A stretch of 64,000 nt of DNA. Origin: Chryseobacterium turcicum (GTDB taxonomy: Bacteria; Bacteroidota; Bacteroidia; Flavobacteriales; Weeksellaceae). The notes beneath the pieces are model-generated. The model saw only the letters and a program-made list of their open reading frames with translations, searched no databases and had not been told where the DNA came from. Both the position numbers and the translations under genes were made by a program. Below, in pieces: positions 1-64,000 of this stretch (positions are counted from its first letter, which is position 1; each line of letters begins with the position of its first letter). Location: positions 2,832,001 through 2,896,000 of the forward strand of contig NZ_JAJNAY010000001.1 of assembly GCF_021010565.1 (NCBI RefSeq), written 5' to 3'.

Positions 1-378
1 AGTAAAGGAGCAAAAATTAAATTAAGTGTTCGTTCTGGAATTAAAATATTTCATAAAACGCCAGAGGTAATAAAAAGAAAAGTTGAAATTAAAGATTTGA
101 AATTTGATGCTTCGAAGAAGCTACTGAATATCACATTTGAAAACCAATCTGATGCATGGACCGATGGAAAACTTATAACAGATATTGTTAATACAAATAC
201 TGGTAAAAAGATTAGTATTGCACCTATTGTATTCTATACATTACCAAGAAATACTCGTAAAATAAGCATTCCTATGCAAGATATAACCGAGAAAGGCTCT
301 TATAACGCCTCAGTAATCATTGATTATGGGGATAACGAAACTTTAGAAATGGGAGAGCTAAATTTTGAATATGAGTAA
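1..378 (+). CDS. PapD-like periplasmic pilus chaperone, C-terminal part (5' end outside window)
   Basis: The reading frame is open from the first base, so the start lies outside the window; 125 codons are visible. The stretch 'LSVRSGIKIF' near the beginning matches the F1-G1 strand region of PapD-type fimbrial chaperones (family pattern 'RLSVRVGIPIF'), whose strand donates to the subunit groove. The remaining ~100 residues are alternating beta-strand sequence without cysteines, as expected for chaperone domain 2. The stop overlaps the next gene by 8 nt, implying translational coupling, and the two genes downstream encode a secreted beta protein and an outer-membrane usher-like protein. The role inferred is periplasmic escort of the downstream subunit. 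The chaperone identity is moderately supported. The system as a whole is inference. Confidence 0.6.
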   Translation, partial: SKGAKIKLSVRSGIKIFHKTPEVIKRKVEIKDLKFDASKKLLNITFENQSDAWTDGKLITDIVNTNTGKKISIAPIVFYTLPRNTRKISIPMQDITEKGSYNASVIIDYGDNETLEMGELNFEYE

Positions 379-1402
379 AATAATAGTCATTTTATTTGTA
401 ATGATCTCTTTGTGCAGCAATGCGCAGGTTTCGTTTAATACATGGACAACAAACAACTATATGCAGGTAAATTCCTATAATGGAAACAGTAATCCTGATG
501 CGTTAACTTCAAGATTTGAGACTAATGGCAATCTAAATATGCCGTACTGGAAAATTTCAGCAAAACTTAAACAAGCGATTACTTCTGCAGGCGGACAATA
601 TACGATTCCTGGAAATAAAATATCTTTTCAGCCAATATCTACATCCGGACAGGCTTACCCTAACCCTATTCCGTCATTCACACAGATTGGAGTTCCTCCT
701 AATGTATTTTTACAGGAGAATACAGAAGTTTTTTTGATTCCTCAATCAAATGCTCCTTTGTATAATATGCCCTCAACGCCAAATGGCTATTACGACCTTC
801 AGCTTAAATATGGAATTACCATAATGGGAGGTGCTTATTTGGGTGCTTATCCTACCTGGACAGATTTCACAGCACAAATAGAGTTTACAGCTTATGATCA
901 ATACAACAATGTGATTGGAAAAAAAACTGAGGTTTATAGGTTTCAGATTGCGAATCTATCAGGAACGCCACCCGTAACGCAGGAAATGTCTTTAAAGGTA
1001 AACGCCAATGTAGTAAACGGTTTTCTTGAATTCAATAGCATGCAAGATTATAACAATGGTAAGAGTGTAGTTTATCCTAGTGGTCTGCAAGTCACTACCA
1101 ATACCAATTTTCAGATTAAAGTAAGATCATTACAGAGTCATTTCCAATCAATTACAGGTAATTACTCTATTCCTGTAGATGCTATGCACGTTACTTTACA
1201 ACCTTTAGGTCAAAATAATCAGGTAATTTCCCCGGTAGCATTAAGTACAATAAGCCAAACTTTGGTTAAAGGAAATACCAGCCAAGGTACTACTTACAAT
1301 TACGATATCAAATATTTCACATTGCCTCAGGATATGCAGTTCATTAATGCTAAATCTACTGAGTATTCTACTAGTTTACAGTACGAAATTACTCCTCAAT
1401 AA
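371..1402 (+). CDS. Secreted tandem-domain beta protein, candidate pilus/fibre subunit
   Basis: 343 residues from ATG 371; an in-frame TTG six bases earlier is less likely. A signal peptide ends near 'CSNAQ'. The mature protein consists of two similar halves of about 150 residues: 'KISAKLKQAITSAGGQYTIP' in the first half aligns with 'QIKVRSLQSHFQSITGNYSI' in the second, each followed by a strand with 'QP' and a late 'YDLQLKYGI' or 'YDIKYF' strand. There are no cysteines in the mature part and the composition is Asn/Gln/Thr rich, typical of extracellular beta structures. It sits between a chaperone-like gene (8-nt overlap) and an usher-like gene (10-nt gap). I do not recognise a named family. 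The best reading is an exported structural subunit or adhesin handled by its neighbours. Confidence 0.6.
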   Translation: MSKIIVILFVMISLCSNAQVSFNTWTTNNYMQVNSYNGNSNPDALTSRFETNGNLNMPYWKISAKLKQAITSAGGQYTIPGNKISFQPISTSGQAYPNPIPSFTQIGVPPNVFLQENTEVFLIPQSNAPLYNMPSTPNGYYDLQLKYGITIMGGAYLGAYPTWTDFTAQIEFTAYDQYNNVIGKKTEVYRFQIANLSGTPPVTQEMSLKVNANVVNGFLEFNSMQDYNNGKSVVYPSGLQVTTNTNFQIKVRSLQSHFQSITGNYSIPVDAMHVTLQPLGQNNQVISPVALSTISQTLVKGNTSQGTTYNYDIKYFTLPQDMQFINAKSTEYSTSLQYEITPQ

Positions 1403-1412
1403 ATTTTATAAG

Positions 1413-4208
1413 ATGCCTTTTTTAAGCAGAAGATTTTTGTTCACCCTTTTTATCGTTTTATTCAGTTGTATTTATATCAATGCGCAAAAAACTGAGTCGA
1501 ATGTGATCATGGAAATTGAGCAGGAAAATTCAACATCTTATTCTAGGATTCTGAATATGGTTGTAAGTGTTCAGAATTTGAATTCTACTAATTTCAGTGG
1601 AAAAATTCAGTTTACCTATCCAAAAGGATTTAAAGTGATTACAGGTGACGAACCTTTAATAGAACTAAAACCCAACGAAAAAAAATATTTACCTGTAAGA
1701 ATAATCTTACCTTCTGATGCTGAAGCAGGATCATCTCCTATAAAAGTTCGGCTGCTTGATCAGCTTGGGAATTTTATAACCGAAAGAATTAAAGAACATA
1801 TTATTGAGATTAATAATGATCTGAATTTATCTTTATTAACAACCTCCATCTACAGATCTTCTAGCCAAGAGCCTTTATTAATAAAAGTGAGAGTAGGTAA
1901 TACAGGAAATATCTCTCAGGATATTACTTTGGTATGCAAAATTCCTGATCCTGAAAATGGGAATCAATTTTTGGAGCAACAAGCTTTAATTAATGTAAAA
2001 AAAGATTCTACTTTTGTATTTACTTATCAACCTTCTAAAAGCCTATCTAGATTATCTAGCTTTACAATAAACGTTTCAGGTTTCAGAAATCCAGATAAAG
2101 AAATATTCAATACATCGACTATTTTGGTACAAAATATTTCCAGCGTTCAAAAATATCAAGATCCACAATTTAGTAATTTTACCGAAGACTCCAAAAATCA
2201 GATTACAACTTTATACAGGAGAATTGGAGACAATGCCGATATGTATCAGTTGACTGGTTCGGGTGGCTTCAACTTACCTTCCGGTTTTCTTAATATGAAA
2301 GGGAATATTGCATTTTTCAACAATCAGCGACAGCCTTTGGTAACCAATACCAATATTACCCTTGAGCAAGGTAATAATCAATATACAATTGGAAGTATCA
2401 ATAAGTTTTTAGAGATGCCTTTGGCGGGAAGAGGGGTAGAATATAGTCATACTTTCAAAAAAAACACCAAACTGGAGGTTGGATTTATTGATCAGAATTT
2501 TAACCTTATTGAAAGAAATACCTTTTTAAAAAACGGCTATGGCTTTTTCACCAGAGGAACAATGAATATAAACAATAGCTCAAAAACTATTTCGGCAGGT
2601 TATAATTATCGCTATGACCCTTATGAGAAAACTAGCCATCACATTTTGGGAACAGAAACCCATTATACCTTTGATAAGGTCTGGATGGTGAATGCAAAAG
2701 TAAATGCCGGATTAAGTTCTTACGAATCTCAGGATTTGCTAAAACCATCGTTCTCTGCTGAATCTAACTATACCGGTGCTTTTAAAGATTATAATCTTAA
2801 CGGAATTTACTTTTTCAGTTCTGGATATTATCCTGGAAACCGACGAGGAAGCGTACAGCTACAGCAGAATATTTCAAAGAGCTATAAAAACTATAATTAT
2901 TTTGGTAATATTACCTACTCTAATTTTTCACCAAAATATTACTTTTTCGACAGACCTCAAGCTTCTGAAAACGTTAGAATGGAGATGGGAACTAAATTTC
3001 CCAATAGTAAAAATTTTAGTTTTGGCCTTTTATATCAGTTTCAAAACGAAAAATCTAACAGCTACAATAATTTCTTTGGAAACTTAAACTCTAATGAATT
3101 TCGAGAATTAACAACGCATAGATTGGTCGAACAAATTTCATGGTCACATACCAAAACAAAACAATATGCATCACTTACATTCGATACAGGTTTAGCAAAA
3201 TATCCACTTAATGACAATCTAAAATTTCAAATGAAGTTGAATGGAAATTACAGCTTCAAAAAATTTAACATTAATACAATTTACCAATCGGGAAGTTATT
3301 ATTTATCTGAATATGCATTATCTCATTTAATCTCGGATAACACCGATTATAAAAAACTTTCAGTTTCGCTTTTCTACAATAGTAATTTCATCAAAGACAA
3401 AGTTAACGTAAGTACAGGATTATCTTATATAGACGATATAATCTATGGGAAATCTCCTTCCGCATTTTTTAATGCGAAGTATAGTAGCAAAAATTTCAAT
3501 GTATTTATGAACTCTTCTTGGTATAAATATTCGCTAGGAGACTTGGCAAATAATATTATAACATTTGAACTTGGTTTAACATTGAATTTAAAAAACTCAG
3601 TATTGAGCCCTTACAAAAAAGCAAAAATTCAGGTGTTTACTTTTTATGACGAAAACAACAACAATATTTTTGATTTGGGAGAAAACCCCGCTAATGACTA
3701 CATCGTCAATATTAATAATACAGCGTTAAAAACTACCACAGACGGAATGGCAACCTATAAGAGTGTGCCTTTCGGAAAATATAAACTAAAACAGCATATT
3801 CAGCAAGGCTGGTATTATGATGAAACTGATTTTAATGTTGATTCTCACACCTATCTTTTGCATATTCCGCTTCATCAAAACGGAACGCTTTTAGGTAATA
3901 TATCTTTTGATTACAATGCGAAAACGGCATTGGAATTTGAGCATAGAGCGTCTTCTGTAACATTCAAAATTCTTAAAGGGAATGAGGTTGTACAAAAATT
4001 AGAAAGTGATGACCAAGGGAAAATAACCTCTTTTTTACCTACAGGCAGTTACACAATTTTTATTGATACCTCTAGCCTTCCTCCCAATACATATTGCGAA
4101 ACTCAAAGCTTTGATATTAATGTAAAAGCCGGAGAAATGGTAGTTGTTCCTGATTTCATTATTAAAGTAAGAGAGAAAAAAGTGAATAAAAAAACGTTCA
4201 GCAATTAA
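1413..4208 (+). CDS. Usher-like outer-membrane protein with N-terminal Ig-like and C-terminal SdrB-like domains
   Basis: 931 residues from ATG 1413; this start gives a clean signal peptide ('FLFTLFIVLFSCIYINAQ'), whereas an upstream start would add 22 unsuitable residues and overlap the previous gene. Roughly residues 25-240 form two Ig/NEW3-like domains ('LKPNEKKYLPVRI' is characteristic). About 250-740 is a long series of short amphipathic strands with Tyr/Phe/Asn, reading as an outer-membrane beta-barrel. From about 745, 'FYDENNNNIFDLGENP' starts an SdrD-B/carboxypeptidase-regulatory-like domain, followed by a second small beta domain to the C-terminus. Order and size (N-domain, barrel of ~24 strands, two C-terminal plugs) parallel fimbrial ushers, and the gene follows a PapD-like chaperone and a secreted subunit. 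The usher role is inference; no sequence identity to FimD is claimed. Confidence 0.5.
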   Translation: MPFLSRRFLFTLFIVLFSCIYINAQKTESNVIMEIEQENSTSYSRILNMVVSVQNLNSTNFSGKIQFTYPKGFKVITGDEPLIELKPNEKKYLPVRIILPSDAEAGSSPIKVRLLDQLGNFITERIKEHIIEINNDLNLSLLTTSIYRSSSQEPLLIKVRVGNTGNISQDITLVCKIPDPENGNQFLEQQALINVKKDSTFVFTYQPSKSLSRLSSFTINVSGFRNPDKEIFNTSTILVQNISSVQKYQDPQFSNFTEDSKNQITTLYRRIGDNADMYQLTGSGGFNLPSGFLNMKGNIAFFNNQRQPLVTNTNITLEQGNNQYTIGSINKFLEMPLAGRGVEYSHTFKKNTKLEVGFIDQNFNLIERNTFLKNGYGFFTRGTMNINNSSKTISAGYNYRYDPYEKTSHHILGTETHYTFDKVWMVNAKVNAGLSSYESQDLLKPSFSAESNYTGAFKDYNLNGIYFFSSGYYPGNRRGSVQLQQNISKSYKNYNYFGNITYSNFSPKYYFFDRPQASENVRMEMGTKFPNSKNFSFGLLYQFQNEKSNSYNNFFGNLNSNEFRELTTHRLVEQISWSHTKTKQYASLTFDTGLAKYPLNDNLKFQMKLNGNYSFKKFNINTIYQSGSYYLSEYALSHLISDNTDYKKLSVSLFYNSNFIKDKVNVSTGLSYIDDIIYGKSPSAFFNAKYSSKNFNVFMNSSWYKYSLGDLANNIITFELGLTLNLKNSVLSPYKKAKIQVFTFYDENNNNIFDLGENPANDYIVNINNTALKTTTDGMATYKSVPFGKYKLKQHIQQGWYYDETDFNVDSHTYLLHIPLHQNGTLLGNISFDYNAKTALEFEHRASSVTFKILKGNEVVQKLESDDQGKITSFLPTGSYTIFIDTSSLPPNTYCETQSFDINVKAGEMVVVPDFIIKVREKKVNKKTFSN

Positions 4209-4570
4209 GATAGTAGTTGATGATTGCTAGAATGATATAAAGAATCTTAGAATCTATAAATAGGTTATCAAGAAGTCACTAAATAATTTACGAAAAATAA
4301 ATAATCAAACCACAACAGAAGCTTTTCTGCTCGGATTTTTTGTTTTTATCATCTATATTTCCTTTTCATACAGTCATTTATGATGTATAGAGTATGAATT
4401 ATTGTTATACATTAAATTATCCAATCCATATTTTTGTATGTATCGAATGTTAAATCGTTGTAATAGATTATTTTTTATAGTATCTTTCGCCACAAAATAA
4501 CTATCTTTATTATAAAAATATTAATTATTCATAATATTTTATTGAATCTCAACAAAGGGACTCCCGCAAT
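4209..4570. other. Intergenic region, 362 bp, no gene seen
   Basis: AT-rich with no credible ORF on either strand. A TAnnTTTG-type -7 box ('TATTTTTG') lies at 4429-4436, but no well-spaced TTTG -33 box accompanies it, so it is only a weak candidate promoter for the ketoacyl synthase gene. No clear terminator follows the usher-like gene. Confidence 0.4.
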
Positions 4571-5635
4571 ATGAAAAGTAAAATTATCGGTGTAGGCAAC
4601 TACATACCATTAGAAACTATTACCAATCTGTTTTTCGACAACCATATTTTCCTTAATGAAAAGGGCGAAAACCTAAAGGAAGACAACCACTTAATTACCA
4701 GTAAATTAAAAAAAATTACAGGAATTGAAGAAAGAAGATATGCTAGTGACAATCAGGTAACTTCTGATTTGGGATTTATTGCGGCTAAAAATGCAATAGA
4801 AAACTCGAAAATTGATCCTGAAACTTTAGATTATATTATTTTTGCTCACAATTTTGGCGATGTAAAGTCTGGTACGATACAGTCGGATGCCGTTCCTAGT
4901 CTTGCATCAAGAGTAAAAAATTTATTACAGATTAAAAATAATTTCTGTGTTGGTTACGATTTACTATTTGGATGCCCAGGCTGGATTGAAGGAGTGATTC
5001 AGGCTAATGCATTCATTAAATCGGGTATCGCTAAAAGATGCTTGGTTATTGGAGCGGAAACTCTTTCTCGTGTGACAGACCCGCATGACAGAGACAGCAT
5101 GATTTATGCAGACGGAGCAGGAGCAATCATTTTAGAAGCCAATGAAGATGACGATGATTCGGGTATAAAATCTCATATTTCGGCATCTCATACCTATAAA
5201 GAGAAAGATTTTTTAAATTTTGGGAAGTCTTATAATACCGATAATTGCCCAGACACCCGATACATCAAAATGGATGGCAGGAAAATCTATGAATTTGCCC
5301 TCATCAATGTTCCGGATGCAATGAAAAAATGTCTTGACCAAAGTGGCTATACAATAGACCAGCTTGATAAAATCATTATTCATCAGGCAAACGAAAAAAT
5401 GGATGAAGCGATTGTTAACCGATTCTATCAGTTATATGACACTCCTCCACCTCCAGATATTATGCCGATGGTAATCAGTAAACTCGGAAACAGCAGTGTT
5501 GCAACAATACCTACCTTATTGACGATGATTTTAAATAACGAATTGCCTACGCATTCAATTAAAAAAAATGACATTGTGTTATTTGCATCAGTAGGTGCAG
5601 GAATGAATATTAATGCATTTGTTTATAAGTTTTAA
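4571..5635 (+). CDS. FabH-like 3-oxoacyl-ACP synthase III family protein
   Basis: 354 residues, thiolase fold. The Cys-His-Asn triad of ketoacyl-ACP synthase III is visible: Cys135 in 'LLFGCPGWIEG', His271 in 'IIIHQANEKMDE', Asn307 in 'KLGNSSVATIPTLL'. The Gly-rich C-terminus 'FASVGAGMNINAF' is typical. Family members condense an acyl-CoA starter with malonyl-ACP, or perform related acyl transfers. The gene stands alone (upstream neighbour a secretion cluster, downstream a terminator), so it is probably an accessory paralogue for a specialised lipid or metabolite rather than the housekeeping FabH of a fab operon. It is slightly longer than the usual ~330 residues, because of an insert around residues 25-45. 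Family certain, substrate unknown. Confidence 0.88.
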   Translation: MKSKIIGVGNYIPLETITNLFFDNHIFLNEKGENLKEDNHLITSKLKKITGIEERRYASDNQVTSDLGFIAAKNAIENSKIDPETLDYIIFAHNFGDVKSGTIQSDAVPSLASRVKNLLQIKNNFCVGYDLLFGCPGWIEGVIQANAFIKSGIAKRCLVIGAETLSRVTDPHDRDSMIYADGAGAIILEANEDDDDSGIKSHISASHTYKEKDFLNFGKSYNTDNCPDTRYIKMDGRKIYEFALINVPDAMKKCLDQSGYTIDQLDKIIIHQANEKMDEAIVNRFYQLYDTPPPPDIMPMVISKLGNSSVATIPTLLTMILNNELPTHSIKKNDIVLFASVGAGMNINAFVYKF

Positions 5636-5664
5636 ATTATAAATCAGCTTTATTTAATAGATAC

Positions 5665-5701
5665 AAAAAGAGAAATAACTTGTTTACTTCTCTTTTTTTT
5701 T
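5665..5701 (+). terminator. Rho-independent terminator after the FabH-like gene
   Basis: The stem AGAGAA/TTCTCT, extended by TAA/TTA on the loop side and A/T pairs on the outer side, is followed by a run of nine T. It starts 30 bp after the stop codon. Confidence 0.8.
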
Positions 5702-5718
5702 GTTTCCAAATGTGACTT

Positions 5719-5913
5719 TTAAAATATTGAAAACATAAAATTACGCAATCTTTTATATTTGAAAATATTGTTGATATCGGTCGGTTTATTTTCTTTAAAC
5801 CATTTTGGAATTACAATTCCGTCGGGGAATTTATCCTGGCTTTTCAGTGCTGAAGATGATACAGCGAGAATTAATAGTGACCAAAAGAAATTAGATGTAT
5901 TTCGATATTTCAT
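5719..5913 (-). pseudogene. Remnant of a secreted glycoside hydrolase/pectinase (N-terminal fragment)
   Basis: 64 codons: a signal peptide ('SLLILAVSSSALKSQ') followed by 'FPDGIVIPKWFKENKPTDIN'. This pattern, FPDG-x-x-IP-x-WF followed by a TDIN-type turn, is what I associate with the mature N-terminus of Bacteroidetes secreted GH28/pectate-lyase-superfamily enzymes, which normally continue for 400 or more residues. Here the frame changes character and stops shortly after, and no downstream continuation is visible because the FabH terminator lies directly beyond. I read it as a decayed gene start. A small genuine secreted peptide cannot be excluded. Confidence 0.4.
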
Positions 5914-6116
5914 AACATTATTATATTAAGATATGTTCTTATATTTATGCAAATTTGAATATGAAGCATAAAAATATACATTCCGAGGCTTTACAGCATC
6001 CTACTCTTTCATGTTGGAAGTTTTTAATCGGTTTTTGTCTTAATAAACTTTTAAATTCCACAGGGTTTTAGTAAGTTTACTTTTCTTATATCAAATGAAG
6101 TTGAAATTAAATACTT

Positions 6117-6566
6117 ATGAAAATAATATCTGTAAGACAAAATCCTGAATATATAGAAAAAGCAATTCAATATTTCCAGAAAAGCTGGTCTGAAATTTCG
6201 CCTATAATTTATGAAGATTGTATATCGAATAGTATTGATGCAGAACAGTTTTTGCCTCAGTGGTATTTATTGGAAAAAGATGAAGAAATAATTGGTTGCG
6301 CCGGATTAATCACTAATGATTTTATCAGTAGAATGGATTTGTATCCTTGGCTTTGTGCCATGTTTATTGATGGAAATCACAGAGGAAATCATTACGGTCA
6401 ACTTTTGATTAACAAAGCTAAAGAAGATACAAAATCGGGAGGTTTTAAGTACCTGAATCTATGTACAGATCATATTGGGTTTTACGAAAAATATGACTTC
6501 AAATATATCGGACAAGGTTATCATCCTTGGGAAGAAGAATCTAGAATTTATCAAATCGAAGTATAA
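6117..6566 (+). CDS. GNAT family N-acetyltransferase
   Basis: 149 residues. The acetyl-CoA binding motif A is visible as 'RGNHYGQLLINKA' (residues ~92-104), preceded by the strand 'WLCAMFIDGNH' and followed by 'LNLCTDHIGFYEKYDFKYIG', the usual beta6/beta7 region in which a Tyr acts near the acceptor. 'EIIGCAGLITNDFIS' is the preceding GNAT beta hairpin. It acetylates an amine on an unknown small molecule or protein. A second GNAT gene follows after 6 bp, so the two are probably co-transcribed. Family secure, substrate not predictable. Confidence 0.85.
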   Translation: MKIISVRQNPEYIEKAIQYFQKSWSEISPIIYEDCISNSIDAEQFLPQWYLLEKDEEIIGCAGLITNDFISRMDLYPWLCAMFIDGNHRGNHYGQLLINKAKEDTKSGGFKYLNLCTDHIGFYEKYDFKYIGQGYHPWEEESRIYQIEV

Positions 6567-6572
6567 ACTTTC

Positions 6573-7061
6573 ATGAATATTAAATACCGAAATCTTTTAC
6601 CGTGTGAAAGTAAAGATTACCGAAAAATCCGGCTGGAAAGCTTAAAAGAATTTCCGGAAGCTTTTTGTGCAAACTATCAGGAAACATTGAATATAAGAAA
6701 ACTTACTTTAGAAGACGATATTGAAAAACAGACAATCAACAAATTTGTACATGGTGTTTTTGCCAATCAAGAATTAATCGGTATATGTACTTTTGTAAAA
6801 AGCGATGAAAACATAGGAAATATTTATCAAATGTATGTTCAGAAAGGTTTTCAGGGAAAAAATATTGGGTTGAATTTAATTCAGGAAACCATAAAAGAAG
6901 CCACAAAACGATACGGTTATTTAGAAATTTTCCTCGAAGTATCTATTCATAATCTAAAAGCTAAAAATTTTTATTTAAAAGCTGGTTTTGAAAAAATTCA
7001 GCAAACTGATGATTCAGAAGATATTTTAATGCAATATAAAAAATTAACTAATAATTCTTAA
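6573..7061 (+). CDS. GNAT family N-acetyltransferase
   Basis: 162 residues. Motif A is seen as 'MYVQKGFQGKNIGLNLIQE' (Q/R-x-x-G-x-G/A type, residues ~89-107), followed by 'LEVSIHNLKAKNFYLKAGF', the N-x-x-A-x-x-F-Y-x-K-x-G-F signature of the C-terminal GNAT arm. The N-terminus 'LRKIRLESLKEFPEAF'-like segment resembles acetyltransferases of the RimI/small-molecule group. It lies 6 bp downstream of another GNAT gene in the same direction and is not a close copy of it. It ends 2 bp before the convergent Crp/Fnr gene. Substrate unknown. Confidence 0.85.
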   Translation: MNIKYRNLLPCESKDYRKIRLESLKEFPEAFCANYQETLNIRKLTLEDDIEKQTINKFVHGVFANQELIGICTFVKSDENIGNIYQMYVQKGFQGKNIGLNLIQETIKEATKRYGYLEIFLEVSIHNLKAKNFYLKAGFEKIQQTDDSEDILMQYKKLTNNS

Positions 7062-7063
7062 AA

Positions 7064-7630
7064 TTACCCCTCCAAATTCTTCAGACTTCTATTTAAACTT
7101 CTTACAGAAATCCCCAAATACGCTGCCAAATCTTCCTTGGAAAGTTGAATATCCTGTTCTGACTGAAGGTCTAAAAGCTTTCGCAAACTGTGTTCAACCG
7201 TATAGAGCTGCTGAAAAGATGCCCGCTTTGAAGTATTCACAATGCGCTCTGCAAAAGCATCAACAAGTAGAGCATTGAGTTCTAAATTATTTTTTAAAAG
7301 TTCGCGAAAGTATGGAACCGACAATGCATACACAGAAACATGGGTCATCGCTTCAATATTGCATAAACAAGGAGTATTTCTAATACATTCTATTTCGCCC
7401 ATAATTTCGCCATTTCCTAAAAATTCAAGAATAAATTCTTTATCATTTTCTTCACTGAAATAGCATTTTGCAATCCCCTCTTTCATCAACATGACTTTGG
7501 ACGAATTGTCATTCTGAATTAAAAGCTTTTGCCCTTTTGCAAACTGTTTCAAAATCACATCTTCTTTTCGCTCCTGCTTCTCATAAAGTTTGGTAATAAA
7601 GTCTAAAAATGTCAGGTTGGTACGTAGCAT
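7064..7630 (-). CDS. Crp/Fnr family transcriptional regulator
   Basis: 188 residues from ATG 7630. An in-frame start 72 bp further upstream would place a palindromic operator inside the gene and adds no recognisable domain, so the shorter form is preferred. The N-terminal cyclic-nucleotide-binding-like jelly roll (about residues 20-125) contains 'GNGEIMGEIECIRNTP'. The C-terminal helix-turn-helix is short: 'LSKEDLAAYLGISVRSLNRS'. No Fnr-type N-terminal cysteine cluster is present, so it is not an obvious Fe-S O2 sensor; 'CIRNTPCLC' provides three cysteines in the effector domain. It is divergent from the CatA-like gene with a palindrome between them, suggesting autoregulation and control of that gene. 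Confidence 0.85.
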   Translation of the reverse strand: MLRTNLTFLDFITKLYEKQERKEDVILKQFAKGQKLLIQNDNSSKVMLMKEGIAKCYFSEENDKEFILEFLGNGEIMGEIECIRNTPCLCNIEAMTHVSVYALSVPYFRELLKNNLELNALLVDAFAERIVNTSKRASFQQLYTVEHSLRKLLDLQSEQDIQLSKEDLAAYLGISVRSLNRSLKNLEG

Positions 7631-7640
7631 ATTCTTATTC

Positions 7641-7654
7641 GGGACAAATGTCCT
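7641..7654. promoter_or_regulatory. Palindromic operator candidate for the Crp/Fnr regulator
   Basis: GGGACAAATGTCCT contains perfect GGACA/TGTCC arms around AA. It lies 11 bp upstream of the chosen regulator start and about 110 bp upstream of the divergent CatA-like gene. The size and TGTCC half-sites suit a Crp/Fnr dimer, but binding is inferred from position. Confidence 0.5.
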
Positions 7655-7762
7655 TTCGGGATTTTTTATATAGGTTGAAATTTGCAGCAGAAAAATACAC
7701 AATACTGCTGAAAAATAAAATTAGTGATTCTAATCAATTTTTAATATAAAATTTAATAAAAT

Positions 7763-8389
7763 ATGAAACAACTTATTAATCAAAATAGCTGGAAAAGAAA
7801 AGACCATTTCCAGTTTTTCTCAAAATTTGAAGAACCTTTTTTTGGAGTAACCATCAATATAGATTGTACTTTAGCTTACCAACAAGCGAAAGCAAAAGGT
7901 AACTCTTTTTTTCTTTATTATCTGTACAGAGCTTTAAAAGCTGCTAATGCAATAGAAAATTTCCGCTATAGAATTATTGATAAAGAAGTGTATTTGTTTG
8001 ACCAAATCAATGCTTCTGCAACCATCAACAGACCCGATGAAACCTTTGGTTTTTCTTATATAGACTATGATAAAAATGAAGAATTGTTTATCAAAAATGC
8101 AAAAGAAGAAATTGTAAGAGTACAGCAATCTACAGGTTTAATTCCTGCAGGTTCGGGAGAAAATGTTATTCATTTTTCGGCTGTTCCGTGGTTAGATTTT
8201 ACTTCACTTTCTCACGCAAGAAGCTTTACATTTCCGGACAGCTGTACCAAAATCTCGTTCGGTAAAGTAACCGAGAGCAATGGTAAAAAATTAATGTCCG
8301 TTTCCATTCATGCACATCACGGTTTGATGGATGGTTTTCATATCGGATTATTTGCTGAAAAGTTTCAGGAACTGATGAATGAAATCTAA
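7763..8389 (+). CDS. CatA-like chloramphenicol acetyltransferase family O-acetyltransferase
   Basis: 208 residues, close to the ~215 of type A chloramphenicol acetyltransferases. The catalytic motif is clear: 'HHGLMDGFHIG' with His186 as general base and Asp190 structural (family pattern HHxxxDGFH). 'HFSAVPWLDFTSLSHA' is the conserved strand and serine region, and the N-terminal 'RKDHFQFFSKFEEPFFGV' matches the family start. The fold is a trimer using acetyl-CoA to O-acetylate a hydroxyl compound. The gene is divergent from a Crp/Fnr regulator. Whether it acts on chloramphenicol or on another metabolite cannot be read from sequence; many chromosomal CatA-like proteins have unknown substrates. 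Confidence 0.85.
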   Translation: MKQLINQNSWKRKDHFQFFSKFEEPFFGVTINIDCTLAYQQAKAKGNSFFLYYLYRALKAANAIENFRYRIIDKEVYLFDQINASATINRPDETFGFSYIDYDKNEELFIKNAKEEIVRVQQSTGLIPAGSGENVIHFSAVPWLDFTSLSHARSFTFPDSCTKISFGKVTESNGKKLMSVSIHAHHGLMDGFHIGLFAEKFQELMNEI

Positions 8390-8403
8390 TTTAAGGAACC
8401 ATA

Positions 8404-8446
8404 ATTAAAAAAGCAACGTCTGTAAAATTTACAGACGTTACTTTTA
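8404..8446. terminator. Bidirectional terminator between convergent genes
   Basis: The stem AACGTCTGTAA/TTACAGACGTT with a 3-nt loop is flanked by A-rich sequence on the left and T-rich sequence on the right. It sits between the CatA-like gene and the metal-efflux adaptor gene, which converge. Confidence 0.75.
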
Positions 8447-8471
8447 TTGGAAATAAATTTTTAAATAAAAC

Positions 8472-9731
8472 TTAATGTGCGTGGTCTCCAGAATTTGATA
8501 ATTTGGCATTGACAAAAAATGCACCTTTTGTAACCACCTCTGCATCAGCAGGAATTTCGTTAACGGTTGTAATTGCCGTATATCCCATATCAGAAGATCC
8601 TTTTACAACTTCTATTTTTTCAAAATTGACGGTTTTAGATTCTTTTTCGTGAGCTTTCTTTTCATCTGTATGTTCGCCTTTTTCTTCAGAATGAGAATGC
8701 TCTTCAGGTTTTTTATTGGTTTTAATGAAAATATAATATTTGCTGTCTGCTTCTACAATCGCTTCACTAGGAACTGCTGGTGTTGTACTTTTATCAAGAC
8801 TTACAATTCCTGTGATATTCATTCCATCGATTAATCCGGTTTTATTTCCTGTGACAGAACAATGTACAGAGATAGTCTTACTTTCATTTTCAAAAGATGA
8901 ACCGATGCTATAAACCTTTGCATCGTACTCGGTTTCCGGGTTGTTGGTCAGTTTAAAATGAACAATTTGTCCTACTTTCATTTTAGGTAAATCTTTTTCA
9001 AAAACCTGTAAATCAAGATGCAAAGAACCATTATCAATCACATCGGCAACGGGTGACGAGATATCCACATAGCTTCCTATTTGTGCAGAAATATTACTAA
9101 CCGTTCCGCTGATTGGAGAGGTAATAACCAAACCTGAGCGCAGATTGCCATTATTCACATTTGCAGGGTTGATTCCCATAATCTGAAGTTGTCTTTGTAA
9201 AGAGGCTTTTTGCGTTCGTAAAGTTTTCAGTTCGGCATCAGAACTTTGTAGGTTTTTCTTTGCCCCGGCATCATTATCGAAGAGTTCTTTTTGTCTTCTG
9301 TATTCCTGTTCGGCAAACGAAATCTTACTTTTCACCATAAGAAATTGCTCTTGTAATTGAATATATTCAGGATTGCTGATGGATGCGATGACCTGACCTT
9401 TTCTTACAAAATCTCCAATCTGAACATTCAGGGTCTTGATAATTCCGCCATACATCGAAGTGATTGTGGCTTTATTATTGTTTGGAACTCTTAATGCGCC
9501 ATTAGCTTTAATCGTGGAAGTCAATTCTTTCATTTCGATTTTTCCTAAGGTAACCCCGACACTTTTTATTTGCTCGTCGGTAAGACTGGCAATCGTTTGT
9601 GGTGCTTCTTCACTATGTTCTTCGGTTTGTTCGGTTTTAACTTCACCTTCAGGTTCTGCAGTTGTTTCTTTTTTGCCACAACTTACCAGAAAAGCAAAGA
9701 TAAAAGCAGTATAAATGATATTTTTTTTCAT
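8472..9731 (-). CDS. Heavy-metal RND efflux periplasmic adaptor (CzcB/CusB-like)
   Basis: 419 residues. A lipoprotein signal ends in 'FAFLVSC' (Cys18), so the protein is anchored in a membrane and faces the periplasm. After an acidic linker come a barrel-sandwich/biotinyl-lipoyl half ('TSMYGGIIKTLNVQIGDFV'), a helical hairpin (~130-190), the second lipoyl half ('VITSPISGTVSNISAQIGSY') and a beta-barrel. Near the C-terminus there is a His/Glu-rich stretch ('EEHSHSEEKGEHTDEKKAHE') and the protein ends 'GDHAH'; both look like metal-binding additions. The start codon lies 1 bp past the stop of the fused pump gene upstream, so the two are co-transcribed. It bridges pump and outer-membrane channel. 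Metal class inferred from the pump: divalent cations more likely than copper. Confidence 0.88.
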   Translation of the reverse strand: MKKNIIYTAFIFAFLVSCGKKETTAEPEGEVKTEQTEEHSEEAPQTIASLTDEQIKSVGVTLGKIEMKELTSTIKANGALRVPNNNKATITSMYGGIIKTLNVQIGDFVRKGQVIASISNPEYIQLQEQFLMVKSKISFAEQEYRRQKELFDNDAGAKKNLQSSDAELKTLRTQKASLQRQLQIMGINPANVNNGNLRSGLVITSPISGTVSNISAQIGSYVDISSPVADVIDNGSLHLDLQVFEKDLPKMKVGQIVHFKLTNNPETEYDAKVYSIGSSFENESKTISVHCSVTGNKTGLIDGMNITGIVSLDKSTTPAVPSEAIVEADSKYYIFIKTNKKPEEHSHSEEKGEHTDEKKAHEKESKTVNFEKIEVVKGSSDMGYTAITTVNEIPADAEVVTKGAFFVNAKLSNSGDHAH

Positions 9732-9732
9732 T

Positions 9733-12700
9733 TTATTTGTTGATTAAAGAGTTAATGGTAATGACAGACTGATTGACCTGTTGTATAGACTCCAGATATT
9801 TCAGCTGAATATTGGTGGCAGTCTGCAAAGCAAATAAATACTCAACGTAAGAGATTTCTCCGGTTTTATAGCCAAGCTGTCCCGCTTTCACAATTTTTTC
9901 AGCATTCGGTAAAGCTTGCTCAACGTAATATTGGTATTGCTGAATATCTTGTTGATATTGACCTAATGCATTTTCTAACTGAGCTGTCAACTGCTTTTGT
10001 TGCTGTTTGGCATTCGTTTCCGCCATTTGTTTCTGATATTCCAGCGATTGAATTCTTGCTTTGGTTGCTCCGAAAGTTAAAGGAATTGCAATTCCAATGT
10101 TGGCAACACTGAAACGGTTTCCTGAATTAAAATATTTTTCCTGACCATTCAGCGTATGAAAACCAATAATCGACTGATTCGTATATCCTAAACTGAATTC
10201 GGGTAAACCTTGTGACTTTTCCACGTTTTTGTTCTTATCGGCAATTTCCATTTCTTGATAAAAAGCTTTTACCGTCGGATGGTTAGCAATGGCTGTACTA
10301 TCTAGAACGTATTCAGCTTTCAAAGGTTCATAATTCTTATTAAAAGATATTTGAATGTTATCATCCGTATTCAGAAGTGTTTTTAAATTTTTGTAGGCAT
10401 TATTTAGATAGATTTTATTCTGATTTAGTAACAAGTTAATCTCTCCTTTCTGTGTTTCTGCAGTGCTTATTTCTATTTTTTTGATGTCTCCGGCATTAAA
10501 TCTTACCGTTGCAATTCTGATAAAGTCCTGATAAAGACTATCTAGTTTCAAGAGTTTAGCCTGATTGTAATGCAGATATTCAATTTGATAAAAGTAAGTT
10601 CTTACCTGTTTTGCAAGTTCATTAACTGTAACTTCTTTATTAATTTGCTTTCCTTTAATTTCCTGCGCGATAAGTTCTTTTCTTGCTTTAAATAAAGTAG
10701 GAAATGGTATACTTTGCGAAATGGAAAACGACTGGTCAAATTTCGGGCTGTTGTATTGTCCTAATTGTGCATTCAAATCCATTTTTGGAAGTTCGTTGGC
10801 TGTTGGTTTCAGGCTTTCAGAAACTTTAATATCCAAATCTTTTGATTGTATTGAATAGTTATTGTTCAGCGCCATTTCTGTTGCCTGCTCAATGGATACT
10901 ATCTTTATGGTTTGAGCTGATAATGTCTGTCCTAAAAATAAAAACCCTAAAATAATCACGGTCGTTATAGGTTTCATTTTTATATCCTTTCTTCTCAATT
11001 TTGTATTGAAAATAATGTAAAGCATTGGTAAAACGAATAATGTTAAGAAAGTTGCCGTTATCAATCCGCCAATAACGACGGTTGCCAAAGGTTTCTGAAC
11101 TTCCGCACCCGCTCCGGTGGAAATCGCCATTGGCAAAAATCCTAAAGATGCTACAGCTGCAGTCATCAAAACCGGACGAAGCCTTGCTTTAGTTCCTTCA
11201 AAAACACGTTTCAAAATATCGGTTTCGCCATCTTTTTCTAATTGGTTGAATGTTCCTATTAAAACGATTCCATTTAAAACGGCAACACCAAACAATGCAA
11301 TAAAACCAATTCCTGCGCTGATACTGAATGGCATATCCCGAATAATTAATGCAAAAACTCCACCAATGGCACTCATAGGAATAGCAGTAAAAATCAGAGC
11401 GGCTTGTTTTAAAGATTTAAAAGTAAAATAAAGCAACATAAAGATTAATAAAAGAGAAACAGGAACCGCAATCATCAGTCGTTTACTTGCTGCTTGTAAA
11501 TTCTCGAATTGCCCGCCATACGTGAAATAATAACCTGAAGGAAGTTTCACTTTATCATCCAATTTTGCCTGAATCTCTTTCACCACACTTTCCACATCGC
11601 GGTCTTTCACATTAAAACCGATGACGATTCTACGTTTTCCTTCTTCACGACTTATCTGTGCAGGACCGAGTTTATAACTGATATTAGCAACCTGCGAAAG
11701 CGGAATTTGATTTCCTGAATTAGTAGAAATCATTAAATTATTCACATCATCAATATTGGTTCTGTGAATGCTGTCTAAACGAACTACCAAGTCAAAACGT
11801 CTCTCATTTTCAAATACAAGACCTGCACTTTTCCCGGCAAAAGCTGTACTGAGCGTATTATTTACGTCTTCAATATTCAACCCGTAGTTTGCCATTCTTG
11901 TTCTGTCGTATTCTACGTTGATTTGCGGAAGACCACTTACTCGTTCAATCTGCGGTGTCGTTACGCCTTCTACATTTTGAATGACTTTATTCACTTTTTC
12001 CGCATAGATTGCAAGAGAATCTAGATTTTCACCAAAAATTTTCACAGCAACATCCTGACGAATTCCGGTCATCAGTTCATTAAAACGCATTTGTATCGGT
12101 TGATTTTTTTCAAAGAAAACCCCTGGAATATTTTCCAGCTTTTCAGAGATTTCATCTGCTAATTCATCATAAGATTTTTTAGTTTTCCACTCTTTTTGTG
12201 GTTTTAAAACAATAATCATATCGGTGGCTTCCGGTGGCATCGGGTCTGTAGGAACTTCGGCTGAACCTGTTTTCCCTACCACCATTTTCACTTCGTCAAA
12301 TTGCTTAATGATTCTTGATGCCTGCATCGATGTTTCTACACTTTGCGTCAATGAACTTCCCTGTGGTAAAATGCAATGGTATGCAAAATCTCCCTCTTGT
12401 AATTGTGGAATAAACTCACCTCCCATTCTGCTGAATATTAAAATACTGATGGTAAATAATACGACTGTAGCCGAAACGATAATATATTTTAATCGTAATG
12501 CTTTTTGTAATAAAGGCTGATAAATATTCTGCAATTTCCGCATCATTTTATCCGAAAAGTTTTCTTTTGTAGAGGGTGTTTTAGATAAAAACAAAGCACT
12601 CATCATCGGAATATAAGTTAATGATAAAATCAAAGCTCCTAAAATTGCAAAACCTACTGTTTTTGCCATCGGTGTAAACATTTTACCTTCTACTCCAACC

Positions 12701-14097
12701 AAAGTTAAAATCGGAATGTAAACGATAAGGATAATAATTTCTCCAAACGCTGCGCTGTTTCTGATTTTTGAAGCGGAAAGAAAAACTTCCTCATCCATTT
12801 CAGCCTGCGTTAATTTTTGAGTCGATTTTCTGAGTCCTAGATGATGAAGGGTAGCTTCCACAATGATAACCGCACCGTCAACAATTAACCCAAAGTCAAT
12901 CGCACCAAGGCTCATCAGGTTTGCACTTACCCCAAAAACATTCATCATTCCTAAAGCGAAAAGCAATGCTAATGGAATCGCAGAAGCTACAATTAACCCA
13001 GCTCTAAAATTTCCTAAGAATAATACAAGAACAAAAATGACAATCAATGCACCTTCGATTAAGTTTTTTTCAACGGTGTTGATGGCTCTTCCCACCAAAT
13101 CTGTTCTGTCTAAAAACGGTTCGATAACAACATCACTGGGCAAAGATTTTTGAATCGTAGGAATTTTATCTTTTACCAAATTAACCACTTCATTACTATT
13201 GGCACCTTTCAGCATCATTACAATACCGCCTACTGCATCTACTTTACCATTGAATGTCATCGCTCCATAACGTACTGCGCTTCCTAACCTTACATCCGCA
13301 ACATCTTTTATAAAAATTGGAACGCTGCCTGTATTATTTTTTATGGCAATATTTTTTATATCTTCCAAAGAAGTTACCACCCCGATTCCCCGGATAAAAT
13401 AGGCATTTGGTTTTTTATCAATGTACGCCCCACCTGTGTTTTGATTGTTTTTTTCTAATGAAGTGAAAATATCGGTCACACTTACCCCCATTGCTTTTAA
13501 TCGATTGGGGTCAATAGCTACTTCATATTGTTTTAGCTCACCTCCAAAACTATTGACTTCTGCAATTCCCGGAGTACCATTCAATTGTCTTCTTACAATC
13601 CAGTCCTGCATTGTACGCAGTTCTTGCGAAGTATATTTATTTTCACTCCCCTTTTTCGGATGCAGAATATATTGATAAACCTCTCCCAACCCTGTACTTA
13701 CAGGAGCAAGTTCTGGCTGACCAATTCCTTTAGGAATTTCTTCAGCAGCTTCTTTTAGTTTTTCGTTAATAAGTTGACGTGCAAAATATACATCAACATC
13801 TTCTTTGAAAACTACAGTGATTACAGATAGTCCAAATCTGGAGATACTTCTTGTTTCCTCAATATCCGGAATATTGGCAATGCTTTGCTCAATGGGGAAA
13901 GTAACCAGCTGCTCTACTTCTTGCCCAGCAAGTGTAGGACAAACTGTGATTATTTGCACCTGATTATTTGTAATATCGGGTACAGCATCAATCGGTAATC
14001 TGGTTGCACTCCACACGCCCCAAATTATCAATAATAAAGTCATTATCCCAACGACAATTTTATTTTTGATGCTAAATTTTATGATTTTATCTAACAT
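9733..14097 (-). CDS. CzcA-type heavy-metal RND pump fused to a TolC-family outer-membrane protein
   Basis: 1454 residues. Residues 1 to ~1035 are a complete HME-RND permease: TM1 near 12-32, two periplasmic porter loops, and the TM4 proton-relay signature 'DFGLIVDGAVIIVE' (Asp401, Asp407, Glu414), of the CzcA kind (Zn/Co/Cd) rather than CusA. The last TM ends 'LFVLPMLYIIFNTKLRRKD'. From Met1041 a second protein begins in frame: a signal-peptide-like stretch 'ITTVIILGFLFLGQTLSAQ' and then an outer-membrane efflux (TolC/CzcC) domain with long coiled-coil helices. At the seam the DNA has AAAGGA 7 nt before an ATG (10977), so separate initiation of the second half is possible. Similar pump-channel fusions occur in other Bacteroidetes. 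The adaptor gene follows after 1 bp. Confidence 0.9.
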   Translation of the reverse strand: MLDKIIKFSIKNKIVVGIMTLLLIIWGVWSATRLPIDAVPDITNNQVQIITVCPTLAGQEVEQLVTFPIEQSIANIPDIEETRSISRFGLSVITVVFKEDVDVYFARQLINEKLKEAAEEIPKGIGQPELAPVSTGLGEVYQYILHPKKGSENKYTSQELRTMQDWIVRRQLNGTPGIAEVNSFGGELKQYEVAIDPNRLKAMGVSVTDIFTSLEKNNQNTGGAYIDKKPNAYFIRGIGVVTSLEDIKNIAIKNNTGSVPIFIKDVADVRLGSAVRYGAMTFNGKVDAVGGIVMMLKGANSNEVVNLVKDKIPTIQKSLPSDVVIEPFLDRTDLVGRAINTVEKNLIEGALIVIFVLVLFLGNFRAGLIVASAIPLALLFALGMMNVFGVSANLMSLGAIDFGLIVDGAVIIVEATLHHLGLRKSTQKLTQAEMDEEVFLSASKIRNSAAFGEIIILIVYIPILTLVGVEGKMFTPMAKTVGFAILGALILSLTYIPMMSALFLSKTPSTKENFSDKMMRKLQNIYQPLLQKALRLKYIIVSATVVLFTISILIFSRMGGEFIPQLQEGDFAYHCILPQGSSLTQSVETSMQASRIIKQFDEVKMVVGKTGSAEVPTDPMPPEATDMIIVLKPQKEWKTKKSYDELADEISEKLENIPGVFFEKNQPIQMRFNELMTGIRQDVAVKIFGENLDSLAIYAEKVNKVIQNVEGVTTPQIERVSGLPQINVEYDRTRMANYGLNIEDVNNTLSTAFAGKSAGLVFENERRFDLVVRLDSIHRTNIDDVNNLMISTNSGNQIPLSQVANISYKLGPAQISREEGKRRIVIGFNVKDRDVESVVKEIQAKLDDKVKLPSGYYFTYGGQFENLQAASKRLMIAVPVSLLLIFMLLYFTFKSLKQAALIFTAIPMSAIGGVFALIIRDMPFSISAGIGFIALFGVAVLNGIVLIGTFNQLEKDGETDILKRVFEGTKARLRPVLMTAAVASLGFLPMAISTGAGAEVQKPLATVVIGGLITATFLTLFVLPMLYIIFNTKLRRKDIKMKPITTVIILGFLFLGQTLSAQTIKIVSIEQATEMALNNNYSIQSKDLDIKVSESLKPTANELPKMDLNAQLGQYNSPKFDQSFSISQSIPFPTLFKARKELIAQEIKGKQINKEVTVNELAKQVRTYFYQIEYLHYNQAKLLKLDSLYQDFIRIATVRFNAGDIKKIEISTAETQKGEINLLLNQNKIYLNNAYKNLKTLLNTDDNIQISFNKNYEPLKAEYVLDSTAIANHPTVKAFYQEMEIADKNKNVEKSQGLPEFSLGYTNQSIIGFHTLNGQEKYFNSGNRFSVANIGIAIPLTFGATKARIQSLEYQKQMAETNAKQQQKQLTAQLENALGQYQQDIQQYQYYVEQALPNAEKIVKAGQLGYKTGEISYVEYLFALQTATNIQLKYLESIQQVNQSVITINSLINK

Positions 14098-14251
14098 AGA
14101 ATTTAATTTTTATTAATCTGCGTTTTCATTATTGCATCAAATAATTGATGTATTTTGAAAACACAAAAATGACTAAGAATACCTTGCAATGATATTGCAA
14201 AGCTTCTTTAAAAATTTTGATGAAAGAATACTTTCATCTCATCATTAAAAA

Positions 14252-14578
14252 TTAAATTTTGGGAGGTTGCCAAATATGGTCGTAGAGCTGATAGGCAATA
14301 TTATTTCTATCGAAAAGAATTTTCTTTGAAAAATAAGTTTTAACCTGAACAGGAAGTTCTGAAAAAGGTTCCATTTTAAAAGCCGTTACCGTAATCTGGC
14401 AACAACTGCAAAAACAAAATGGAGAACAGCCGTCATCTGTAATATCAGAATGAGGGTCTTCAGTATTTAGTGAGACTTGACTGTAACTATTCTCAACAGG
14501 CTGTGCTTTTACATCACTGCACGGCATGATGAGCAGTGCAATGAAATAAAACATCATTATAAGCCTTAAAAATTTCAC
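14252..14578 (-). CDS. Small Cys-rich secreted protein upstream of metal efflux operon (DUF6660-like)
   Basis: 108 residues. A signal peptide ('MMFYFIALLIMPCSDVKAQ') precedes a mature part with a compact cysteine cluster 'CSPFCFCSCCQ' (five Cys in eleven residues), suggestive of metal binding. It lies 154 bp upstream of the RND pump gene on the same strand. Small proteins of this type, which I recall as DUF6660, precede heavy-metal efflux genes in Bacteroidetes; I am moderately sure of that link. A periplasmic metal buffer or sensor role is inference. Confidence 0.6.
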   Translation of the reverse strand: MKFLRLIMMFYFIALLIMPCSDVKAQPVENSYSQVSLNTEDPHSDITDDGCSPFCFCSCCQITVTAFKMEPFSELPVQVKTYFSKKILFDRNNIAYQLYDHIWQPPKI

Positions 14579-14641
14579 ACAACAAAAATATAAAAATAGT
14601 TGGGATAACTAAACTTTTCTTGCCGTTCAGTATTTATCTTT

Positions 14642-15940
14642 TTAATATTGATAGCCCAATAATTTTCTAATCTGATAAAAGAATCTTTCAATCAACCTTA
14701 AATCCTGAGTTACAATTTCAGCGTTTCCTCTTAGTTCTTTGTCGAATTTCAGCGTCTTGTTGTAAGATGTTTTTAAACCTTTTGGCAATACAACATCTAC
14801 ATAATAATTTCCTTTATCGTCGGGAATAAGTGAGATATTCTGTACTTTTCCTTCGATGATTCCATATTCCTGAAAACGGTAATTTTCTAGTTTAATTAAT
14901 ACCTTCTCTCCCGGAATAATTTTCCCTGAATTGACGGTCGGTACAGACATTCTACCCACCAATTGCTCTGTGCGGTCTGGTAAAACAGATAATATAGGGT
15001 CGCCTGCTTTCACAAACTGATTTTCACCATAAAACTGTTGAAAACTAGCCATACCATCAGTTGACGAAATAATGAGATAGCTCTGTTCCCACTGTTTTAA
15101 AGATTTTCGCAACTGCTCAAATAACTGAAGAGTTTGCGACGAATACGTGATTTTATCTTTTTCGATATTGATTGCTGTTCCGCTTTTCGTTTTATTAAAA
15201 TTAGAAATACTTTCTTGCAATTGAGAAAGAGAAATGTTTAGATTTTCTAAGCTTTGCTGAGCCTGAAGATATTTTATTTTCTCACTTTCAAGTTCTACTG
15301 CTGCAATTACCCCTTGATTGAATAATTCTTGAGACCGCTGATAACTTTTGCGGGAAAGCTCAGCCTTGGCGACTTCCAGATTTTTTTGTTGCTTTAAATT
15401 AGCAATTCTACTTTTAGATTCTGAGATACTCAGATTGGTGGCTATATTTTCAGGAGCATAAGGTTGCAAACGAGTAAATAAATTCTCATCCTGGAAAGCT
15501 TTTGCAAAATTATTATAATCTCCTTGAAGCTCTCCTAATTTAAAATGAGAAGCTTCTTTCACTGGGAAAGTAAGCAGCTGATCTGAAGCGATAGAGTCTA
15601 CAAGTTTTTTAAGTTTTAAAACATCCTGATAATTTGCTGTAGACTGCAAAACCATCATTACATCCCCTTTTTTTACTTTTTGATGATCTTTAATAAATAT
15701 TTTTTCGATTTTCGAACTGCTTCTTGCTTCAATTTTTTCAGGTGGATTTTGAGAAGTTACAACAATAGGAGCCGGAACAAATTCCGGATATTTAATAATG
15801 TAACTCATCACCAGAATGAGCAATAATATGATAAATATAATTGTATTTCCCCATCGGAACATCCAATGTGGTGGCTCGGTAAGTATTTCCTGAACGCTTT
15901 CTGAGCGAAGTTCTATGTTGTCTAAAATGTCTTGCTTCAT
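14642..15940 (-). CDS. HlyD-family membrane fusion protein of a peptide exporter
   Basis: 432 residues. A short cytoplasmic N-terminus, one TM ('TIIFIILLLILVMSYII', residues ~31-47), then a periplasmic part: first lipoyl half 'SSSKIEKIFIKDHQKVKKGD', a long coiled-coil region (~110-270) and a second lipoyl half plus beta-barrel ('GEKVLIKLENYRFQEYGIIE'). This is the adaptor of type I export, linking the C39 ABC transporter to an outer-membrane channel. No TolC gene is nearby apart from the fused one in the metal operon, so a housekeeping channel is probably used. It is the last gene of the export operon, separated from the ABC gene by an inserted four-helix-bundle gene. Confidence 0.88.
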   Translation of the reverse strand: MKQDILDNIELRSESVQEILTEPPHWMFRWGNTIIFIILLLILVMSYIIKYPEFVPAPIVVTSQNPPEKIEARSSSKIEKIFIKDHQKVKKGDVMMVLQSTANYQDVLKLKKLVDSIASDQLLTFPVKEASHFKLGELQGDYNNFAKAFQDENLFTRLQPYAPENIATNLSISESKSRIANLKQQKNLEVAKAELSRKSYQRSQELFNQGVIAAVELESEKIKYLQAQQSLENLNISLSQLQESISNFNKTKSGTAINIEKDKITYSSQTLQLFEQLRKSLKQWEQSYLIISSTDGMASFQQFYGENQFVKAGDPILSVLPDRTEQLVGRMSVPTVNSGKIIPGEKVLIKLENYRFQEYGIIEGKVQNISLIPDDKGNYYVDVVLPKGLKTSYNKTLKFDKELRGNAEIVTQDLRLIERFFYQIRKLLGYQY

Positions 15941-15941
15941 A

Positions 15942-16382
15942 GTAATTACGAATTTTAAATTACGAATTACGATTTTTTATCGTAATCTGAATTTCACCAA
16001 TAATTCTCAAAATTTCATCGCAAAGACTTAACATTTCAATAGCATCATTTTCACTAATATAATGACTATCTTTTAATAATCGTAACCAATAATGCGTTTC
16101 TCTAGCCTCCTTGTATGCAATAGAAATTTTAGATAAAAAGTCCTTGTCGCTCTGTGCACCTATCGTTTCTTCAATATTGGCACCAATAGAAGTGCTACTT
16201 CTAAGAAACTGTTTGGATAGCACATATTCTTTATTTTCTGTTATTATTTTCTTGTAAATAGCAACAGATTTCAGAGCAAATTCATAACTTTTTTGCTGTA
16301 TAATATTGTATTTCATATTTTAATTCAAATTATTAATTACTTTAAACTAAAACTACGTAATTCGTAATTATTATTTCGTAAT
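15942..16382. repeat. Inverted repeats bracketing the four-helix-bundle gene
   Basis: AATTACGAATTACG at 15958-15971 is the exact reverse complement of CGTAATTCGTAATT at 16356-16369. Further partial units (TTACGAATT on the left at 15946-15954, TTTCGTAATTC on the right at 16374-16384) extend the pattern. The left repeat overlaps the stop codon of the enclosed gene. The arrangement looks like the boundary of a ~430-bp inserted unit. Confidence 0.7.
15960..16316 (-). CDS. Four-helix-bundle protein (S23/23S rRNA intervening-sequence protein family)
   Basis: 118 residues, the family's usual length. Signature segments: 'SYEFALKSVAIYKKI' near the N-terminus, 'QFLRSSTSIGANIEE' (the conserved R-S-x-x-S-I-x-x-N-I-x-E motif, residues ~57-71) and 'AYKEARETHYWLRLL'. 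Family proteins are small helical bundles first known from sequences interrupting 23S rRNA, related to the Avd accessory proteins of diversity-generating retroelements; their function is poorly understood. Here the gene splits an exporter operon (ABC gene upstream, HlyD gene downstream) and is framed by inverted repeats, so I infer insertion as a small mobile unit rather than a role in peptide export. Confidence 0.85.
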   Translation of the reverse strand: MKYNIIQQKSYEFALKSVAIYKKIITENKEYVLSKQFLRSSTSIGANIEETIGAQSDKDFLSKISIAYKEARETHYWLRLLKDSHYISENDAIEMLSLCDEILRIIGEIQITIKNRNS

Positions 16383-16387
16383 TCTTT

Positions 16388-18583
16388 CTAATTCCCCAAT
16401 TCCAACTGATTTTTAACGAGTCTGTAATATTCTCCTTTTAAAGTAACCAGTTCTGCATGATTTCCTTCTTCAACCACCTTTCCTTTATCTAAAACTATAA
16501 TTTTATCCGCATGCTTTACGGTTGATAATCTGTGAGCAATGACAATTGCAGTTTTTCCTTTGAAGAACTGTTCTAGGTTTTCCATAATTACCTTCTCATT
16601 ATTAGCATCCAAAGCACTGGTTGCTTCGTCAAAGAAAATATACTCCGGAGATTTGTAAACTGCTCTTGCGATGAATAATCTTTGTTTTTGTCCACCACTT
16701 ACACCAAGACCTTCATTTCCGATTTTTGTGTTATAACTTAATGGTAATCCTTCAATAAACTCTTTAATATTGGCAATCTCGACAGCTTTTCTTAGTTTAG
16801 ATTTATCTACATAATCTTCGCCCACTGCTATATTATTGGCAATTGTATCATTAAAAACATATCCTTCCTGCATCACAACTCCGCACTGATCTCTCCAAAA
16901 TCTTGGCGAGATATTTTTCATCTGAGTATTTCCTATTTTTATTTCGCCTTCACCAGGCTCATAAAATTTCATTAATAATTTTAAAAGAGTCGTTTTTCCG
17001 CTTCCACTGGCTCCGACAATGGCTGTTGTTTTTTGATGAGGAATATTTAAACTTAAATTTTCAAAAACAGGAACATCCGAACCGATATATCTGAAAGACA
17101 TATTCCTGATTTCTATATCTTTTTCAGGAATTTCATTAGCATACTGCTCATCTTTATTCTCTTCATCTTCTTTATCGTGAATTTCTCCCAATCTTTCCAA
17201 AGAAATTTTAGCGTCCTGAGTTTGCTTAATAAAATCAATTAATTGAAGTAAAGGACTGTTTAATTGCCCGATAATATATTGAACGGAAAGCATCATTCCT
17301 AAAGTCAAATTTCCTTCTAAAACTAGTTTTGCCGAAAGAAAACTCACTAAAATATCTTTCATCTGATTAATGAAATTCCCTCCGACAGACTGCCATTGTT
17401 CCAATGAAAGAGATTTTATTTTCAGTTTAAATAATTTTACCTGAAGAAACTCCCAATCCCAACGCTTTTGTTTTTCGGCATTGTGCATTTTTATTTCCTG
17501 CATTCCGTTGATAAGCTCAATAACTTTGCTTTGCTCTTGAGAAACCTGCGAAAATCTTTTATAATCAAGCTCCTTTCTTTTTTTGAGGAAAAAACTAATC
17601 CATCCGATGTATAAAAACGCTCCCACTAAATAAACGACAAACAATCTATAATCATAAAGCAGTAGTACAATACTGAAAATGACTAAATTAACCAATGAAA
17701 ATAGTGTATTCAGAGACGAATTGGTCAGAAGCTGCTCAATTCTATGATGGTCATTAATTCTCTGCATAATGTCTCCCGTCATTCTTGTATCAAAAAAACT
17801 GATGGGAAGTTTCATCAATTTAATAAAGAAATCGGAGATAATTGAAATATTAATTCTCGTGGAAAGATGAAGTAAAATCCAGCTTCGGATCACTTCAATT
17901 CCCATTCTGCCAAGAAAAAGCATCACTTGAGCGAGAAGAACCAAATAAATAAAATTCAAATCTTGATTCTGAATCCCCACATCCACAATACTTTGCGTAA
18001 GGAAAGGCATAATAAGTGACAATAAACTTCCTGCCAACAACCCAACAGCCAATTGAATAATCAGCGATTTGTATTTAAATAAATATTTTGAAAGGAAAGA
18101 AAAACTCGCTTTGCTTTCGTGATCATCAAATTCGGTTTGGAAAAATGCAGGAGTGGTTTCAAGAATTAAAGCAATACCTTCTTCTGTATTTTCGTTGGCA
18201 TTTTCGCCAATCCATCGCTTGATAAATTCTTCTCGAGAATAAGTAATCAACCCATAACTCGGATCTGAAATATAAACGGTATTATTTTTATCAATTTTGT
18301 AAACAACCACAAAGTGATTTTTATTCCAGTGGACAATACATGGGAAAGGAACTTCTTCAGTCAATGTATTAAAATCAATTTGCACACCCAAAGAGCGGAA
18401 GCCCAAATCTTCGGCTGCATCGCTCAAACCAAGCAAGCTGCTTCCTTCTCTAGTAGTTTCTGAAAGGTTCCGAATTTGTTGCAGGGAAATACTTTTTCCG
18501 TAATGTTTGCTCACGATTCTGAGACAAGTGGGGCCGCAATCTTTGGAATCTGGCTGTATGTAGTTTGGGAATTTTTTTTTCAA
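16388..18583 (-). CDS. C39 peptidase-containing ABC transporter (double-glycine peptide exporter)
   Basis: 731 residues. The N-terminal C39 peptidase has its catalytic set: Gln10, Cys16 in 'DCGPTC', His90 in 'HWNKNHFVVV', Asp107 in 'ISDPS'. Then come six TMs (about 165-440) and an ATPase with Walker A 'GASGSGKT' (524-531), signature 'VSGGQ' (628-632), Walker B 'YIFFDE' ending at Glu653, and H-loop His684. It cleaves leaders after a Gly-Gly pair and exports the peptide. Four precursor genes with such leaders lie directly upstream on the same strand, and the adaptor gene lies downstream, so substrate and partner are both in the locus. Confidence 0.93.
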   Translation of the reverse strand: MKKKFPNYIQPDSKDCGPTCLRIVSKHYGKSISLQQIRNLSETTREGSSLLGLSDAAEDLGFRSLGVQIDFNTLTEEVPFPCIVHWNKNHFVVVYKIDKNNTVYISDPSYGLITYSREEFIKRWIGENANENTEEGIALILETTPAFFQTEFDDHESKASFSFLSKYLFKYKSLIIQLAVGLLAGSLLSLIMPFLTQSIVDVGIQNQDLNFIYLVLLAQVMLFLGRMGIEVIRSWILLHLSTRINISIISDFFIKLMKLPISFFDTRMTGDIMQRINDHHRIEQLLTNSSLNTLFSLVNLVIFSIVLLLYDYRLFVVYLVGAFLYIGWISFFLKKRKELDYKRFSQVSQEQSKVIELINGMQEIKMHNAEKQKRWDWEFLQVKLFKLKIKSLSLEQWQSVGGNFINQMKDILVSFLSAKLVLEGNLTLGMMLSVQYIIGQLNSPLLQLIDFIKQTQDAKISLERLGEIHDKEDEENKDEQYANEIPEKDIEIRNMSFRYIGSDVPVFENLSLNIPHQKTTAIVGASGSGKTTLLKLLMKFYEPGEGEIKIGNTQMKNISPRFWRDQCGVVMQEGYVFNDTIANNIAVGEDYVDKSKLRKAVEIANIKEFIEGLPLSYNTKIGNEGLGVSGGQKQRLFIARAVYKSPEYIFFDEATSALDANNEKVIMENLEQFFKGKTAIVIAHRLSTVKHADKIIVLDKGKVVEEGNHAELVTLKGEYYRLVKNQLELGN

Positions 18584-18645
18584 CGCTTTATATTAAAAAG
18601 ACTGTATAAATACAGCCTTAGTTTATGATATTTTTTAAAGGATAA

Positions 18646-18849
18646 TTACCATATACAATATAATGTTTGGCCACAAAATTCAATTGTATTTAAACAGCCA
18701 CTGCCAGAATAAAGTTTACAATGATCATAAGAAGAATAGCATGAACTTACATCACGAATGTCAAGACATAAATCCCACGATGCTCCTATTCCTCCTTCTC
18801 CTTTTAAATTTTTAAGATTTTCTCTTGATAATTTTTTTAAATTTTTCAT
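18646..18849 (-). CDS. Bacteriocin-like precursor peptide with double-glycine leader (67 aa)
   Basis: The leader 'MKNLKKLSRENLKNLKGEGG' matches the short lysine-rich leader of Chryseobacterium C39-exported peptides, with cleavage expected after the Gly-Gly pair at 19-20. The core of about 47 residues has six cysteines, hence possibly three disulfides, and is rich in Tyr/Ser/Gly. It is the first gene upstream of the ABC exporter (62-bp gap) and has its own upstream conserved element at 18869-18904. Antimicrobial activity is inferred only from family and context; a signalling role is possible. Confidence 0.8.
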   Translation of the reverse strand: MKNLKKLSRENLKNLKGEGGIGASWDLCLDIRDVSSCYSSYDHCKLYSGSGCLNTIEFCGQTLYCIW

Positions 18850-18868
18850 AAAATATTTTTTGATTATT

Positions 18869-18904
18869 TTTCCTACTCTATTTAAGCTTTTCGGATAACG
18901 CTTT
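18869..18904 (-). promoter_or_regulatory. Conserved 36-bp element upstream of a precursor gene (copy 1)
   Basis: 32 of 36 bases match the element at 19520-19555, and both end about 20 bp before a precursor start codon. On the coding strand it reads AAAGCG, two variable bases, ATCCGAAAAGCTTAAA, two variable bases, GAGTAGGAAA. The AAGC/GCTT pair could form a short stem. It is probably a promoter or 5' leader that defines two transcription units. Confidence 0.6.
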
Positions 18905-19007
18905 ATTTTTATCCCAATTTAGAGTTTTTTTTAAATACAAATATTATATCTAATAAAAAAATAAAATCATTCGATTTTTTTTAATCTCTTCGAATAATAC
19001 AAAATTT

Positions 19008-19169
19008 CTATACATACTGCGGACAAACTACAGCCGGGCAAATCAATTTTGGACATTTAATTTGTCCAGGAGGCGGACAACAGATATTTACGCATTGTTT
19101 TAAGATTATTCCACCGCTTCCGGTAATATTTTTCATCTGATTTCTTGAAATTTTTTTAAAATTTTTCAT
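19008..19169 (-). CDS. Bacteriocin-like precursor peptide with double-glycine leader (53 aa)
   Basis: Found by translating the gap between longer ORFs. The leader 'MKNFKKISRNQMKNITGSGG' is followed by a 33-residue core with five cysteines, including 'CCPPPGQIKCP' and 'VVCPQ'. The core is a paralogue of the next peptide upstream (CCPPPG-x-KRCP version), so the two arose by duplication. It lies 10 bp downstream of that paralogue's stop. Expected to be cleaved after Gly20 by the C39 exporter and oxidised in the periplasm. Confidence 0.8.
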   Translation of the reverse strand: MKNFKKISRNQMKNITGSGGIILKQCVNICCPPPGQIKCPKLICPAVVCPQYV

Positions 19170-19179
19170 ATAATTATTT

Positions 19180-19326
19180 TTAAGATTCTACAGGACATGG
19201 TGCAAAACAATAGATATTTGGGCATCTTTTAATTCCCGGAGGAGGACAGCATTCTTGAGAACAACTTGAAGCTCCACCATTAATGCCTTTCATCTGACTT
19301 CTTGAGACTTTTTTTAAATTTTTCAT
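19180..19326 (-). CDS. Bacteriocin-like precursor peptide with double-glycine leader (48 aa)
   Basis: Start at ATG 19326; a longer in-frame version starting 63 bp upstream would run through the end of the preceding precursor and lacks the leader at its N-terminus. The leader 'MKNLKKVSRSQMKGINGG' precedes a 30-residue core with six cysteines ('CSQECCPPPGIKRCP', then 'YCFAPCP'). It is a paralogue of the 53-residue peptide just downstream. The start lies 31 bp after the stop of the 47-residue precursor, so it is co-transcribed with it. Confidence 0.8.
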   Translation of the reverse strand: MKNLKKVSRSQMKGINGGASSCSQECCPPPGIKRCPNIYCFAPCPVES

Positions 19327-19357
19327 AATACAATAGTTTGGTTGATTTGATAATTGA

Positions 19358-19501
19358 TTAAGGTTGGTTGCCACCGCCACATCCATCATATGACATGCAT
19401 TTCCATTTTCCGTCGATTAGGCAAAGTTGTCCGCCTGTACAGACAAGGCCACCCTGAATGATTTTCAGTTCTTGTCGGTTGATTTTTTTTAAATTTTTCA
19501 T
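19358..19501 (-). CDS. Bacteriocin-like precursor peptide with double-glycine leader (47 aa)
   Basis: Found by translating the gap. The leader 'MKNLKKINRQELKIIQGG' precedes a 29-residue core with four cysteines ('LVCTGGQLCLIDGKWKC', then a Gly-rich tail 'CGGGNQP'). The core pattern C-x5-C-x7-C-x5-C differs from the CCPPPG pair. It is the first precursor of its transcription unit and carries the second copy of the conserved upstream element. It would be cleaved after Gly18. Confidence 0.78.
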   Translation of the reverse strand: MKNLKKINRQELKIIQGGLVCTGGQLCLIDGKWKCMSYDGCGGGNQP

Positions 19502-19519
19502 AAAAATTGAATTTGGTAA

Positions 19520-19555
19520 TTTCCTACTCGTTTTAAGCTTTTCGGATCTCGCTTT
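19520..19555 (-). promoter_or_regulatory. Conserved 36-bp element upstream of a precursor gene (copy 2)
   Basis: Second copy of the element at 18869-18904, with four differences confined to two variable dinucleotides. It ends 19 bp before the start of the 47-residue precursor. Matching position in both copies argues for a shared promoter or leader function rather than chance. Confidence 0.6.
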
Positions 19556-19583
19556 TAATCAATTTAAAATTAATCATTTCACA

Positions 19584-21107
19584 TTAAACAGAAACAACTT
19601 CGGATACAAAATCCTCATCTTCAATTAATTCACTTATGAAATAATGAATATCATCACGGTCATACTTATCTGGAAACTGATAGCCGTTAATAATGAAAAC
19701 GGGCGTAAAATTAAGCCCTGCCAAGCCGTTTTCTGAAGTCATCTGAATAATATTTGTAAGATTTTCAGGAATTTCTAATCCTGATTTTTTCTTAATCTCA
19801 CTTTCATCTCGATTTTTAAACCATGTATCTACAGTATTTAAAAATTCTTTCTGTGATTTGTTTTTGTAAATATTCGAAAAGTCTGAAATAAGCTGGGTAT
19901 ATTTTTCACCAGCCCCTTCACCGGAATAATTAAATCTCATCTGTACAGAAATTTCATCTGGATATTTGGCTAATAAATCTTCGAGAATCTTATGTGCATC
20001 TTTACAAAACCCACAATATGGATTAGAAACCACAGAAATATGAAGTTTTGCATCTTCATTGCCTAATAAAAAAGTCTGATTATCAGAAAATTCAATTTTT
20101 TCTTTATCAGTAAGTTCTCTTTTAAATAAATCGTAGTTTCTTTTAAACCTTAAATTCTTGGCGTTCGCTTTTTTAAGTTCTTCTTTCTGGTTTGTTAAAT
20201 TATTGATGAAAACAAGCATTAGGAATAGAGCAGCAAATAAAACAGCAGAAATTAAAATAATATTTATTGATAAGTTCCACGAAAAAAACACTGTGCTTAG
20301 TACTATTTGTGATAATAAAATTGCAATAATTAACAAACAAACTCTACAAAGAGACTTTTCAACAAAAGCCTGTACGTAAACTGAATACAAAATAACACCC
20401 ACAGAAAGCCAGGAAATAGCTTTAAGCATAAATTGAGTGGCAGGAAATAACAATCCTAAAACGGTGATCCCTAAGAAATAAATCAAACTAAAGTCTGATA
20501 ATTTTAATCCCAGAATATTGGTTTTATCAGAAGAAAATATTTTAGAACACGAACCTTGAGATTGCGAATTGGCAGTTCCTCCACAAATATTATTAACTAC
20601 AACAGACTCATTTCCGAATTTTTGATTGAAAAGTTCCAGTGAAATATAAACTCCTATTAACGACAAAATATTAAAAACAGCTTGTGACCATTCTAATCGG
20701 AAAACAGAGTACAAAATGATAATCCCGAAAATGGCATACATGAAAGGTTTAAAATCGAAAGACGAAGTATTTTTTATCGTTTCGGTTTTCTCAAATAATA
20801 AGACAAAATCATCTGAATTTTTGTAAAGTTCATTTTTATTTATATTCTTTACTTTATCAGAATAAATAGTGAATGCATTATCCTTCTTTTTTACCAAAGA
20901 AAAAGAATTGTTGACTAAAGCAATGAATTCATCGGGCAGTTCTTCCCAGTACTCTTTATCCAACTCATAGGCATCATTTTTTAACCCTAAGAAATTAAGA
21001 GTATCACTAAAAGCTAAAGCTGAAGGATAGTTTGGGTGAGAATTGAATTGAAAATAAAACTCTTGTTTGTCGAGTTTAAATTGGTCGATTAATTTATCGA
21101 AATTCAT
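19584..21107 (-). CDS. Pseudo-C39 / VKOR / thioredoxin fusion for disulfide formation in exported peptides
   Basis: 507 residues in three modules. Residues 1-110 resemble a C39 peptidase domain ('FQFNSHPNYPSALAFSDTL') but lack the catalytic Cys, so it may bind leaders without cutting. Residues ~120-300 form a multi-pass vitamin K epoxide reductase-like domain with loop cysteines Cys175 and Cys187 and the quinone-site pair 'CRVC' (Cys254, Cys257). Residues ~340-507 are a DsbA/thioredoxin-like domain with the redox motif 'CGFC' (Cys365, Cys368) after 'VVSNPY'. Such a chain could oxidise thiols and pass electrons to quinone. It lies directly upstream of four cysteine-rich precursors, so I infer a dedicated disulfide catalyst. 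Architecture is clear; the leader-docking idea is inference. Confidence 0.88.
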   Translation of the reverse strand: MNFDKLIDQFKLDKQEFYFQFNSHPNYPSALAFSDTLNFLGLKNDAYELDKEYWEELPDEFIALVNNSFSLVKKKDNAFTIYSDKVKNINKNELYKNSDDFVLLFEKTETIKNTSSFDFKPFMYAIFGIIILYSVFRLEWSQAVFNILSLIGVYISLELFNQKFGNESVVVNNICGGTANSQSQGSCSKIFSSDKTNILGLKLSDFSLIYFLGITVLGLLFPATQFMLKAISWLSVGVILYSVYVQAFVEKSLCRVCLLIIAILLSQIVLSTVFFSWNLSINIILISAVLFAALFLMLVFINNLTNQKEELKKANAKNLRFKRNYDLFKRELTDKEKIEFSDNQTFLLGNEDAKLHISVVSNPYCGFCKDAHKILEDLLAKYPDEISVQMRFNYSGEGAGEKYTQLISDFSNIYKNKSQKEFLNTVDTWFKNRDESEIKKKSGLEIPENLTNIIQMTSENGLAGLNFTPVFIINGYQFPDKYDRDDIHYFISELIEDEDFVSEVVSV

Positions 21108-21559
21108 TGAATGATTTGGTGTATGGTTAATAGGGTGTCAAGATAATAAAAATTATTTCACCAGTGTATTCAATTCTTTAAAAAATTAAACTTTTCTATA
21201 TTTAATTATAAAAAACACACTCAAACTACATTTTTAATGCATATAGCTCACATTTACCTTAAAAATAAACCTTCGACAACAATGCTAAAAATGCTTTAAA
21301 AACATTTTTTCAAAAGAAAACACACACTTAAAATTGCTATTTTATCACGTTAAGTAGAGATAAAAATTCGATTAGCTGTGAGAAAACTATAATTAAAACT
21401 AAAAATTTATCTGCAAGTGTTTATGAATGGTAAGTGAAATTTGAACTTTAAAAAATCATCTTTAAAACAAAAACAACGCAATGAAAATCATTTGCGTTGT
21501 TTTACCTTCTGTTATTTTAACTGTATAGTATAAAGTTTCTCTACATTTTTTTTCAATAT
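21108..21559. other. Intergenic region, 452 bp
   Basis: No ORF on either strand. It holds a hairpin terminator near 21466-21506 for the HTH gene upstream, and must contain the promoter of the fused VKOR gene, although no clear TAnnTTTG box with a partner was found. Confidence 0.45.
21466..21506 (-). terminator. Terminator after the small HTH gene
   Basis: AAACAACGCAATGA pairs with TCATTTGCGTTGTTT (one bulged base) around an AAAA loop. On the minus strand it is followed by a T-rich stretch. It lies about 55 bp beyond the stop of the HTH gene. Confidence 0.6.
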
Positions 21560-21880
21560 TTACACTAAAAAATGCTTCTTCCATTTAGCAACTGTATTCC
21601 TGCTCAATCCGTAATATTTTGCCAGCTCAGAATTATTCAGATTATTGTTTTTCTGATAGTCAAGAATTTTAAAAATTGTAGACTTATCGTACGATCTATG
21701 TCTTCCATCATTAAGAAATTCTTCACTTTGCTTCTTTCCAAATAAGATGATTTCAAGGTTGATAACATCCAACTGCGAAAAGTTCTCTTTCTGTAAAATC
21801 GGTTGGCAATCTTTTTCCTTTTCAGGAAATTTCATTTTAAGAAGATCTCTATAGATCCTTTGGTAATCAGGTTTGTTCAT
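21560..21880 (-). CDS. Small helix-turn-helix protein
   Basis: 106 residues. The C-terminus is a helix-turn-helix, 'LAKYYGLSRNTVAKWKKHF' (residues ~86-104), of the transposase/MerR-like sort. 'KSTIFKILDYQKNNNLNNSE' leads into it. The N-terminal 60 residues ('YQRIYRDLLKMKFPEK') look like a helical dimerisation part. No catalytic domain is present, so it is a DNA-binding protein rather than a transposase, although it may derive from one. It lies 64 bp downstream of another small HTH gene on the same strand and upstream of the peptide-export locus. Regulation of that locus is possible but unproven. Confidence 0.65.
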   Translation of the reverse strand: MNKPDYQRIYRDLLKMKFPEKEKDCQPILQKENFSQLDVINLEIILFGKKQSEEFLNDGRHRSYDKSTIFKILDYQKNNNLNNSELAKYYGLSRNTVAKWKKHFLV

Positions 21881-21944
21881 GTTATTGTTTTTGGTTTTGT
21901 TTTTTTAATAAATAGTATCAATTCATAAATTAAATAGTATGTTT

Positions 21945-22367
21945 CTAATATTTTTCAATCCACTTTAATAATGTGGTTTTAGGGATTTTATATTCCTCTA
22001 TAATTTGGGTATTCGTTTTTTTTCCTGTTCGGATGAGTTCAAGAATAAATTTGATAATCTCTTTCGTATAAAGATTTTTTCTAAAACTTGGAAGAGCGCT
22101 TTTATTTTCTTGACTGCTTGCAACGCTTGAGTTTTTTGCAGAAAACAAAATCAGATGCTGTGAATAAATTCTAAAAAAATCGTACTCAAGAAGTTTACAC
22201 CATTGTAAAAGAATGTTGGTCGGAAGACTTACTGCTTCATACATATTTCCTATTTCATTTTCAGTACAATTCATAAATTTGCAGATGCGAGTACTTTCAA
22301 TATTATTTGCTTCTACCTCTTTTCGAATTAAATCTCCAATGTGGATTTTTTTGTAATCTAACTTCAT
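21945..22367 (-). CDS. Small protein with N-terminal Cro-like and C-terminal HTH segments
   Basis: 140 residues from ATG 22367; starts 30 bp upstream are possible but add a low-complexity 'MMIYDNDNFK'. The N-terminal half ('HIGDLIRKEVEANNIESTRI', 'FMNCTENEIGNMYEAVSLPT') resembles a Cro/XRE-like domain. The C-terminal half ends in 'NTQIIEEYKIPKTTLLKWIE', a second helix-turn-helix. In between lies 'LLEYDFFRIYSQHLILFS', which I associate with a common Chryseobacterium family without assigned function. Paired with the next small HTH gene. A regulatory role in the peptide locus is inference. Confidence 0.6.
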   Translation of the reverse strand: MKLDYKKIHIGDLIRKEVEANNIESTRICKFMNCTENEIGNMYEAVSLPTNILLQWCKLLEYDFFRIYSQHLILFSAKNSSVASSQENKSALPSFRKNLYTKEIIKFILELIRTGKKTNTQIIEEYKIPKTTLLKWIEKY

Positions 22368-22734
22368 TTTAAAATTATCATTATCATAAATCATCATTCA
22401 TAACGATGAAATGATTCATAAGTTTTACATTTCTTTTTAAAATTATTTATTTAAAAAGCTTATTTTTCAAATAGATTTTAGATTTTTTCAAATCGTATAG
22501 AAACGAAAATACATTGAGAAAAATAAATTAGTAAAAAAAGAGGCATTAATTAATATTAATGGAAACTTTAATCGTTAAAAAAAACGTTAATTTTAAAACA
22601 ATAAATAACTGAAAACAAATAGATTAAAAAACAAAAAGCGTTAATTCAATGAAAAGTAATTTTTAATGCTTTTTATCTCATAATTCATAGAAAAATATAC
22701 TAATATTGTCACCATAAAAGACATTTATACATAG
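22368..22734. other. Divergent intergenic region, 367 bp
   Basis: Very AT-rich, between the small HTH gene (left, minus) and the TPR lipoprotein gene (right, plus). It contains a direct repeat of CGTTAA (22571-22576 and 22585-22590) and poly-A tracts. No ORF and no confident promoter were recognised. Confidence 0.4.
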
Positions 22735-24414
22735 ATGATTAAATATCTACTCTATTTTTTTACATTTAGTTTTTTATTTATCTCCTGCAACTCTTCAGGT
22801 GATGATGATTATTTTGATTCTTTAAATAAGAAAATAAACAATTCTATTGCCTCTGCAAAAGAAGATCGTGATGCAATTGTTAAGAGATTTTATAATGAAG
22901 AATTACAAAAATATAATCAAGATAAAAAACGACTTTACCAAATAAGCAGTAAATACGTAAATGTACTTTACTATTCTGAAAAAAGGAATGAGCAAATCCC
23001 CCTCGTATATGATCTTTTGAAACTCAATAACGGAAAGTATAAGTACGTGTCTATTGCTTGTAATTACAATCTGGCAACTCAGTTTGAAATCAGCTCTCCC
23101 GAATGGTCAATGAAATATATCAATGAAGCTATAGAGTTGAATGAAAGTATGGGAAATAAATATTACCTCCCTCACTTATACCATTTTAAAGGACGCCTTT
23201 TCTACAATAAAGAAGACTACAAAAACGCATTAGTTTTCTTTAAAAAAGCATTAAATATCTACAATAAAAAGAAAGACCTGCTTTATATAGCCTCTATGCA
23301 TAATAACTTTGGGATGTGCTATGATAAAATGGGAAAAGTAGATTTAGCTATTCAAGAAGCTCATAAAGGAATACAAATATTATCGCAGCAAAAGAAAATA
23401 AATAATGAGCAAAACGTTTTTATTTATTACATGAAGGGCAGCTTGGCTCACTATTATTGGGAATTAAAAAAATACGATGTTGCTGAAAAATTACTTTTAG
23501 AAAAATGGAAATTTTCTAAAAGTAATGGAAACTACGGAATGGCACTTTACGCAGCCAGAGATATTTTGAATATTTATGATGTAGCAGGTAAAAGGAGTGA
23601 TGAAGATAAAATTATTGAACCTAAGATAAAAAAGGTGGAAGATAAAATTATTTTAACCAAACTCATCAAAGATTATTATTTAAGAAATGACAATTACAAA
23701 GACTTTAAAGGTGTTTCGATGAAGTTAGCTGAACTAAATTTAGCTCAAAAAGAACTCAGCAAAACGGTAGATGCCATCGATAGTTACATCATAAAAGAAA
23801 TCAATGAAGAAAAAGAGCATGAAAAGAAAAAAAATGCATTTCTAATGTTTACTTTAGTCCTTATATTTGTTATTTTTATTGGTTCTATCGTTATTTTAAG
23901 AATGAGAAAAAAGAAAAAGGAGGATCTTATAGAAAAAGAGAAAATAATACTTGAAACGTCAAAAAAAATTCTTGAAAAAGACCTTCAGCTGCAAAAAGAA
24001 AAAGTAAAAAACCTTCATCTCAACCTTAATTTGAGAACAGAAACTAAAAAAGCATTTCTGGAAAATTTAAAAAAAATAAAGAAAACAAAAAACATTGAAC
24101 CTGAGGAGATTATAAAAGATTTACAATTTAAAATAAACAACTTAATCCAGCTTGACAAAAAGAACAATGAGCTCATTAACGAAAGTTCTCTGGAAAATAA
24201 GCTATTTATGGATAAGCTTTCTGAAAGGTTTCCTATTCTCACCCATCAGGAATTGAAGTTATGTGTTTATTTTAAGCTAAATTTATCCGGAAAAGAAATT
24301 TCACTTCTCGAAAAATTTACCGTTGGAAGTATTAGAGTTTATAAAGCGAAGATAAAATCGAAAATAGGACTGAGTAAGGAAGAGAACTTAAATGAGTTTT
24401 TGAATACAATTTAA
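22735..24414 (+). CDS. TPR lipoprotein with membrane segment, coiled coil and LuxR-like HTH
   Basis: 559 residues. The N-terminus 'FFTFSFLFISC' is a lipobox-like signal. TPR repeats span about 60-350 ('ALVFFKKALNIYNKKKDLLY' is a clear one). One TM lies at about 366-388 ('FTLVLIFVIFIGSIVIL'), followed by a charged coiled coil (~390-470) and a C-terminal winged/LuxR-type helix-turn-helix: 'LTHQELKLCVYFKLNLSGKE' then 'GSIRVYKAKIKSK'. This is the known flavobacterial layout in which an extracytoplasmic TPR sensor is joined through the membrane to a DNA-binding domain. If the N-terminus is a lipoprotein signal, the TPRs are periplasmic. Targets unknown; the LuxR-type gene follows convergently. Confidence 0.75.
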   Translation: MIKYLLYFFTFSFLFISCNSSGDDDYFDSLNKKINNSIASAKEDRDAIVKRFYNEELQKYNQDKKRLYQISSKYVNVLYYSEKRNEQIPLVYDLLKLNNGKYKYVSIACNYNLATQFEISSPEWSMKYINEAIELNESMGNKYYLPHLYHFKGRLFYNKEDYKNALVFFKKALNIYNKKKDLLYIASMHNNFGMCYDKMGKVDLAIQEAHKGIQILSQQKKINNEQNVFIYYMKGSLAHYYWELKKYDVAEKLLLEKWKFSKSNGNYGMALYAARDILNIYDVAGKRSDEDKIIEPKIKKVEDKIILTKLIKDYYLRNDNYKDFKGVSMKLAELNLAQKELSKTVDAIDSYIIKEINEEKEHEKKKNAFLMFTLVLIFVIFIGSIVILRMRKKKKEDLIEKEKIILETSKKILEKDLQLQKEKVKNLHLNLNLRTETKKAFLENLKKIKKTKNIEPEEIIKDLQFKINNLIQLDKKNNELINESSLENKLFMDKLSERFPILTHQELKLCVYFKLNLSGKEISLLEKFTVGSIRVYKAKIKSKIGLSKEENLNEFLNTI

Positions 24415-24606
24415 AGCAATCAATGTTACTAAAATGAGTAAAAATTACACTCACATCTAATTATTGGCAAAATAAACTTATTCGTAACTCGCATAATTGA
24501 TATATCGAATGCATTGTGGCAGGATTTCTTTCATCCCGACGACATGTCTCAAAATTATAATTCTATTTCACAATTTTCTGAGGAAATTAAAACCTCATCG
24601 TTTATA

Positions 24607-25362
24607 CTAAATCAGTTTGTGTGATTTCACATAAGATATTGCTTCCGATATATTATTGACTCCAATTTTATCAAATAGCTTGCTTCTATGAAATTTTACG
24701 GTATTGGGGGAGACACAAAGACGGTCTGCTATTTCTTCTATGTTTAGTCCTTGCAAACACAATCTAATGATATCCATCTCCCGACCTTTAAGGATGATTT
24801 TTGGTTCTCCCGACCATTTTCCTGTAAAAATATTATATTTCCAATCGGTATCAGAACGACTAGATGAGATGCAAATATTCCCTGCGGTTCTGTTGTGAGA
24901 ATAAGACACTGCGCAAACCATTTTAATGATATCTCCATTTTCATTAAGCTCTACGGGGGTTATTGCATGGTTTACAAGCAAACCATAATGGTCGCAGTTT
25001 TTAACATGAAAGTCAAAAGTTAGCGTATATGTTTTTTTTTCTTCGACCGTTAGGCATTCAAAAAATTTAAATCCCGAAGACTTTACTGCTCTAAAAACGC
25101 CCAAATCTTCTTTTCGGATATACTTTCTATAATAATTATAGCCCAGTTTTTCAATTTCATGAGAATTGAGACCTCCATGCAAGAAGGGATTCTCTGATAA
25201 AAAATTTATTTTTTCATTTTCAATATCTAATATAAAGACGCACGTGAAACTTGTTCTGGCGATACCTTTCATTATTTCCAGAAACTGTATAGAAATATTC
25301 TCTTGAGCAAAAATAGGACCCGATTCTTCGGTGTTAGAAAGTAAACCAACGCGGTGATTCAT
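24607..25362 (-). CDS. LuxR-type transcriptional regulator with PAS-like N-terminus
   Basis: 251 residues. The C-terminal LuxR/GerE helix-turn-helix is canonical: 'LKGREMDIIRLCLQGLNIEE' followed by 'IADRLCVSPNTVKFHRSKLF' (residues ~185-235). The N-terminal 150 residues have the alternating pattern of a PAS-like sensor ('TSFTCVFILDIENEKINFLS', 'YYRKYIRKEDLGVF'). There is no receiver domain. A palindrome (25394-25409) overlapping a good -7 box lies 31 bp upstream, and a near-identical palindrome lies upstream of the T9SS cargo gene 10 kb away, so self-regulation and control of that gene are possible. Confidence 0.8.
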   Translation of the reverse strand: MNHRVGLLSNTEESGPIFAQENISIQFLEIMKGIARTSFTCVFILDIENEKINFLSENPFLHGGLNSHEIEKLGYNYYRKYIRKEDLGVFRAVKSSGFKFFECLTVEEKKTYTLTFDFHVKNCDHYGLLVNHAITPVELNENGDIIKMVCAVSYSHNRTAGNICISSSRSDTDWKYNIFTGKWSGEPKIILKGREMDIIRLCLQGLNIEEIADRLCVSPNTVKFHRSKLFDKIGVNNISEAISYVKSHKLI

Positions 25363-25393
25363 TTTTTATGTACAATTATTGTTGAATTCAAAA

Positions 25394-25409
25394 CTATACA
25401 AAAGTATAG
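25394..25409. promoter_or_regulatory. Palindrome overlapping a -7 box upstream of the LuxR-type gene
   Basis: CTATACAAAAGTATAG has 6-bp arms. On the minus strand it contains TACTTTTG, an exact match to the Bacteroidetes -7 consensus TAnnTTTG, 31 bp from the start codon. A near copy occurs at 35572-35587. It could be promoter, operator, or both. Confidence 0.5.
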
Positions 25410-25495
25410 CAATATTAAATTATTTTTAAATTATTTTTACCATCACGTTGCTAATTACGTGCTGACAATAAAACAATTACGCATAAAAAATAAAT

Positions 25496-25747
25496 AAAGC
25501 AATTATTCTTTCTGCCAAGCAAATTAATTTACCTTTTACAAACGAAAAAAATCCCTTCAACGCAAAGGCTGTTTTCATTTAAAATTCATTAAGTGAAAGC
25601 AATAGCAGTAATCAATAATTATTACCTCATCAAGATTTGCGGCAATACTTTTTAAAGACAGATAGGTCTTTTCATCCATTTTTGCTCCCTTGAAGCAGAC
25701 TGTTTTAATTGTTTTAAAATATTTTTTTTAATGGCAAAATTCGATAG
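25496..25747 (-). pseudogene. Duplicated 3' fragment of the XRE-pentapeptide gene
   Basis: About 252 bp nearly identical to 34183-34433, which covers the last ~47 codons and ~110 bp downstream of the XRE-pentapeptide gene. The copy has a T-run one base shorter (frameshift) and small indels at the former stop, so it is non-coding. Homology ends abruptly after 'CGATAG'. It lies in an otherwise gene-free 623-bp stretch (25363-25985). Confidence 0.85.
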
Positions 25748-25884
25748 ATGTATATACACTTCGATAAGGCTCCATTATTTAGCTTTTTCTATTTTGTTTC
25801 TCAGGAAAATAAAAGTTCAAAAAACTTTATTAAATAAATTCAGATATGTTAAAAGCATAGGATCAACTAGCAAAATTAAGATAA

Positions 25885-25923
25885 ACAGTAAAAACCACTT
25901 TAAAATAAAGTGGTTTTTACTGT
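25885..25923. terminator. Perfect long hairpin, likely terminator of the secreted-protein operon
   Basis: ACAGTAAAAACCACTTTA pairs perfectly over 18 bp with its complement around an AAA loop, and one more outer pair forms. It lies 62 bp beyond the stop of the last gene of the minus-strand operon. The flanks are only moderately T-rich on the minus strand. Confidence 0.6.
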
Positions 25924-25985
25924 TAAAAAAATGTACTAAGTTTTATAAAACTTGACTTTTACATCAGAAGCCAAGTTTATTAGTT

Positions 25986-26555
25986 TTATGGTTTCCAAAA
26001 AGACCATTTCTGACCATTAAAAACGATGAGTCGATGTTTATCGGTTGTAGCACCTCTCAAAAAAGCCATCATTCCTGGCGATGGATTTTTAATGGCAGTA
26101 AAATCAGAAACAATAGGTAAAACCATAGCTTTGGTATTGGAGTCTAACACCAAAATCCCATCTGTTGTCGTCGCTTCATTACCTATAATGACTTTTGCAC
26201 CTGTTTGATCGGTCAAAGGCAAAGCCTGTGGGGGTTTAACTAGTGTTTCAACAGCCGTAGAATACCCTGAAACAGTACTCAAATCACTCCAACCTGCATT
26301 TTCATTCTTCACTTTCAATTTGTACTCTGTATTTGCCGAAACATCAAAAATTAATGTACCTCCTTTAGCATTATTTACGCCAGTAGGTACGGTTTCTACA
26401 TAGGGAAGAATAATTCCCTTGTCGTTGTCTGTACCAAACTCCAATAGCACAGATGTATTGGTGGTATTTAGTACAGAATTTGTGGATCCGATTCTCACTT
26501 GAGCATAAGCAAAAAGTGAACATGAAACGGATAGTATAACAAATATTTTATTCAT
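25986..26555 (-). CDS. Secreted protein of unknown function
   Basis: 189 residues with a signal peptide ('FVILSVSCSLFAYAQ'). The mature N-terminus 'QVRIGSTNSVLNTTNTSVLL' is of the kind common in Flavobacteriia surface proteins. The C-terminus 'GMMAFLRGATTDKHRLIVFN' ending 'QKWSFWKP' parallels the C-terminal end of the large protein encoded upstream ('GMMVFDTDENSGKGCLKIYT' ending 'GWKCFITPACP'), so the two share a terminal module. It is the last gene of the operon. No catalytic motif seen. Confidence 0.65.
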   Translation of the reverse strand: MNKIFVILSVSCSLFAYAQVRIGSTNSVLNTTNTSVLLEFGTDNDKGIILPYVETVPTGVNNAKGGTLIFDVSANTEYKLKVKNENAGWSDLSTVSGYSTAVETLVKPPQALPLTDQTGAKVIIGNEATTTDGILVLDSNTKAMVLPIVSDFTAIKNPSPGMMAFLRGATTDKHRLIVFNGQKWSFWKP

Positions 26556-26635
26556 TTTTTTATTTTTAAATTAAATAAAAGCAATTGGATAATGATGATA
26601 ATTAAAAAATCTATTATCCAATTGCAGTACTATTT

Positions 26636-29600
26636 TTACGGACAAGCTGGAGTTATAAAACATTTCCAACCTTCACCGACAGCAGATCCTGTGTAGATCT
26701 TCAGACAGCCTTTACCTGAATTTTCATCTGTATCAAAAACCATCATTCCTACTACAGGAATTGCAATTGTTGTTTCCGGACTACTATTTCTAGTAATTAC
26801 AAAACCTTTATTTTTACTTTCTAATGCTGTGTAGGCAGAGTTTTTCGACATGGGCCAATTACCATTATTTGAGCCTGCTCGTAATAAAGTAGTAATTCCA
26901 TGTTTTACAGGATAAGTCTGCCCAGCTACTAGTCCTGGATTTTCATAACAAACCCCCAGCGTATTGGTATCTGTGGCTGTGTTATTTGCTAAATTGGGGT
27001 CTGTAATATTGACCGGAGCAGTAACTGTTGCAGTATTTACCAAGTTGCCAGTGAAAGAAGATGGTACATTAATGTTAACAGTATAAGTGACAGTACCCCC
27101 ATTCGGAAGCCCTACCACATCATTTATTGCGCCAGTTTGGGTTCCTACTACATTCGTTGTAGATCCTGCCGAAGCAACAGCGGTGTAACTCACGTTAGCT
27201 GAAAGAATACCTGCTGGAAGAGGATCGGTAACAGAGGCGTTCAATACTCCGAAAGGACCATTATTGGTTACCACTATGGTGTATTGAACGGTATTTCCTG
27301 GAGTATAAGTAAGAGAACCATCGGTTTTAGTAATAGCAAGATCAGCATTAAAAGTAATAGGTGATGTGACACAGTGTGCCCCATCATTAGCATTACTCGC
27401 AGGTGAACTAGAGATCAATATTTTTTGACCTGTTACTAAATTGAACTGATAAAATCCTCCTGCGTTATCTGAACCATACATTTCGCCGGTGCTAGAACCA
27501 AACAAGGCTCCAAAAGAAATAGCGCCAGGTGCCGAACCTATTTCTACAACATTTCCAGTGGTTGGGTTAATAGAAACAAGTTGTCCATCAGGAGAGTTTA
27601 CCGTATATAATAAACTGTTGGTGGTATTAAAACCTAAATCTGCAACGTTAATACTTTTTGAAAGGGTAATAACTGTAGCAGTCTTCGTCGTAAGGTTAAT
27701 TTTATACAACTGGTTATTATTTGCACTGGCTTTCACATAGTAATTACCTAAATTATCTATTTCTCCCGCATTATAAGTAACCCCGTTGGGTAAACCTGTT
27801 ACAGGTCCCAGATTTATTGAAGAGCCATTCGTATTAACTACTAAAAGGTTGTTAGAAGCAACTTCCATCCCATACAAAAGACCATTTAAAGGATTAACTC
27901 CTATAGCATTGTAAGTAACAGCTGCCGATCCTACCGCAGGATAAGTGAATGGATTGGTGGAATTATTCACAGTATAAAGGGTGTTACTTTGGGAAAGATA
28001 CATGGTAGGAGTACATCCAAAAGCATTTGCACATTGAGCATTTTGTATAGATGAATTATTAGAATTACCTATGGACTGCCCTGTTCCCGCAATCGTTGGA
28101 ACTCCCATTGTAGTAGCTGTATTACCTACTGTATTTCCAAGGTTTTTATTAGGAATCTGAGAGGCAAGATTACCGGTTGCTGTTTGCAAATTAGCATTTG
28201 TAAAACCTCCACCGCCTTCAATAGCATCCGGACATCCGTCACCATCGGAGTCTAAATCTAAATAATCAGGAATACCATCAGCATCGGTATCTTTAATACT
28301 ACAAGCAGATTGCTGGGCTACAAATGCCCATATATTCATAAAAAGCCTGTCGTTATTTGACGTAACAGCATTTCCTGCTGTAACCCCCCCTATTGTTGTG
28401 AGGATATCAACATCTGCAATCATTAAGTCATTATAAATTCCATCAATATACATCACTGGTTGAGTATTTCCATTTACCGCAAGAGGACTTACTGTACATA
28501 AAGAGTTGATTGTATTAAAATATCCTTGAAAACCTCCTCCTTGATTGAATGAAGTAATGTTTCCAAATGGACCATTGAAAATCGATGTTTGACTTCCATA
28601 TGCTGTTGGAAGGTTTGGATTAGCCGTTGAAGAAGTTATAGTGCTTCCCCAAGGTGCTGTTTGAAATTGTGTTGCCACTACAAAATTATTTGGAGAATCA
28701 TCTGACCAGTCTTTAATTGCATCAAACTCTGCTGTTGATAAAAATGAAGTTACTCCGTTATCAATACCACCAAGAAATACAACATTCAGATTTAAACTCG
28801 TGATAATTGCCTTTGTAATAGGAGCTGTACCCATATTCACCAGTACAATATTTGCATTTACAGTACCGGTTGGTCCAAAATTAGCTAAATTGCTTAATTT
28901 CAATGCTCCAGAACCGCTCATGTAAGTCCCATTAAAAGTATACCCGCTATCTGTATCTGTATCTCTAGAATTAGGTATATATCCTACTCTGATAGTTTGT
29001 CCGGATAATGCACAACTTTTTTCGTTGACATCTAAAATCCCATCATTATCACTATCAAGATCACAAATATCAAGAATACCGTCGCCATCACTATCAGTAC
29101 ACTTGTTTACGTTATTATTTTGAGAAATACCAACAGACTGCCCTGTTCCCGCAATCGTTGGAACTCCCATTGTAGTAGCCGCATTCCCTACCGTGTTTCC
29201 AAGGTTTTTATTAGGAATCTGAGAGGCAAGATTACCGGTTGCTGTTTGCAAATTGGCATTTGTAAAACCGCCACCGCCTTCAATAGCATCCGGACATCCA
29301 TCACCATCGGAGTCTAAATCTAAATAATCAGGAATACCATCAGCATCTGTATCCTTACACGCTAATAATGAAACTGATCTAAAACCCAAATCATTAACTT
29401 GGTTTACAGATGTACCTGCGGTAAAAGTAAAGAGTAAAACACCACTTGTGGGTACTGAACTCGGAAACGTGATACCTAGAGTAACAGGAGTAGAAGCTGT
29501 TCCGTTAGGTGCAACACCAGTAGTAATGGTTTGTAGAGTCGACAAGTTAGAGGTAGCCCCATTACTTGTGGTAATAGTGGGTGTAGTTCCTGATGTTGTT

Positions 29601-32188
29601 ATTGTTGCGTAGATGGTACCAGCGTAAGAAACGGTAAACACAGATGTAGCTGTTGCATCTGTTAGTGGAGTTTTATTCCAATATAAATCATTAAAATAGA
29701 TTGTTGACTTCCCAAGAACATTCGTTAAATTCTGATCTACCGTTGTTACCGTATTGAAATCCCTTCTGAATTCTAAACCTTTCGCATTTAAATTTATCCT
29801 TCCTGTGGGTGATACCCAGGCTCCCGAAGGTGCATATGTACCTCCAACAATCCAATCTGTCAGAGTATTAGTATTTCCTCCAGTAATAGGAAAAACACCA
29901 CTTGTAATCCTATCATAAGAACCACATTCAACAGTATCTAAAATCCCATCATTGTCATCGTCAAGATCTATAGAATCTGGAATACCATCATTATCATAAT
30001 CTTCACAAGCATTCACAGCAGCATCTTTAGAATATCCTATTGATTGCCCTGTAGTATTGCTATATCCTATTGGTAATGTGGTAAACTGAGGCAAACCGAT
30101 ATTGGTTCCCGTTGTACTTACACAAGCTGCAGTGGCGCAAAGATTTTGATTTACAGAAGTGTTTCCTCCGGTCACCGTCCCTCCAGCAGTCGCCAATTGT
30201 GCAGCAATAATAGTAGCTCCACCTTCTAATGCATCAGAACAGCCATCACCATCTGAATCTAAGTCTAGGCTATCTGGAATACCATCGCCATCGGTATCCA
30301 CATTATATTTACATGAACTAAATAGACCGTAAACGATACCAATATCAGCTCCTCCTCCCGTAGTACTTGAAGTAGCTGTTGGGTAAGTCGTCCAATCAAC
30401 TATATTCGAGGAATTATAATCTGCAGGCAATATAGCATATCCAAAGATTTCTTGCCCGGATACCACCCCTAATGCACTTAGTTTGATTATTCCTAAACCA
30501 ATATTTTGATTAAGAGTTTGATGAGGTCTAAAATTAGCATCACTAGGTTCCTTCCTAAATATTGTTTCATTTGTAGCACCGCTATTAAACATTGTGGAAG
30601 AGGATACCGTTTGAACAGCACCAAATCCATTAGGTACTCCCGCAGAATTTAAACTTGTTATTGCAGCTAATAAAATATTATCGTTCGCTCCTCTTTCAGA
30701 AAGTACAATATAATCATTATCTGCATTTAGCACTTTGAAGCCATTTTTAAAGACGACATCAATTCTTTCAATATTACTATAATTTATTTCTGATGATAAA
30801 TTATTAAAAGTATTATCAGAGCCTGTATTATAGTATCCTTTGGTAAATAGATTAGCCATACTACTTGGCATTGATAGTAAAACTGATTGAGCAGATGGTA
30901 AAGTGGTACCAGCAGACTCCAACCAAATAATTTCATTTGCAGGTGTAGCTGTAGTGTTTCTTCTAAAAAACACTTCTGACGAAACTCCCGAAACCTGTGA
31001 TAAAGTTTTTCCAGATGTAAAATTAATTCCATTCAAGGTTTTTGCATTACCTGTTCCAAAATTGAAAGTATAATTTGTACTTGCATTGAAAGGAGCGTTT
31101 GCATTTACTGTGGAAGTAAGAGTTGTCGCAGATACTGTTTGAGAAACTATTGCAGTAGATAGTGAAGCAAATACTTCAGTAGCAGATAACGTAGCGCATG
31201 CTGCTTCATTAATATCTAAAATACCATCATTATCGTCGTCAATATCTAGCCAATCAGGAATAGTATCTCCATCAGTATCTAAACAATCGTTTTTAGTAAC
31301 ATTCTGAGACTGTCCTATTGTTTGCCCAGCTGCTTGTGTATAACCCGTGGTAGACGCAGGAAGATCCGGCACACCCGATGCATTAACGTTGGTATTCAGC
31401 CTATTTCCCGTGATATAGCTTGCCCCGCTGGTAAAATTGGCACCTCCTTCTATCACATCCGGGCATCCATCACCATCAGAATCTAAGTCTAAATAATTTG
31501 GAATCCCATCATTGTCATCATCGCAAATACCAGCATGAATGGAAAGATCATCTAAACCCCAATCATCGTCTCCAGAAATCATATTAAAAGAAAGAACTGC
31601 ACTATTAGGTCCTGTATAAGGAATATGTATAGAAAAAGGAATGGACTGTGTGTAACCATTTACCCCAGTGGTTCCAAAAGTTGTGAAATTACTTAAAGCG
31701 CCGTTTGACAAAACCATTGTTACGTTTGAGGTATTTCTCAAAATACCATTTGTAAAGGTAGCATAGACCACACCATTTAAAATTACCTGCAACGTCGCAA
31801 CACTACCTCCTCCATCACTATTATCCCTAGCTCCCAATTTTATATTAAGAGAAACAAAGCCATTAGGAACATGGTTTAAATTAGAAAGAGATTGAGATAA
31901 CATACTACCGGTTGTTAAATTATTGGTATTATTAGCTGCCATTCCTCCCCCATATACCCAACCTGGTCCCGCAGTCCAGCCAGATAAATCTGTAGTGAAA
32001 GTACCGTTTGTAATAAGGTCTCCCGGGCATTCTTCTATATCTAAAATCCCATCATTATCATCATCTAAATCATAAATATTAGCAACGCCATCACCATCAG
32101 AGTCTAGAAGAGCTTGGCTATATATACTGATAGAAAAAAGAAGGATAATAAAATATAATAGTTTATTAAAAAATTGTTTTAAAATCAT
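26636..32188 (-). CDS. Giant secreted calcium-repeat / DUF11 protein (1850 aa)
   Basis: A signal peptide ('LLYFIILLFSISIYSQ') is followed at once by the first thrombospondin type-3-like calcium repeat 'DSDGDGVANIYDLDDDNDGI'. At least six clusters with D-x-D-x-D-G-x-x-D loops ('DLDSDGDGCPD') punctuate the chain, separated by beta-rich domains of ~130-250 residues. Near 1430-1580 comes a repeated beta domain reading 'LYTVNNSTNPFTYPAVG' (DUF6923-like). Around 1590-1720 is a DUF11 repeat ('DLAITKTDGSLTYTPGNTVQ'). The C-terminus 'GKGCLKIYTGSAVGEGWKCF' is a small terminal module, not a recognisable T9SS type A domain. Probably a calcium-stiffened surface or matrix adhesin, in an operon with small secreted proteins on both sides. 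Confidence 0.8.
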   Translation of the reverse strand: MILKQFFNKLLYFIILLFSISIYSQALLDSDGDGVANIYDLDDDNDGILDIEECPGDLITNGTFTTDLSGWTAGPGWVYGGGMAANNTNNLTTGSMLSQSLSNLNHVPNGFVSLNIKLGARDNSDGGGSVATLQVILNGVVYATFTNGILRNTSNVTMVLSNGALSNFTTFGTTGVNGYTQSIPFSIHIPYTGPNSAVLSFNMISGDDDWGLDDLSIHAGICDDDNDGIPNYLDLDSDGDGCPDVIEGGANFTSGASYITGNRLNTNVNASGVPDLPASTTGYTQAAGQTIGQSQNVTKNDCLDTDGDTIPDWLDIDDDNDGILDINEAACATLSATEVFASLSTAIVSQTVSATTLTSTVNANAPFNASTNYTFNFGTGNAKTLNGINFTSGKTLSQVSGVSSEVFFRRNTTATPANEIIWLESAGTTLPSAQSVLLSMPSSMANLFTKGYYNTGSDNTFNNLSSEINYSNIERIDVVFKNGFKVLNADNDYIVLSERGANDNILLAAITSLNSAGVPNGFGAVQTVSSSTMFNSGATNETIFRKEPSDANFRPHQTLNQNIGLGIIKLSALGVVSGQEIFGYAILPADYNSSNIVDWTTYPTATSSTTGGGADIGIVYGLFSSCKYNVDTDGDGIPDSLDLDSDGDGCSDALEGGATIIAAQLATAGGTVTGGNTSVNQNLCATAACVSTTGTNIGLPQFTTLPIGYSNTTGQSIGYSKDAAVNACEDYDNDGIPDSIDLDDDNDGILDTVECGSYDRITSGVFPITGGNTNTLTDWIVGGTYAPSGAWVSPTGRINLNAKGLEFRRDFNTVTTVDQNLTNVLGKSTIYFNDLYWNKTPLTDATATSVFTVSYAGTIYATITTSGTTPTITTSNGATSNLSTLQTITTGVAPNGTASTPVTLGITFPSSVPTSGVLLFTFTAGTSVNQVNDLGFRSVSLLACKDTDADGIPDYLDLDSDGDGCPDAIEGGGGFTNANLQTATGNLASQIPNKNLGNTVGNAATTMGVPTIAGTGQSVGISQNNNVNKCTDSDGDGILDICDLDSDNDGILDVNEKSCALSGQTIRVGYIPNSRDTDTDSGYTFNGTYMSGSGALKLSNLANFGPTGTVNANIVLVNMGTAPITKAIITSLNLNVVFLGGIDNGVTSFLSTAEFDAIKDWSDDSPNNFVVATQFQTAPWGSTITSSTANPNLPTAYGSQTSIFNGPFGNITSFNQGGGFQGYFNTINSLCTVSPLAVNGNTQPVMYIDGIYNDLMIADVDILTTIGGVTAGNAVTSNNDRLFMNIWAFVAQQSACSIKDTDADGIPDYLDLDSDGDGCPDAIEGGGGFTNANLQTATGNLASQIPNKNLGNTVGNTATTMGVPTIAGTGQSIGNSNNSSIQNAQCANAFGCTPTMYLSQSNTLYTVNNSTNPFTYPAVGSAAVTYNAIGVNPLNGLLYGMEVASNNLLVVNTNGSSINLGPVTGLPNGVTYNAGEIDNLGNYYVKASANNNQLYKINLTTKTATVITLSKSINVADLGFNTTNSLLYTVNSPDGQLVSINPTTGNVVEIGSAPGAISFGALFGSSTGEMYGSDNAGGFYQFNLVTGQKILISSSPASNANDGAHCVTSPITFNADLAITKTDGSLTYTPGNTVQYTIVVTNNGPFGVLNASVTDPLPAGILSANVSYTAVASAGSTTNVVGTQTGAINDVVGLPNGGTVTYTVNINVPSSFTGNLVNTATVTAPVNITDPNLANNTATDTNTLGVCYENPGLVAGQTYPVKHGITTLLRAGSNNGNWPMSKNSAYTALESKNKGFVITRNSSPETTIAIPVVGMMVFDTDENSGKGCLKIYTGSAVGEGWKCFITPACP
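28074..28291. repeat. Intragenic 218-bp direct repeat, copy A
   Basis: Nearly identical to 29136-29353 with scattered, mostly synonymous changes. It encodes the calcium loop block 'DADGIPDYLDLDSDGDGCPD' and the following 'EGGGGFTNANLQTATGNL' segment. It shows recent internal duplication or gene conversion within the giant protein gene. Confidence 0.85.
29136..29353. repeat. Intragenic 218-bp direct repeat, copy B
   Basis: Partner of the repeat at 28074-28291. About 1.06 kb separates the two starts, a little over 350 codons, so recombination between them would remove or add one inter-repeat domain in frame. Confidence 0.85.
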
Positions 32189-32225
32189 ATTATTAAATTA
32201 AAGTTTAAATTTTATCGAAAAAAGT

Positions 32226-32879
32226 TCAAACTTTAAAAGGCGGAGGTCTCGTATAAAAGATCTGCGAATGACAAAAATTAATAGATTTATTATTGTAATA
32301 AATAATTTTCTGTTTGTCTAAAAGATTTAACGCAAGATTGGTTGAGAAATAAGAAATAACAAAATGTGCATTAAAATAATCTTCACGATACGTACGCTGA
32401 GTAATATAATCTGTATTATTTTTTTGATTGGATGAAAAGTGATTGGACGAAGGATGCTGTTTTACAGCAAGTTTTAAAAAATCTACTTCTCTTTTTTTAT
32501 GTACTGTAGTCTGTGGGTTGAGTAGTTTTGTTTTTTGTGTCTTTTTCTCTACTTTTGAGTATCTCTGATGATGATTAAGATGAGATGATTTGATATTTTT
32601 TGCTGATAAAACGATGAGGCTCTTAGAAAAAGAGAGTTTATCTACAGTATTTTCTGAAACTTTTATTTGATTTTCAATAATCTGTTGATTAAATTTTGAA
32701 TCAGCAGAATATAAAACCGCACCACTTTGTATCACCAAAATCACCTTTGCCTTTTCCGATTGCAATTCATTTTGCTCTTGAGCATTTACAAATCCTGCAA
32801 AAAACAATATGTTCAAAATACATAAAACCAGCCTTGACAACTTATTAAGTTGAAGTCTGACAAATGCATTTCGAGACAA
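32226..32879 (-). CDS. Secreted/periplasmic protein of unknown function (first gene of operon)
   Basis: 217 residues if translation begins at TTG 32879; no ATG exists before the hydrophobic stretch 'LVLCILNILFFAGFVNAQ', and a second TTG (32840) is an alternative. After the signal peptide the chain is Lys/Ser/Gln rich with no recognised fold and ends 'YTRPPPFKV'. A short protein with a pro-rich end next to a giant secreted protein is a recurring arrangement in Chryseobacterium as I recall it, but I know no function. The giant gene starts 37 bp downstream, so an operon is likely. Confidence 0.55.
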   Translation of the reverse strand: MSRNAFVRLQLNKLSRLVLCILNILFFAGFVNAQEQNELQSEKAKVILVIQSGAVLYSADSKFNQQIIENQIKVSENTVDKLSFSKSLIVLSAKNIKSSHLNHHQRYSKVEKKTQKTKLLNPQTTVHKKREVDFLKLAVKQHPSSNHFSSNQKNNTDYITQRTYREDYFNAHFVISYFSTNLALNLLDKQKIIYYNNKSINFCHSQIFYTRPPPFKV

Positions 32880-33102
32880 ATAGTGATTAGTTTTCAGGTG
32901 AGTTTGGGTTTAATTCAAGGTTAGTATTGTAAAGTATTATCAACATGTAAAATATCCTGTCGATTTAAGGTATCAATCCCCACTTGATAATATGCATGGC
33001 ATAGAATTAAAGATAAACAAGTGTTTTTTTGCATGTGATTGGTACAAATATTGTCTTACTCTAATTGTTTCTTTGTTAATTGTATAAAACAAATAAAAAC
33101 AT

Positions 33103-33135
33103 AAAAAAAAGCCCGTTTTAACTTATTGTAAAACG
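33103..33135 (-). terminator. Terminator overlapping the stop codon of the 217-aa gene
   Basis: CGTTTTA (33114-33120) pairs with TAAAACG (33129-33135) around an 8-nt loop. On the minus strand GGGC and eight T follow. The stop codon (33118-33120) lies inside the stem. Confidence 0.75.
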
Positions 33136-33771
33136 AACTTTTCCTGTGTTGATAGAATCTCTAACATCTACAATAAAGGGAATGCTGTAGATGTTATTTC
33201 TTGTAACTAAAAATGCAAATAATCTATCAAATACAAGATCAATTTGATTAACTGTCTTTATCTTGATAAAAATATTTGAAAAAAAAGTTATTTTTTTATA
33301 GGCAACCGCTAAAGTGTTTGAAAACTTTAGGTTAAATAATGCTTTGCTCACACAATAATCCTTATAGCAATTAATTATAGTATAAGAAATACCATAAATC
33401 ACAGCCAACATCTTATTGAATACGATATCTAAAATTCTGTTATTAGGATTTGTTTTTTCATAGCTATTATCGTTCACTTCTGTAAATTGTTCTTTAAATA
33501 AAGAAGAGCGTTGTTTCTCAAGAATACGGCTAATAGCAATTGAACTTTCGATAAAAACAACCTTATTGTATTGAGATATTAGGATATTTATAGAATTAAA
33601 TAGAATATCAACTGAATATTCTAATAATTTTATAGTTTCATCGGTTTGAAAGGAGATAATTTCGGGTTTTCTCTTAACGTCTAAAGCAGGTTTCAGATCA
33701 GGATTCCCTATTCCTACTTGTGCAAATGGAAAATACGGAGTACGTAAATTTGATAGATATTTAAATATCAT
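33118..33771 (-). CDS. Hypothetical protein (217 aa)
   Basis: 217 codons, long enough in AT-rich DNA to be unlikely by chance, and it ends at a good terminator. The N-terminal 'FPFAQVGIGNPDLKPALDV' resembles the mature N-terminus of secreted flavobacterial proteins ('AQVGIGTxxPxATLDV'), yet no proper signal peptide precedes it. The rest is hydrophobic/Lys-rich and helical in look ('LLEYSVDILFNSINILISQY', 'FNKMLAVIYGISYTIINCY'). I recognise no family. The unusual N-terminus might mean a gene whose original signal peptide was disrupted. Weakly supported as a real protein. Confidence 0.45.
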   Translation of the reverse strand: MIFKYLSNLRTPYFPFAQVGIGNPDLKPALDVKRKPEIISFQTDETIKLLEYSVDILFNSINILISQYNKVVFIESSIAISRILEKQRSSLFKEQFTEVNDNSYEKTNPNNRILDIVFNKMLAVIYGISYTIINCYKDYCVSKALFNLKFSNTLAVAYKKITFFSNIFIKIKTVNQIDLVFDRLFAFLVTRNNIYSIPFIVDVRDSINTGKVRFTIS

Positions 33772-33862
33772 GTGAAAATGGTTAGTAGTTTTTAATTTAT
33801 TAAATTATCAACACATCAGCATTGCATTAATAAACTTCTCCGAAGATATGTGTTTTTTTTAA

Positions 33863-33914
33863 TAATTCAATAATAAAAGAATAAATTATTATTTATTCTT
33901 TTATTATTGAATTA
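33863..33914. repeat. Perfect 24-bp inverted repeat (cruciform/hairpin)
   Basis: Positions 33864-33886 are exactly complementary to 33891-33913 around the loop TATT, with one further outer T-A pair. All A/T except one C-G pair per arm region. It lies 92 bp upstream of the 217-aa gene and ~380 bp downstream of the XRE-pentapeptide gene. No T-tract directly follows on the minus strand, so it is not a standard terminator. The surrounding 521-bp gap (33772-34292) otherwise holds only the downstream half of the repeat at 34183. Confidence 0.8.
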
Positions 33915-34182
33915 ACGTACTACCATTTTTAATGATTCCAGTGATGCAATATATTCTATACCCGGAATTCTTTTATACCGAATAAACTACTATTTAAAAA
34001 TCACAATACTAGCAAAAGATTAAAAAAGTAGCAAAACCTATCACAAGTTCTTATTTTTTTTTGAATCAATAAAAAACTCATATTAAGCTTATTGCTTGTT
34101 TTAATGTATATAAATACTTTATTTACTCAGCTAAATAAAGAACTTTTTCACAAAAAAATCAAAACTTTATAATCCATTATTA

Positions 34183-34433
34183 AAAGCAATTATTCTTTCT
34201 GCCAAGCAAATTAATTTACCTTTTACAAACGAAAAAAATCCCTTCAACGCAAAGACTGTTTTCGTTTAAAATTCATTAAGTGAAAGCAGTAATCAATCAA
34301 TAATTATTACCTCATCAAGATTTGCGGCAATACTTTTTAAAGACATATAGGTCTTTTCATCCATTTTTGCTCCCTTGAAGCAGACTGTTTTAATTGTTTT
34401 AAAATATTTTTTTTTAATGGCAAAATTCGATAG
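34183..34433. repeat. 251-bp direct repeat, parent copy
   Basis: Matches 25496-25747 almost base for base. It covers the last ~47 codons of the XRE-pentapeptide gene plus ~110 bp downstream. The 8.4 kb between the two copies carries the secreted giant-protein operon. Confidence 0.85.
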
Positions 34434-35249
34434 AAATGTAACATTTTTTAAGGTTGCTCCTCTAAAGGTTGTATTTGACAATATGGTTCCTTCAAACTTA
34501 ACATTGGTGAAACTTTGCCCATCAAAACAGACCCCATTCACATCACCTGCGTTAAGTACAACATTCTTAAAAATACAATTGATAAAAATGGGCGCTGTAA
34601 GTTTTTTAGCTGAAATGATAACGTCGGTCAGGCATGTATCAATAAAAGAAAGTTGATGCAGCTTCGAGCTTTTTATTTGGGTTCGTACAAGCTCTGTATT
34701 TTTAAATTTCGCCCTACTAAGGTCATTAAAATATAATATCGAATCAGTAAGATTGGCGTTTTCAAAATTTACACCATTCATATTATTGTTTCTAAAAACA
34801 CTTCCACTTAAATCAGCTCCCGAGAAGTCAGTCTCACAAAGATTTTCTCTAAAATATTTTTGCTTTGGGATAATATGATGTGGCAGATTACGATTCTGAA
34901 GTAAATAGTCGTCTAAGCTAATCGATGGATTAATACCATTTGATTTCCAGGCTTTGATTATATAACTTAGCTTTTGTCCCCTTCTACACGGCATTTTGGT
35001 TGCGTCATTATATACCTCTATACCAATATTTCCTAAGAAGTAGTAGGGCTCAACCTTGTAAAATTCGGCTATTTTAAAAATAATATCTAAGGAAGGGATG
35101 CTTTGCCCACACTCCCACTTGCTAATTTTAGAAATTGTAACAGACAAAACATCAGCGAGCTGAATTTGGTTCATATTATTCTTTTTGCGGATAACCGCAA
35201 GCTTATTGCCGAGCTCTACTTTATATTTCCAATCAATAATATCAACCAT
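34293..35249 (-). CDS. XRE-family HTH fused to pentapeptide repeats
   Basis: 318 residues. Residues ~11-70 are an XRE/Cro HTH: 'LAVIRKKNNMNQIQLADVLS' then 'TISKISKWECGQSIPSLDII'. After a linker (75-130), pentapeptide repeats (A/N-D/N-L-x-x) run from about 135 to 290: 'LCETDFSGADLSGSVFRNNN', 'MNGVNFENANLTDSILYFND', 'FEGTILSNTTFRGATLKN'. Pentapeptide repeats fold as a right-handed beta-helix, sometimes mimicking DNA. The combination suggests a regulator with a structural or DNA-mimic effector part. Its 3' end has been copied to 25.5 kb. Divergent from the T9SS cargo gene. Confidence 0.8.
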   Translation of the reverse strand: MVDIIDWKYKVELGNKLAVIRKKNNMNQIQLADVLSVTISKISKWECGQSIPSLDIIFKIAEFYKVEPYYFLGNIGIEVYNDATKMPCRRGQKLSYIIKAWKSNGINPSISLDDYLLQNRNLPHHIIPKQKYFRENLCETDFSGADLSGSVFRNNNMNGVNFENANLTDSILYFNDLSRAKFKNTELVRTQIKSSKLHQLSFIDTCLTDVIISAKKLTAPIFINCIFKNVVLNAGDVNGVCFDGQSFTNVKFEGTILSNTTFRGATLKNVTFLSNFAIKKKYFKTIKTVCFKGAKMDEKTYMSLKSIAANLDEVIIID

Positions 35250-35632
35250 TTGCTTCTGTATTAAATTTAGATTGCTGAAGTATATAATTTTCTTTGGCTG
35301 GATAATATTGGGGAATAAATAACCTGAATTAGAAGAGGATTTATCTGTTAAACAATAGCAATTACGACCTTTAAGCTCTCTTATTTTTCGTTTTCAAAAT
35401 AGCTTTATGAAAATATAATATCAAACGGTCAAAAATATTTTAACTATTTTTCAATAACACTATACTTAGGAATAGTTTAGGTATTAAAACTCGACAGATA
35501 TTTATAAAAAACTATTAACAGTTTAAAATGAGTTTTAAAAACACAAAATAGCTAACCATCTATCTCATAATCTATACTAAAGTATAGCCATTATCTATTT
35601 TCACTAATATATATTCACAAAAATTTATATAA
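35250..35632. other. Divergent regulatory region, 383 bp
   Basis: Lies between the XRE-pentapeptide gene and the T9SS cargo gene. No ORF. It contains the palindrome at 35572-35587 and a partial relative ('CTATACTTAGGAATAG', 35460-35475). Confidence 0.5.
35572..35587. promoter_or_regulatory. Palindrome upstream of the T9SS cargo gene
   Basis: CTATACTAAAGTATAG has 7-bp arms and is identical at 15 of 16 positions to the palindrome upstream of the LuxR-type gene (25394-25409). It ends 45 bp before the start codon. The pairing with the LuxR-type regulator is inferred. Confidence 0.5.
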
Positions 35633-37690
35633 ATGAAAAAAGTCTACAATTTTAAACTCTTTAAGAAAAAAAATCATCGTGCTATTGCATTAGGTCTTAT
35701 AGTATTTACAACCTGCCAAATAAGTGTAAATGCTCAGGCAAATGCCTATTCGTTTACTCAATCATTAACGGCGTATGATGCAGTTAGTGGAGGTACGATT
35801 TTAGGAACAGCTACGGCCAATACTGGTGCTGCAAGTCTTTATAACGTATCTTACTCAGCCGCTATCCCCTTTTCGTTTAATTTTAATGGTGAAAATTTTA
35901 ATAATTTAAAAGTTTCTTCAAACGGGTACATTAGTTTCGGAGGAACAGATGATCCTACAGGAAGTACCCCTATTAGTGGAGATATGAATTGGAAAGGAGC
36001 AGTCTCGGCCTGGGGAAGATCTCTAAACTCGATGTTTAACATCAGTAATACTACGGGAGATATTAGATATGAAACGGTAGGAATTGCTCCTAACAGAGAA
36101 TTTGTGATTCAATGGACCAATTTTAAACCGAGCTATTCAACCAGCACAACCAGTGTTTACGCATTTTCTTTTCAAATACGCCTTCGTGAAACATCTAATA
36201 CCATTACTACGAAATACAATTCAGGCTCATTTTTGGTTGGGAGTACTGCAGTAGCATCCACCGCTCAGATTGGATTGCGTGGAGCTTCAGATATAGACTA
36301 TCATAATCGATTAAATTTATCTACCAATTCATTTACAAATTCTACACTCGGAACAGCAAACACCAGTACACAATATTACAGTACAACTTCTACTGCAGCT
36401 TCAGGAATGCCACCCGCTGGTTTAACGTATACTTGGGCACCGCCATCATGTTTTGCGCCCGTTCTTACAACCGGAGATTCAACAGCTAATTCAATAACAG
36501 CTAATTGGTCAGCACCTCTACCATCACCGAGTAATTATGAAATTTATTACAGCACAAGCAATACGGCGCCAACAAACGCAACACCTTCATCCCCAGCTAT
36601 TATTTCGGGAAGTACAGCTACAATTAATTCATTAGTACCTTCTACATTGTATTATGTATGGGTTAGATCTAATTGCGGAGTGGGTACATTAAGCAGCTGG
36701 TCTACAAAGCCTCTGATGTTAGTAACTAAATGCCAACCACCTGCTTTATTAGGAACTACAGGGGCAACTGTTTGTCCTGGTAACAATGCCATCTTAAATG
36801 CAACTGTTGAGAATGGTGGTACTATTAAATGGTATGATACATTAACAGGAGGTAACCTATTGGCAACGGGAAATTCTTATTCAACTCCATCATTAACATC
36901 AACAACAAATTACTGGGTTTCTACATCAAAATCAAGTGTTGGTAATGTAGGACTGCCTGCTCCCATCTCAACCTCTGGTAATACCGGAGTAGGAATTGGG
37001 CTTACAATAGATGCATATAAAAGCCTTACAATCAACACCGTTGATATATATCCTTATACAACTACCTCAGCCAATGCCGGTAACGGAACAGTAACCGTTA
37101 ACTTGGTTAATTCTGCTGGTACAATTTTGCATACGAATACCTTCACTGTAAATGTTGCTTATCAAGCTACAGCAGCAACATTAAATACGCTTCCCCTCAA
37201 TTATAGCATTCCTGCAGGTACTGGATATAAACTCCTAATAAGTGCAAAGTCACCTACTGTTAGCGGTTTTATCAGAGAAAGCTCAACATCAGCATTTTCG
37301 TTTCCATATATTCTGGCGGAGGTTTGCAGCTTAGGAACCACAACGTCTGGATATTATTATTACTTGTACAATCTAAATATCACTAGTAACTGTGAATCTG
37401 AAAGAACTCAAGTTACTGCTACCGTAGACAATGCTTGCCTGAGTACAGCTGAAACAAAACTGGCTGAAAAGTTATTCTTATATCCCAATCCTTTCACAAA
37501 CATTCTTAATATTGATCATTCTTCATTGATTAAATCATTACAGATTCTAGATCATTCAGGAAAATTGATTAAAACAATCAATGCTCCAAAATCCTCTTTA
37601 CAATTAGATGACTTACCTTCGGGAGTTTATTTGATAATTTTAGATATGAACGATGGTTCCAAACAATCTTCAAAAATCATTAAAAAATAG
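35633..37690 (+). CDS. T9SS cargo: surface protein with Fn3 and Ig-like domains
   Basis: 685 residues. An extended signal peptide ends near 'ISVNAQ'. Residues ~40-260 form a beta domain ('SYSAAIPFSFNFNGENFNNL', 'YISFGGTDDP', 'EFVIQWTNFKPSY'). A fibronectin type III domain follows (~270-366: 'NSITANWSAPLPSPSNYEIY', 'STLYYVWVRSNCG'), then an Ig-like domain (~368-440: 'WYDTLTGGNLLATGNSYSTP'). Residues ~612-685 are a T9SS type A sorting domain: 'LFLYPNPFTNILNI', 'LQILDHSGKLI', 'DDLPSGVYLI', ending in Lys-Lys. It is therefore exported by the type IX system and attached or released at the surface. No catalytic motif; probably adhesive. Confidence 0.88.
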   Translation: MKKVYNFKLFKKKNHRAIALGLIVFTTCQISVNAQANAYSFTQSLTAYDAVSGGTILGTATANTGAASLYNVSYSAAIPFSFNFNGENFNNLKVSSNGYISFGGTDDPTGSTPISGDMNWKGAVSAWGRSLNSMFNISNTTGDIRYETVGIAPNREFVIQWTNFKPSYSTSTTSVYAFSFQIRLRETSNTITTKYNSGSFLVGSTAVASTAQIGLRGASDIDYHNRLNLSTNSFTNSTLGTANTSTQYYSTTSTAASGMPPAGLTYTWAPPSCFAPVLTTGDSTANSITANWSAPLPSPSNYEIYYSTSNTAPTNATPSSPAIISGSTATINSLVPSTLYYVWVRSNCGVGTLSSWSTKPLMLVTKCQPPALLGTTGATVCPGNNAILNATVENGGTIKWYDTLTGGNLLATGNSYSTPSLTSTTNYWVSTSKSSVGNVGLPAPISTSGNTGVGIGLTIDAYKSLTINTVDIYPYTTTSANAGNGTVTVNLVNSAGTILHTNTFTVNVAYQATAATLNTLPLNYSIPAGTGYKLLISAKSPTVSGFIRESSTSAFSFPYILAEVCSLGTTTSGYYYYLYNLNITSNCESERTQVTATVDNACLSTAETKLAEKLFLYPNPFTNILNIDHSSLIKSLQILDHSGKLIKTINAPKSSLQLDDLPSGVYLIILDMNDGSKQSSKIIKK

Positions 37691-37712
37691 TTTTTATTAG
37701 TTCACTCTATTT

Positions 37713-37749
37713 AAAGTTCGTTTCGCAATTGCAAAACGAACTTTTTTTA
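37713..37749 (+). terminator. Terminator after the T9SS cargo gene
   Basis: AAAGTTCGTTT pairs with AAACGAACTTT around a short GC-containing loop and is followed by a T-run. It starts 22 bp after the stop. Confidence 0.85.
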
Positions 37750-37985
37750 GGAAAAAGGTCAGGTACAATAATTTTCCACAACCTAGTTGAAGTACATGAA
37801 ATCACATGATAAGAGATTAAATATTACAGTAATTAAATACCACACGAAAATTTATTAATCATCTTTCAATATATTAATTTGCAATTCAGTAATAATACTG
37901 ATTTATTTTAAAAAAAATCATATTAATATTGGTTTTTTAATAAAGTATCAACTTAATTAAATCTAACCAAATCACAAACTAAACC

Positions 37986-38891
37986 ATGTTATCAAAAGTA
38001 AATCATTTTTTTGACGCATTCTTTTCTCCTGATAAAACAGTAATACGTCTAAGAATATTAATTGGTATTACCGCTTTCATGCTACCCATAAGTTTAATTA
38101 GTTCGTCTTGCTTTTTTGACCTCGAAATTCAACCATCAATAAGTCATTATAATTTCACCAATTTTAGAGAAATCTTTACTGGATGCTTAATGGCAATAGG
38201 CTTTTTTATGCTCTGTTATAAAGTTCCTAGTAAAAACAAAATAGAACAAATACTATCTACCTTAGCCGGTATTTTTGCTATTTTGATTGCTTTTTTCCCT
38301 ACTACTCCTGTAAATACAGTCAATTCGTTACAGATAAATGAAAATTATAATCAAGCAGTACAAAAATTGATAACTAAACAACAGATGATGGTTGATTGTT
38401 ATGGAAGCAATGAATGCGTCGAAGATTCTCTTAAAAAAATATATAAAACTAAAATTGCATTTCCTAAAGAAAAAACTCCTTCTAAAATATATGTAGATTA
38501 TTCACAATACACATTAAATGGATCATTCGTAAAAATGGACAATTCTAATGATTCTTTTACAAAAGGATATTATAATAAATTCAATGCAACAATTCATACT
38601 GCATCAGCATTTATATTATTTTCAATATTAGGAATATTATCACTCTTTATTTTTCCTTCAAAATCTTGTAAGAGATACAAATTTTGGTATAGGCTTTTTG
38701 GGGCATTAATTTTCTTATCAATTATTGTATTATTTGTTGATTTTTTAATGAATAAATACAACCCCAACAAAACTAACATTGTCCTTTGGTGTGAAGTAGT
38801 AATGTTGTTTTCATTTGGTGCTTCCTGGTTGCTAAAAGCAAGAGAAGATTACATAATGTTTAAAAATTTGAAAAGAAACAATTTAGAATAA
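37986..38891 (+). CDS. Multi-pass membrane protein of the catalase-LodA locus, unknown function
   Basis: 301 residues. Hydrophobic segments at about 22-40, 63-80, 88-105, 207-226, 236-254 and 262-278 suggest six TMs, with a polar loop of ~100 residues (108-205) that contains 'DCYGSNECVED', a Cys pair likely to face the periplasm. No family recognised. It lies 85 bp upstream of the c-heme lipoprotein gene on the same strand and starts the apparent operon, so a role in electron transfer or in delivery/regulation of the oxidase is possible but not shown. Confidence 0.6.
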   Translation: MLSKVNHFFDAFFSPDKTVIRLRILIGITAFMLPISLISSSCFFDLEIQPSISHYNFTNFREIFTGCLMAIGFFMLCYKVPSKNKIEQILSTLAGIFAILIAFFPTTPVNTVNSLQINENYNQAVQKLITKQQMMVDCYGSNECVEDSLKKIYKTKIAFPKEKTPSKIYVDYSQYTLNGSFVKMDNSNDSFTKGYYNKFNATIHTASAFILFSILGILSLFIFPSKSCKRYKFWYRLFGALIFLSIIVLFVDFLMNKYNPNKTNIVLWCEVVMLFSFGASWLLKAREDYIMFKNLKRNNLE

Positions 38892-38976
38892 AATGGGATT
38901 TGTAAAATAGTGCAATCTTTTTTTTATAATCACCTAAAAACTCAAAAAAAAACAATAACCAATAACCTAAATAACC

Positions 38977-40515
38977 ATGAAACTAAAATTAAAAAAACTG
39001 ATGCTTTTGAGCATTACAACAGCTACTTTACTGGGGCTTACATCTTGTAAAAAAGAGACTTACTCTACAACTAAAACAAGCTTAGCAAGTATTTTTGAAG
39101 ATTACAATAAGAATAACGAAATTAAAAATACAGTTGATACCATAGTTCTTGACAATGACCAAATGTTTGTTGACTGGTCTTGGCAAAAATTTTTATGGTT
39201 AACGTCAAATTCCGAAGATAATGTTCCTGTATTTATGAAAGAATTAAAACAGGTTAATGATTTTGGTGAAGAAATAAAAATAAATGCTTTAAAAACGAAA
39301 GGATTACCATCTTCATACATAAAAGATGGCAAATTACCATTAATCTTAGATTTGTATCAACAAGCAGACGGAACAAAATTAAGTAGCAAGAGCAATTCTC
39401 TCGTAAGATATTCGATACATGCTAATGACGGAATATTAGAGATGTTTAATTCAGCCGATGCATCATCAATTATTAGCCAAGCAGCTGAAATACTAAAAAA
39501 TGACAGCTTAAAGCGTTCTATTCGTGAGAGTAAAAATCAATATCCAGTGGGTGCTACCGAAATTAAAATAGCTTGGATAAAAACATCCGAAGTAGTAGAT
39601 TCTACTAAAACTTTTAATATAACTGCGATTGTTAATAAACCTAATGAAAATTTGGACGAAAATTATAATAACGCTGAGCTGCAAAGAATGTCTATGATTG
39701 GCTTTCATATATTTACAGTTACAGCAGAGCACCCTGAAGGCGTGTGGTCAACTTTTGATCAACAAGATTTAGCACCAGATAGAACAAGTTTTCATGGAGA
39801 CCCTGTAAATTCTAAATCAGATAAATACACATTATTCGATGGAGGCTCTGTTGGAAATACAGCAGATGGAATTATTCAAGATAAAACCACTCTTACTCCA
39901 AAAGTTAAAAATAAAGTATTTCAATCCTATCCTGAAGGAGTTAGATACAATCAGGCATCTCAAGGAATGGACGTTATTAAAGAAGATAAAGAGTTTGCTA
40001 CAATGATTAAATCTAGTAACGAATTAGCTAAAAAATCCCTTACGAATGATAAAGTTAAAATATGGGCGAACTATAAATTTGTCGGCTCTATATGGTCAAA
40101 AACGAATGCTCCAATTAATGAGTTGCTCGATGGAGATTTATCAAAACCATATGGTACCGGTAATGGGCAAAGTTTTGGTAGTTTAAATTTAGCAAATGTC
40201 ACTATGGAAACCACATTCCAAGCAGAAGGAATGAATTGTTTTACTTGTCACTCTATGAATAATAATTTATATAGGACAAATGGATCAAAAAAAATAAATG
40301 TTAAGTCTCCTTTAATTAGCTCACACTTATTTGAAAAATACGCAGAATTAAAAGCAGCATTATTAGCAAGTCAAGGAACAGCCAAAACTGACATTAATAA
40401 AGAATTGAATACTAGTACAATAAAATCTTCTAATAATATAGATGAAATTAATAAGTTAAAGAATAGCATAAGGGAATCATCTCGTGAAGAAGCTAGAGAA
40501 TTACTTAAAAAGTAG
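38977..40515 (+). CDS. c-type heme lipoprotein
   Basis: 512 residues. A lipobox signal 'LLGLTSC' puts the acylated Cys at 24. A single heme-c attachment motif occurs late: 'MNCFTCHSMNN' with Cys421, Cys424 and His425. The preceding 400 residues include 'DQMFVDWSWQKFLWLT' and 'GFHIFTVTAEHPEGVWSTFD', a conserved-looking beta domain that I cannot name, plus 'EGMNCF' entering the heme site. It resembles cytochrome-c-like lipoproteins found next to LodA-type oxidases. The next gene encodes the catalase-LodA fusion. It may take electrons from, or supply them to, that system in the periplasm. Function is inference, the heme motif is seen. Confidence 0.7.
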   Translation: MKLKLKKLMLLSITTATLLGLTSCKKETYSTTKTSLASIFEDYNKNNEIKNTVDTIVLDNDQMFVDWSWQKFLWLTSNSEDNVPVFMKELKQVNDFGEEIKINALKTKGLPSSYIKDGKLPLILDLYQQADGTKLSSKSNSLVRYSIHANDGILEMFNSADASSIISQAAEILKNDSLKRSIRESKNQYPVGATEIKIAWIKTSEVVDSTKTFNITAIVNKPNENLDENYNNAELQRMSMIGFHIFTVTAEHPEGVWSTFDQQDLAPDRTSFHGDPVNSKSDKYTLFDGGSVGNTADGIIQDKTTLTPKVKNKVFQSYPEGVRYNQASQGMDVIKEDKEFATMIKSSNELAKKSLTNDKVKIWANYKFVGSIWSKTNAPINELLDGDLSKPYGTGNGQSFGSLNLANVTMETTFQAEGMNCFTCHSMNNNLYRTNGSKKINVKSPLISSHLFEKYAELKAALLASQGTAKTDINKELNTSTIKSSNNIDEINKLKNSIRESSREEARELLKK

Positions 40516-40529
40516 TTATAATACCCTCA

Positions 40530-40612
40530 AAATACTGGATCGATATCTAATTTTAAAAATATTTACTTTAAACAAGTCCAAAAAAATAAAATACAAATTC
40601 GATCCAGTATTT
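40530..40612. repeat. 14-bp inverted repeats 55 bp apart (MITE-like or mRNA stem)
   Basis: AAATACTGGATCGA (40530-40543) is the exact complement of TCGATCCAGTATTT (40599-40612). The unit is 83 bp and lies in the 162-bp gap between the c-heme lipoprotein gene and the catalase-LodA gene. No target-site duplication is evident. It could be a long stem-loop that separates expression of the two genes, or a small mobile remnant. Confidence 0.65.
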
Positions 40613-40677
40613 AAGACAAAAATAGCTCTACAAAAACCATTATGAGTTAAATAACAAATTAATTAAAACTAATAAAA

Positions 40678-43600
40678 ATGGAAAAAAAATACATATCCGA
40701 TCTTAAAGCTCAGTTCATAGATACTTACCAAAAAGTTATGATAGAAAATGGTGCACATCCAGCACCAAGGGCCGTATTCAGAAAACAACATGGTGTAGTA
40801 CATGGTGAATTAAGTTTATCCAATAACTTACCCATTGAAAAACTAGTAGGTGATCTTGGTTTCTTTGGCATTAAAGATAATTTCAAGTGTGTAATGCGTT
40901 TTTCAAGTGATACAGCTCCTAAAAAAACAGATGTAAAATCTACCATTGGTGTAGGTTTAAAGATTTTTGATTTACCGAATAATGCTGAAGGATTTGATGG
41001 GCCAAATACAGATTTTATATTTCAAAATATTGATATGTTTTTCGCTCAAAACGCACAACAAATGGTAGATTTCACTCAAATTTCAGGTTCTGGTGATATC
41101 AACCAACTAAATGAATATTATAGAGAAAACAAAGAATTGAAACGTATTTTAGACCAAATGGAAAAATACGAAGACAGTTGTTTAACCACTACATACTATC
41201 CTATCATACCATTCCGATTAGGTGAAAAACATATGATCAAACTACGACTTAAACCAGTAGTTAAAGAAAATTTCCCTGTCATCATGAAGCAGAAAGATTA
41301 TCTCGCTAAAGATTTACAGCAAAAATTATCTAATGATTCTTACCAATTTATTCTTGAAGGGCAAATTAAAGAGCTTGATGAAAAAATAGCAGATAATTTA
41401 CAATTAAAATGGGATGAAAGTTTTATTGAAATTGGTAGATTAAACCTCCCCAAACAAGATTTGAATCTGATTGGAGTGAAAGAACTTGGTGATCATATTA
41501 ATTTTAATTGCTGGCGTATCAATTCATTAAATCAACCTCTGGGTAGTATTGCTGAGGCTAGAAGAGATGTTTACAAATATGGTGCAGAAACGAGATACAG
41601 TGCCAATGCTTTAGAGTTCAGAGAACCTCAAAAACAAGTTTGCCCTTTTCATGCACAAAATAAGGATGAAAAAATAGTTGACCACGAAATTGTGAGTGCG
41701 GCAATATATCCTTCAATAGGCATTATGCGTGTAGGAAATAGTGATGAGTATTATATAGGACCACAAGTTCCGGAACCTATACTATCAAATGATCTTTCTT
41801 TTTATAGGGATAGAGAAGGCAAAATCAAAAGACAAGCAGCAGAATTTAGAATATATGGTCTGAATATTAAAGGAGAAGTTGTAAAGGAACTTACCCATCC
41901 TGATATTAAAGACAAAGTTGAAATCAGCTGGTCGTGCCATTTAGCTAACCAAAAAGCAGCTTGGTATCAATTTAATCTTGCATTAGATATTCCGGAAGCA
42001 AATGAAGATGAATATAAATTTTCATTTAAAAGAAATTCAGATGTCCCGGATCGTATGAGCCTCGTTATTGATGGAGGTATAAAAATTATCAATAGCAAAT
42101 CGATCAGCAAATCAGCAATATTTAAAGGTAAATTTTTAAAAAACAACGAAGTTTATCTTGGAGAAATATTTTTCGATAAGAATTCACCAAATTCCAAAAG
42201 ATTGCATGTACTTGGAGGTAAAGGTATATCTAAAAGTTCTAAAAATGAAATTGCCTTAGATTTTGCAAATAATGATGATTGGTATGATGACACTTCTGAT
42301 GGACCGGTAACAGCCATTGTAAAATTCAATAATAAGGAAATTAATGTAAAACCTGCTTGGGTAATTTGTGCACCTCCAGATTATGCTCCTGTGCAGCAAT
42401 CGGTAAGAACAATGTGGGATTTAATGAGAGATCTATCTGTAAGAGAACTCAACTTACCTGCTCCCATTAGCCCTTCATTTTCTTATGATATATTTCCCAT
42501 CTTTAAGAGAATGACAGAACTACAATGGGTAAACAAAGGTTTTTTAACCACTTTTGGGTTCAATGGAGCTTATAATTTCAATGAAAATATATGGATTGAA
42601 AAATTAAGAGATGGAACGATGAATAACTTAGAATTCAGAAGACAAATGTTTAATCAGTTCAGACAGTTTGATCTCCCGGGTTCTCAATCTCCGGCTTTAT
42701 GGCCTTGGTTATATGGAGATGCTATAGAGATAGTAGGAAACGGAAGCCCTAGGCAGCATAGTACACTTACAGATCTGCAAATCAAAATGTTGCAGCAATG
42801 GGTAGATGGTAATTTTATTGATGATTGGGATAAATATAAAACCAATTATATTAATCCTAAACCTTTAGATGAATATCCTGTAGAAGAGCAAGCCGACTTA
42901 CTTACAAGAGCTGCTTTAGATTTTTGTCTGGCAGATGCTTTTCATCCGGGTTGCGAAATGACGTGGCCGGTAAGAATATCTTCTATGTATGATTCTCCTT
43001 TCAGATTTAACTTTGATAAAGATAATCTTATTAAAGACAACCTTGATTACGGTCCTTTTATAGATCAAACGTTACTTAATAAAATAATTAACCCTTTCGA
43101 ATCTCAAGTTGCAGGCGGTATAACACGCTGGATGGCTATTCCCTGGCAAACAGATACAGCCTCTTGTAAAGATGGATACGACACTTCATATGACCCTTAT
43201 ATTCCAACATTTTGGCCAGCACGAGTGCCTAATGAAATTATTACTTACAAGCAATTCAAAGCTTTACAAGAAAAACAAGGAAATCCAGAAGAGCAATTAG
43301 AAATACTAAATCAACGTTTTGAGTGGTTAGAAGATTTACCTGGTAACCCCACCATTTATTCTCCATATCAAGAGATTATTAATAAAATGATTACTCATTT
43401 TGATTCTGTAGGCACAGTGCTACCTATAAAATTAGATGAAACAATTACGAATAATGAGAATACTAAAGTTCCTAATACTGTGCAGGTTGCCTTAACCAGT
43501 TCATACACTAAAATTATCAATATCATTTTAAAAGAAACCAGACAAAAGCAGATAATAGATAATCTCGGAAAAGATAAGGTACTTAAAATAATATCAGATA

Positions 43601-43800
43601 ATGTATTAAATTCTTCTAAATTACAAATTGACGAAGAAGTAAAAAAAGAAGCGGAGCACATATTAAATAACTCAGAAGCATTAGAAAATCTACTGTCAAA
43701 AGTTCAGGAAACAAATAAAGATTTACAAATAGAATATGTTAAACCAAATCAGAAAATAGTAACTATTCATGAAAGATTTAGAAGACGTTTTAATTCCTAA
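40678..43800 (+). CDS. Heme-catalase-like domain fused to LodA-like CTQ quinoprotein oxidase
   Basis: 1040 residues. Residues 1-315 are catalase-superfamily: distal 'FRKQHG' (Arg35, His38), distal Asn117 in 'FQNIDMFFAQN', and the proximal R-x3-Y-x6-R pattern (Arg295, Tyr299, Arg306) in 'ARRDVYKYGAETRY'. From ~335 a LodA-like L-amino-acid oxidase begins ('VSAAIYPSIGIMRVGNSDEY') and continues past 'IPTFWPARVPN' (~842-852). Candidate cysteine tryptophylquinone residues are Cys750 ('LDFCLADAFHPG') and Trp823 ('IPWQTDTASC'), 73 apart (65 in Marinomonas LodA). A charged helical tail of ~140 residues ends the protein. LodA enzymes oxidise an amine and release H2O2 and NH3, so the chain can both make and potentially consume peroxide. 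No signal peptide. The LodB-like gene follows after 2 bp. Confidence 0.85.
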   Translation: MEKKYISDLKAQFIDTYQKVMIENGAHPAPRAVFRKQHGVVHGELSLSNNLPIEKLVGDLGFFGIKDNFKCVMRFSSDTAPKKTDVKSTIGVGLKIFDLPNNAEGFDGPNTDFIFQNIDMFFAQNAQQMVDFTQISGSGDINQLNEYYRENKELKRILDQMEKYEDSCLTTTYYPIIPFRLGEKHMIKLRLKPVVKENFPVIMKQKDYLAKDLQQKLSNDSYQFILEGQIKELDEKIADNLQLKWDESFIEIGRLNLPKQDLNLIGVKELGDHINFNCWRINSLNQPLGSIAEARRDVYKYGAETRYSANALEFREPQKQVCPFHAQNKDEKIVDHEIVSAAIYPSIGIMRVGNSDEYYIGPQVPEPILSNDLSFYRDREGKIKRQAAEFRIYGLNIKGEVVKELTHPDIKDKVEISWSCHLANQKAAWYQFNLALDIPEANEDEYKFSFKRNSDVPDRMSLVIDGGIKIINSKSISKSAIFKGKFLKNNEVYLGEIFFDKNSPNSKRLHVLGGKGISKSSKNEIALDFANNDDWYDDTSDGPVTAIVKFNNKEINVKPAWVICAPPDYAPVQQSVRTMWDLMRDLSVRELNLPAPISPSFSYDIFPIFKRMTELQWVNKGFLTTFGFNGAYNFNENIWIEKLRDGTMNNLEFRRQMFNQFRQFDLPGSQSPALWPWLYGDAIEIVGNGSPRQHSTLTDLQIKMLQQWVDGNFIDDWDKYKTNYINPKPLDEYPVEEQADLLTRAALDFCLADAFHPGCEMTWPVRISSMYDSPFRFNFDKDNLIKDNLDYGPFIDQTLLNKIINPFESQVAGGITRWMAIPWQTDTASCKDGYDTSYDPYIPTFWPARVPNEIITYKQFKALQEKQGNPEEQLEILNQRFEWLEDLPGNPTIYSPYQEIINKMITHFDSVGTVLPIKLDETITNNENTKVPNTVQVALTSSYTKIINIILKETRQKQIIDNLGKDKVLKIISDNVLNSSKLQIDEEVKKEAEHILNNSEALENLLSKVQETNKDLQIEYVKPNQKIVTIHERFRRRFNS

Positions 43801-43802
43801 TA

Positions 43803-44924
43803 ATGAATAACGATTTTGACATTATAATTATTGGAGGAGGCATAGCAGGGTGTATCGCTGCTATGCACCTCCATCCTTTTTACAAAATTTTAGTCATTGA
43901 AAAACCAGAAAACACAAATGTTTTACATGGGGAAACTTTAGTGGCATCCAGTAAACGTATTTTTAGTGAACTAGATATTGATATTGATGCAATAATGCAA
44001 GAGTCATTGGTGGGCAAACCTACCATTGGGATGCAATCATATTGGGGAACCCCTCATCCTATCATACAAGATAGCATACAAAATCCTGAAGGTCATGGCT
44101 GGTCTATCGATAAGAATAATTTTGTATATGAATTACAAAAAATAACAAGTGAGCGAGGTATTAAAATCATTAGAGAAAATATTATTAGTATTGTAGAAGA
44201 GTCTCAACAATGGGCTTTGATTACAAAGACAAAGGAGGGTTTTGAAAAAAATTATCAAGCCAAATTTATCATAGATGCTTCAGGACGCAGAAGTTTGATG
44301 GCTCAAAAAATGAGCATTAAGAGCCTCAAAAAAGATCAGCTTATCGGGATTCATGGAAGCATATCCATTCCTACTTTAAAAGAACTTTCTACAATCTATG
44401 CTGTTGAAAATGGATGGTGGTATATTACTAAACTACCTAATAATAAACATTTGATTAGTTTCTTTACAGATTCCGATTTATGCGATAAAAAGTTGACCAA
44501 AGATGGAGAATTTTTTAAAAATTATTTTTTAGCTGAAAAAGATTTAATTAAAATTTTAGAAATTAAAGAAGAAATATTAGAGTATGAATTTTTAGGTACA
44601 AAAGCATCACATTCGTCCTATCTTAAACTTCCAATACAATCAAATTGGATAGCAATTGGAGATGCATGTTTAACCTTTGATCCATTATCCTCTCAAGGAA
44701 TATTTAATGCTTTAGCAATGGCTGCTCAATACTCTAAATTAATCATTAAATCGAATGTAGTTCATACCTTATCAGAAAACATTAAAAATGCATTTATAGC
44801 AGAATGCAATCGTATTGCCGAAAATATTTGGTCTCATTACGAATATCATCATTACATCTATTACAAGATGGAGAAAAGATGGCCAAACCAATTATTTTGG
44901 AATAGACGTCATGATATTAAATAA
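43803..44924 (+). CDS. LodB-like FAD-dependent oxidoreductase (CTQ maturation)
   Basis: 373 residues. An N-terminal dinucleotide-binding fold 'DIIIIGGGIAGCIAAMHLHP' (GxGxxG, residues ~6-25), the mid-chain 'FIIDASGRRS' typical of the group, and the FAD pyrophosphate motif 'WIAIGDACLTFDPLSSQG' (residues ~280-297). This is the tryptophan-halogenase/geranylgeranyl-reductase-like flavoprotein class to which LodB belongs. LodB is required to form the cysteine tryptophylquinone of LodA. The start codon lies 2 bp after the LodA-like stop, so the pair is coupled, supporting a maturase role for this gene. Confidence 0.85.
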   Translation: MNNDFDIIIIGGGIAGCIAAMHLHPFYKILVIEKPENTNVLHGETLVASSKRIFSELDIDIDAIMQESLVGKPTIGMQSYWGTPHPIIQDSIQNPEGHGWSIDKNNFVYELQKITSERGIKIIRENIISIVEESQQWALITKTKEGFEKNYQAKFIIDASGRRSLMAQKMSIKSLKKDQLIGIHGSISIPTLKELSTIYAVENGWWYITKLPNNKHLISFFTDSDLCDKKLTKDGEFFKNYFLAEKDLIKILEIKEEILEYEFLGTKASHSSYLKLPIQSNWIAIGDACLTFDPLSSQGIFNALAMAAQYSKLIIKSNVVHTLSENIKNAFIAECNRIAENIWSHYEYHHYIYYKMEKRWPNQLFWNRRHDIK

Positions 44925-45075
44925 GCATTATTGATGAAATTAAGTTATTAGATTTACTTAAAATTAATGCTAGAGTTTTTGCTCAAAAACCGGATCTGAT
45001 GAGATAGCTTTTCGAGCAACTCAAATTAATTTGAAACTTTCATATATCCTGTTAATAAACAACATTTTACGAAAT

Positions 45076-45111
45076 AAAAAAGGAAAGATCACTAATAAAA
45101 GTGATCTTTCC
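45076..45111 (-). terminator. Terminator of the tRNA-Arg gene
   Basis: GGAAAGATCACT (45082-45093) pairs perfectly over 12 bp with AGTGATCTTTCC (45100-45111). On the minus strand a T-run follows. It begins 7 bp beyond the tRNA 3' end. Confidence 0.88.
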
Positions 45112-45118
45112 CTTAGAG

Positions 45119-45192
45119 TGACTTCGGCAGGGTTCGAACCTGCAACCAACGGAGCCGAAATCCGTCATTCTATCCAGTTGAACTACGAAGCC
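45119..45192 (-). tRNA. tRNA-Arg (anticodon TCG)
   Basis: Read on the minus strand: acceptor GGCTTCG/CGAAGTC (one G-T pair), D-arm region 'TAGTTCAACTGGATAGA', anticodon stem ACGGA/TCCGT with loop TTTCGGC (anticodon TCG at 34-36), T-arm 'GCAGGTTCGAACCCTGC', discriminator A. 74 nt; CCA is not encoded. It would read CGA/CGN arginine codons. Flanked by a terminator. Confidence 0.93.
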
Positions 45193-45202
45193 GATTTTAT
45201 GA

Positions 45203-45260
45203 ATAATGAGTAATTTATAATAAGTAATGCAAATATTGCTCATTACCAATTACTCATTAT
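45203..45260. repeat. Nested inverted repeat between tRNA and outer-membrane barrel gene
   Basis: ATAATGAGTAAT (45203-45214) pairs with ATTACTCATTAT (45249-45260), and inside it GTAATG (45224-45229) pairs with CATTAC (45241-45246). It follows the stop of the minus-strand barrel gene, so it could act as a terminator, although no T-tract is present. The units are variations on TAATGAGTAAT, as in REP-like elements. Confidence 0.6.
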
Positions 45261-45267
45261 CTATATT

Positions 45268-47037
45268 TTAGAATGTAATCTTAATCCCTCCTACAACCTG
45301 CGCACCAAGAACTTTATAGCCTTTGTACGTTTGGTATTTTGAGCTTAGAAGATTGTTTCCGAGTGCAAAAATACTGAAATTTTTGTGAATTTTATACTCT
45401 GCAGATAAGTTTAAATCTGCGTAACCACCAACTTTATCATTGGTATCTTCAGTTGATTGGAATACCATCGACGGACTTCCCACGCCTTCAAGCATATACG
45501 AATTCGTCGTTCTGTCTGTGGCAAAAATTCCTTTGAAACCTAAAGACATTTTTTTCTCAAACATCGTATATTTTGCACCAATACTTCCTGTAACCAAAGG
45601 CACATTATAGATATTTTCGTAATTTTTTAAATCATATTTCAAAAATCGCACATCAGCATCTAAAACTAGATTTTCTAATGGGAAATACTGTAGACTACCT
45701 TTAATGTCGCTCACATTTCCGTCATCATAAATTGCTGAAAATGTATTGGCAAAATCGTAACCGGGTCTGTCTAAAGTAAATTCATTTGAGAAAAGATTGT
45801 TGCCTTTAAAAAACATAATATTTTTCATTTTTCCGAATCCGGCAGAAACATCATATTTAAAAGTTTCGTCGATATCTCCTCTTAAACCTGCGTAAAAATG
45901 ATACTGTGTTTCAGTAGGTCTTAACATCTGATCTGAAACCAAGAATGGGTTTTCTTGTAACAACTCAGCATACGTATTTAGTTTTAAACCACCGTCAACT
46001 CCACCGTAGAATTTAAATTCTTTAGAAGCAGCCACCTGAAATTCAGCCTGTGGAAACCAATAGGTTTTGTTATTTTTTAATTCTTCAGCTAAAATCAAAT
46101 TAGAATTTCTTGCATTTAAAAAATTAAATGAAGAACCCAACATTAAGTAAGACTCACCTTTTGCAAAAGTTACTTTCGGCGCTAAGCTAGCATTAAAAAA
46201 AGTTGCCGAATTTTTGTCTCTGATTGCAAAATCTGTTTTTACAGTTTCTAAACCAACACCCAAATCTGCATTCATTACAATTCCGTTATCTGAAAGCTTT
46301 ACGGCGTGCTTTGAAAGGTTTGCCAAGATGGAAGCCTGATTTTCTTTTGCATCAAAATGATCGCTTAAAAATGAAGATTTTACCCTTACATCATTCAAAA
46401 TTTCATTCGAATAAAAATCATAGTAACCGTTTACTTTAAACTGATTTACTTTCTGTTGCAAATCAACACCCGCAGAAGGATTTACAGCATAAATACCATA
46501 ATAATTATAGTTATTTAAGCCATATTCTGCATTCACATTAATCTTTCCTTTTTCTCCATAAGAATTTAAGAAAGCTCCTAATGTTGCTGAACTTTGCTTA
46601 GAATCCCAAGGATACACTTTTTTTAGTCCGTTGGTAGATAAAACATGTACATCTGCTCCTACTTCCAATTTATTTTCAAGGGTTGTAGAAATATTGGCAT
46701 CCGCTAAAATCTTCCCATAATTCCCCATTCCGAGTTGGAAATAATTATTTTGAGCCGTACCATCAAACTTTGGAGTAACATCTTGCCCCTGAATAGTAGA
46801 CGTTTTAAAATCTGATACCGCAGGAACATCCGTAATCGTGTATTTTACAGGATTGGCAGACTTTTCTTCAGGCGGATAATTTTTTTCCGTAACGACAGAA
46901 GTTTTTTTCTTTTCAATCTTCTTTACTTCCGGTTCTCTTTTTTTGTTAAGAATCAGCTTTTCTTCTTTGATCTGAGAAAACGCCACAGACGAAAATCCCA
47001 GAAATAATATAGATAATATTTGAATTCTTTTGTTCAT
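45268..47037 (-). CDS. Outer-membrane beta-barrel protein (TonB-dependent-receptor-like)
   Basis: 589 residues with a signal peptide ('ILSILFLGFSSVAFSQ'). A Lys/Glu-rich linker (~25-65) is followed by a strand-rich region starting 'NNYFQLGMGNYGKILADANI' and continuing to the C-terminal 'VVGGIKITF', a terminal Phe after alternating hydrophobics as in BAM-inserted barrels. 'YADLNLSAEYKIHKNFSIFA' and 'GNNLLSSKYQTYKGY' are typical of the last strands of TonB-dependent receptors. A full plug domain is not evident and the protein is short for the family, so it may be a plug-less relative. It lies 87 bp downstream of a long TPR gene on the same strand, a pairing common in Flavobacteriia. Confidence 0.75.
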   Translation of the reverse strand: MNKRIQILSILFLGFSSVAFSQIKEEKLILNKKREPEVKKIEKKKTSVVTEKNYPPEEKSANPVKYTITDVPAVSDFKTSTIQGQDVTPKFDGTAQNNYFQLGMGNYGKILADANISTTLENKLEVGADVHVLSTNGLKKVYPWDSKQSSATLGAFLNSYGEKGKINVNAEYGLNNYNYYGIYAVNPSAGVDLQQKVNQFKVNGYYDFYSNEILNDVRVKSSFLSDHFDAKENQASILANLSKHAVKLSDNGIVMNADLGVGLETVKTDFAIRDKNSATFFNASLAPKVTFAKGESYLMLGSSFNFLNARNSNLILAEELKNNKTYWFPQAEFQVAASKEFKFYGGVDGGLKLNTYAELLQENPFLVSDQMLRPTETQYHFYAGLRGDIDETFKYDVSAGFGKMKNIMFFKGNNLFSNEFTLDRPGYDFANTFSAIYDDGNVSDIKGSLQYFPLENLVLDADVRFLKYDLKNYENIYNVPLVTGSIGAKYTMFEKKMSLGFKGIFATDRTTNSYMLEGVGSPSMVFQSTEDTNDKVGGYADLNLSAEYKIHKNFSIFALGNNLLSSKYQTYKGYKVLGAQVVGGIKITF

Positions 47038-47124
47038 TGCTTATTATTTGTATTAATGCATAATGTCTGATGTAAAATGTATTTTCAACAATACACTTTA
47101 CTTTTACATATCACATTGTACTTT

Positions 47125-50088
47125 TTACTTTTTAATTGTTTTTTTAACCTCCTTTGCTTCTGCAACAATCTCTGGGAAATCTGCATAATTGGCAATAATC
47201 TGGTCGCAAGTATAACTCGCCTGATAATTATCTTTTAAGCCAATATAATTTTTCGCCATCAAAACCAATGCTTTTGCACCCCAATAATCTTCTGAGGCAT
47301 AATTATTAGCCAGTTTAAAGATGGTTTCATTAGAAGATTTATAGGCTTTTCCTTTGTTCTGATAAAATGCTTTTGCATAGAAAGCTTCAGCCGCAACTTC
47401 AGTATTCGAAGACTTTTCAAGAGCAGTATAAGCCGTTTGAGCATCTTTATCTTTCCCTGAATTCATCAAGCTTCTTGCCTTAATTACTTTTGCGGTTTCG
47501 ATAACGGCAGCAGAGTTTTTGTTGTTGGCAATTACTGCATCGGCTAATTTTTCAGCCTGCGAGAAGTTCTTTTCTTCAGCATACATTTTCATCAATTCTA
47601 CATTGGCGTAATTTTTTACGTTAACGTTAGATGAATTTTTAATATTTTCTAAATATTTCTTAGCCTCAGCAGAATTTCCTTGAGCAAGATAAATTTGAGA
47701 CACTCGAGTTGCCGCATCATCCTGATAATCGTTCTGAACATTCGCTATTTCCTGAAGAACCAATAAAGATTTTGTAGGATTATTGGTCTGATAATAACTT
47801 TCACCCAACTCGTATTTAGCCTGATAAAGACCTTCTCCTGTAGGATTTTGAGTTAAATATTTCTCGTAATAAGAAATTGCATTTTTATAGTCTTTCTTGC
47901 TGAAATATTGTTTTCCGGTTAATAAATTGATTTCGTCAATTTCAGAAGCGTCTATATTTACACCTGCATTTCTTGCAAAATCTGAATATCCAGAGACATC
48001 ACCATTTTTCGTAAAAATTGGTTTTGCAGCCAGAACAATTTTCTGTGCATACGCAGTATTTTTATACTGCTCACCAAGAGACTTCAACTCAGATAACGCT
48101 TTATCGCTTTGATTCTGATCAATATAATTCTGCGCTCTGTAAATCGATGCATTGGCAACCAAATCTTTATCAGATGAAGATTTTATTACTTTTCCGAAGA
48201 AATCGTTTGCGTTATTATAATCATCCTGAGAGGCATAAGCTACCCCGATTTCGTATTGTGCATCATCAATATATTCTGAAGCAGGATATTTTGAAATCAA
48301 TGATTTTAAATTGGTAATTTTCGCAACATTATCATTTTTAAAGCCTAAAGCCAAAGCTTTTTGGTATAAAGTATAATCGGTAGCATCTTCGTTTTTATCG
48401 TAAATGGCAATCGCACGATCCAAATCGTTGTTGGCATAATTAATATCTGCTAAACGAAGCTCGGCATCATTTTTAAATTCAGGTTTCGGATTTTTCAGAT
48501 ATTGGGTAAAATATTGTTCTGCCTGATCGAATTTTTTAGATTTAAAATAAGCATATCCCAAATCGTAAGAAAGCTGCTGCTTTTCAGGGAAAGTTGCGTT
48601 GGTTAGTTTTTCGTAACGCACAATGGCAGAAGGATAATTTCCTTTCTGATAATACACCTGACCCAACCAATACAAAGCTCTGCTGTGAAATTCTTTATTT
48701 AAATCAAACTCTAAACTTCTAAGGAAATATTTTTCAGCTTCATCAAAACTACCTTTATTAAATTCTTCAGTTCCTAAAAGGTAAGAAACTTCCTGGTCTA
48801 CTTTATCAGTTTCAGGAGTTGAATTTGGCAATTTATCAATCGCATTCAATGTTTCTTTAAAGTTCCCAGAATACAGATAAGATTTCACCAAAAGTGATCT
48901 CATTTCTGAAGTCTTTGCATCATTATTATTAATGGTAATATAATCCTGAATAACGGTGGTAGGGCTTTCAAAAGGGTTCCCAATATCATAACTCAGTTTT
49001 GCATACTGCTCGTGCGCTAGTTTTTTCACACTTTTATCATAATCCATCTGATAAGACGAACGGAATGCAGAAAGTGCTTCCTGCTTTTTACCAACCGCCA
49101 AATAAGCATTTCCTAATTGATAATAAGCATTCTGCGCCAAAGCCGAATTATTGTTTAACAACTGATTATAATAAGAAACCGCCTCATCATATTTTTTAAG
49201 CTGAGCGGCAACAAATCCCATTTCATACAAATCGTTTTCAGTAGGATTTTGCTGTACACTTAAATAATCTTTTAAATGCGGATAAGCAGAATTGTAATCA
49301 TTTTTCATGAAATAAGATTCACCAATGATTTTATGTACTTCTGCTTTATAAGAATTTGAAATATCTTCATTCAACAAAGCACTTCCTTCCGAAATTGCCT
49401 TATCATAATCTTTATCATTGTAATACATCTGCACATAATACGGACGTACTAATTTTGAAAATTTAGACTGGTCTTTTACAGAATCAAAATACTGAAAAGC
49501 CTGAGTATTCTGTCTTTTAGAATAATACAAATGTCCCAACATATAAGCAATATCGCCTTTTTGAGAGTCATCTGCCGTTTTATGAGCTTCTTCTAAGGCA
49601 TCAATAGCCCCTTTAGAATCACCCATCATAAATTTAGCATAACCCAATTTCAGAATATACTGTGTATTTTCTTCTTTGGTCAATTGATATTGATTGACTT
49701 TCTTTAAAGTTTTTAAAGCTTCCTTAAAATCTTTTTTAGCTAAATAATAATCTGCCAAAGGTAAATTGGCTTGTGCAAAATAGGCAGAATTAGGATATTC
49801 TTTCATAAAAGCCGTCAAACCGTCTTCCGCATGATTTTTCTGAAGAATAACACCTATTACATTATCAAAAAATTGCGCTGCTTCTTTTTTCGACTGCTCC
49901 AGATTCTGATTATAGAAATACTGTCGCGCATATTCGTATTGAGAAGCATTGTATATTTTTGTCTGATAAAGATTCTGAGCTAAGTTAAACCTATAGTTTT
50001 CCTTTTGGGTAAAGTATTGTGACTGTTGCGCCTCGGAAACTCCGAAATAAAAAACAGCAGCCGCTAAAAGTATTTTTTTTGATTTCAT
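47125..50088 (-). CDS. Long tetratricopeptide-repeat protein (periplasmic)
   Basis: 987 residues from ATG 50088; a TTG 9 bp upstream is possible but less likely. A signal peptide ('KKILLAAAVFYFGVSEAQ') precedes TPR units that cover nearly the whole chain, for example 'NAYYQLGNAYLAVGKKQEAL', 'HSRALYWLGQVYYQKGNYPS', 'YDLGYAYFKSKKFDQAEQYF', 'KYELGESYYQTNNPTKSLLV'. No enzymatic domain is seen. TPR solenoids act as scaffolds; with the outer-membrane barrel gene 87 bp downstream, it probably forms a periplasmic or outer-membrane-associated complex with it. Exact role unknown. Confidence 0.88.
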   Translation of the reverse strand: MKSKKILLAAAVFYFGVSEAQQSQYFTQKENYRFNLAQNLYQTKIYNASQYEYARQYFYNQNLEQSKKEAAQFFDNVIGVILQKNHAEDGLTAFMKEYPNSAYFAQANLPLADYYLAKKDFKEALKTLKKVNQYQLTKEENTQYILKLGYAKFMMGDSKGAIDALEEAHKTADDSQKGDIAYMLGHLYYSKRQNTQAFQYFDSVKDQSKFSKLVRPYYVQMYYNDKDYDKAISEGSALLNEDISNSYKAEVHKIIGESYFMKNDYNSAYPHLKDYLSVQQNPTENDLYEMGFVAAQLKKYDEAVSYYNQLLNNNSALAQNAYYQLGNAYLAVGKKQEALSAFRSSYQMDYDKSVKKLAHEQYAKLSYDIGNPFESPTTVIQDYITINNNDAKTSEMRSLLVKSYLYSGNFKETLNAIDKLPNSTPETDKVDQEVSYLLGTEEFNKGSFDEAEKYFLRSLEFDLNKEFHSRALYWLGQVYYQKGNYPSAIVRYEKLTNATFPEKQQLSYDLGYAYFKSKKFDQAEQYFTQYLKNPKPEFKNDAELRLADINYANNDLDRAIAIYDKNEDATDYTLYQKALALGFKNDNVAKITNLKSLISKYPASEYIDDAQYEIGVAYASQDDYNNANDFFGKVIKSSSDKDLVANASIYRAQNYIDQNQSDKALSELKSLGEQYKNTAYAQKIVLAAKPIFTKNGDVSGYSDFARNAGVNIDASEIDEINLLTGKQYFSKKDYKNAISYYEKYLTQNPTGEGLYQAKYELGESYYQTNNPTKSLLVLQEIANVQNDYQDDAATRVSQIYLAQGNSAEAKKYLENIKNSSNVNVKNYANVELMKMYAEEKNFSQAEKLADAVIANNKNSAAVIETAKVIKARSLMNSGKDKDAQTAYTALEKSSNTEVAAEAFYAKAFYQNKGKAYKSSNETIFKLANNYASEDYWGAKALVLMAKNYIGLKDNYQASYTCDQIIANYADFPEIVAEAKEVKKTIKK

Positions 50089-50339
50089 TAATATCAAATT
50101 TTAAAATGGATAAGTCTTCAAAAATAAGACCAATATTTTAATGTTGAGATAAGATTTTATCCCCAATTTAGCAACGAAAATATCGAAAAGATATTGTATA
50201 AACAAGTCTTTTTGCACATTGTTGGTATCTCAATTCTTTTTTAGCAGTAATTAACTTTTACATAAGAAGCATTAAGAAAAACTTAATTATTTCACAGAAA
50301 TAATTACATTTGTTTTTTTCAATTTTATATAAACATTCA

Positions 50340-52010
50340 ATGAATCAACTTTTCAGAAGAAAGCAATACTCAGAAACAGATACTTCAACTAATCTTTTAA
50401 GAGTTTTAGGGACTTGGGACATCGTATTTTTTGGTATTGCCGCTATTATTGGAGCAGGAAGCTTCAGTAGTTTGGGTGAAGCCGTTTTCAGAGGCGGCCC
50501 CGGTGTTATTCTTCTCTATTTGATTTGTGGTTTTGCCTGTGGTTTTACCGCTTTATGCTACGCTGAATTTGCGAGTAGAATTCCTACCGCAGGGTCTGCT
50601 TACACCTATGCTTACGCTAGTTTTGGAGAATTAATTGCTTGGGTCATTGGCTGGGCTTTGATTATGGAATATTCTTTCGGAAATATTTATGTTGCATTTT
50701 CATGGTCAGATTATTTTACCAGTTTTCTCGAGCGCCTCGGAATGCACATTCCCGATTATCTTACCTGCAGCTACACTGAAGCTAAAAAAGCCTTTACAAA
50801 CGGCTCTACAAATAAAGAACTCATCAATGCATGGGTAAACGCACCATTATTAGGAAGTTTAAAATTCATCGTTGATGTTCCTGCATTGGTTATTAATGGA
50901 TTGATTACCTGGCTTTGTTACCGCGGAGTAAAAGAAAGTAAAAACTTCAACAACTCTTTGGTTATTTTAAAATTAGCCGTAATTGTTTTAGTAATTTTGG
51001 TTGGTTTTTCATACATCAATACCGAAAATTGGACCCCCGTAAGTATCGAAACTGGCCAACCTTCTTTCATGCCAAATGGTTTTGCAGGAGTGATGAGTGC
51101 CGTTTCTGGAGTTTTCTTTGCTTATATAGGATTTGATGCACTGAGCGTACTTTCCGAAGAAACCAAAGACCCACAAAAAACCCTACCAAAAGGAATGATT
51201 ATTTCTTTAGTTCTTTGTACCGTAATTTACATTGCATTGACTTTAGTTTTAACCGGAATGGTAGATTACAGAAAATTTGACGGTATTGGCGACCCACTAT
51301 CATTTATATTTGAAAAAACGAATGCTAATGTTGCATGGATGGAATTGACAGTTTCTTTCGTAGCCATTGTAGCAATTACTACTGTGTTATTGGTTTTCCA
51401 AATGGGACAGCCAAGAATTTGGTACGCGATGAGCCGTGACGGATTAATGCCTAAAAAATTTCAAGACGTACATCCAAAATACAAAACTCCGTCATTTGCA
51501 ACCATCGTAACCGGAATTGTAGTAGGAGTACCTATTATTTTCACCGACAAAAGTTTCATCTTAGATTTTACAAGTATCGGAACTATTTTCGCCTTTGTAT
51601 TGGTTTGTGCAGGAGTTTTAATGCTTCCGCCTAAAGAAAAAATTCAAGGTCGTTTCCACCTTCCTTATATTAATGGGAAAATCATTTTCCCTATACTTTT
51701 TATTGGTTTATTGATAGGTTTTCATTATTTCCAACCGGAATTTTTCGATAATTTGATGGATTGGAATGACCCTAAAGAAGGAGAATTCAGAGCTTCTATT
51801 TTCTTTTTTATCTTAATTAATCTTGCGCTCTGCGTTTTCACTTTTATTAAAAACTTCTCACTGATTCCATTGATTGGATTAAGCTCTTGCTTATATCTTC
51901 TTACCGGAATGAGCCACGAAAACTGGTATTACTTCGGATTATGGTTCGCAGTAGGTTTGGTTATTTATTTCTGTTATGGTTATAGAAACAGCAAGCTTAA
52001 AAATGCATAA
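50340..52010 (+). CDS. APC-superfamily amino acid permease (cationic amino acid transporter type)
   Basis: 556 residues from ATG 50340; an upstream in-frame start would add ten non-conserved residues. The N-terminal unwound helix signature is clear: 'DIVFFGIAAIIGAGSFSSLG' (G-A-G motif in TM1). About 12-14 TMs follow, including 'GVILLYLICGFACGFTALCY' and 'FAYIGFDALSVLSEETKDPQ', the latter the APC family E-E-x-x-x-P motif at TM6. The size and C-terminal extra TMs match the CAT/YfnA group. It imports amino acids by proton symport. A small lipoprotein gene follows after 7 bp, apparently co-transcribed. Confidence 0.9.
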   Translation: MNQLFRRKQYSETDTSTNLLRVLGTWDIVFFGIAAIIGAGSFSSLGEAVFRGGPGVILLYLICGFACGFTALCYAEFASRIPTAGSAYTYAYASFGELIAWVIGWALIMEYSFGNIYVAFSWSDYFTSFLERLGMHIPDYLTCSYTEAKKAFTNGSTNKELINAWVNAPLLGSLKFIVDVPALVINGLITWLCYRGVKESKNFNNSLVILKLAVIVLVILVGFSYINTENWTPVSIETGQPSFMPNGFAGVMSAVSGVFFAYIGFDALSVLSEETKDPQKTLPKGMIISLVLCTVIYIALTLVLTGMVDYRKFDGIGDPLSFIFEKTNANVAWMELTVSFVAIVAITTVLLVFQMGQPRIWYAMSRDGLMPKKFQDVHPKYKTPSFATIVTGIVVGVPIIFTDKSFILDFTSIGTIFAFVLVCAGVLMLPPKEKIQGRFHLPYINGKIIFPILFIGLLIGFHYFQPEFFDNLMDWNDPKEGEFRASIFFFILINLALCVFTFIKNFSLIPLIGLSSCLYLLTGMSHENWYYFGLWFAVGLVIYFCYGYRNSKLKNA

Positions 52011-52017
52011 TTGATTG

Positions 52018-52629
52018 ATGAAATATCTTTTCTGTATATTATTTTTAATGATTATCGGATGCAACAAAACCAAAGTTGAATCCGATAATCATTCAGGAAG
52101 TGATAATTTAGAAGAAACTAAAATTCCATACAAAGAATTTATAGCTTCAATCAACAAAAAATCTAGAGAAGAAAAGAAGAATTATCTGTTTAAATTTATC
52201 AATTATGATGTTCCCAATTATTGGACTTCTACTCCATGGTCATTTAACGGAACATCGAGAGAGCCCCAGAAAGGAACTATCGCCTGTGGATACTTTGTAA
52301 CCAATACGTTGACAGATTTTGGTTTTGACATCAACAGAACCTATTTAGCTCAACAGGCTTCATCAATAATGATAAAAAAACTTTGTAAAGACATCAAATA
52401 TTTTAGTAAAAGACAGGATTTAGAAAGTTATATTTTAAGTAAAGAAAAGAACCAAGTGTATATTGTTGGGCTAGATTTTCATACTGGATTTATTACCAGA
52501 GAAAACAAAGACACTTATTTCATTCATTCCAATTATATCAAAAATAAAGGCGTTGTAAAAGAGCTTACTCAAAATTCTAAGGCACTCAACGCTTCCAAAA
52601 CCTTTATGATAGGAAGTTTAAACTATTAG
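52018..52629 (+). CDS. Lipoprotein with papain-like (NlpC/P60-type) features
   Basis: 203 residues from ATG 52018 (an overlapping TTG lies 3 bp earlier). The lipobox 'FLMIIGC' gives acylated Cys15. Around Cys90 the sequence 'KGTIACGYFVTNTLTDFGF' looks like the helix-bearing nucleophile segment of NlpC/P60 or CHAP peptidases. 'YIVGLDFHTGFITRENKDTY' supplies a strand with His155, and 'FIHSNY' a possible third polar residue. This suggests a cell-wall or amidase-like cysteine hydrolase, but the match is by pattern only. The gene lies 7 bp after a permease gene. Confidence 0.5.
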   Translation: MKYLFCILFLMIIGCNKTKVESDNHSGSDNLEETKIPYKEFIASINKKSREEKKNYLFKFINYDVPNYWTSTPWSFNGTSREPQKGTIACGYFVTNTLTDFGFDINRTYLAQQASSIMIKKLCKDIKYFSKRQDLESYILSKEKNQVYIVGLDFHTGFITRENKDTYFIHSNYIKNKGVVKELTQNSKALNASKTFMIGSLNY

Positions 52630-52823
52630 TAGTTGATAGGTTTTGTTGATATTGGTATCTAACACAAGTAAAACCTATTCACAGGATTTCATAACAGAAA
52701 ATCTTTGATTTTCAACTGATGTGTTCTAAAATATTTTCAAAGTATTAAAACTAAAACTTATGTGACTTATGTGTCAAAAAAAACTTATATATTTTTAGTT
52801 TTTAATTGTTTAAAGATAAATAA

Positions 52824-52840
52824 TTGGCGAAATTATTGCT
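52824..52840 (+). promoter_or_regulatory. Sigma-54-like promoter upstream of the Mpo1-like gene
   Basis: TTGGCGAAATTATTGCT: GG of the -24 box and GC of the -12 box are correctly spaced (TGGCGA-N5-TTGCT). It lies 34 bp before the start codon. Confidence 0.5.
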
Positions 52841-52874
52841 AAGATTCCTTCAAGAACGTTAAACTATAAACGTC

Positions 52875-53189
52875 ATGTCTGAAAGAATAAAAACATACCA
52901 CGAGTTCTATGAGTTTTACCTCGGTGAACACAAAAAACTGGGAACCCGGATTTTTCATTTTTTGGGAATCCTATCTGTATTTCTCGTCATTGGTTTTGTC
53001 ATTTATACTGAAAAAGAAAGATTCTTATGGTATATTCCGATATTTGGATATGGTTTTGCATGGTTGAGTCACGCTTTTATTGAAAGAAATAAGCCCGCCA
53101 CTTTTAAATATCCTCTTTGGTCTTTAGGGTCTGATTTTAAACTATTTTTTGAATTATTAATTGGAAAACAGAAATTTAACGGAAAGTAA
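52875..53189 (+). CDS. DUF962 / Mpo1-like membrane protein
   Basis: 104 residues. The family landmarks are present: His19 ('GEHKKLGTRIFHFLG') and His28, two TMs (~30-45 and ~51-66), and 'GYGFAWLSHAFIERNKPATF' with His66, then 'YPLWSLGSDFKLF'. In yeast the homologue Mpo1 is an Fe(II) dioxygenase acting on 2-hydroxy fatty acids; the histidines seen here fit that metal site. Bacterial members are uncharacterised. It stands alone behind a sigma-54-like promoter. Confidence 0.85.
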   Translation: MSERIKTYHEFYEFYLGEHKKLGTRIFHFLGILSVFLVIGFVIYTEKERFLWYIPIFGYGFAWLSHAFIERNKPATFKYPLWSLGSDFKLFFELLIGKQKFNGK

Positions 53190-53275
53190 AACACTCCTAC
53201 CCACTCTCACAAAACACTGACAACAAGCCAATTACCACAAACCTATTATTTAAAATGTATTCAGAAATAATATTT

Positions 53276-53292
53276 TTGGCACAAAACTTGTA
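53276..53292 (+). promoter_or_regulatory. Sigma-54-like promoter upstream of the DUF4377 gene
   Basis: TTGGCACAAAACTTGTA: TGGCAC, five bases, TTGT. The -24 box is perfect; the -12 box has T for the usual C. It lies 27 bp before the start codon. Confidence 0.5.
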
Positions 53293-53318
53293 AACCAACC
53301 CCCAAATTATATGAAGTT

Positions 53319-53666
53319 ATGAAAAATGCGAAACGATTCCTAAAAGGAACTTTATTAGCATCGTCTTTATTTGTTTTATCACAATGTAAGCCGATGCCAA
53401 ACTCGACACCAGACAATGAAAAAACATTTATTGTAGGTTCCGAAACAGCAGATTGTACAGGAGTAGCTCCTATGAAATGTCTTCAGATAAAAGAAAAAGC
53501 ATCTGACAATTGGCAAAATTTCTACACCAATATTGACGGTTTCACGTACGAACCTGGATACGAATATGTATTAAAAGTAAAAACAGAAAAAATCGAAAAT
53601 CCACCAATGGATGCCTCATCGATAAAATACACTTTAATAAAGCAGGTTTCTAAAACCAAGAAATAA
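53319..53666 (+). CDS. DUF4377 lipoprotein
   Basis: 115 residues. The signal 'LLASSLFVLSQC' gives a lipobox-type Cys23. The DUF4377 signature follows: 'DCTGVAPMKCLQIKE' (two Cys that may pair), 'WQNFYTNIDGFTYEPGYEYV' and 'NPPMDASSIKYTLI'. In other bacteria the domain is attached to heat-shock HslJ/META proteins and its role is unknown. It is monocistronic with a sigma-54-like promoter and its own terminator. Confidence 0.88.
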   Translation: MKNAKRFLKGTLLASSLFVLSQCKPMPNSTPDNEKTFIVGSETADCTGVAPMKCLQIKEKASDNWQNFYTNIDGFTYEPGYEYVLKVKTEKIENPPMDASSIKYTLIKQVSKTKK

Positions 53667-53706
53667 AAAAATCCCTTTCAAAATAATTTGAAAGGGATTT
53701 TTTTAA
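53665..53706. terminator. Bidirectional terminator
   Basis: AAATCCCTTTCAAA pairs with TTTGAAAGGGATTT around a short loop, flanked by A-run and T-run. It lies between the convergent DUF4377 and SPFH genes. Confidence 0.9.
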
Positions 53707-53716
53707 ATTATATTGT

Positions 53717-54655
53717 CTATTCCTGAAAACCTCTGTTTTTTGGAGGATTAGGCATCGGAGCCTTATTGGCTTCATCCATTTTTTGCGTTGCCGCCATAGA
53801 AACTACCAGATCATTCAACATAGAACTTGCAGCCGTTGGAGAATTAGGTAATAACACCAAATTACTTCTGTTATTGGCACCAATCGAGCTTAATGTATCA
53901 TAATGTTGCGTAACTACGATTAATGCAGAGGCTTCCTGAGCATTGATATTGGCTGCATTCAGCATTTTCACAGACTCTTCCAAACCTTTTGCGATCTCTC
54001 TTCTTTGGTCTGCAATACCTTGTCCCTGCAGTTTTTTAGATTCTGCTTCAGCTTTTGCTACAGCAACAATTCTGATTCTTTGAGCTTCAGATTCATATTC
54101 TGCAGCGGTTTTTTCACGTTCTGCAGCGTTAATTCTATTCATGGCGTGTTTTACTTGCTCATCCGGATCTATATCGGTTACCAAAGCTTTGATAATGTCA
54201 TATCCATAACTTTGCATCGCTTCTTGTAATTCATTTTTTACCGCATTGGCGATATCATCTTTTCTTACAAAAACATCGTCTAATTTCGTTTTCGGAACTT
54301 CTGCACGCACCACATCAAAAACGTAAGATGTAATTTGATTTTCAGGATTCTCAAGACGATAATATGCGTCTTTTACATTTTCTCTGATGACCTGATACTG
54401 CACAGAAACTTTCATTTTAATGAAAACATTGTCTAAAGTTTTAGTATCAATCATCACGTCCAACTGCTGAATTCTTAGATTCAGACGTTTAGAAATCTGA
54501 TCCAAAAACGGAATCTTCAAATGCAAACCAGCATGGCTTACTTTTAAAAATTTACCTAATCTTTCTACTACTGCTGCAGATTCCTGTTTTACGGTAAAGA
54601 AAGATGCAAATAATGTTATAAGTCCAAAAAAGACCAAAATACCTAAATACACCAT
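53717..54655 (-). CDS. SPFH/Band 7 (stomatin/QmcA-like) membrane protein
   Basis: 312 residues. An N-terminal membrane helix ('GILVFFGLITLFASFFTV') leads into the SPFH domain ('ESAAVVERLGKFLKVSHAGL', 'VSVQYQVIRENVKDAYYRLE'), then a charged coiled-coil ('AAEREKTAAEYESEAQRIRI') and a short Pro-rich tail ('KAPMPNPPKNRGFQE'). Family proteins form large oligomeric membrane cages or microdomains and modulate proteases. No NfeD gene accompanies it here. Downstream of a shared terminator; the dGTPase gene lies upstream on the same strand. Confidence 0.92.
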   Translation of the reverse strand: MVYLGILVFFGLITLFASFFTVKQESAAVVERLGKFLKVSHAGLHLKIPFLDQISKRLNLRIQQLDVMIDTKTLDNVFIKMKVSVQYQVIRENVKDAYYRLENPENQITSYVFDVVRAEVPKTKLDDVFVRKDDIANAVKNELQEAMQSYGYDIIKALVTDIDPDEQVKHAMNRINAAEREKTAAEYESEAQRIRIVAVAKAEAESKKLQGQGIADQRREIAKGLEESVKMLNAANINAQEASALIVVTQHYDTLSSIGANNRSNLVLLPNSPTAASSMLNDLVVSMAATQKMDEANKAPMPNPPKNRGFQE

Positions 54656-54728
54656 ATAGTTTTTATTTTAATTGATATGTCGAGAAGATACAAAAAAGTT
54701 ACAGATACATCAAATAAAATTGAATAAA

Positions 54729-56087
54729 CTACATCGTCATCCCGATGTCAATTCCTTTTATTTTTCTGTACAAATCTGTAGCGTAATTATCGGTCATTCC
54801 GGAAACAAAATCAATCACGCCTAACGTTTTTTGATAATCACTACCCTCTTCATAAATAAATTGTTGCGGAAGAAGCTTCAGCGCCATTTTATCGTAAGAT
54901 TTTCTTGCGTCTTTTGGTTTTAAAACTGATGGAATAAAATGATCCAGTAATTCATACATTACATTATAGCCAGCATTTTCTATCTCTACTACCGCTTTAT
55001 GATTGTAAATTTTCGCAATTGAATAAGATTCTATTTCCTGCATTGCTTTATTTCCATCTCTGTAAATATCCAGCAAACCTTTATCTAAATTCCCTTCTAA
55101 AATCGTATTAAAATTGGTTTTAAAACTCTCAATCGATTTATTAATTAAAGCATTAATCACTTTCGCTCTCAGATAAGAAACCCTTTCATTATCATTAGAA
55201 ATAGCCACCAACTTATCTTTCACTTTTTTCATGTCCTGATTTTCCGACTCGATAAGGTCTAAGAAAAGATTTTCGCAGTCAGCGTTTGAAATAATTCCCA
55301 AACGGTGCGCATCTTCCATATCAATAATGTTGTAGCAAATATCATCAGCCGCTTCTACTAACCAAACAAATGGATGCCTTTTAAAAATATACGGTTCATC
55401 ATTTTCTTGAATCAGATTGACCCCTTTTGCAATTTCCAGAAAAGTTTCTTTTTCGTTCTGAAAAAAACCGAATTTCTTTCGATGGATAATTCCTTTTTGC
55501 TTTGCAATCGCTTCACAAGGATATTTTGCAATACTTGCCAAGGTCGTAAACGTCAACTGAGTTCCTCCAAAATCTTTTCCTTGTTGTTGATGTGCTAAAA
55601 CACGAATCGCATTGGCGTTTCCTTCAAAATTAACAAGATCGGCCCATTCTTTTTCTACGAATTTAGGTTTAAGATCGTTTTCGTTTTTATCAAAATAACT
55701 TGCAATTGCATCTTCGCCAGAATGCCCGAAAGCAGGATTTCCTACATCATGACAAAGACATGCCGCAGCAATTACATTTCCTAAATTATGATTGTAAAAA
55801 TTCTTTGACTCTTCTGTAAGTTCACTTTTGTGATTTTCAGCAATAAACTCTCCGATTACACTTCCTAAACTTCTTCCCACAGAGGAAACCTCTAAAGAAT
55901 GCGTCAATCTGTTATGTACAAAAACACTTCCCGGAAGTGGAAAAACCTGCGTTTTATTTTGTAGTCTTCTGAAAGCCGAAGAAAAGATAATACGGTCAAA
56001 ATCTCTCTGAAAATCCGTTCTTGAAGCAACAGTATTTGGATTGTTACCGGTACGCTGACTCGTAAAAATCTGGTTCAAATTCATCAT
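54729..56087 (-). CDS. dgt: Deoxyguanosinetriphosphate triphosphohydrolase family protein
   Basis: 452 residues, the usual length of the long dGTPase group. The HD metal site is complete: 'NRLTHSLEVS' (His63), 'CLCHDVGNPAFGHSGE' (His113, Asp114) and 'VEAADDICYNIIDMED' (third Asp). The N-terminal 'RTDFQRDFDRIIFSSAFRRL' with 'QNKTQVFP' is a family hallmark. It hydrolyses dGTP (or other dNTPs) to deoxynucleoside and triphosphate. Two consecutive ATG codons open the gene. The neighbours are unrelated in function, so it is presumably its own unit. Confidence 0.92.
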   Translation of the reverse strand: MMNLNQIFTSQRTGNNPNTVASRTDFQRDFDRIIFSSAFRRLQNKTQVFPLPGSVFVHNRLTHSLEVSSVGRSLGSVIGEFIAENHKSELTEESKNFYNHNLGNVIAAACLCHDVGNPAFGHSGEDAIASYFDKNENDLKPKFVEKEWADLVNFEGNANAIRVLAHQQQGKDFGGTQLTFTTLASIAKYPCEAIAKQKGIIHRKKFGFFQNEKETFLEIAKGVNLIQENDEPYIFKRHPFVWLVEAADDICYNIIDMEDAHRLGIISNADCENLFLDLIESENQDMKKVKDKLVAISNDNERVSYLRAKVINALINKSIESFKTNFNTILEGNLDKGLLDIYRDGNKAMQEIESYSIAKIYNHKAVVEIENAGYNVMYELLDHFIPSVLKPKDARKSYDKMALKLLPQQFIYEEGSDYQKTLGVIDFVSGMTDNYATDLYRKIKGIDIGMTM

Positions 56088-56154
56088 TTTCCAAAATTAA
56101 TTCAATTTTTACTTTTAAAGGAATAATATTTGAATTTTTGTTGAAAACAAAACA

Positions 56155-56886
56155 ATGCCCGAAGGTCCTACGATTGTTCTTATGAAGGAAGAACTTCAAC
56201 AATTCATTGGTAATAAAATAATTTCCGTTGAAGGAGATTTCGTTTTTGAGACTTCCCAGATAAAAGGAGAAATTTTAAGAGACATCAAAACTTTCGGTAA
56301 ACAAACATACCTGATTTTTGATACTGTCATTTTAAAAATTCATTTGTTGATGTTTGGCTCTTACAGTTTATATAAAAGAAAAGACATAGACACTCTTTGA
56401 TTGGGATTAACTTTCAAAAATGCCGGAATGTATTTTTATACTTGTTCTGTAAAGATTGTCGATGAAAGCTTTCTTAAAAAAATCAATTGGAAAGCTGACG
56501 TAATGAGTGATGTCTGGAATCCCGAAAAAACTGAAAATATTTTAAAAACTACCCCTAAAACGATGATTTGTGATGCTTTGATGAATCAGGATATTTTTTC
56601 GGGTGTTGGAAACATTATTAAAAATGAAGCTTTATTCAGAGTCGGTATACATCCTGAAAGTCTAATTGGAAATTTACCTTCAAAAAAATTAAAAGAAATT
56701 ATTTCGGAAGCAAGAAATTATAGTTTTGATTTTAAAAAGTGGAAAAAAGCGAATGTTCTAAGTAAACATTTTCAGATTTATCACCAGAAGAATTGCCCGA
56801 AATGCGGTGCAGAAGTCGTTAAAAAAGATACCGGAAAAAGCAAAAGAACAAGTTTTTTCTGCGAAAAAGACCAGAAAATGTATTAA
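56155..56886 (+). pseudogene. Fpg/Nei-family DNA glycosylase interrupted by an in-frame TGA
   Basis: The frame begins 'MPEGPTIVLMKEELQQFIGN' (catalytic Pro2 and Glu3 kept) and 'IKTFGKQTYLIF' supplies the conserved Lys. After 81 codons a TGA (56398-56400) interrupts it, and the same frame continues with 'LGLTFKNAGMYFYTCSVKI' through the H2TH region ('MICDALMNQDIFSGVGNIIK') to the zinc-finger end. The family usually has Arg before 'LGL', and CGA to TGA is a single C-to-T change, so a nonsense mutation is likely. The finger reads C-x2-C ... 'FFCEKDQ', where the fourth Cys position is Asp; that may be normal for the subgroup. Sequencing error or TGA recoding cannot be excluded. Confidence 0.82.
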
Positions 56887-56944
56887 AAGTCATGTTTTTA
56901 AGAACAAAAAATATTCTAAATTTATAAAACCTTAATTACATGAA

Positions 56945-57571
56945 ATGACCGATAACAAATGGCTTGACCGATGGAACGAAAGATACAGCAACGATGAATT
57001 TGCTTATGGCACGCAACCCAACAATTATTTAAAAGAACAGCTGCAAAAATTAGAAATAGGTTCTATTCTTTTTCCTGCAGAAGGTGAAGGACGAAATGCT
57101 ATTTTTGCAGCTCAACTTGGATGGAAAGTCTCTGCATTCGATATTAGTCCTGAAGGAAAAAATAAGGCTTTACAATTAGCTGAAGCCAATCATGTTGAAA
57201 TTGATTACCAAGTTGGCGAATTGCAAACTTTAAACTACAAAAAAGAGCAATTTGATGCTATTGCATTAATTTACGCACATTTTCCAGCTGATATTAAATC
57301 ATCAATTCATAAAATGCTTGATACTTATATACGGAAAGGTGGTTTTATAATTTTCGAAGCATTCAGCAAAAAGCATCTTGATTTTGTCTTGAAAAACGAA
57401 AAAGTTGGCGGCCCAAAAGATATAGAGTCTCTGTTTTCAATCGAAGAAATTAAATCTGATTTTCCGGAATATGATATTATTGAATTAGAAGAAAAAGAGA
57501 TTGAGCTTCAGGAAGGTGTTTTTCACAATGGTACAGGTTCGGTGATTCGGTTTTTAGGAAAGAAAAAATAA
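56945..57571 (+). CDS. Class I SAM-dependent methyltransferase (TehB-like)
   Basis: 208 residues. Motif I is '[20 protein letters not shown]' (residues ~39-58), followed by the acidic loop '[10 protein letters not shown]' (Asp for ribose hydroxyls) and motif III-like '[15 protein letters not shown]'. The N-terminal '[20 protein letters not shown]' is typical of TehB/thiopurine-type methyltransferases that alkylate toxic small molecules. Start at ATG 56945; an ATG five bases earlier runs into a stop. Its stop lies 6 bp from that of the convergent response-regulator gene. Substrate unknown. Confidence 0.88.
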
Positions 57572-57577
57572 GATATT

Positions 57578-58303
57578 CTAAACATCAAAATTCAATGAAC
57601 CTCCTGAATAAGCTGTAAAAAAATCAGATTTATAGACTTCTCCCAAAGGAACTTCAGACTCATCTATAAAAATAGTATGGTTATCAAAAGAATCAATACT
57701 GTTTAAATTAACGACAAAAGATTTGCTGACTCTGCAAAAAATTTCCGGAGGAAGTTTTTGGTGAATCGTTTTGAGATTCATTGCTGTAATCAGTTTTTGA
57801 GTTTTGGTGTGAATGACTACATAATCTTTCAACCCTTCAATAAATTTAATCTCATCGAAATTGAGTTTATAAAATCTTCTGTCTGCTTTTATAAATAAAA
57901 ATTCTTTGGTGTTTGATGCAAATGTATTTTTCACAGTGTCTTGTGAAAGCAACTGATGATAGAGAATTGCTTTTCCGATTGCTTTTTCCAAACGCGGCTT
58001 TTCTATAGGTTTTAATAGATAATCAATAGCATCGAGCTCATAACTTTTTAAGGCATATTGGGAATAAGCGGTTGTGAAAATAATCAGGCAATCTTTGGGA
58101 AGCATTTTTGCAAATTCAAGACCTGTCACGAGAGGCATTTCTATATCTAGAAAGATAAGATTCACCACATTTGTTTTTAAAAATTCTAAAGCTGCAGGAG
58201 CATTGGAAAACAATCCAACAATATTTATTTTTGAAACTTCAAGAATCAACGACTGCATTTCGGCTCTTGCCAAAGGCTCATCGTCTACAATAATACAGTT
58301 CAT
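57578..58303 (-). CDS. LytTR-family response regulator
   Basis: 241 residues. Receiver domain 1-120 with acidic pair 'VDDEP' and phosphoacceptor Asp53 in 'LIFLDIEMP'; Thr in 'CLIIFTTAYSQYA' and Lys in 'DYLLKPIEKPRL' complete the site. The C-terminal LytTR DNA-binding domain (~140-241) has 'LFIKADRRFYKLNFDEIKFI' and 'FCRVSKSFVVNLNSID'. The start overlaps the end of the histidine kinase gene by 4 nt, so the two are translationally coupled and cognate. Target genes are not evident; the divergent hypothetical gene downstream of the kinase is a candidate. Confidence 0.93.
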   Translation of the reverse strand: MNCIIVDDEPLARAEMQSLILEVSKINIVGLFSNAPAALEFLKTNVVNLIFLDIEMPLVTGLEFAKMLPKDCLIIFTTAYSQYALKSYELDAIDYLLKPIEKPRLEKAIGKAILYHQLLSQDTVKNTFASNTKEFLFIKADRRFYKLNFDEIKFIEGLKDYVVIHTKTQKLITAMNLKTIHQKLPPEIFCRVSKSFVVNLNSIDSFDNHTIFIDESEVPLGEVYKSDFFTAYSGGSLNFDV

Positions 58304-59376
58304 AAAGGAATTATTAGGTATACAATATATTCGTTGTTGGTGGAATTGATTTCCAAAGTAAAAGTATCTTTATAAAGAAGCTCAAGTCTCCTTTTGATAT
58401 TCACTAATCCGAGTCCGCTATAAATAGTTTCCGGAACCGGAAAATCTGAGTTTTGAGAATTTCGGCATTCAAAATGAAGATTTTTATCTTGTATTTCAAT
58501 ATTCACTTTCACATAAGATTCTTTTCCCGTAATATCTACACTATGTTTCACAGCATTTTCTACAAATGTGGTAAATAAGTTGGGCGGAATAAAAGTGCTG
58601 TTTAAAATTTTTTTATCGGTTTTGCTATCAATATAAACCTGAAAGTCTTCTCTTCTTATCTTTTCAAGATTTAGAAAGTTTGATAAAAAATCTATTTCAG
58701 AGGTAAGGATTGTTTTTTCTTCGTTGTTTTCGTAAAGCTGATAGCGTAGAAATTCTGAAAGTTTCATAATGACAACAGTTGCTTTTTCAGGATCTGTTCT
58801 TATTAATGCCTTCACATTATTCATCATATTAAACAAAAAATGAGGATTAATCTGATTACGCAATTCATTAAGTTCCATTTTTAACGTCAGATTGCTCAGT
58901 TCTATAATTCTCTTGTTATCACTTGTCCATTTCTGAATAAGTTTCACCGTGGTGCTCACCAAAATAATCGGAATACAAATCATAATCCCTTCATAAAGCC
59001 CACCTCTACGAACATCATTCTCGAGACCTTCTATTTTATATTCTGAAAAGAAAATTTCAAAACAGTTACCTATCAAATTAAGCCCCGCAATTCCCATAAG
59101 GAAAAGCAACAGAAAGTAAATAGCATATCGGGTTTTAAAGAAAAAATACGGCACTAAAACATAAATATTAATATACGCCATACCAATTAATGACACAAAA
59201 ACGAAAAACAAAACTAAATATCGATACCCTTCTTTGTACCAATGCCAAAAATCTGCGAAGTAGAGAAATATAAAAAAACAAATCGCAGACACCATATGTC
59301 TTAATAAACGGTAGCGATCTTCTACCAGAAAATCTATCACTATGGTGTCGTTTAATTCTTTAGACTTGTAATTCAT
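58300..59376 (-). CDS. LytS/YehU-type sensor histidine kinase
   Basis: 358 residues from ATG 59376; a TTG 21 bp earlier is unlikely. Four TMs (about 25-44, 52-70, 74-100 region and 130-146) make a membrane sensor without a large extracellular domain. The His-kinase box is 'LRNQINPHFLFNMMNNVKAL' with His180, and the ATPase has 'NLFTTFVENAVKHSV' (N-box) and 'GLGLVNIKRRLELLY' (G-box). It phosphorylates the LytTR regulator encoded 4 nt overlapping downstream. Ligand unknown; the short TM-only sensor suggests a membrane-derived cue. Confidence 0.92.
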   Translation of the reverse strand: MNYKSKELNDTIVIDFLVEDRYRLLRHMVSAICFFIFLYFADFWHWYKEGYRYLVLFFVFVSLIGMAYINIYVLVPYFFFKTRYAIYFLLLFLMGIAGLNLIGNCFEIFFSEYKIEGLENDVRRGGLYEGIMICIPIILVSTTVKLIQKWTSDNKRIIELSNLTLKMELNELRNQINPHFLFNMMNNVKALIRTDPEKATVVIMKLSEFLRYQLYENNEEKTILTSEIDFLSNFLNLEKIRREDFQVYIDSKTDKKILNSTFIPPNLFTTFVENAVKHSVDITGKESYVKVNIEIQDKNLHFECRNSQNSDFPVPETIYSGLGLVNIKRRLELLYKDTFTLEINSTNNEYIVYLIIPL

Positions 59377-59565
59377 TAAATATTTAATTGTAAACAAAAA
59401 TAATTAATAACGACATCACACCCCATATTATTATACGAACCCTGCCTTTTTTTATACAAAATTTCAAACCGTCAGATTTGGTAGAATTTGTAAGGCAGTT
59501 GGTATAAAAAACAGATTACAAAAGTGTTTTCTATATTCCTTTGTCCTTTAAAATTTATTTAAGAC

Positions 59566-59994
59566 ATGGAATTAAACGTTTTTCAGAAACTCACAGAACA
59601 AATTACACAAGAATGTTATTTTATGACCGATTCTCAGCAGGAAGAAAAAGTGATACAATTAATCGATCTTCATCATTTTATAGAATCTTACAATCAAAGC
59701 CTAAAGGTGATTGATTACATTCATCATCCTATCAACATCATTGAAGAAAACGGAGTAAAAAAAGGGATTCTATTTTACGATATGAAGTATGCTCATGCTT
59801 TAGACATTTACGAATCTGAACTTTTTAAAGCCCAGCATCAGATACAAGAATTATGGTTTGTTTTTGTGGAGGAAGAAAGCATATCGCAAGCCGAAAAGTA
59901 TATCAACTTTATCAATTCAAATGCGATAGAAGTTTTTTATGATAGAATATTTATGTTCAGTTTCTTTCAATCTACCATCCAGTCAATCAAGTAA
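59566..59994 (+). CDS. Hypothetical cytoplasmic protein (142 aa)
   Basis: 142 residues without signal peptide or TM. Composition is mixed helical/strand with 'YDRIFMFSFFQSTIQSIK' at the end and 'NGVKKGILFYDMKYAHALDI' in the middle. I recognise no family. It lies divergent from the histidine kinase gene (189-bp gap) and 6 bp upstream of an outer-membrane protein gene, so it may be co-expressed with that gene and could be regulated by the two-component pair. Confidence 0.6.
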   Translation: MELNVFQKLTEQITQECYFMTDSQQEEKVIQLIDLHHFIESYNQSLKVIDYIHHPINIIEENGVKKGILFYDMKYAHALDIYESELFKAQHQIQELWFVFVEEESISQAEKYINFINSNAIEVFYDRIFMFSFFQSTIQSIK

Positions 59995-60000
59995 TATTCT

Positions 60001-60981
60001 ATGAAACCATTAAAAAAAAATCTAATCACTTTTGCTCTAGTTCCTGTTGCAACATTGCTTTCTGCTCAAAAGAAAGACAGTATTCCGCATAAAGTAATTG
60101 CTTTTGTTACTGACAAATTTCCTCAGGCAAGAGATTTAAACGTAGAATTTACCCAAATGACTCCGTATAAATTTTCTCCCGAATTGTATGGAAATGATTT
60201 ACCGGAAAACAAAGTAAAATCTTTTCAGCAGGTAAGAGCTAATGCCAATTTTTATTTTATTAAAAACAGGAAATGGATGCTTAATACCTCATTAAATTAC
60301 CGCTTTACCTCGATTAACTCTGAAAACAACATCAATATATTTTCTGATCAAAATATAAATAAAGGAAATTTCCATTATCATTCTGAAGCCATAAATGTCA
60401 CTCATTTCTCAAAACTGTTTAATAAAATAGCGGTTTACACAGCAACAGCATCCGTGGACGGAAGCGACCAACATTTTGAAAGAATCAGAGGAATGGTAAC
60501 CGGAAGTTTGATTTTAAAAGCCAATGCAAAAACTAAAATGACTTTAGGAATTGCTGTTTTAATCGACCCTAGCACACCGGTTCCTGCGCTTCCTATTTTC
60601 ACATACGAACATAAATTTGATAACGGTTGGGTTGCAGATGTTCTATTGCCGAAAAAGATTCTCATTAGAAAAGACATTTTCTCAAACGGAAGAATATCAC
60701 TGGGAACAGAGATGGATAATACTTCATTCTATCTTTATCCTTCAGGAAAGAAATATGAATTCAGGCAATTGGAAATCAATTCCGGAGCTATTTATGAGCA
60801 TCATTTAGGCGGAAACTTTATCGGAACATTAAAAACCGGGCTCAGAGCAACGCCAAGTTCAAGGATTTTTGAAAAGAAAGAATCTCAGAAAGACTATATT
60901 TTCGAATCCAATGCAAAGCCTTCTTTTTATTTCAATTTAGGACTTTCTTACAATCCTTTTGGAAAACCGAGAACAAAATGA
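60001..60981 (+). CDS. Outer-membrane beta-barrel protein (DUF6268-like)
   Basis: 326 residues. The signal peptide ends near 'TLLSAQ'. The mature protein is a series of amphipathic strands ('NANFYFIKNRKWMLNTSLNY', 'LILKANAKTKMTLGIAVLID', 'RISLGTEMDNTSFYLYP', 'GNFIGTLKTGLRATP') ending 'FYFNLGLSYNPFGKPRTK', consistent with an outer-membrane barrel of about 10-12 strands. 'PELYGNDLPENKVKSF' is a periplasmic-turn-like insert. I place it in the DUF6268 group by general resemblance. It follows a small hypothetical gene by 6 bp. Function unknown. Confidence 0.65.
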   Translation: MKPLKKNLITFALVPVATLLSAQKKDSIPHKVIAFVTDKFPQARDLNVEFTQMTPYKFSPELYGNDLPENKVKSFQQVRANANFYFIKNRKWMLNTSLNYRFTSINSENNINIFSDQNINKGNFHYHSEAINVTHFSKLFNKIAVYTATASVDGSDQHFERIRGMVTGSLILKANAKTKMTLGIAVLIDPSTPVPALPIFTYEHKFDNGWVADVLLPKKILIRKDIFSNGRISLGTEMDNTSFYLYPSGKKYEFRQLEINSGAIYEHHLGGNFIGTLKTGLRATPSSRIFEKKESQKDYIFESNAKPSFYFNLGLSYNPFGKPRTK

Positions 60982-61315
60982 CATAAAAATTCAATGTAAA
61001 AATGTCAGCTTTTGATGTTTCTAACATTTAATATGCTTTACATTTCATTTCCTTGATATTGTCAACCTGAAAACAACAAATACAAAAACATTAACAAATT
61101 CTTAATTTTTTATGAATTAAATAATTAAAAACAAAAGTAAAAAGCATATAAAACAGTTAATCCATTAATACTAAATTCATCTAAAAACCTATTTACACAC
61201 TCTTAAAACACTGATATACATCATAGCAATTGAATTTGGCACGTCATTTGAAAGTTGTAATATTGCAATTATAAAATTCGCAATAAAAAATAAATAATTT
61301 AAAAATTCAAAAATT
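60982..61315. other. Intergenic region, ~334 bp, with sigma-54-like promoter
   Basis: No ORF beyond the small peptide that starts at 61316. Holds the sigma-54-like site 61236-61252 and an upstream AAAACACTGA (61205-61214) that also occurs upstream of the DUF4377 promoter (53211-53220). Confidence 0.5.
61236..61252 (+). promoter_or_regulatory. Sigma-54-like promoter upstream of the 26-codon peptide
   Basis: TTGGCACGTCATTTGAA: perfect -24 TGGCAC, five bases, TTGA (consensus TTGC). It lies 64 bp upstream of the peptide start. Confidence 0.45.
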
Positions 61316-61396
61316 ATGATCGCTTATATTGGTATCGCTACATGTGCAGTTATTGTTACTTCTTATTTTGTAACAGTTAGAAAAGAAGGAAACTAG
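61316..61396 (+). CDS. Small hydrophobic membrane peptide (26 aa)
   Basis: ATG GATC-start frame encodes 'MIAYIGIATCAVIVTSYFVT' followed by 'VRKEGN': one TM of ~19 residues and a short positive tail, like single-TM small proteins that bind larger membrane complexes. It is isolated, has a candidate sigma-54-like promoter upstream and a strongly structured element downstream. It is too short for routine gene callers; expression is unproven. Confidence 0.5.
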   Translation: MIAYIGIATCAVIVTSYFVTVRKEGN

Positions 61397-61442
61397 TTTT
61401 TAGTAAACATTCTTTTATTTAACAAATTTCAATTAATATTTT

Positions 61443-61511
61443 TTTTATGTTTGCAGTCTGAAAACTGCGGCTCTTTTACTCAACCGGAGTAAAAGAGCAG
61501 AAAACATAAAA
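61443..61511 (+). ncRNA. Three-way-junction structured leader before mepB
   Basis: Outer stem: TTTTATGTTT (61443-61452) pairs exactly with AAACATAAAA (61502-61511). Inside are hairpin P2, GCAGT/ACTGC with a 6-nt loop (61453-61468), and hairpin P3, GCTCTTTTACTC/GAGTAAAAGAGC with loop AACCG (61470-61498). The element ends 2 nt before the mepB start codon, so the closed form would mask initiation. It could be a cis-regulatory RNA, or the terminator region of the peptide gene; no T-run follows, which favours the former. Confidence 0.55.
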
Positions 61512-61513
61512 TC

Positions 61514-62017
61514 ATGATTATACCTATCGAGAAACTTCAGGAATTACTTTTTTCACCTCTCGGTTTAATCATATCAAATCTACATCAGGAGCCTGAATGC
61601 GAAGATTATTTCGGATTCAATTTTCAGCTCAATCATTTTCAAATTAAATTCAGAAAAGCTAAAATAACGCCGACCAAAATTGGTCAGTTTGTTACCCTGT
61701 GGAAAAGAAATCCCATTTCTAAAGAAACAGAACCATTTACTTCTGAAGACTCTTCTGATTTTTATTTAATTTTAACCGAAACTTCAGAACATTTCGGGTT
61801 TTTCCTTTTTACGAAAGATATTTTAATTGAAAATAAAATCCTTAGCACAGATTCCAAAGAAGGAAAACGAGGTTTCAGAGTGTATCCGGACTGGGATATT
61901 CCACAAAATAAACAGGCAAAGAAAACCCAAAACTGGCAGACTCAGTTTTTTATTGATTGCAGTCAGGAAAATTATCTTGAGAAGTTTAACTCTATTTTAA
62001 AATCTGAAGTTAAATAA
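61514..62017 (+). CDS. MepB family protein
   Basis: 167 residues. The family pattern is visible: 'FNFQLNHFQIKFRKAKITPT' followed by 'KIGQFVTLWKRNP', then 'EHFGFFLFTKDILIENKIL' and 'GKRGFRVYPDWDIPQNKQAK', with 'TQFFIDC' near the C-terminus. MepB proteins are small cytoplasmic proteins first named from the Staphylococcus aureus mep multidrug-efflux operon and have no assigned activity. Here no efflux gene adjoins it. A three-way-junction leader lies just before the start codon. Confidence 0.82.
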   Translation: MIIPIEKLQELLFSPLGLIISNLHQEPECEDYFGFNFQLNHFQIKFRKAKITPTKIGQFVTLWKRNPISKETEPFTSEDSSDFYLILTETSEHFGFFLFTKDILIENKILSTDSKEGKRGFRVYPDWDIPQNKQAKKTQNWQTQFFIDCSQENYLEKFNSILKSEVK

Positions 62018-62196
62018 AAATTACAATTTTCTCTCGCAGATTTTGCGGATTGAGCAGATTTAAATACCTTAAAATGGATGAGTTTATCTGTAATAATTTA
62101 AAAATAAATAGAAGAAATTGCTTTTCAGACTCATTTAAACTGGCTTCAAAATTTTAAATCAAGTATCTTTGCAGACCAATTAAATCTTCTACTACT

Positions 62197-62916
62197 ATGA
62201 ATCTGTACAATCTCATTATTCAGGATAAAGAAGCCGTAACGCTTGATGAAGTTTATCTTGAACCACAAAATAAACAGCAATTTGTACAGCTCATTAAAGA
62301 ACACACTTACAGTAAAGAACTTCAAGAATACGGACTTCCCATCAATAATAAAATACTTCTGGAAGGAAGTTCCGGTTGTGGAAAAACAATGACCGCAAAA
62401 GCGATTGCCAATGCGTTGGGGAAGAGCATTATCATTCTTAATCTGAGCAATATTGTTTCCTCAAGAATTGGTGAAACTTCTCAGAATATCAAGATGATTT
62501 TCGACAAAGCTGCAAGAGAAAGGTCGGTTCTGTTTCTGGACGAATTAGACCAAATCGGAAAAGCCCGCGGAAGCGACGATAAAGATGTTGGTGAAATGCG
62601 AAGACTCGTTAATACTTTGATTCAACTGATTGATTATTATCCTGAAAATGCGCTTTTATTGTGCGCTACCAATCACGCTGAGATTATTGATACCGCTTTA
62701 ATAAGACGTTTTCAATTAAAGATAAACTACAAAATGCCTTCTAAAGATTTTCTGGATGAATATTACGACCATCTTTTGTCTCAGTTTCCCGAAGAATTGA
62801 GAAATATTGAAAGAAAATATGAGATTTCGTTCGCCGAAGCGAAGGATTATACTTTTACGGTGGTGAAAGGGAATTTGATTGAAAAGTTGGAAGCCAAAAA
62901 TTCAATACTTCTATAA
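62197..62916 (+). CDS. AAA family ATPase
   Basis: 239 residues, a minimal single-module AAA+ protein. Walker A is 'GSSGCGKT' (57-64), Walker B 'VLFLDELDQ' (Asp116, Glu117), sensor 1 'LLLCATNHAEIIDTALIRRF' with arginine finger(s) at its end. The N-terminal ~50 residues recognise or hold a partner. The helical small domain is short, so it may need a partner or act as a hexameric adaptor. It resembles standalone AAA ATPases near restriction/defence genes, and an HNH endonuclease gene follows 137 bp downstream, although that gene seems a separate cassette. Confidence 0.85.
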   Translation: MNLYNLIIQDKEAVTLDEVYLEPQNKQQFVQLIKEHTYSKELQEYGLPINNKILLEGSSGCGKTMTAKAIANALGKSIIILNLSNIVSSRIGETSQNIKMIFDKAARERSVLFLDELDQIGKARGSDDKDVGEMRRLVNTLIQLIDYYPENALLLCATNHAEIIDTALIRRFQLKINYKMPSKDFLDEYYDHLLSQFPEELRNIERKYEISFAEAKDYTFTVVKGNLIEKLEAKNSILL

Positions 62917-63026
62917 ATATTGAGATAAAGATTTTTCTTTCAATGTTGAATTAAAATTGTTTTGAACTAGATAATTATATTACTTTAGCGCAATTAGTTT
63001 CGATTGACGTAATGTGTGAAGCGAAA

Positions 63027-63047
63027 CGTTAACAGTAATTTTAAAAC
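63027..63047. repeat. Direct repeat at left edge of the HNH cassette
   Basis: CGTTAACAGTAATTTTAAAA and a following C match CGTTAGCAGAAATTTTAAAC at 63877-63896 with three differences. The two copies frame the HNH gene (~850 bp apart), as recombination-site halves frame a gene cassette. Confidence 0.55.
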
Positions 63048-63053
63048 AACAAC

Positions 63054-63749
63054 ATGAATATTGAAAATTTAGACGATTACGTAATTTCAAAAGTAATTTA
63101 TGCTTATTTGATAGAATCTAAAAGTCATAGGCAAATACAAAAAGAAATTTTAGGATTACCTGCTCCACAAAAAGGTGGTGGTTTTGTTACAATGGAAGTT
63201 TTACACCATTTTAATCTAAAAAAAGAAGCAAAAGGAATTCTAAGTGAGAACCTAAATCAATTAGATACTCTTAATGTTGAAGTTCAAGAAATTATCTGTG
63301 AATTTTTAAATATTCAAGCTGAAGCAGAAGCCTTAATCCAGAAAAAGCAAATAAACCCTAATAACAATAAAACAGAACGATTAACAACAGTAAAAGCTCG
63401 AGTTTATCAAGATGTTTTAAAGAAACATGTATCTGAAAACTATAATCATTGTTGTTCACTTTGTGAAAATGATCAACCTGAATTATTGGTAGCAAGTCAT
63501 ATAGTTCCATGGAAAAGTGATGAATCTAAAAGATTAGATTTAGATAATTGTATATTATTATGTAATTTTCATGATAAATTATTTGATAAAGGTTTTATAA
63601 CATTAACCGACGAATATTCGGTTTTAATTTCTGAAAAGCTAAGTGTTAATATTGCTAAACAAATTACTAATACAACTTTTCAAACTCCAAAATTTGAAAG
63701 CCCTAATAGTGAAAATCTAAAATTACATAGAGAAGAAATATTTAGATAA
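63054..63749 (+). CDS. HNH endonuclease
   Basis: 231 residues. The C-terminal HNH module is complete: zinc-type 'CCSLCEND' (Cys134, Cys137), 'ASHIVPWKSD' (His149), 'LDLDNCILLCNFHDKLFD' (Asn165, His173). This is the pattern of McrA/restriction-type HNH nucleases. The N-terminal ~110 residues are helical ('YLIESKSHRQIQKEILGLPA') and presumably give specificity; no methylase accompanies it. It is flanked by similar repeats and an attC-like palindrome follows its stop, suggesting a recently acquired defence cassette. Confidence 0.88.
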   Translation: MNIENLDDYVISKVIYAYLIESKSHRQIQKEILGLPAPQKGGGFVTMEVLHHFNLKKEAKGILSENLNQLDTLNVEVQEIICEFLNIQAEAEALIQKKQINPNNNKTERLTTVKARVYQDVLKKHVSENYNHCCSLCENDQPELLVASHIVPWKSDESKRLDLDNCILLCNFHDKLFDKGFITLTDEYSVLISEKLSVNIAKQITNTTFQTPKFESPNSENLKLHREEIFR

Positions 63750-63755
63750 AAACGG

Positions 63756-63885
63756 CTGCTAACAAGGGTTTACGTCAGGCGAGCTGAAGTGTAAAATCGA
63801 AGTTTTATTTTTTCATTGAAGTTTACATTTATGAAGTTTCGTACTTCGAGTACCGCCTGAACGCAAAGTCCCCAACCGTTAGCAG
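63756..63885. repeat. attC-like imperfect palindrome after the HNH gene
   Basis: CTGCTAAC (63756-63763) pairs with GTTAGCAG (63878-63885), and inside it CAGGCG (63776-63781) pairs with CGCCTG (63854-63859) around a ~70-nt arm. Layout resembles an integron attC site, but the terminal GTTAGCA differs from the GTTRRRY core. Comparable palindromes are, as I recall, scattered in Bacteroidetes genomes. Confidence 0.55.
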
Positions 63886-63911
63886 AAATTTTAAACATAC
63901 ACTCGTCACAA

Positions 63912-64000
63912 ATGAAATTTATTATATTTTTTCTTGGGATTTCTACCTTTTGCTTCTCGCAAAAAATAAGTTTTATTTACGAAACAAAATACAAACTGAA
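63912..64000 (+). CDS. Start of a GLPGLI-family-like secreted protein (3' end outside window)
   Basis: 29 codons visible. The signal peptide 'MKFIIFFLGISTFCFSQ' is followed by 'KISFIYETKYKL', the beginning typical of GLPGLI family proteins ('FIYEYxYK'). The rest is cut by the window edge. It begins 16 bp after the right-hand repeat of the HNH cassette, so the cassette was inserted upstream of this gene. Confidence 0.55.
   Translation, partial: MKFIIFFLGISTFCFSQKISFIYETKYKL

Follow-up and report, generated by a model that had tools for sequence, protein, structure and literature searches.

A LodA-type oxidase of Chryseobacterium fused to a catalase-fold domain that appears to carry phenylalanine in place of the distal histidine

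The window analysed here, a stretch of 64,000 nucleotides of Chryseobacterium DNA, contains a run of genes on one strand in which a catalase-fold/LodA-type fusion gene stands between a c-heme lipoprotein gene and a gene for a LodB-like flavoprotein (Table 1). The stop codon of the fusion gene and the start of the LodB-like reading frame are 2 bp apart, while the gap to the upstream lipoprotein gene is 162 bp. The run is preceded by a leader segment, of which about 180 bp are shared with regions 5′ of the c-heme gene in the related loci L002, L004 and L116 to L120 (79–83% identity where BLAST joins them); L115 can be aligned as well, and the host genome holds a single full copy. The first gene of the run encodes a predicted membrane protein whose match to DUF998 (E 8.9e-7; 29.2 bits against a Pfam cut-off of 30) is just below threshold. 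A homologue of this protein is absent from the two sets of loci compared (23 and 17 loci), and it is probably accessory to the locus. The inverted repeat that lies in the 162-bp gap, a possible terminator or attenuator, is discernible in six aligned window-type relatives; one arm is altered in L127 and L128, and L003 and L067 have, as read by eye, a different hairpin at the equivalent site. Its pattern is found at only one site in the genome, and a mobile repeat was rejected. A tRNA-Arg gene lies directly 3′ of the locus in the window. A tRNA-linked island is not a general rule, since 16 of the 20 other loci scanned have no tRNA and in the remaining four none adjoins lodB.

Table 1. Features of the locus, in positions of the window
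Feature	Position	Strand	Basis
Leader segment preceding the run of genes	37764..37953	+	BLAST similarity to related loci
Predicted membrane protein, DUF998-like, 301 aa	37986..38891	+	Pfam match below cut-off
c-heme lipoprotein, 512 aa, lipobox Cys24, CFTCH at 421–425	38977..40515	+	translation
Inverted repeat between lipoprotein and lodA genes	40530..40612	+	26-nt arms, 81% complementary
Catalase-fold/LodA-type CTQ oxidase fusion gene	40678..43800	+	open reading frame, 1040 aa, domain and profile matches
Catalase-fold heme domain (predicted), residues ~1–317	40678..41628	+	profile match to solved catalases
Phe34, at the catalase distal His position	40777..40779	+	alignment
His38, in a conserved HG motif, four residues past Phe34	40789..40791	+	alignment
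Asn117, catalase-fold distal Asn	41026..41028	+	Asn in 26/26 fused genes
Proximal motif R295-x3-Y299-x6-R306, predicted heme Tyr ligand	41560..41595	+	alignment
LodA_N, residues 344–564	41707..42369	+	PF17990, E 3.6e-69
LodA_C, residues 688–846	42739..43215	+	PF18417, E 2.8e-37
Asp826 and Cys830 (predicted CTQ cysteine)	43153..43167	+	invariant in 18/18 LodA domains
Trp846 (predicted CTQ tryptophan)	43213..43215	+	invariant in 18/18 LodA domains, 3′ of Cys830
LodB-like FAD flavoprotein, predicted CTQ maturase	43803..44924	+	373 aa; NCBIfam matches

Catalase–LodA fusions were listed in 2015, 21 of them in a single table (Campillo-Brocal et al. 2015, PMC4417212, Table 3), and the window gene is a further example of a known but uncharacterised pairing. 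An earlier reading of the locus made from the sequence only (hereafter, the sequence-only reading) knew of no characterised example; this still holds in the literature found, although the fusion itself had been reported. The window protein has the domain order and size of the group III fusions described in that paper, with an N-terminal catalase fold and a LodA region in one chain and LodB adjoining. The pertinent sections of the paper do not discuss the distal His or mention a c-heme neighbour. Within the literature searches made, nothing was found on a missing distal His in these fusions or on the c-heme neighbour, and Chryseobacterium did not turn up together with the term "CTQ-dependent".

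Relatives were collected by a related-locus search, genome searches, and searches of plasmid and phage collections. Among the fusions in the 2015 table, only that of Azospirillum sp. B510 is certainly covered here; those of Acinetobacter, Ralstonia, Streptomyces and others were left out, and Azospirillum lipoferum 4B, although among the matches listed, was not included in the fusions examined. The B510 protein (1004 aa, 42% identity over 89%) corresponds by strain and length to entry AZL_e04100 of Table 3 (PMC4417212). The window fusion groups with it in a LodA tree that does not carry the group labels of the 2015 paper. For this tree and that of the heme domains, the tree program flagged L130, L074 with its neighbour, and L145 as long branches, and three rows, including the window, as odd in composition. 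With regard to a viral origin, a fusion accompanied by a LodB-like gene is present on one IMG/VR contig, and the phage collection yielded a distant catalase in two Acinetobacter phage records only.

The oxidase region extends from residue 344 to about residue 915, and both of its Pfam matches exceed the curated cut-offs (233.5 bits against 26.3 for LodA_N and 128.2 against 25 for LodA_C). It has in common with LodA (L-lysine 6-oxidase) and GoxA (glycine oxidase) these two domains, an Asp/Cys/Trp CTQ site and a LodB/GoxB-like partner. Compared to these enzymes, the fusion has an additional, predicted N-terminal heme domain and scores below both NCBIfam equivalog cut-offs (157 of 600 bits for LodA proper and 381 of 750 bits for GoxA proper). 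We infer that the CTQ pair is Cys830 and Trp846. Cys830 is the sole invariant cysteine among the LodA domains compared, the stretch from Asp826 to Cys830 aligns with the region around GoxA position 678, and Trp846 aligns with the second Trp of the GoxA SWW motif. Cys750 and Trp823, which had been put forward instead, do not qualify: Cys750 is not invariant, and Trp823, although invariant, lies 7 residues ahead of Cys830 and was rejected because in LodA Trp581 comes after Cys516 (PMC4417212). The flavoprotein, which had been correctly recognized as LodB-like, matches the NCBIfam models for LodB (215 bits), GoxB (175 bits) and QhpG (131 bits), all below equivalog cut-offs (400 for LodB), and its family match and adjacency to lodA are those of a predicted maturase at the family level. 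The match to the gamma subunit of quinohemoprotein amine dehydrogenase stays below threshold (E 0.037, 14.5 of 25 bits) and covers a stretch only. That one chain combines a heme-type domain with a CTQ-type oxidase, and that this oxidase has a LodB-like partner, is well supported at the sequence level.

The N-terminal region, up to about residue 335, is a divergent catalase fold. Solved catalases are matched by a profile built from 12 homologues, with 3e4w scoring best (E 4.4e-11) and 1dgf also found (E 5.4e-9), and together with the reading frame and the LodA_N and LodA_C matches this bears out the earlier proposal that a catalase-type N terminus and a LodA-like oxidase share one chain. The Pfam Catalase family does not match the window fusion protein and matches 6 of the 12 members of alignment A2, with a best E of 5.7e-6. 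The domain is 25–26% identical to stand-alone "catalase family" proteins. Proteins of the y4iL type (cd08152; the label is that of PMC4417212) and 3e4w resemble it in having a catalase fold of about 320–380 residues with the Tyr ligand motif, but those aligned retain the distal His where the fused domains have Phe. In a tree, eight fused heme domains form a single clade apart from three stand-alone ones (98/99). Structure models from a single sequence (mean pLDDT 33) and from eight sequences (mean pLDDT 39) were too poor for use.

At the distal His position, all 26 fused genes have Phe, whereas all eight relatives not joined to LodA have His. The host genome's two other catalase-fold proteins likewise have His at this position, and three MAFFT modes agree on the placement of Phe34 against the host's own catalase. 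Phe34 thus appears, from the alignments, to replace the catalase distal His, and the assignment of that role to His38 in the sequence-only reading was not sustained, by alignment rather than by structure. The other residues it had named, Asn117 and the proximal motif, are as described: R295, Y299 and R306 are retained in 26/26 fused genes and in 8/8 relatives not joined to LodA, and R31, R74 and S76 are, like N117, kept in every fused gene, as is an FF pair. Compared to monofunctional heme catalases, the domain has the distal Asn and the proximal motif but lacks the Pfam Catalase match and, by alignment, the distal His.

These observations bear on whether the domain could be a scavenger in cis, a weaker catalase or peroxidase in which the distal base has been relocated to His38 and which shields both the quinone enzyme and the cell against the H2O2 made by the oxidase. 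This would be an obvious use for a domain fused to a peroxide maker. His38 is invariant throughout the fused family and could serve as the replacement base, and the fused genes also retain Asn117, Ser76, the proximal residues and the FF pair. However, position 38 is His in 6/8 of the relatives not joined to LodA, all of which keep the canonical His, and the host genome encodes a separate, normal catalase elsewhere. We take His128 of HPII to be its distal His. The catalase distal His is called essential, and the HPII variant H128N is described as inactive, in the pertinent part of PMC9687031. We consider such a scavenger rather unlikely. The earlier suggestion that one chain generates and destroys peroxide is weakened by the Phe found in 26/26; its alternative, a peroxygenase-like use of the peroxide, may still apply.

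The domain could also be a catalytically dead relic whose sole contribution is to help the oxidase fold, oligomerise or be exported. Phe at the distal position would fit, and in the LodA tree an unfused homologue from Rhizobium jaguaris (L056) is nested among the fusions, indicating that the heme domain is dispensable for the oxidase. On the other hand, the heme-contact residues are conserved in fusions from very distant hosts, and dN/dS against six orthologues is 0.07–0.14 for the heme domain and 0.09–0.17 for the LodA part; purifying selection acts on both domains, strongly on the heme domain. A relic is quite improbable. Because Tyr299 and the heme-contact Arg residues are kept under purifying selection while Phe34 stands at the distal position, the domain probably binds heme yet is not an ordinary catalase; with the key His apparently missing, it probably does something other than plain peroxide destruction.

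The upstream lipoprotein has a single CFTCH motif and, by visual inspection, a lipobox (LTSC). In an alignment of 10 family members (A3, which is the 14-row A1 minus L004, L067, L082 and L071:5013-6608, the last an unrelated FAD protein), C421, C424, H425, K197 and W200 are invariant. Assignment to cytochrome P460 was too weak, with no match in the window protein and sub-threshold matches in L075 (E 8.1e-4) and L082 (E 0.14). A c-heme gene lies 5′ of 10/10 Chryseobacterium fusions, one copy being broken, and also 5′ of lodA genes that are not fused, in Pseudoalteromonas xiamenensis and Xanthomonas sacchari; in G504 it adjoins a lodA-like gene, and in Azospirillum ramasamyi a relative is found near a GMC oxidoreductase. 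In contrast, no CxxCH gene was found (frames of at least 90 aa, about 5–6 kb on each side) near any of five other Bacteroidota fusions or three alphaproteobacterial ones, and six genomes have close copies of the lipoprotein gene without lodA alongside. The lipoprotein is a recurrent yet optional partner. The common operon proposed earlier is consistent with the shared strand, but the 162-bp gap, the inverted repeat and the lodA-less copies speak against it; similarly, coupling between fusion and lipoprotein has in its favor a constant neighbour in Chryseobacterium, set against its absence from the other Bacteroidota loci and an export signal on the lipoprotein where none is apparent by eye on the fusion. 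An electron relay from a CTQ dehydrogenase through the heme domain to the lipoprotein with little H2O2 formed, as in quinohemoprotein amine dehydrogenase, would account for these recurrent c-heme neighbours, but the same absences, lodA-less copies and export mismatch speak against it, and it is quite improbable.

Overall, the fusion fared as the sequence-only reading had it for its domains, LodB-like partner and c-heme lipoprotein neighbour, but not for His38 or the Cys750/Trp823 pair, and in part for the operon. Our preferred reading, to which we give a probability of about 50%, is that of a LodA/GoxA-family oxidase with a LodB-assisted CTQ and a Tyr-ligated, non-catalase heme domain reacting in cis. 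The LodB-like flavoprotein would help to build CTQ from Cys830 and Trp846, and the CTQ domain would oxidise a primary amine or amino acid to yield NH3 and H2O2. The N-terminal fold would bind heme through Tyr299 but would not dismutate H2O2 at catalase rates, owing to Phe34 in place of the essential distal His. Most likely, it would carry out a slower, different reaction in cis, our guess being that it uses H2O2 or acts on what the CTQ domain produces. The pair would, in Chryseobacterium, belong to a movable gene block that also includes an exported c-heme lipoprotein and a varying set of further oxidoreductases. A more specific version is tentative and on balance unlikely: in a chain with two cofactors (CTQ and Tyr-ligated heme), a fixed distal His-to-Phe change would have turned the catalase fold into a non-catalase heme catalyst such as a peroxygenase, which would spend its neighbour's H2O2 on oxidising either a third substrate or what the CTQ domain has made.

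Two known systems resemble the preferred arrangement in part. The coral allene oxide synthase–lipoxygenase (1u5u, 3dy5), matched weakly by the profile (1u5u, E 8e-5), is likewise a catalase-fold domain fused to a peroxide-making domain, and its distal His is presumably kept; its partner domain is a lipoxygenase instead of a CTQ oxidase. Fungal EasC (9jdb), another weak match (E 2.2e-5), is described in the relevant part of PMC11375781 as a catalase-type protein that follows an oxidase partner and brings an oxidative cyclisation to completion. However, EasC is a separate protein with a BBE-like flavoprotein partner, whereas the window heme domain is fused.

The fusion of catalase-like domains with CTQ oxidases has been an unexplained pairing ever since it was put on record. 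The Phe at the distal His position of every fusion examined sharpens what had been a vague question of a built-in scavenger: what role a catalase fold without the catalase His may have beside a source of peroxide.

The 1040-aa fusion encoded at this locus joins an N-terminal catalase-fold heme domain to a LodA-type CTQ oxidase domain, and the residue that occupies the catalase distal position in the former appears to be a phenylalanine. Pfam Catalase gave no match in a search with the window protein alone and matched 6 of 12 heme domains (11 fused, one stand-alone) brought together in an alignment. A profile of this alignment did pick up solved catalases, with 82 sequences at an E value of 1 or less and 3e4w as the top match (E 4.4e-11); so did a profile of the fused domains only, with 14 sequences at E up to 0.001. 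In the profile alignments, the catalase R-V-V-H motif (R-A-L-H in 3e4w) lies against R31-A32-V33-F34 of the fusion; the printed alignments cover this stretch for 3e4w, 4qol, 1dgf and near-identical chains, the 1dgf piece scoring just 5.3 bits. All eight aligned relatives from outside LodA fusions have His at position 34; six of the eight have His at position 38, and six have Asn at position 117. Elsewhere, the genome encodes a conventional catalase, and it also has a stand-alone protein related to the heme domain; three MAFFT modes placed Phe34 opposite the distal His of both proteins and His38 opposite Ser and Tyr. The sequence-only reading had listed His38 among the catalase residues, and these profiles, relatives and pairings point to Phe34, not His38, at the distal His position.

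This substitution is constant in the fusions compared: R31, V33, F34, H38, G39, R74, S76, N117, F121, F122, R295, Y299 and R306 are identical in all 26 distinct fused genes, taken at one locus each among the loci fetched (10 from Chryseobacterium, nine from other Bacteroidota, six alphaproteobacterial and one from an IMG/VR contig), three of which (comparison loci L006, L054 and L155) are frameshifted or broken and were read in pieces. In HPII, His128 is the distal His. Passages of one paper call the catalase distal His essential and describe the HPII variant H128N as inactive (PMC9687031). Catalase-fold domains of Rhizobium phaseoli and Ruegeria conchae (L146, L147) sit inside a "peroxidase family" gene or immediately ahead of one; domains of the type found in the fusion also pair with enzymes other than LodA.

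The oxidase domain matches LodA_N and LodA_C far above the cut-offs. Against NCBIfam, the fusion scores 381 bits with GoxA (equivalog cut-off 750) and 157 bits with LodA (cut-off 600); since both scores are below the cut-offs, neither enzyme's specificity can be assumed. Across 18 aligned LodA domains (eight fused, 10 unfused), Asp826, Cys830 and Trp846 do not vary; some other Trp residues, e.g., Trp823, are likewise constant, and Cys830 is the sole invariant Cys. In GoxA, CTQ includes Trp697. In GoxA chain 6vmv, the Asp aligned to the conserved Asp of the fusion is at position 678, counted along the alignment; excerpts of two papers number the conserved Asp near the GoxA cofactor Asp678 (PMC7876137) and give the LodA residues as C516 and W581 (PMC4417212). 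The previously suggested CTQ pair, Cys750 and Trp823, is therefore ruled out, and the alignment gives Cys830 and Trp846 as invariant.

Compared with six orthologues, dN/dS was 0.07–0.14 for the heme domain, 0.09–0.17 for the LodA part and 0.17–0.32 for the C-terminal tail of the fusion; for lodB it was 0.13–0.21 (five orthologues). In a tree with three stand-alone proteins, eight fused heme domains group together as a single clade (support 98/99). The eight fused rows of the LodA tree do not form one clade, the unfused Rhizobium jaguaris gene (L056) falls among them, and a constraint grouping the fused rows was rejected (p-AU 2.45e-08). One fusion event, followed by later loss of the heme domain, would be compatible with both trees.

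LodA_N was found in 22 of 320 genomes of the family, all in the window's genus; by frame length and locus inspection, 10 fused genes are spread over nine of these genomes, and the other 13 have only unfused genes. Fusions 90–94% identical to this one are encoded at five loci, every one in Chryseobacterium. The order and phylum samples, which overlap, gave matches in 17/395 and 10/395 genomes. Matches to some portion of the fusion protein occur in 99 plasmid records and cover at least 80% of it in six. An IMG/VR contig classed as viral (L135), which may be host DNA, holds a 989-aa catalase–LodA fusion and a LodB-like frame.

Features at the fusion locus
Feature	Position	Strand
DUF998-like membrane protein	37986-38891	+
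c-heme lipoprotein	38977-40515	+
Inverted repeat, lipoprotein–fusion gap	40530-40612	
Catalase-fold/LodA fusion	40678-43800	+
LodB-like protein	43803-44924	+
tRNA-Arg	45118-45192	
589-aa protein	45268-47037	-

The LodB-like gene does follow the fusion after 2 bp, as first described. The gap between the lipoprotein and fusion genes is 162 bp and contains the inverted repeat, which is recognizable in six window-type relatives (one arm altered in two of the six); L003 and L067 have a different hairpin, read by eye, at the lipoprotein–lodA gap. Pfam gave no match at E 0.1 for the 589-aa protein, which adjoins tRNA-Arg.

Direct coupling of the fusion to the c-heme lipoprotein, proposed in the sequence-only reading, is possible at most, because the neighborhoods are mixed. 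The lipoprotein gene is upstream of the fused gene in 10/10 Chryseobacterium cases, in either of two diverged forms (identity about 93% or about 28%), with a broken copy at L068 and a flavoprotein gene in between at L071. It was absent at four opened unfused Chryseobacterium lodA loci and lay beside unfused lodA in 0/13 unfused genomes, judged by match positions with different contigs counted as apart. Against coupling, inspection of frames of at least 90 aa at five of the nine other Bacteroidota fusions turned up no CxxCH gene, and six Chryseobacterium genomes have close lipoprotein copies without lodA alongside. In Pseudoalteromonas xiamenensis and Xanthomonas sacchari, a lipoprotein relative immediately precedes an unfused lodA, and in another genome (G504, L066) one flanks a lodA-like gene. 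Of 22 plasmid records with the family, at least two, those of P. xiamenensis and X. sacchari, have it adjacent to lodA; in two further records, from Bradyrhizobium barranii (one opened), the genes are about 15 kb apart. Neighbors of the family also include a GMC oxidoreductase and a SagB-type dehydrogenase.

The lipoprotein gene has a dS of just 0.05–0.09 and a dN/dS of 0.32–0.47 compared with eight orthologues (L069, L070, L127, L129, L116, L117, L118, L120), and dS is 0.16–0.30 for lodA and lodB in the four of those genomes that have both beside it; the lower value may reflect a different history or codon constraint. A B. barranii plasmid (L136, 114000-140000) carries a c-heme relative, ferritin-like, radical SAM, halogenase-like flavoprotein, lodA and lodB-like genes, a set that resembles those for quinohemoprotein maturation. 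At L123, L124 and L126, a diverged c-heme protein (459–466 aa) adjoins a 577–579-aa protein, with no Pfam match in the one scanned (L123).

The c-heme/lodA/lodB genes appear to be a movable block; its ends are sharp, and flanking genes differ among most genomes compared. Upstream lie tyrosinase and PpoB2-like chaperone genes at L069, oxidoreductase and cupin genes at L129 (likewise, by DNA identity, at L068) and a BBE-like flavoprotein gene at L071. An excerpt of one paper places some lodA genes beside tyrosinase and multicopper oxidase genes (PMC4417212), and one such neighborhood was also found here. A leader of about 220–330 bp ahead of the first gene is common to L005, L068, L069, L070 and L071, and different first genes follow it (c-heme, oxidoreductase or tyrosinase), as though oxidase genes had been exchanged behind a common leader.

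Literature searches found no report of a missing distal His in, or of a c-heme partner for, catalase–LodA fusions. This kind of fusion is already on record, uncharacterized, and the window gene adds one member. For its heme domain, the most likely role, at about even odds, would be non-catalase heme chemistry in cis.
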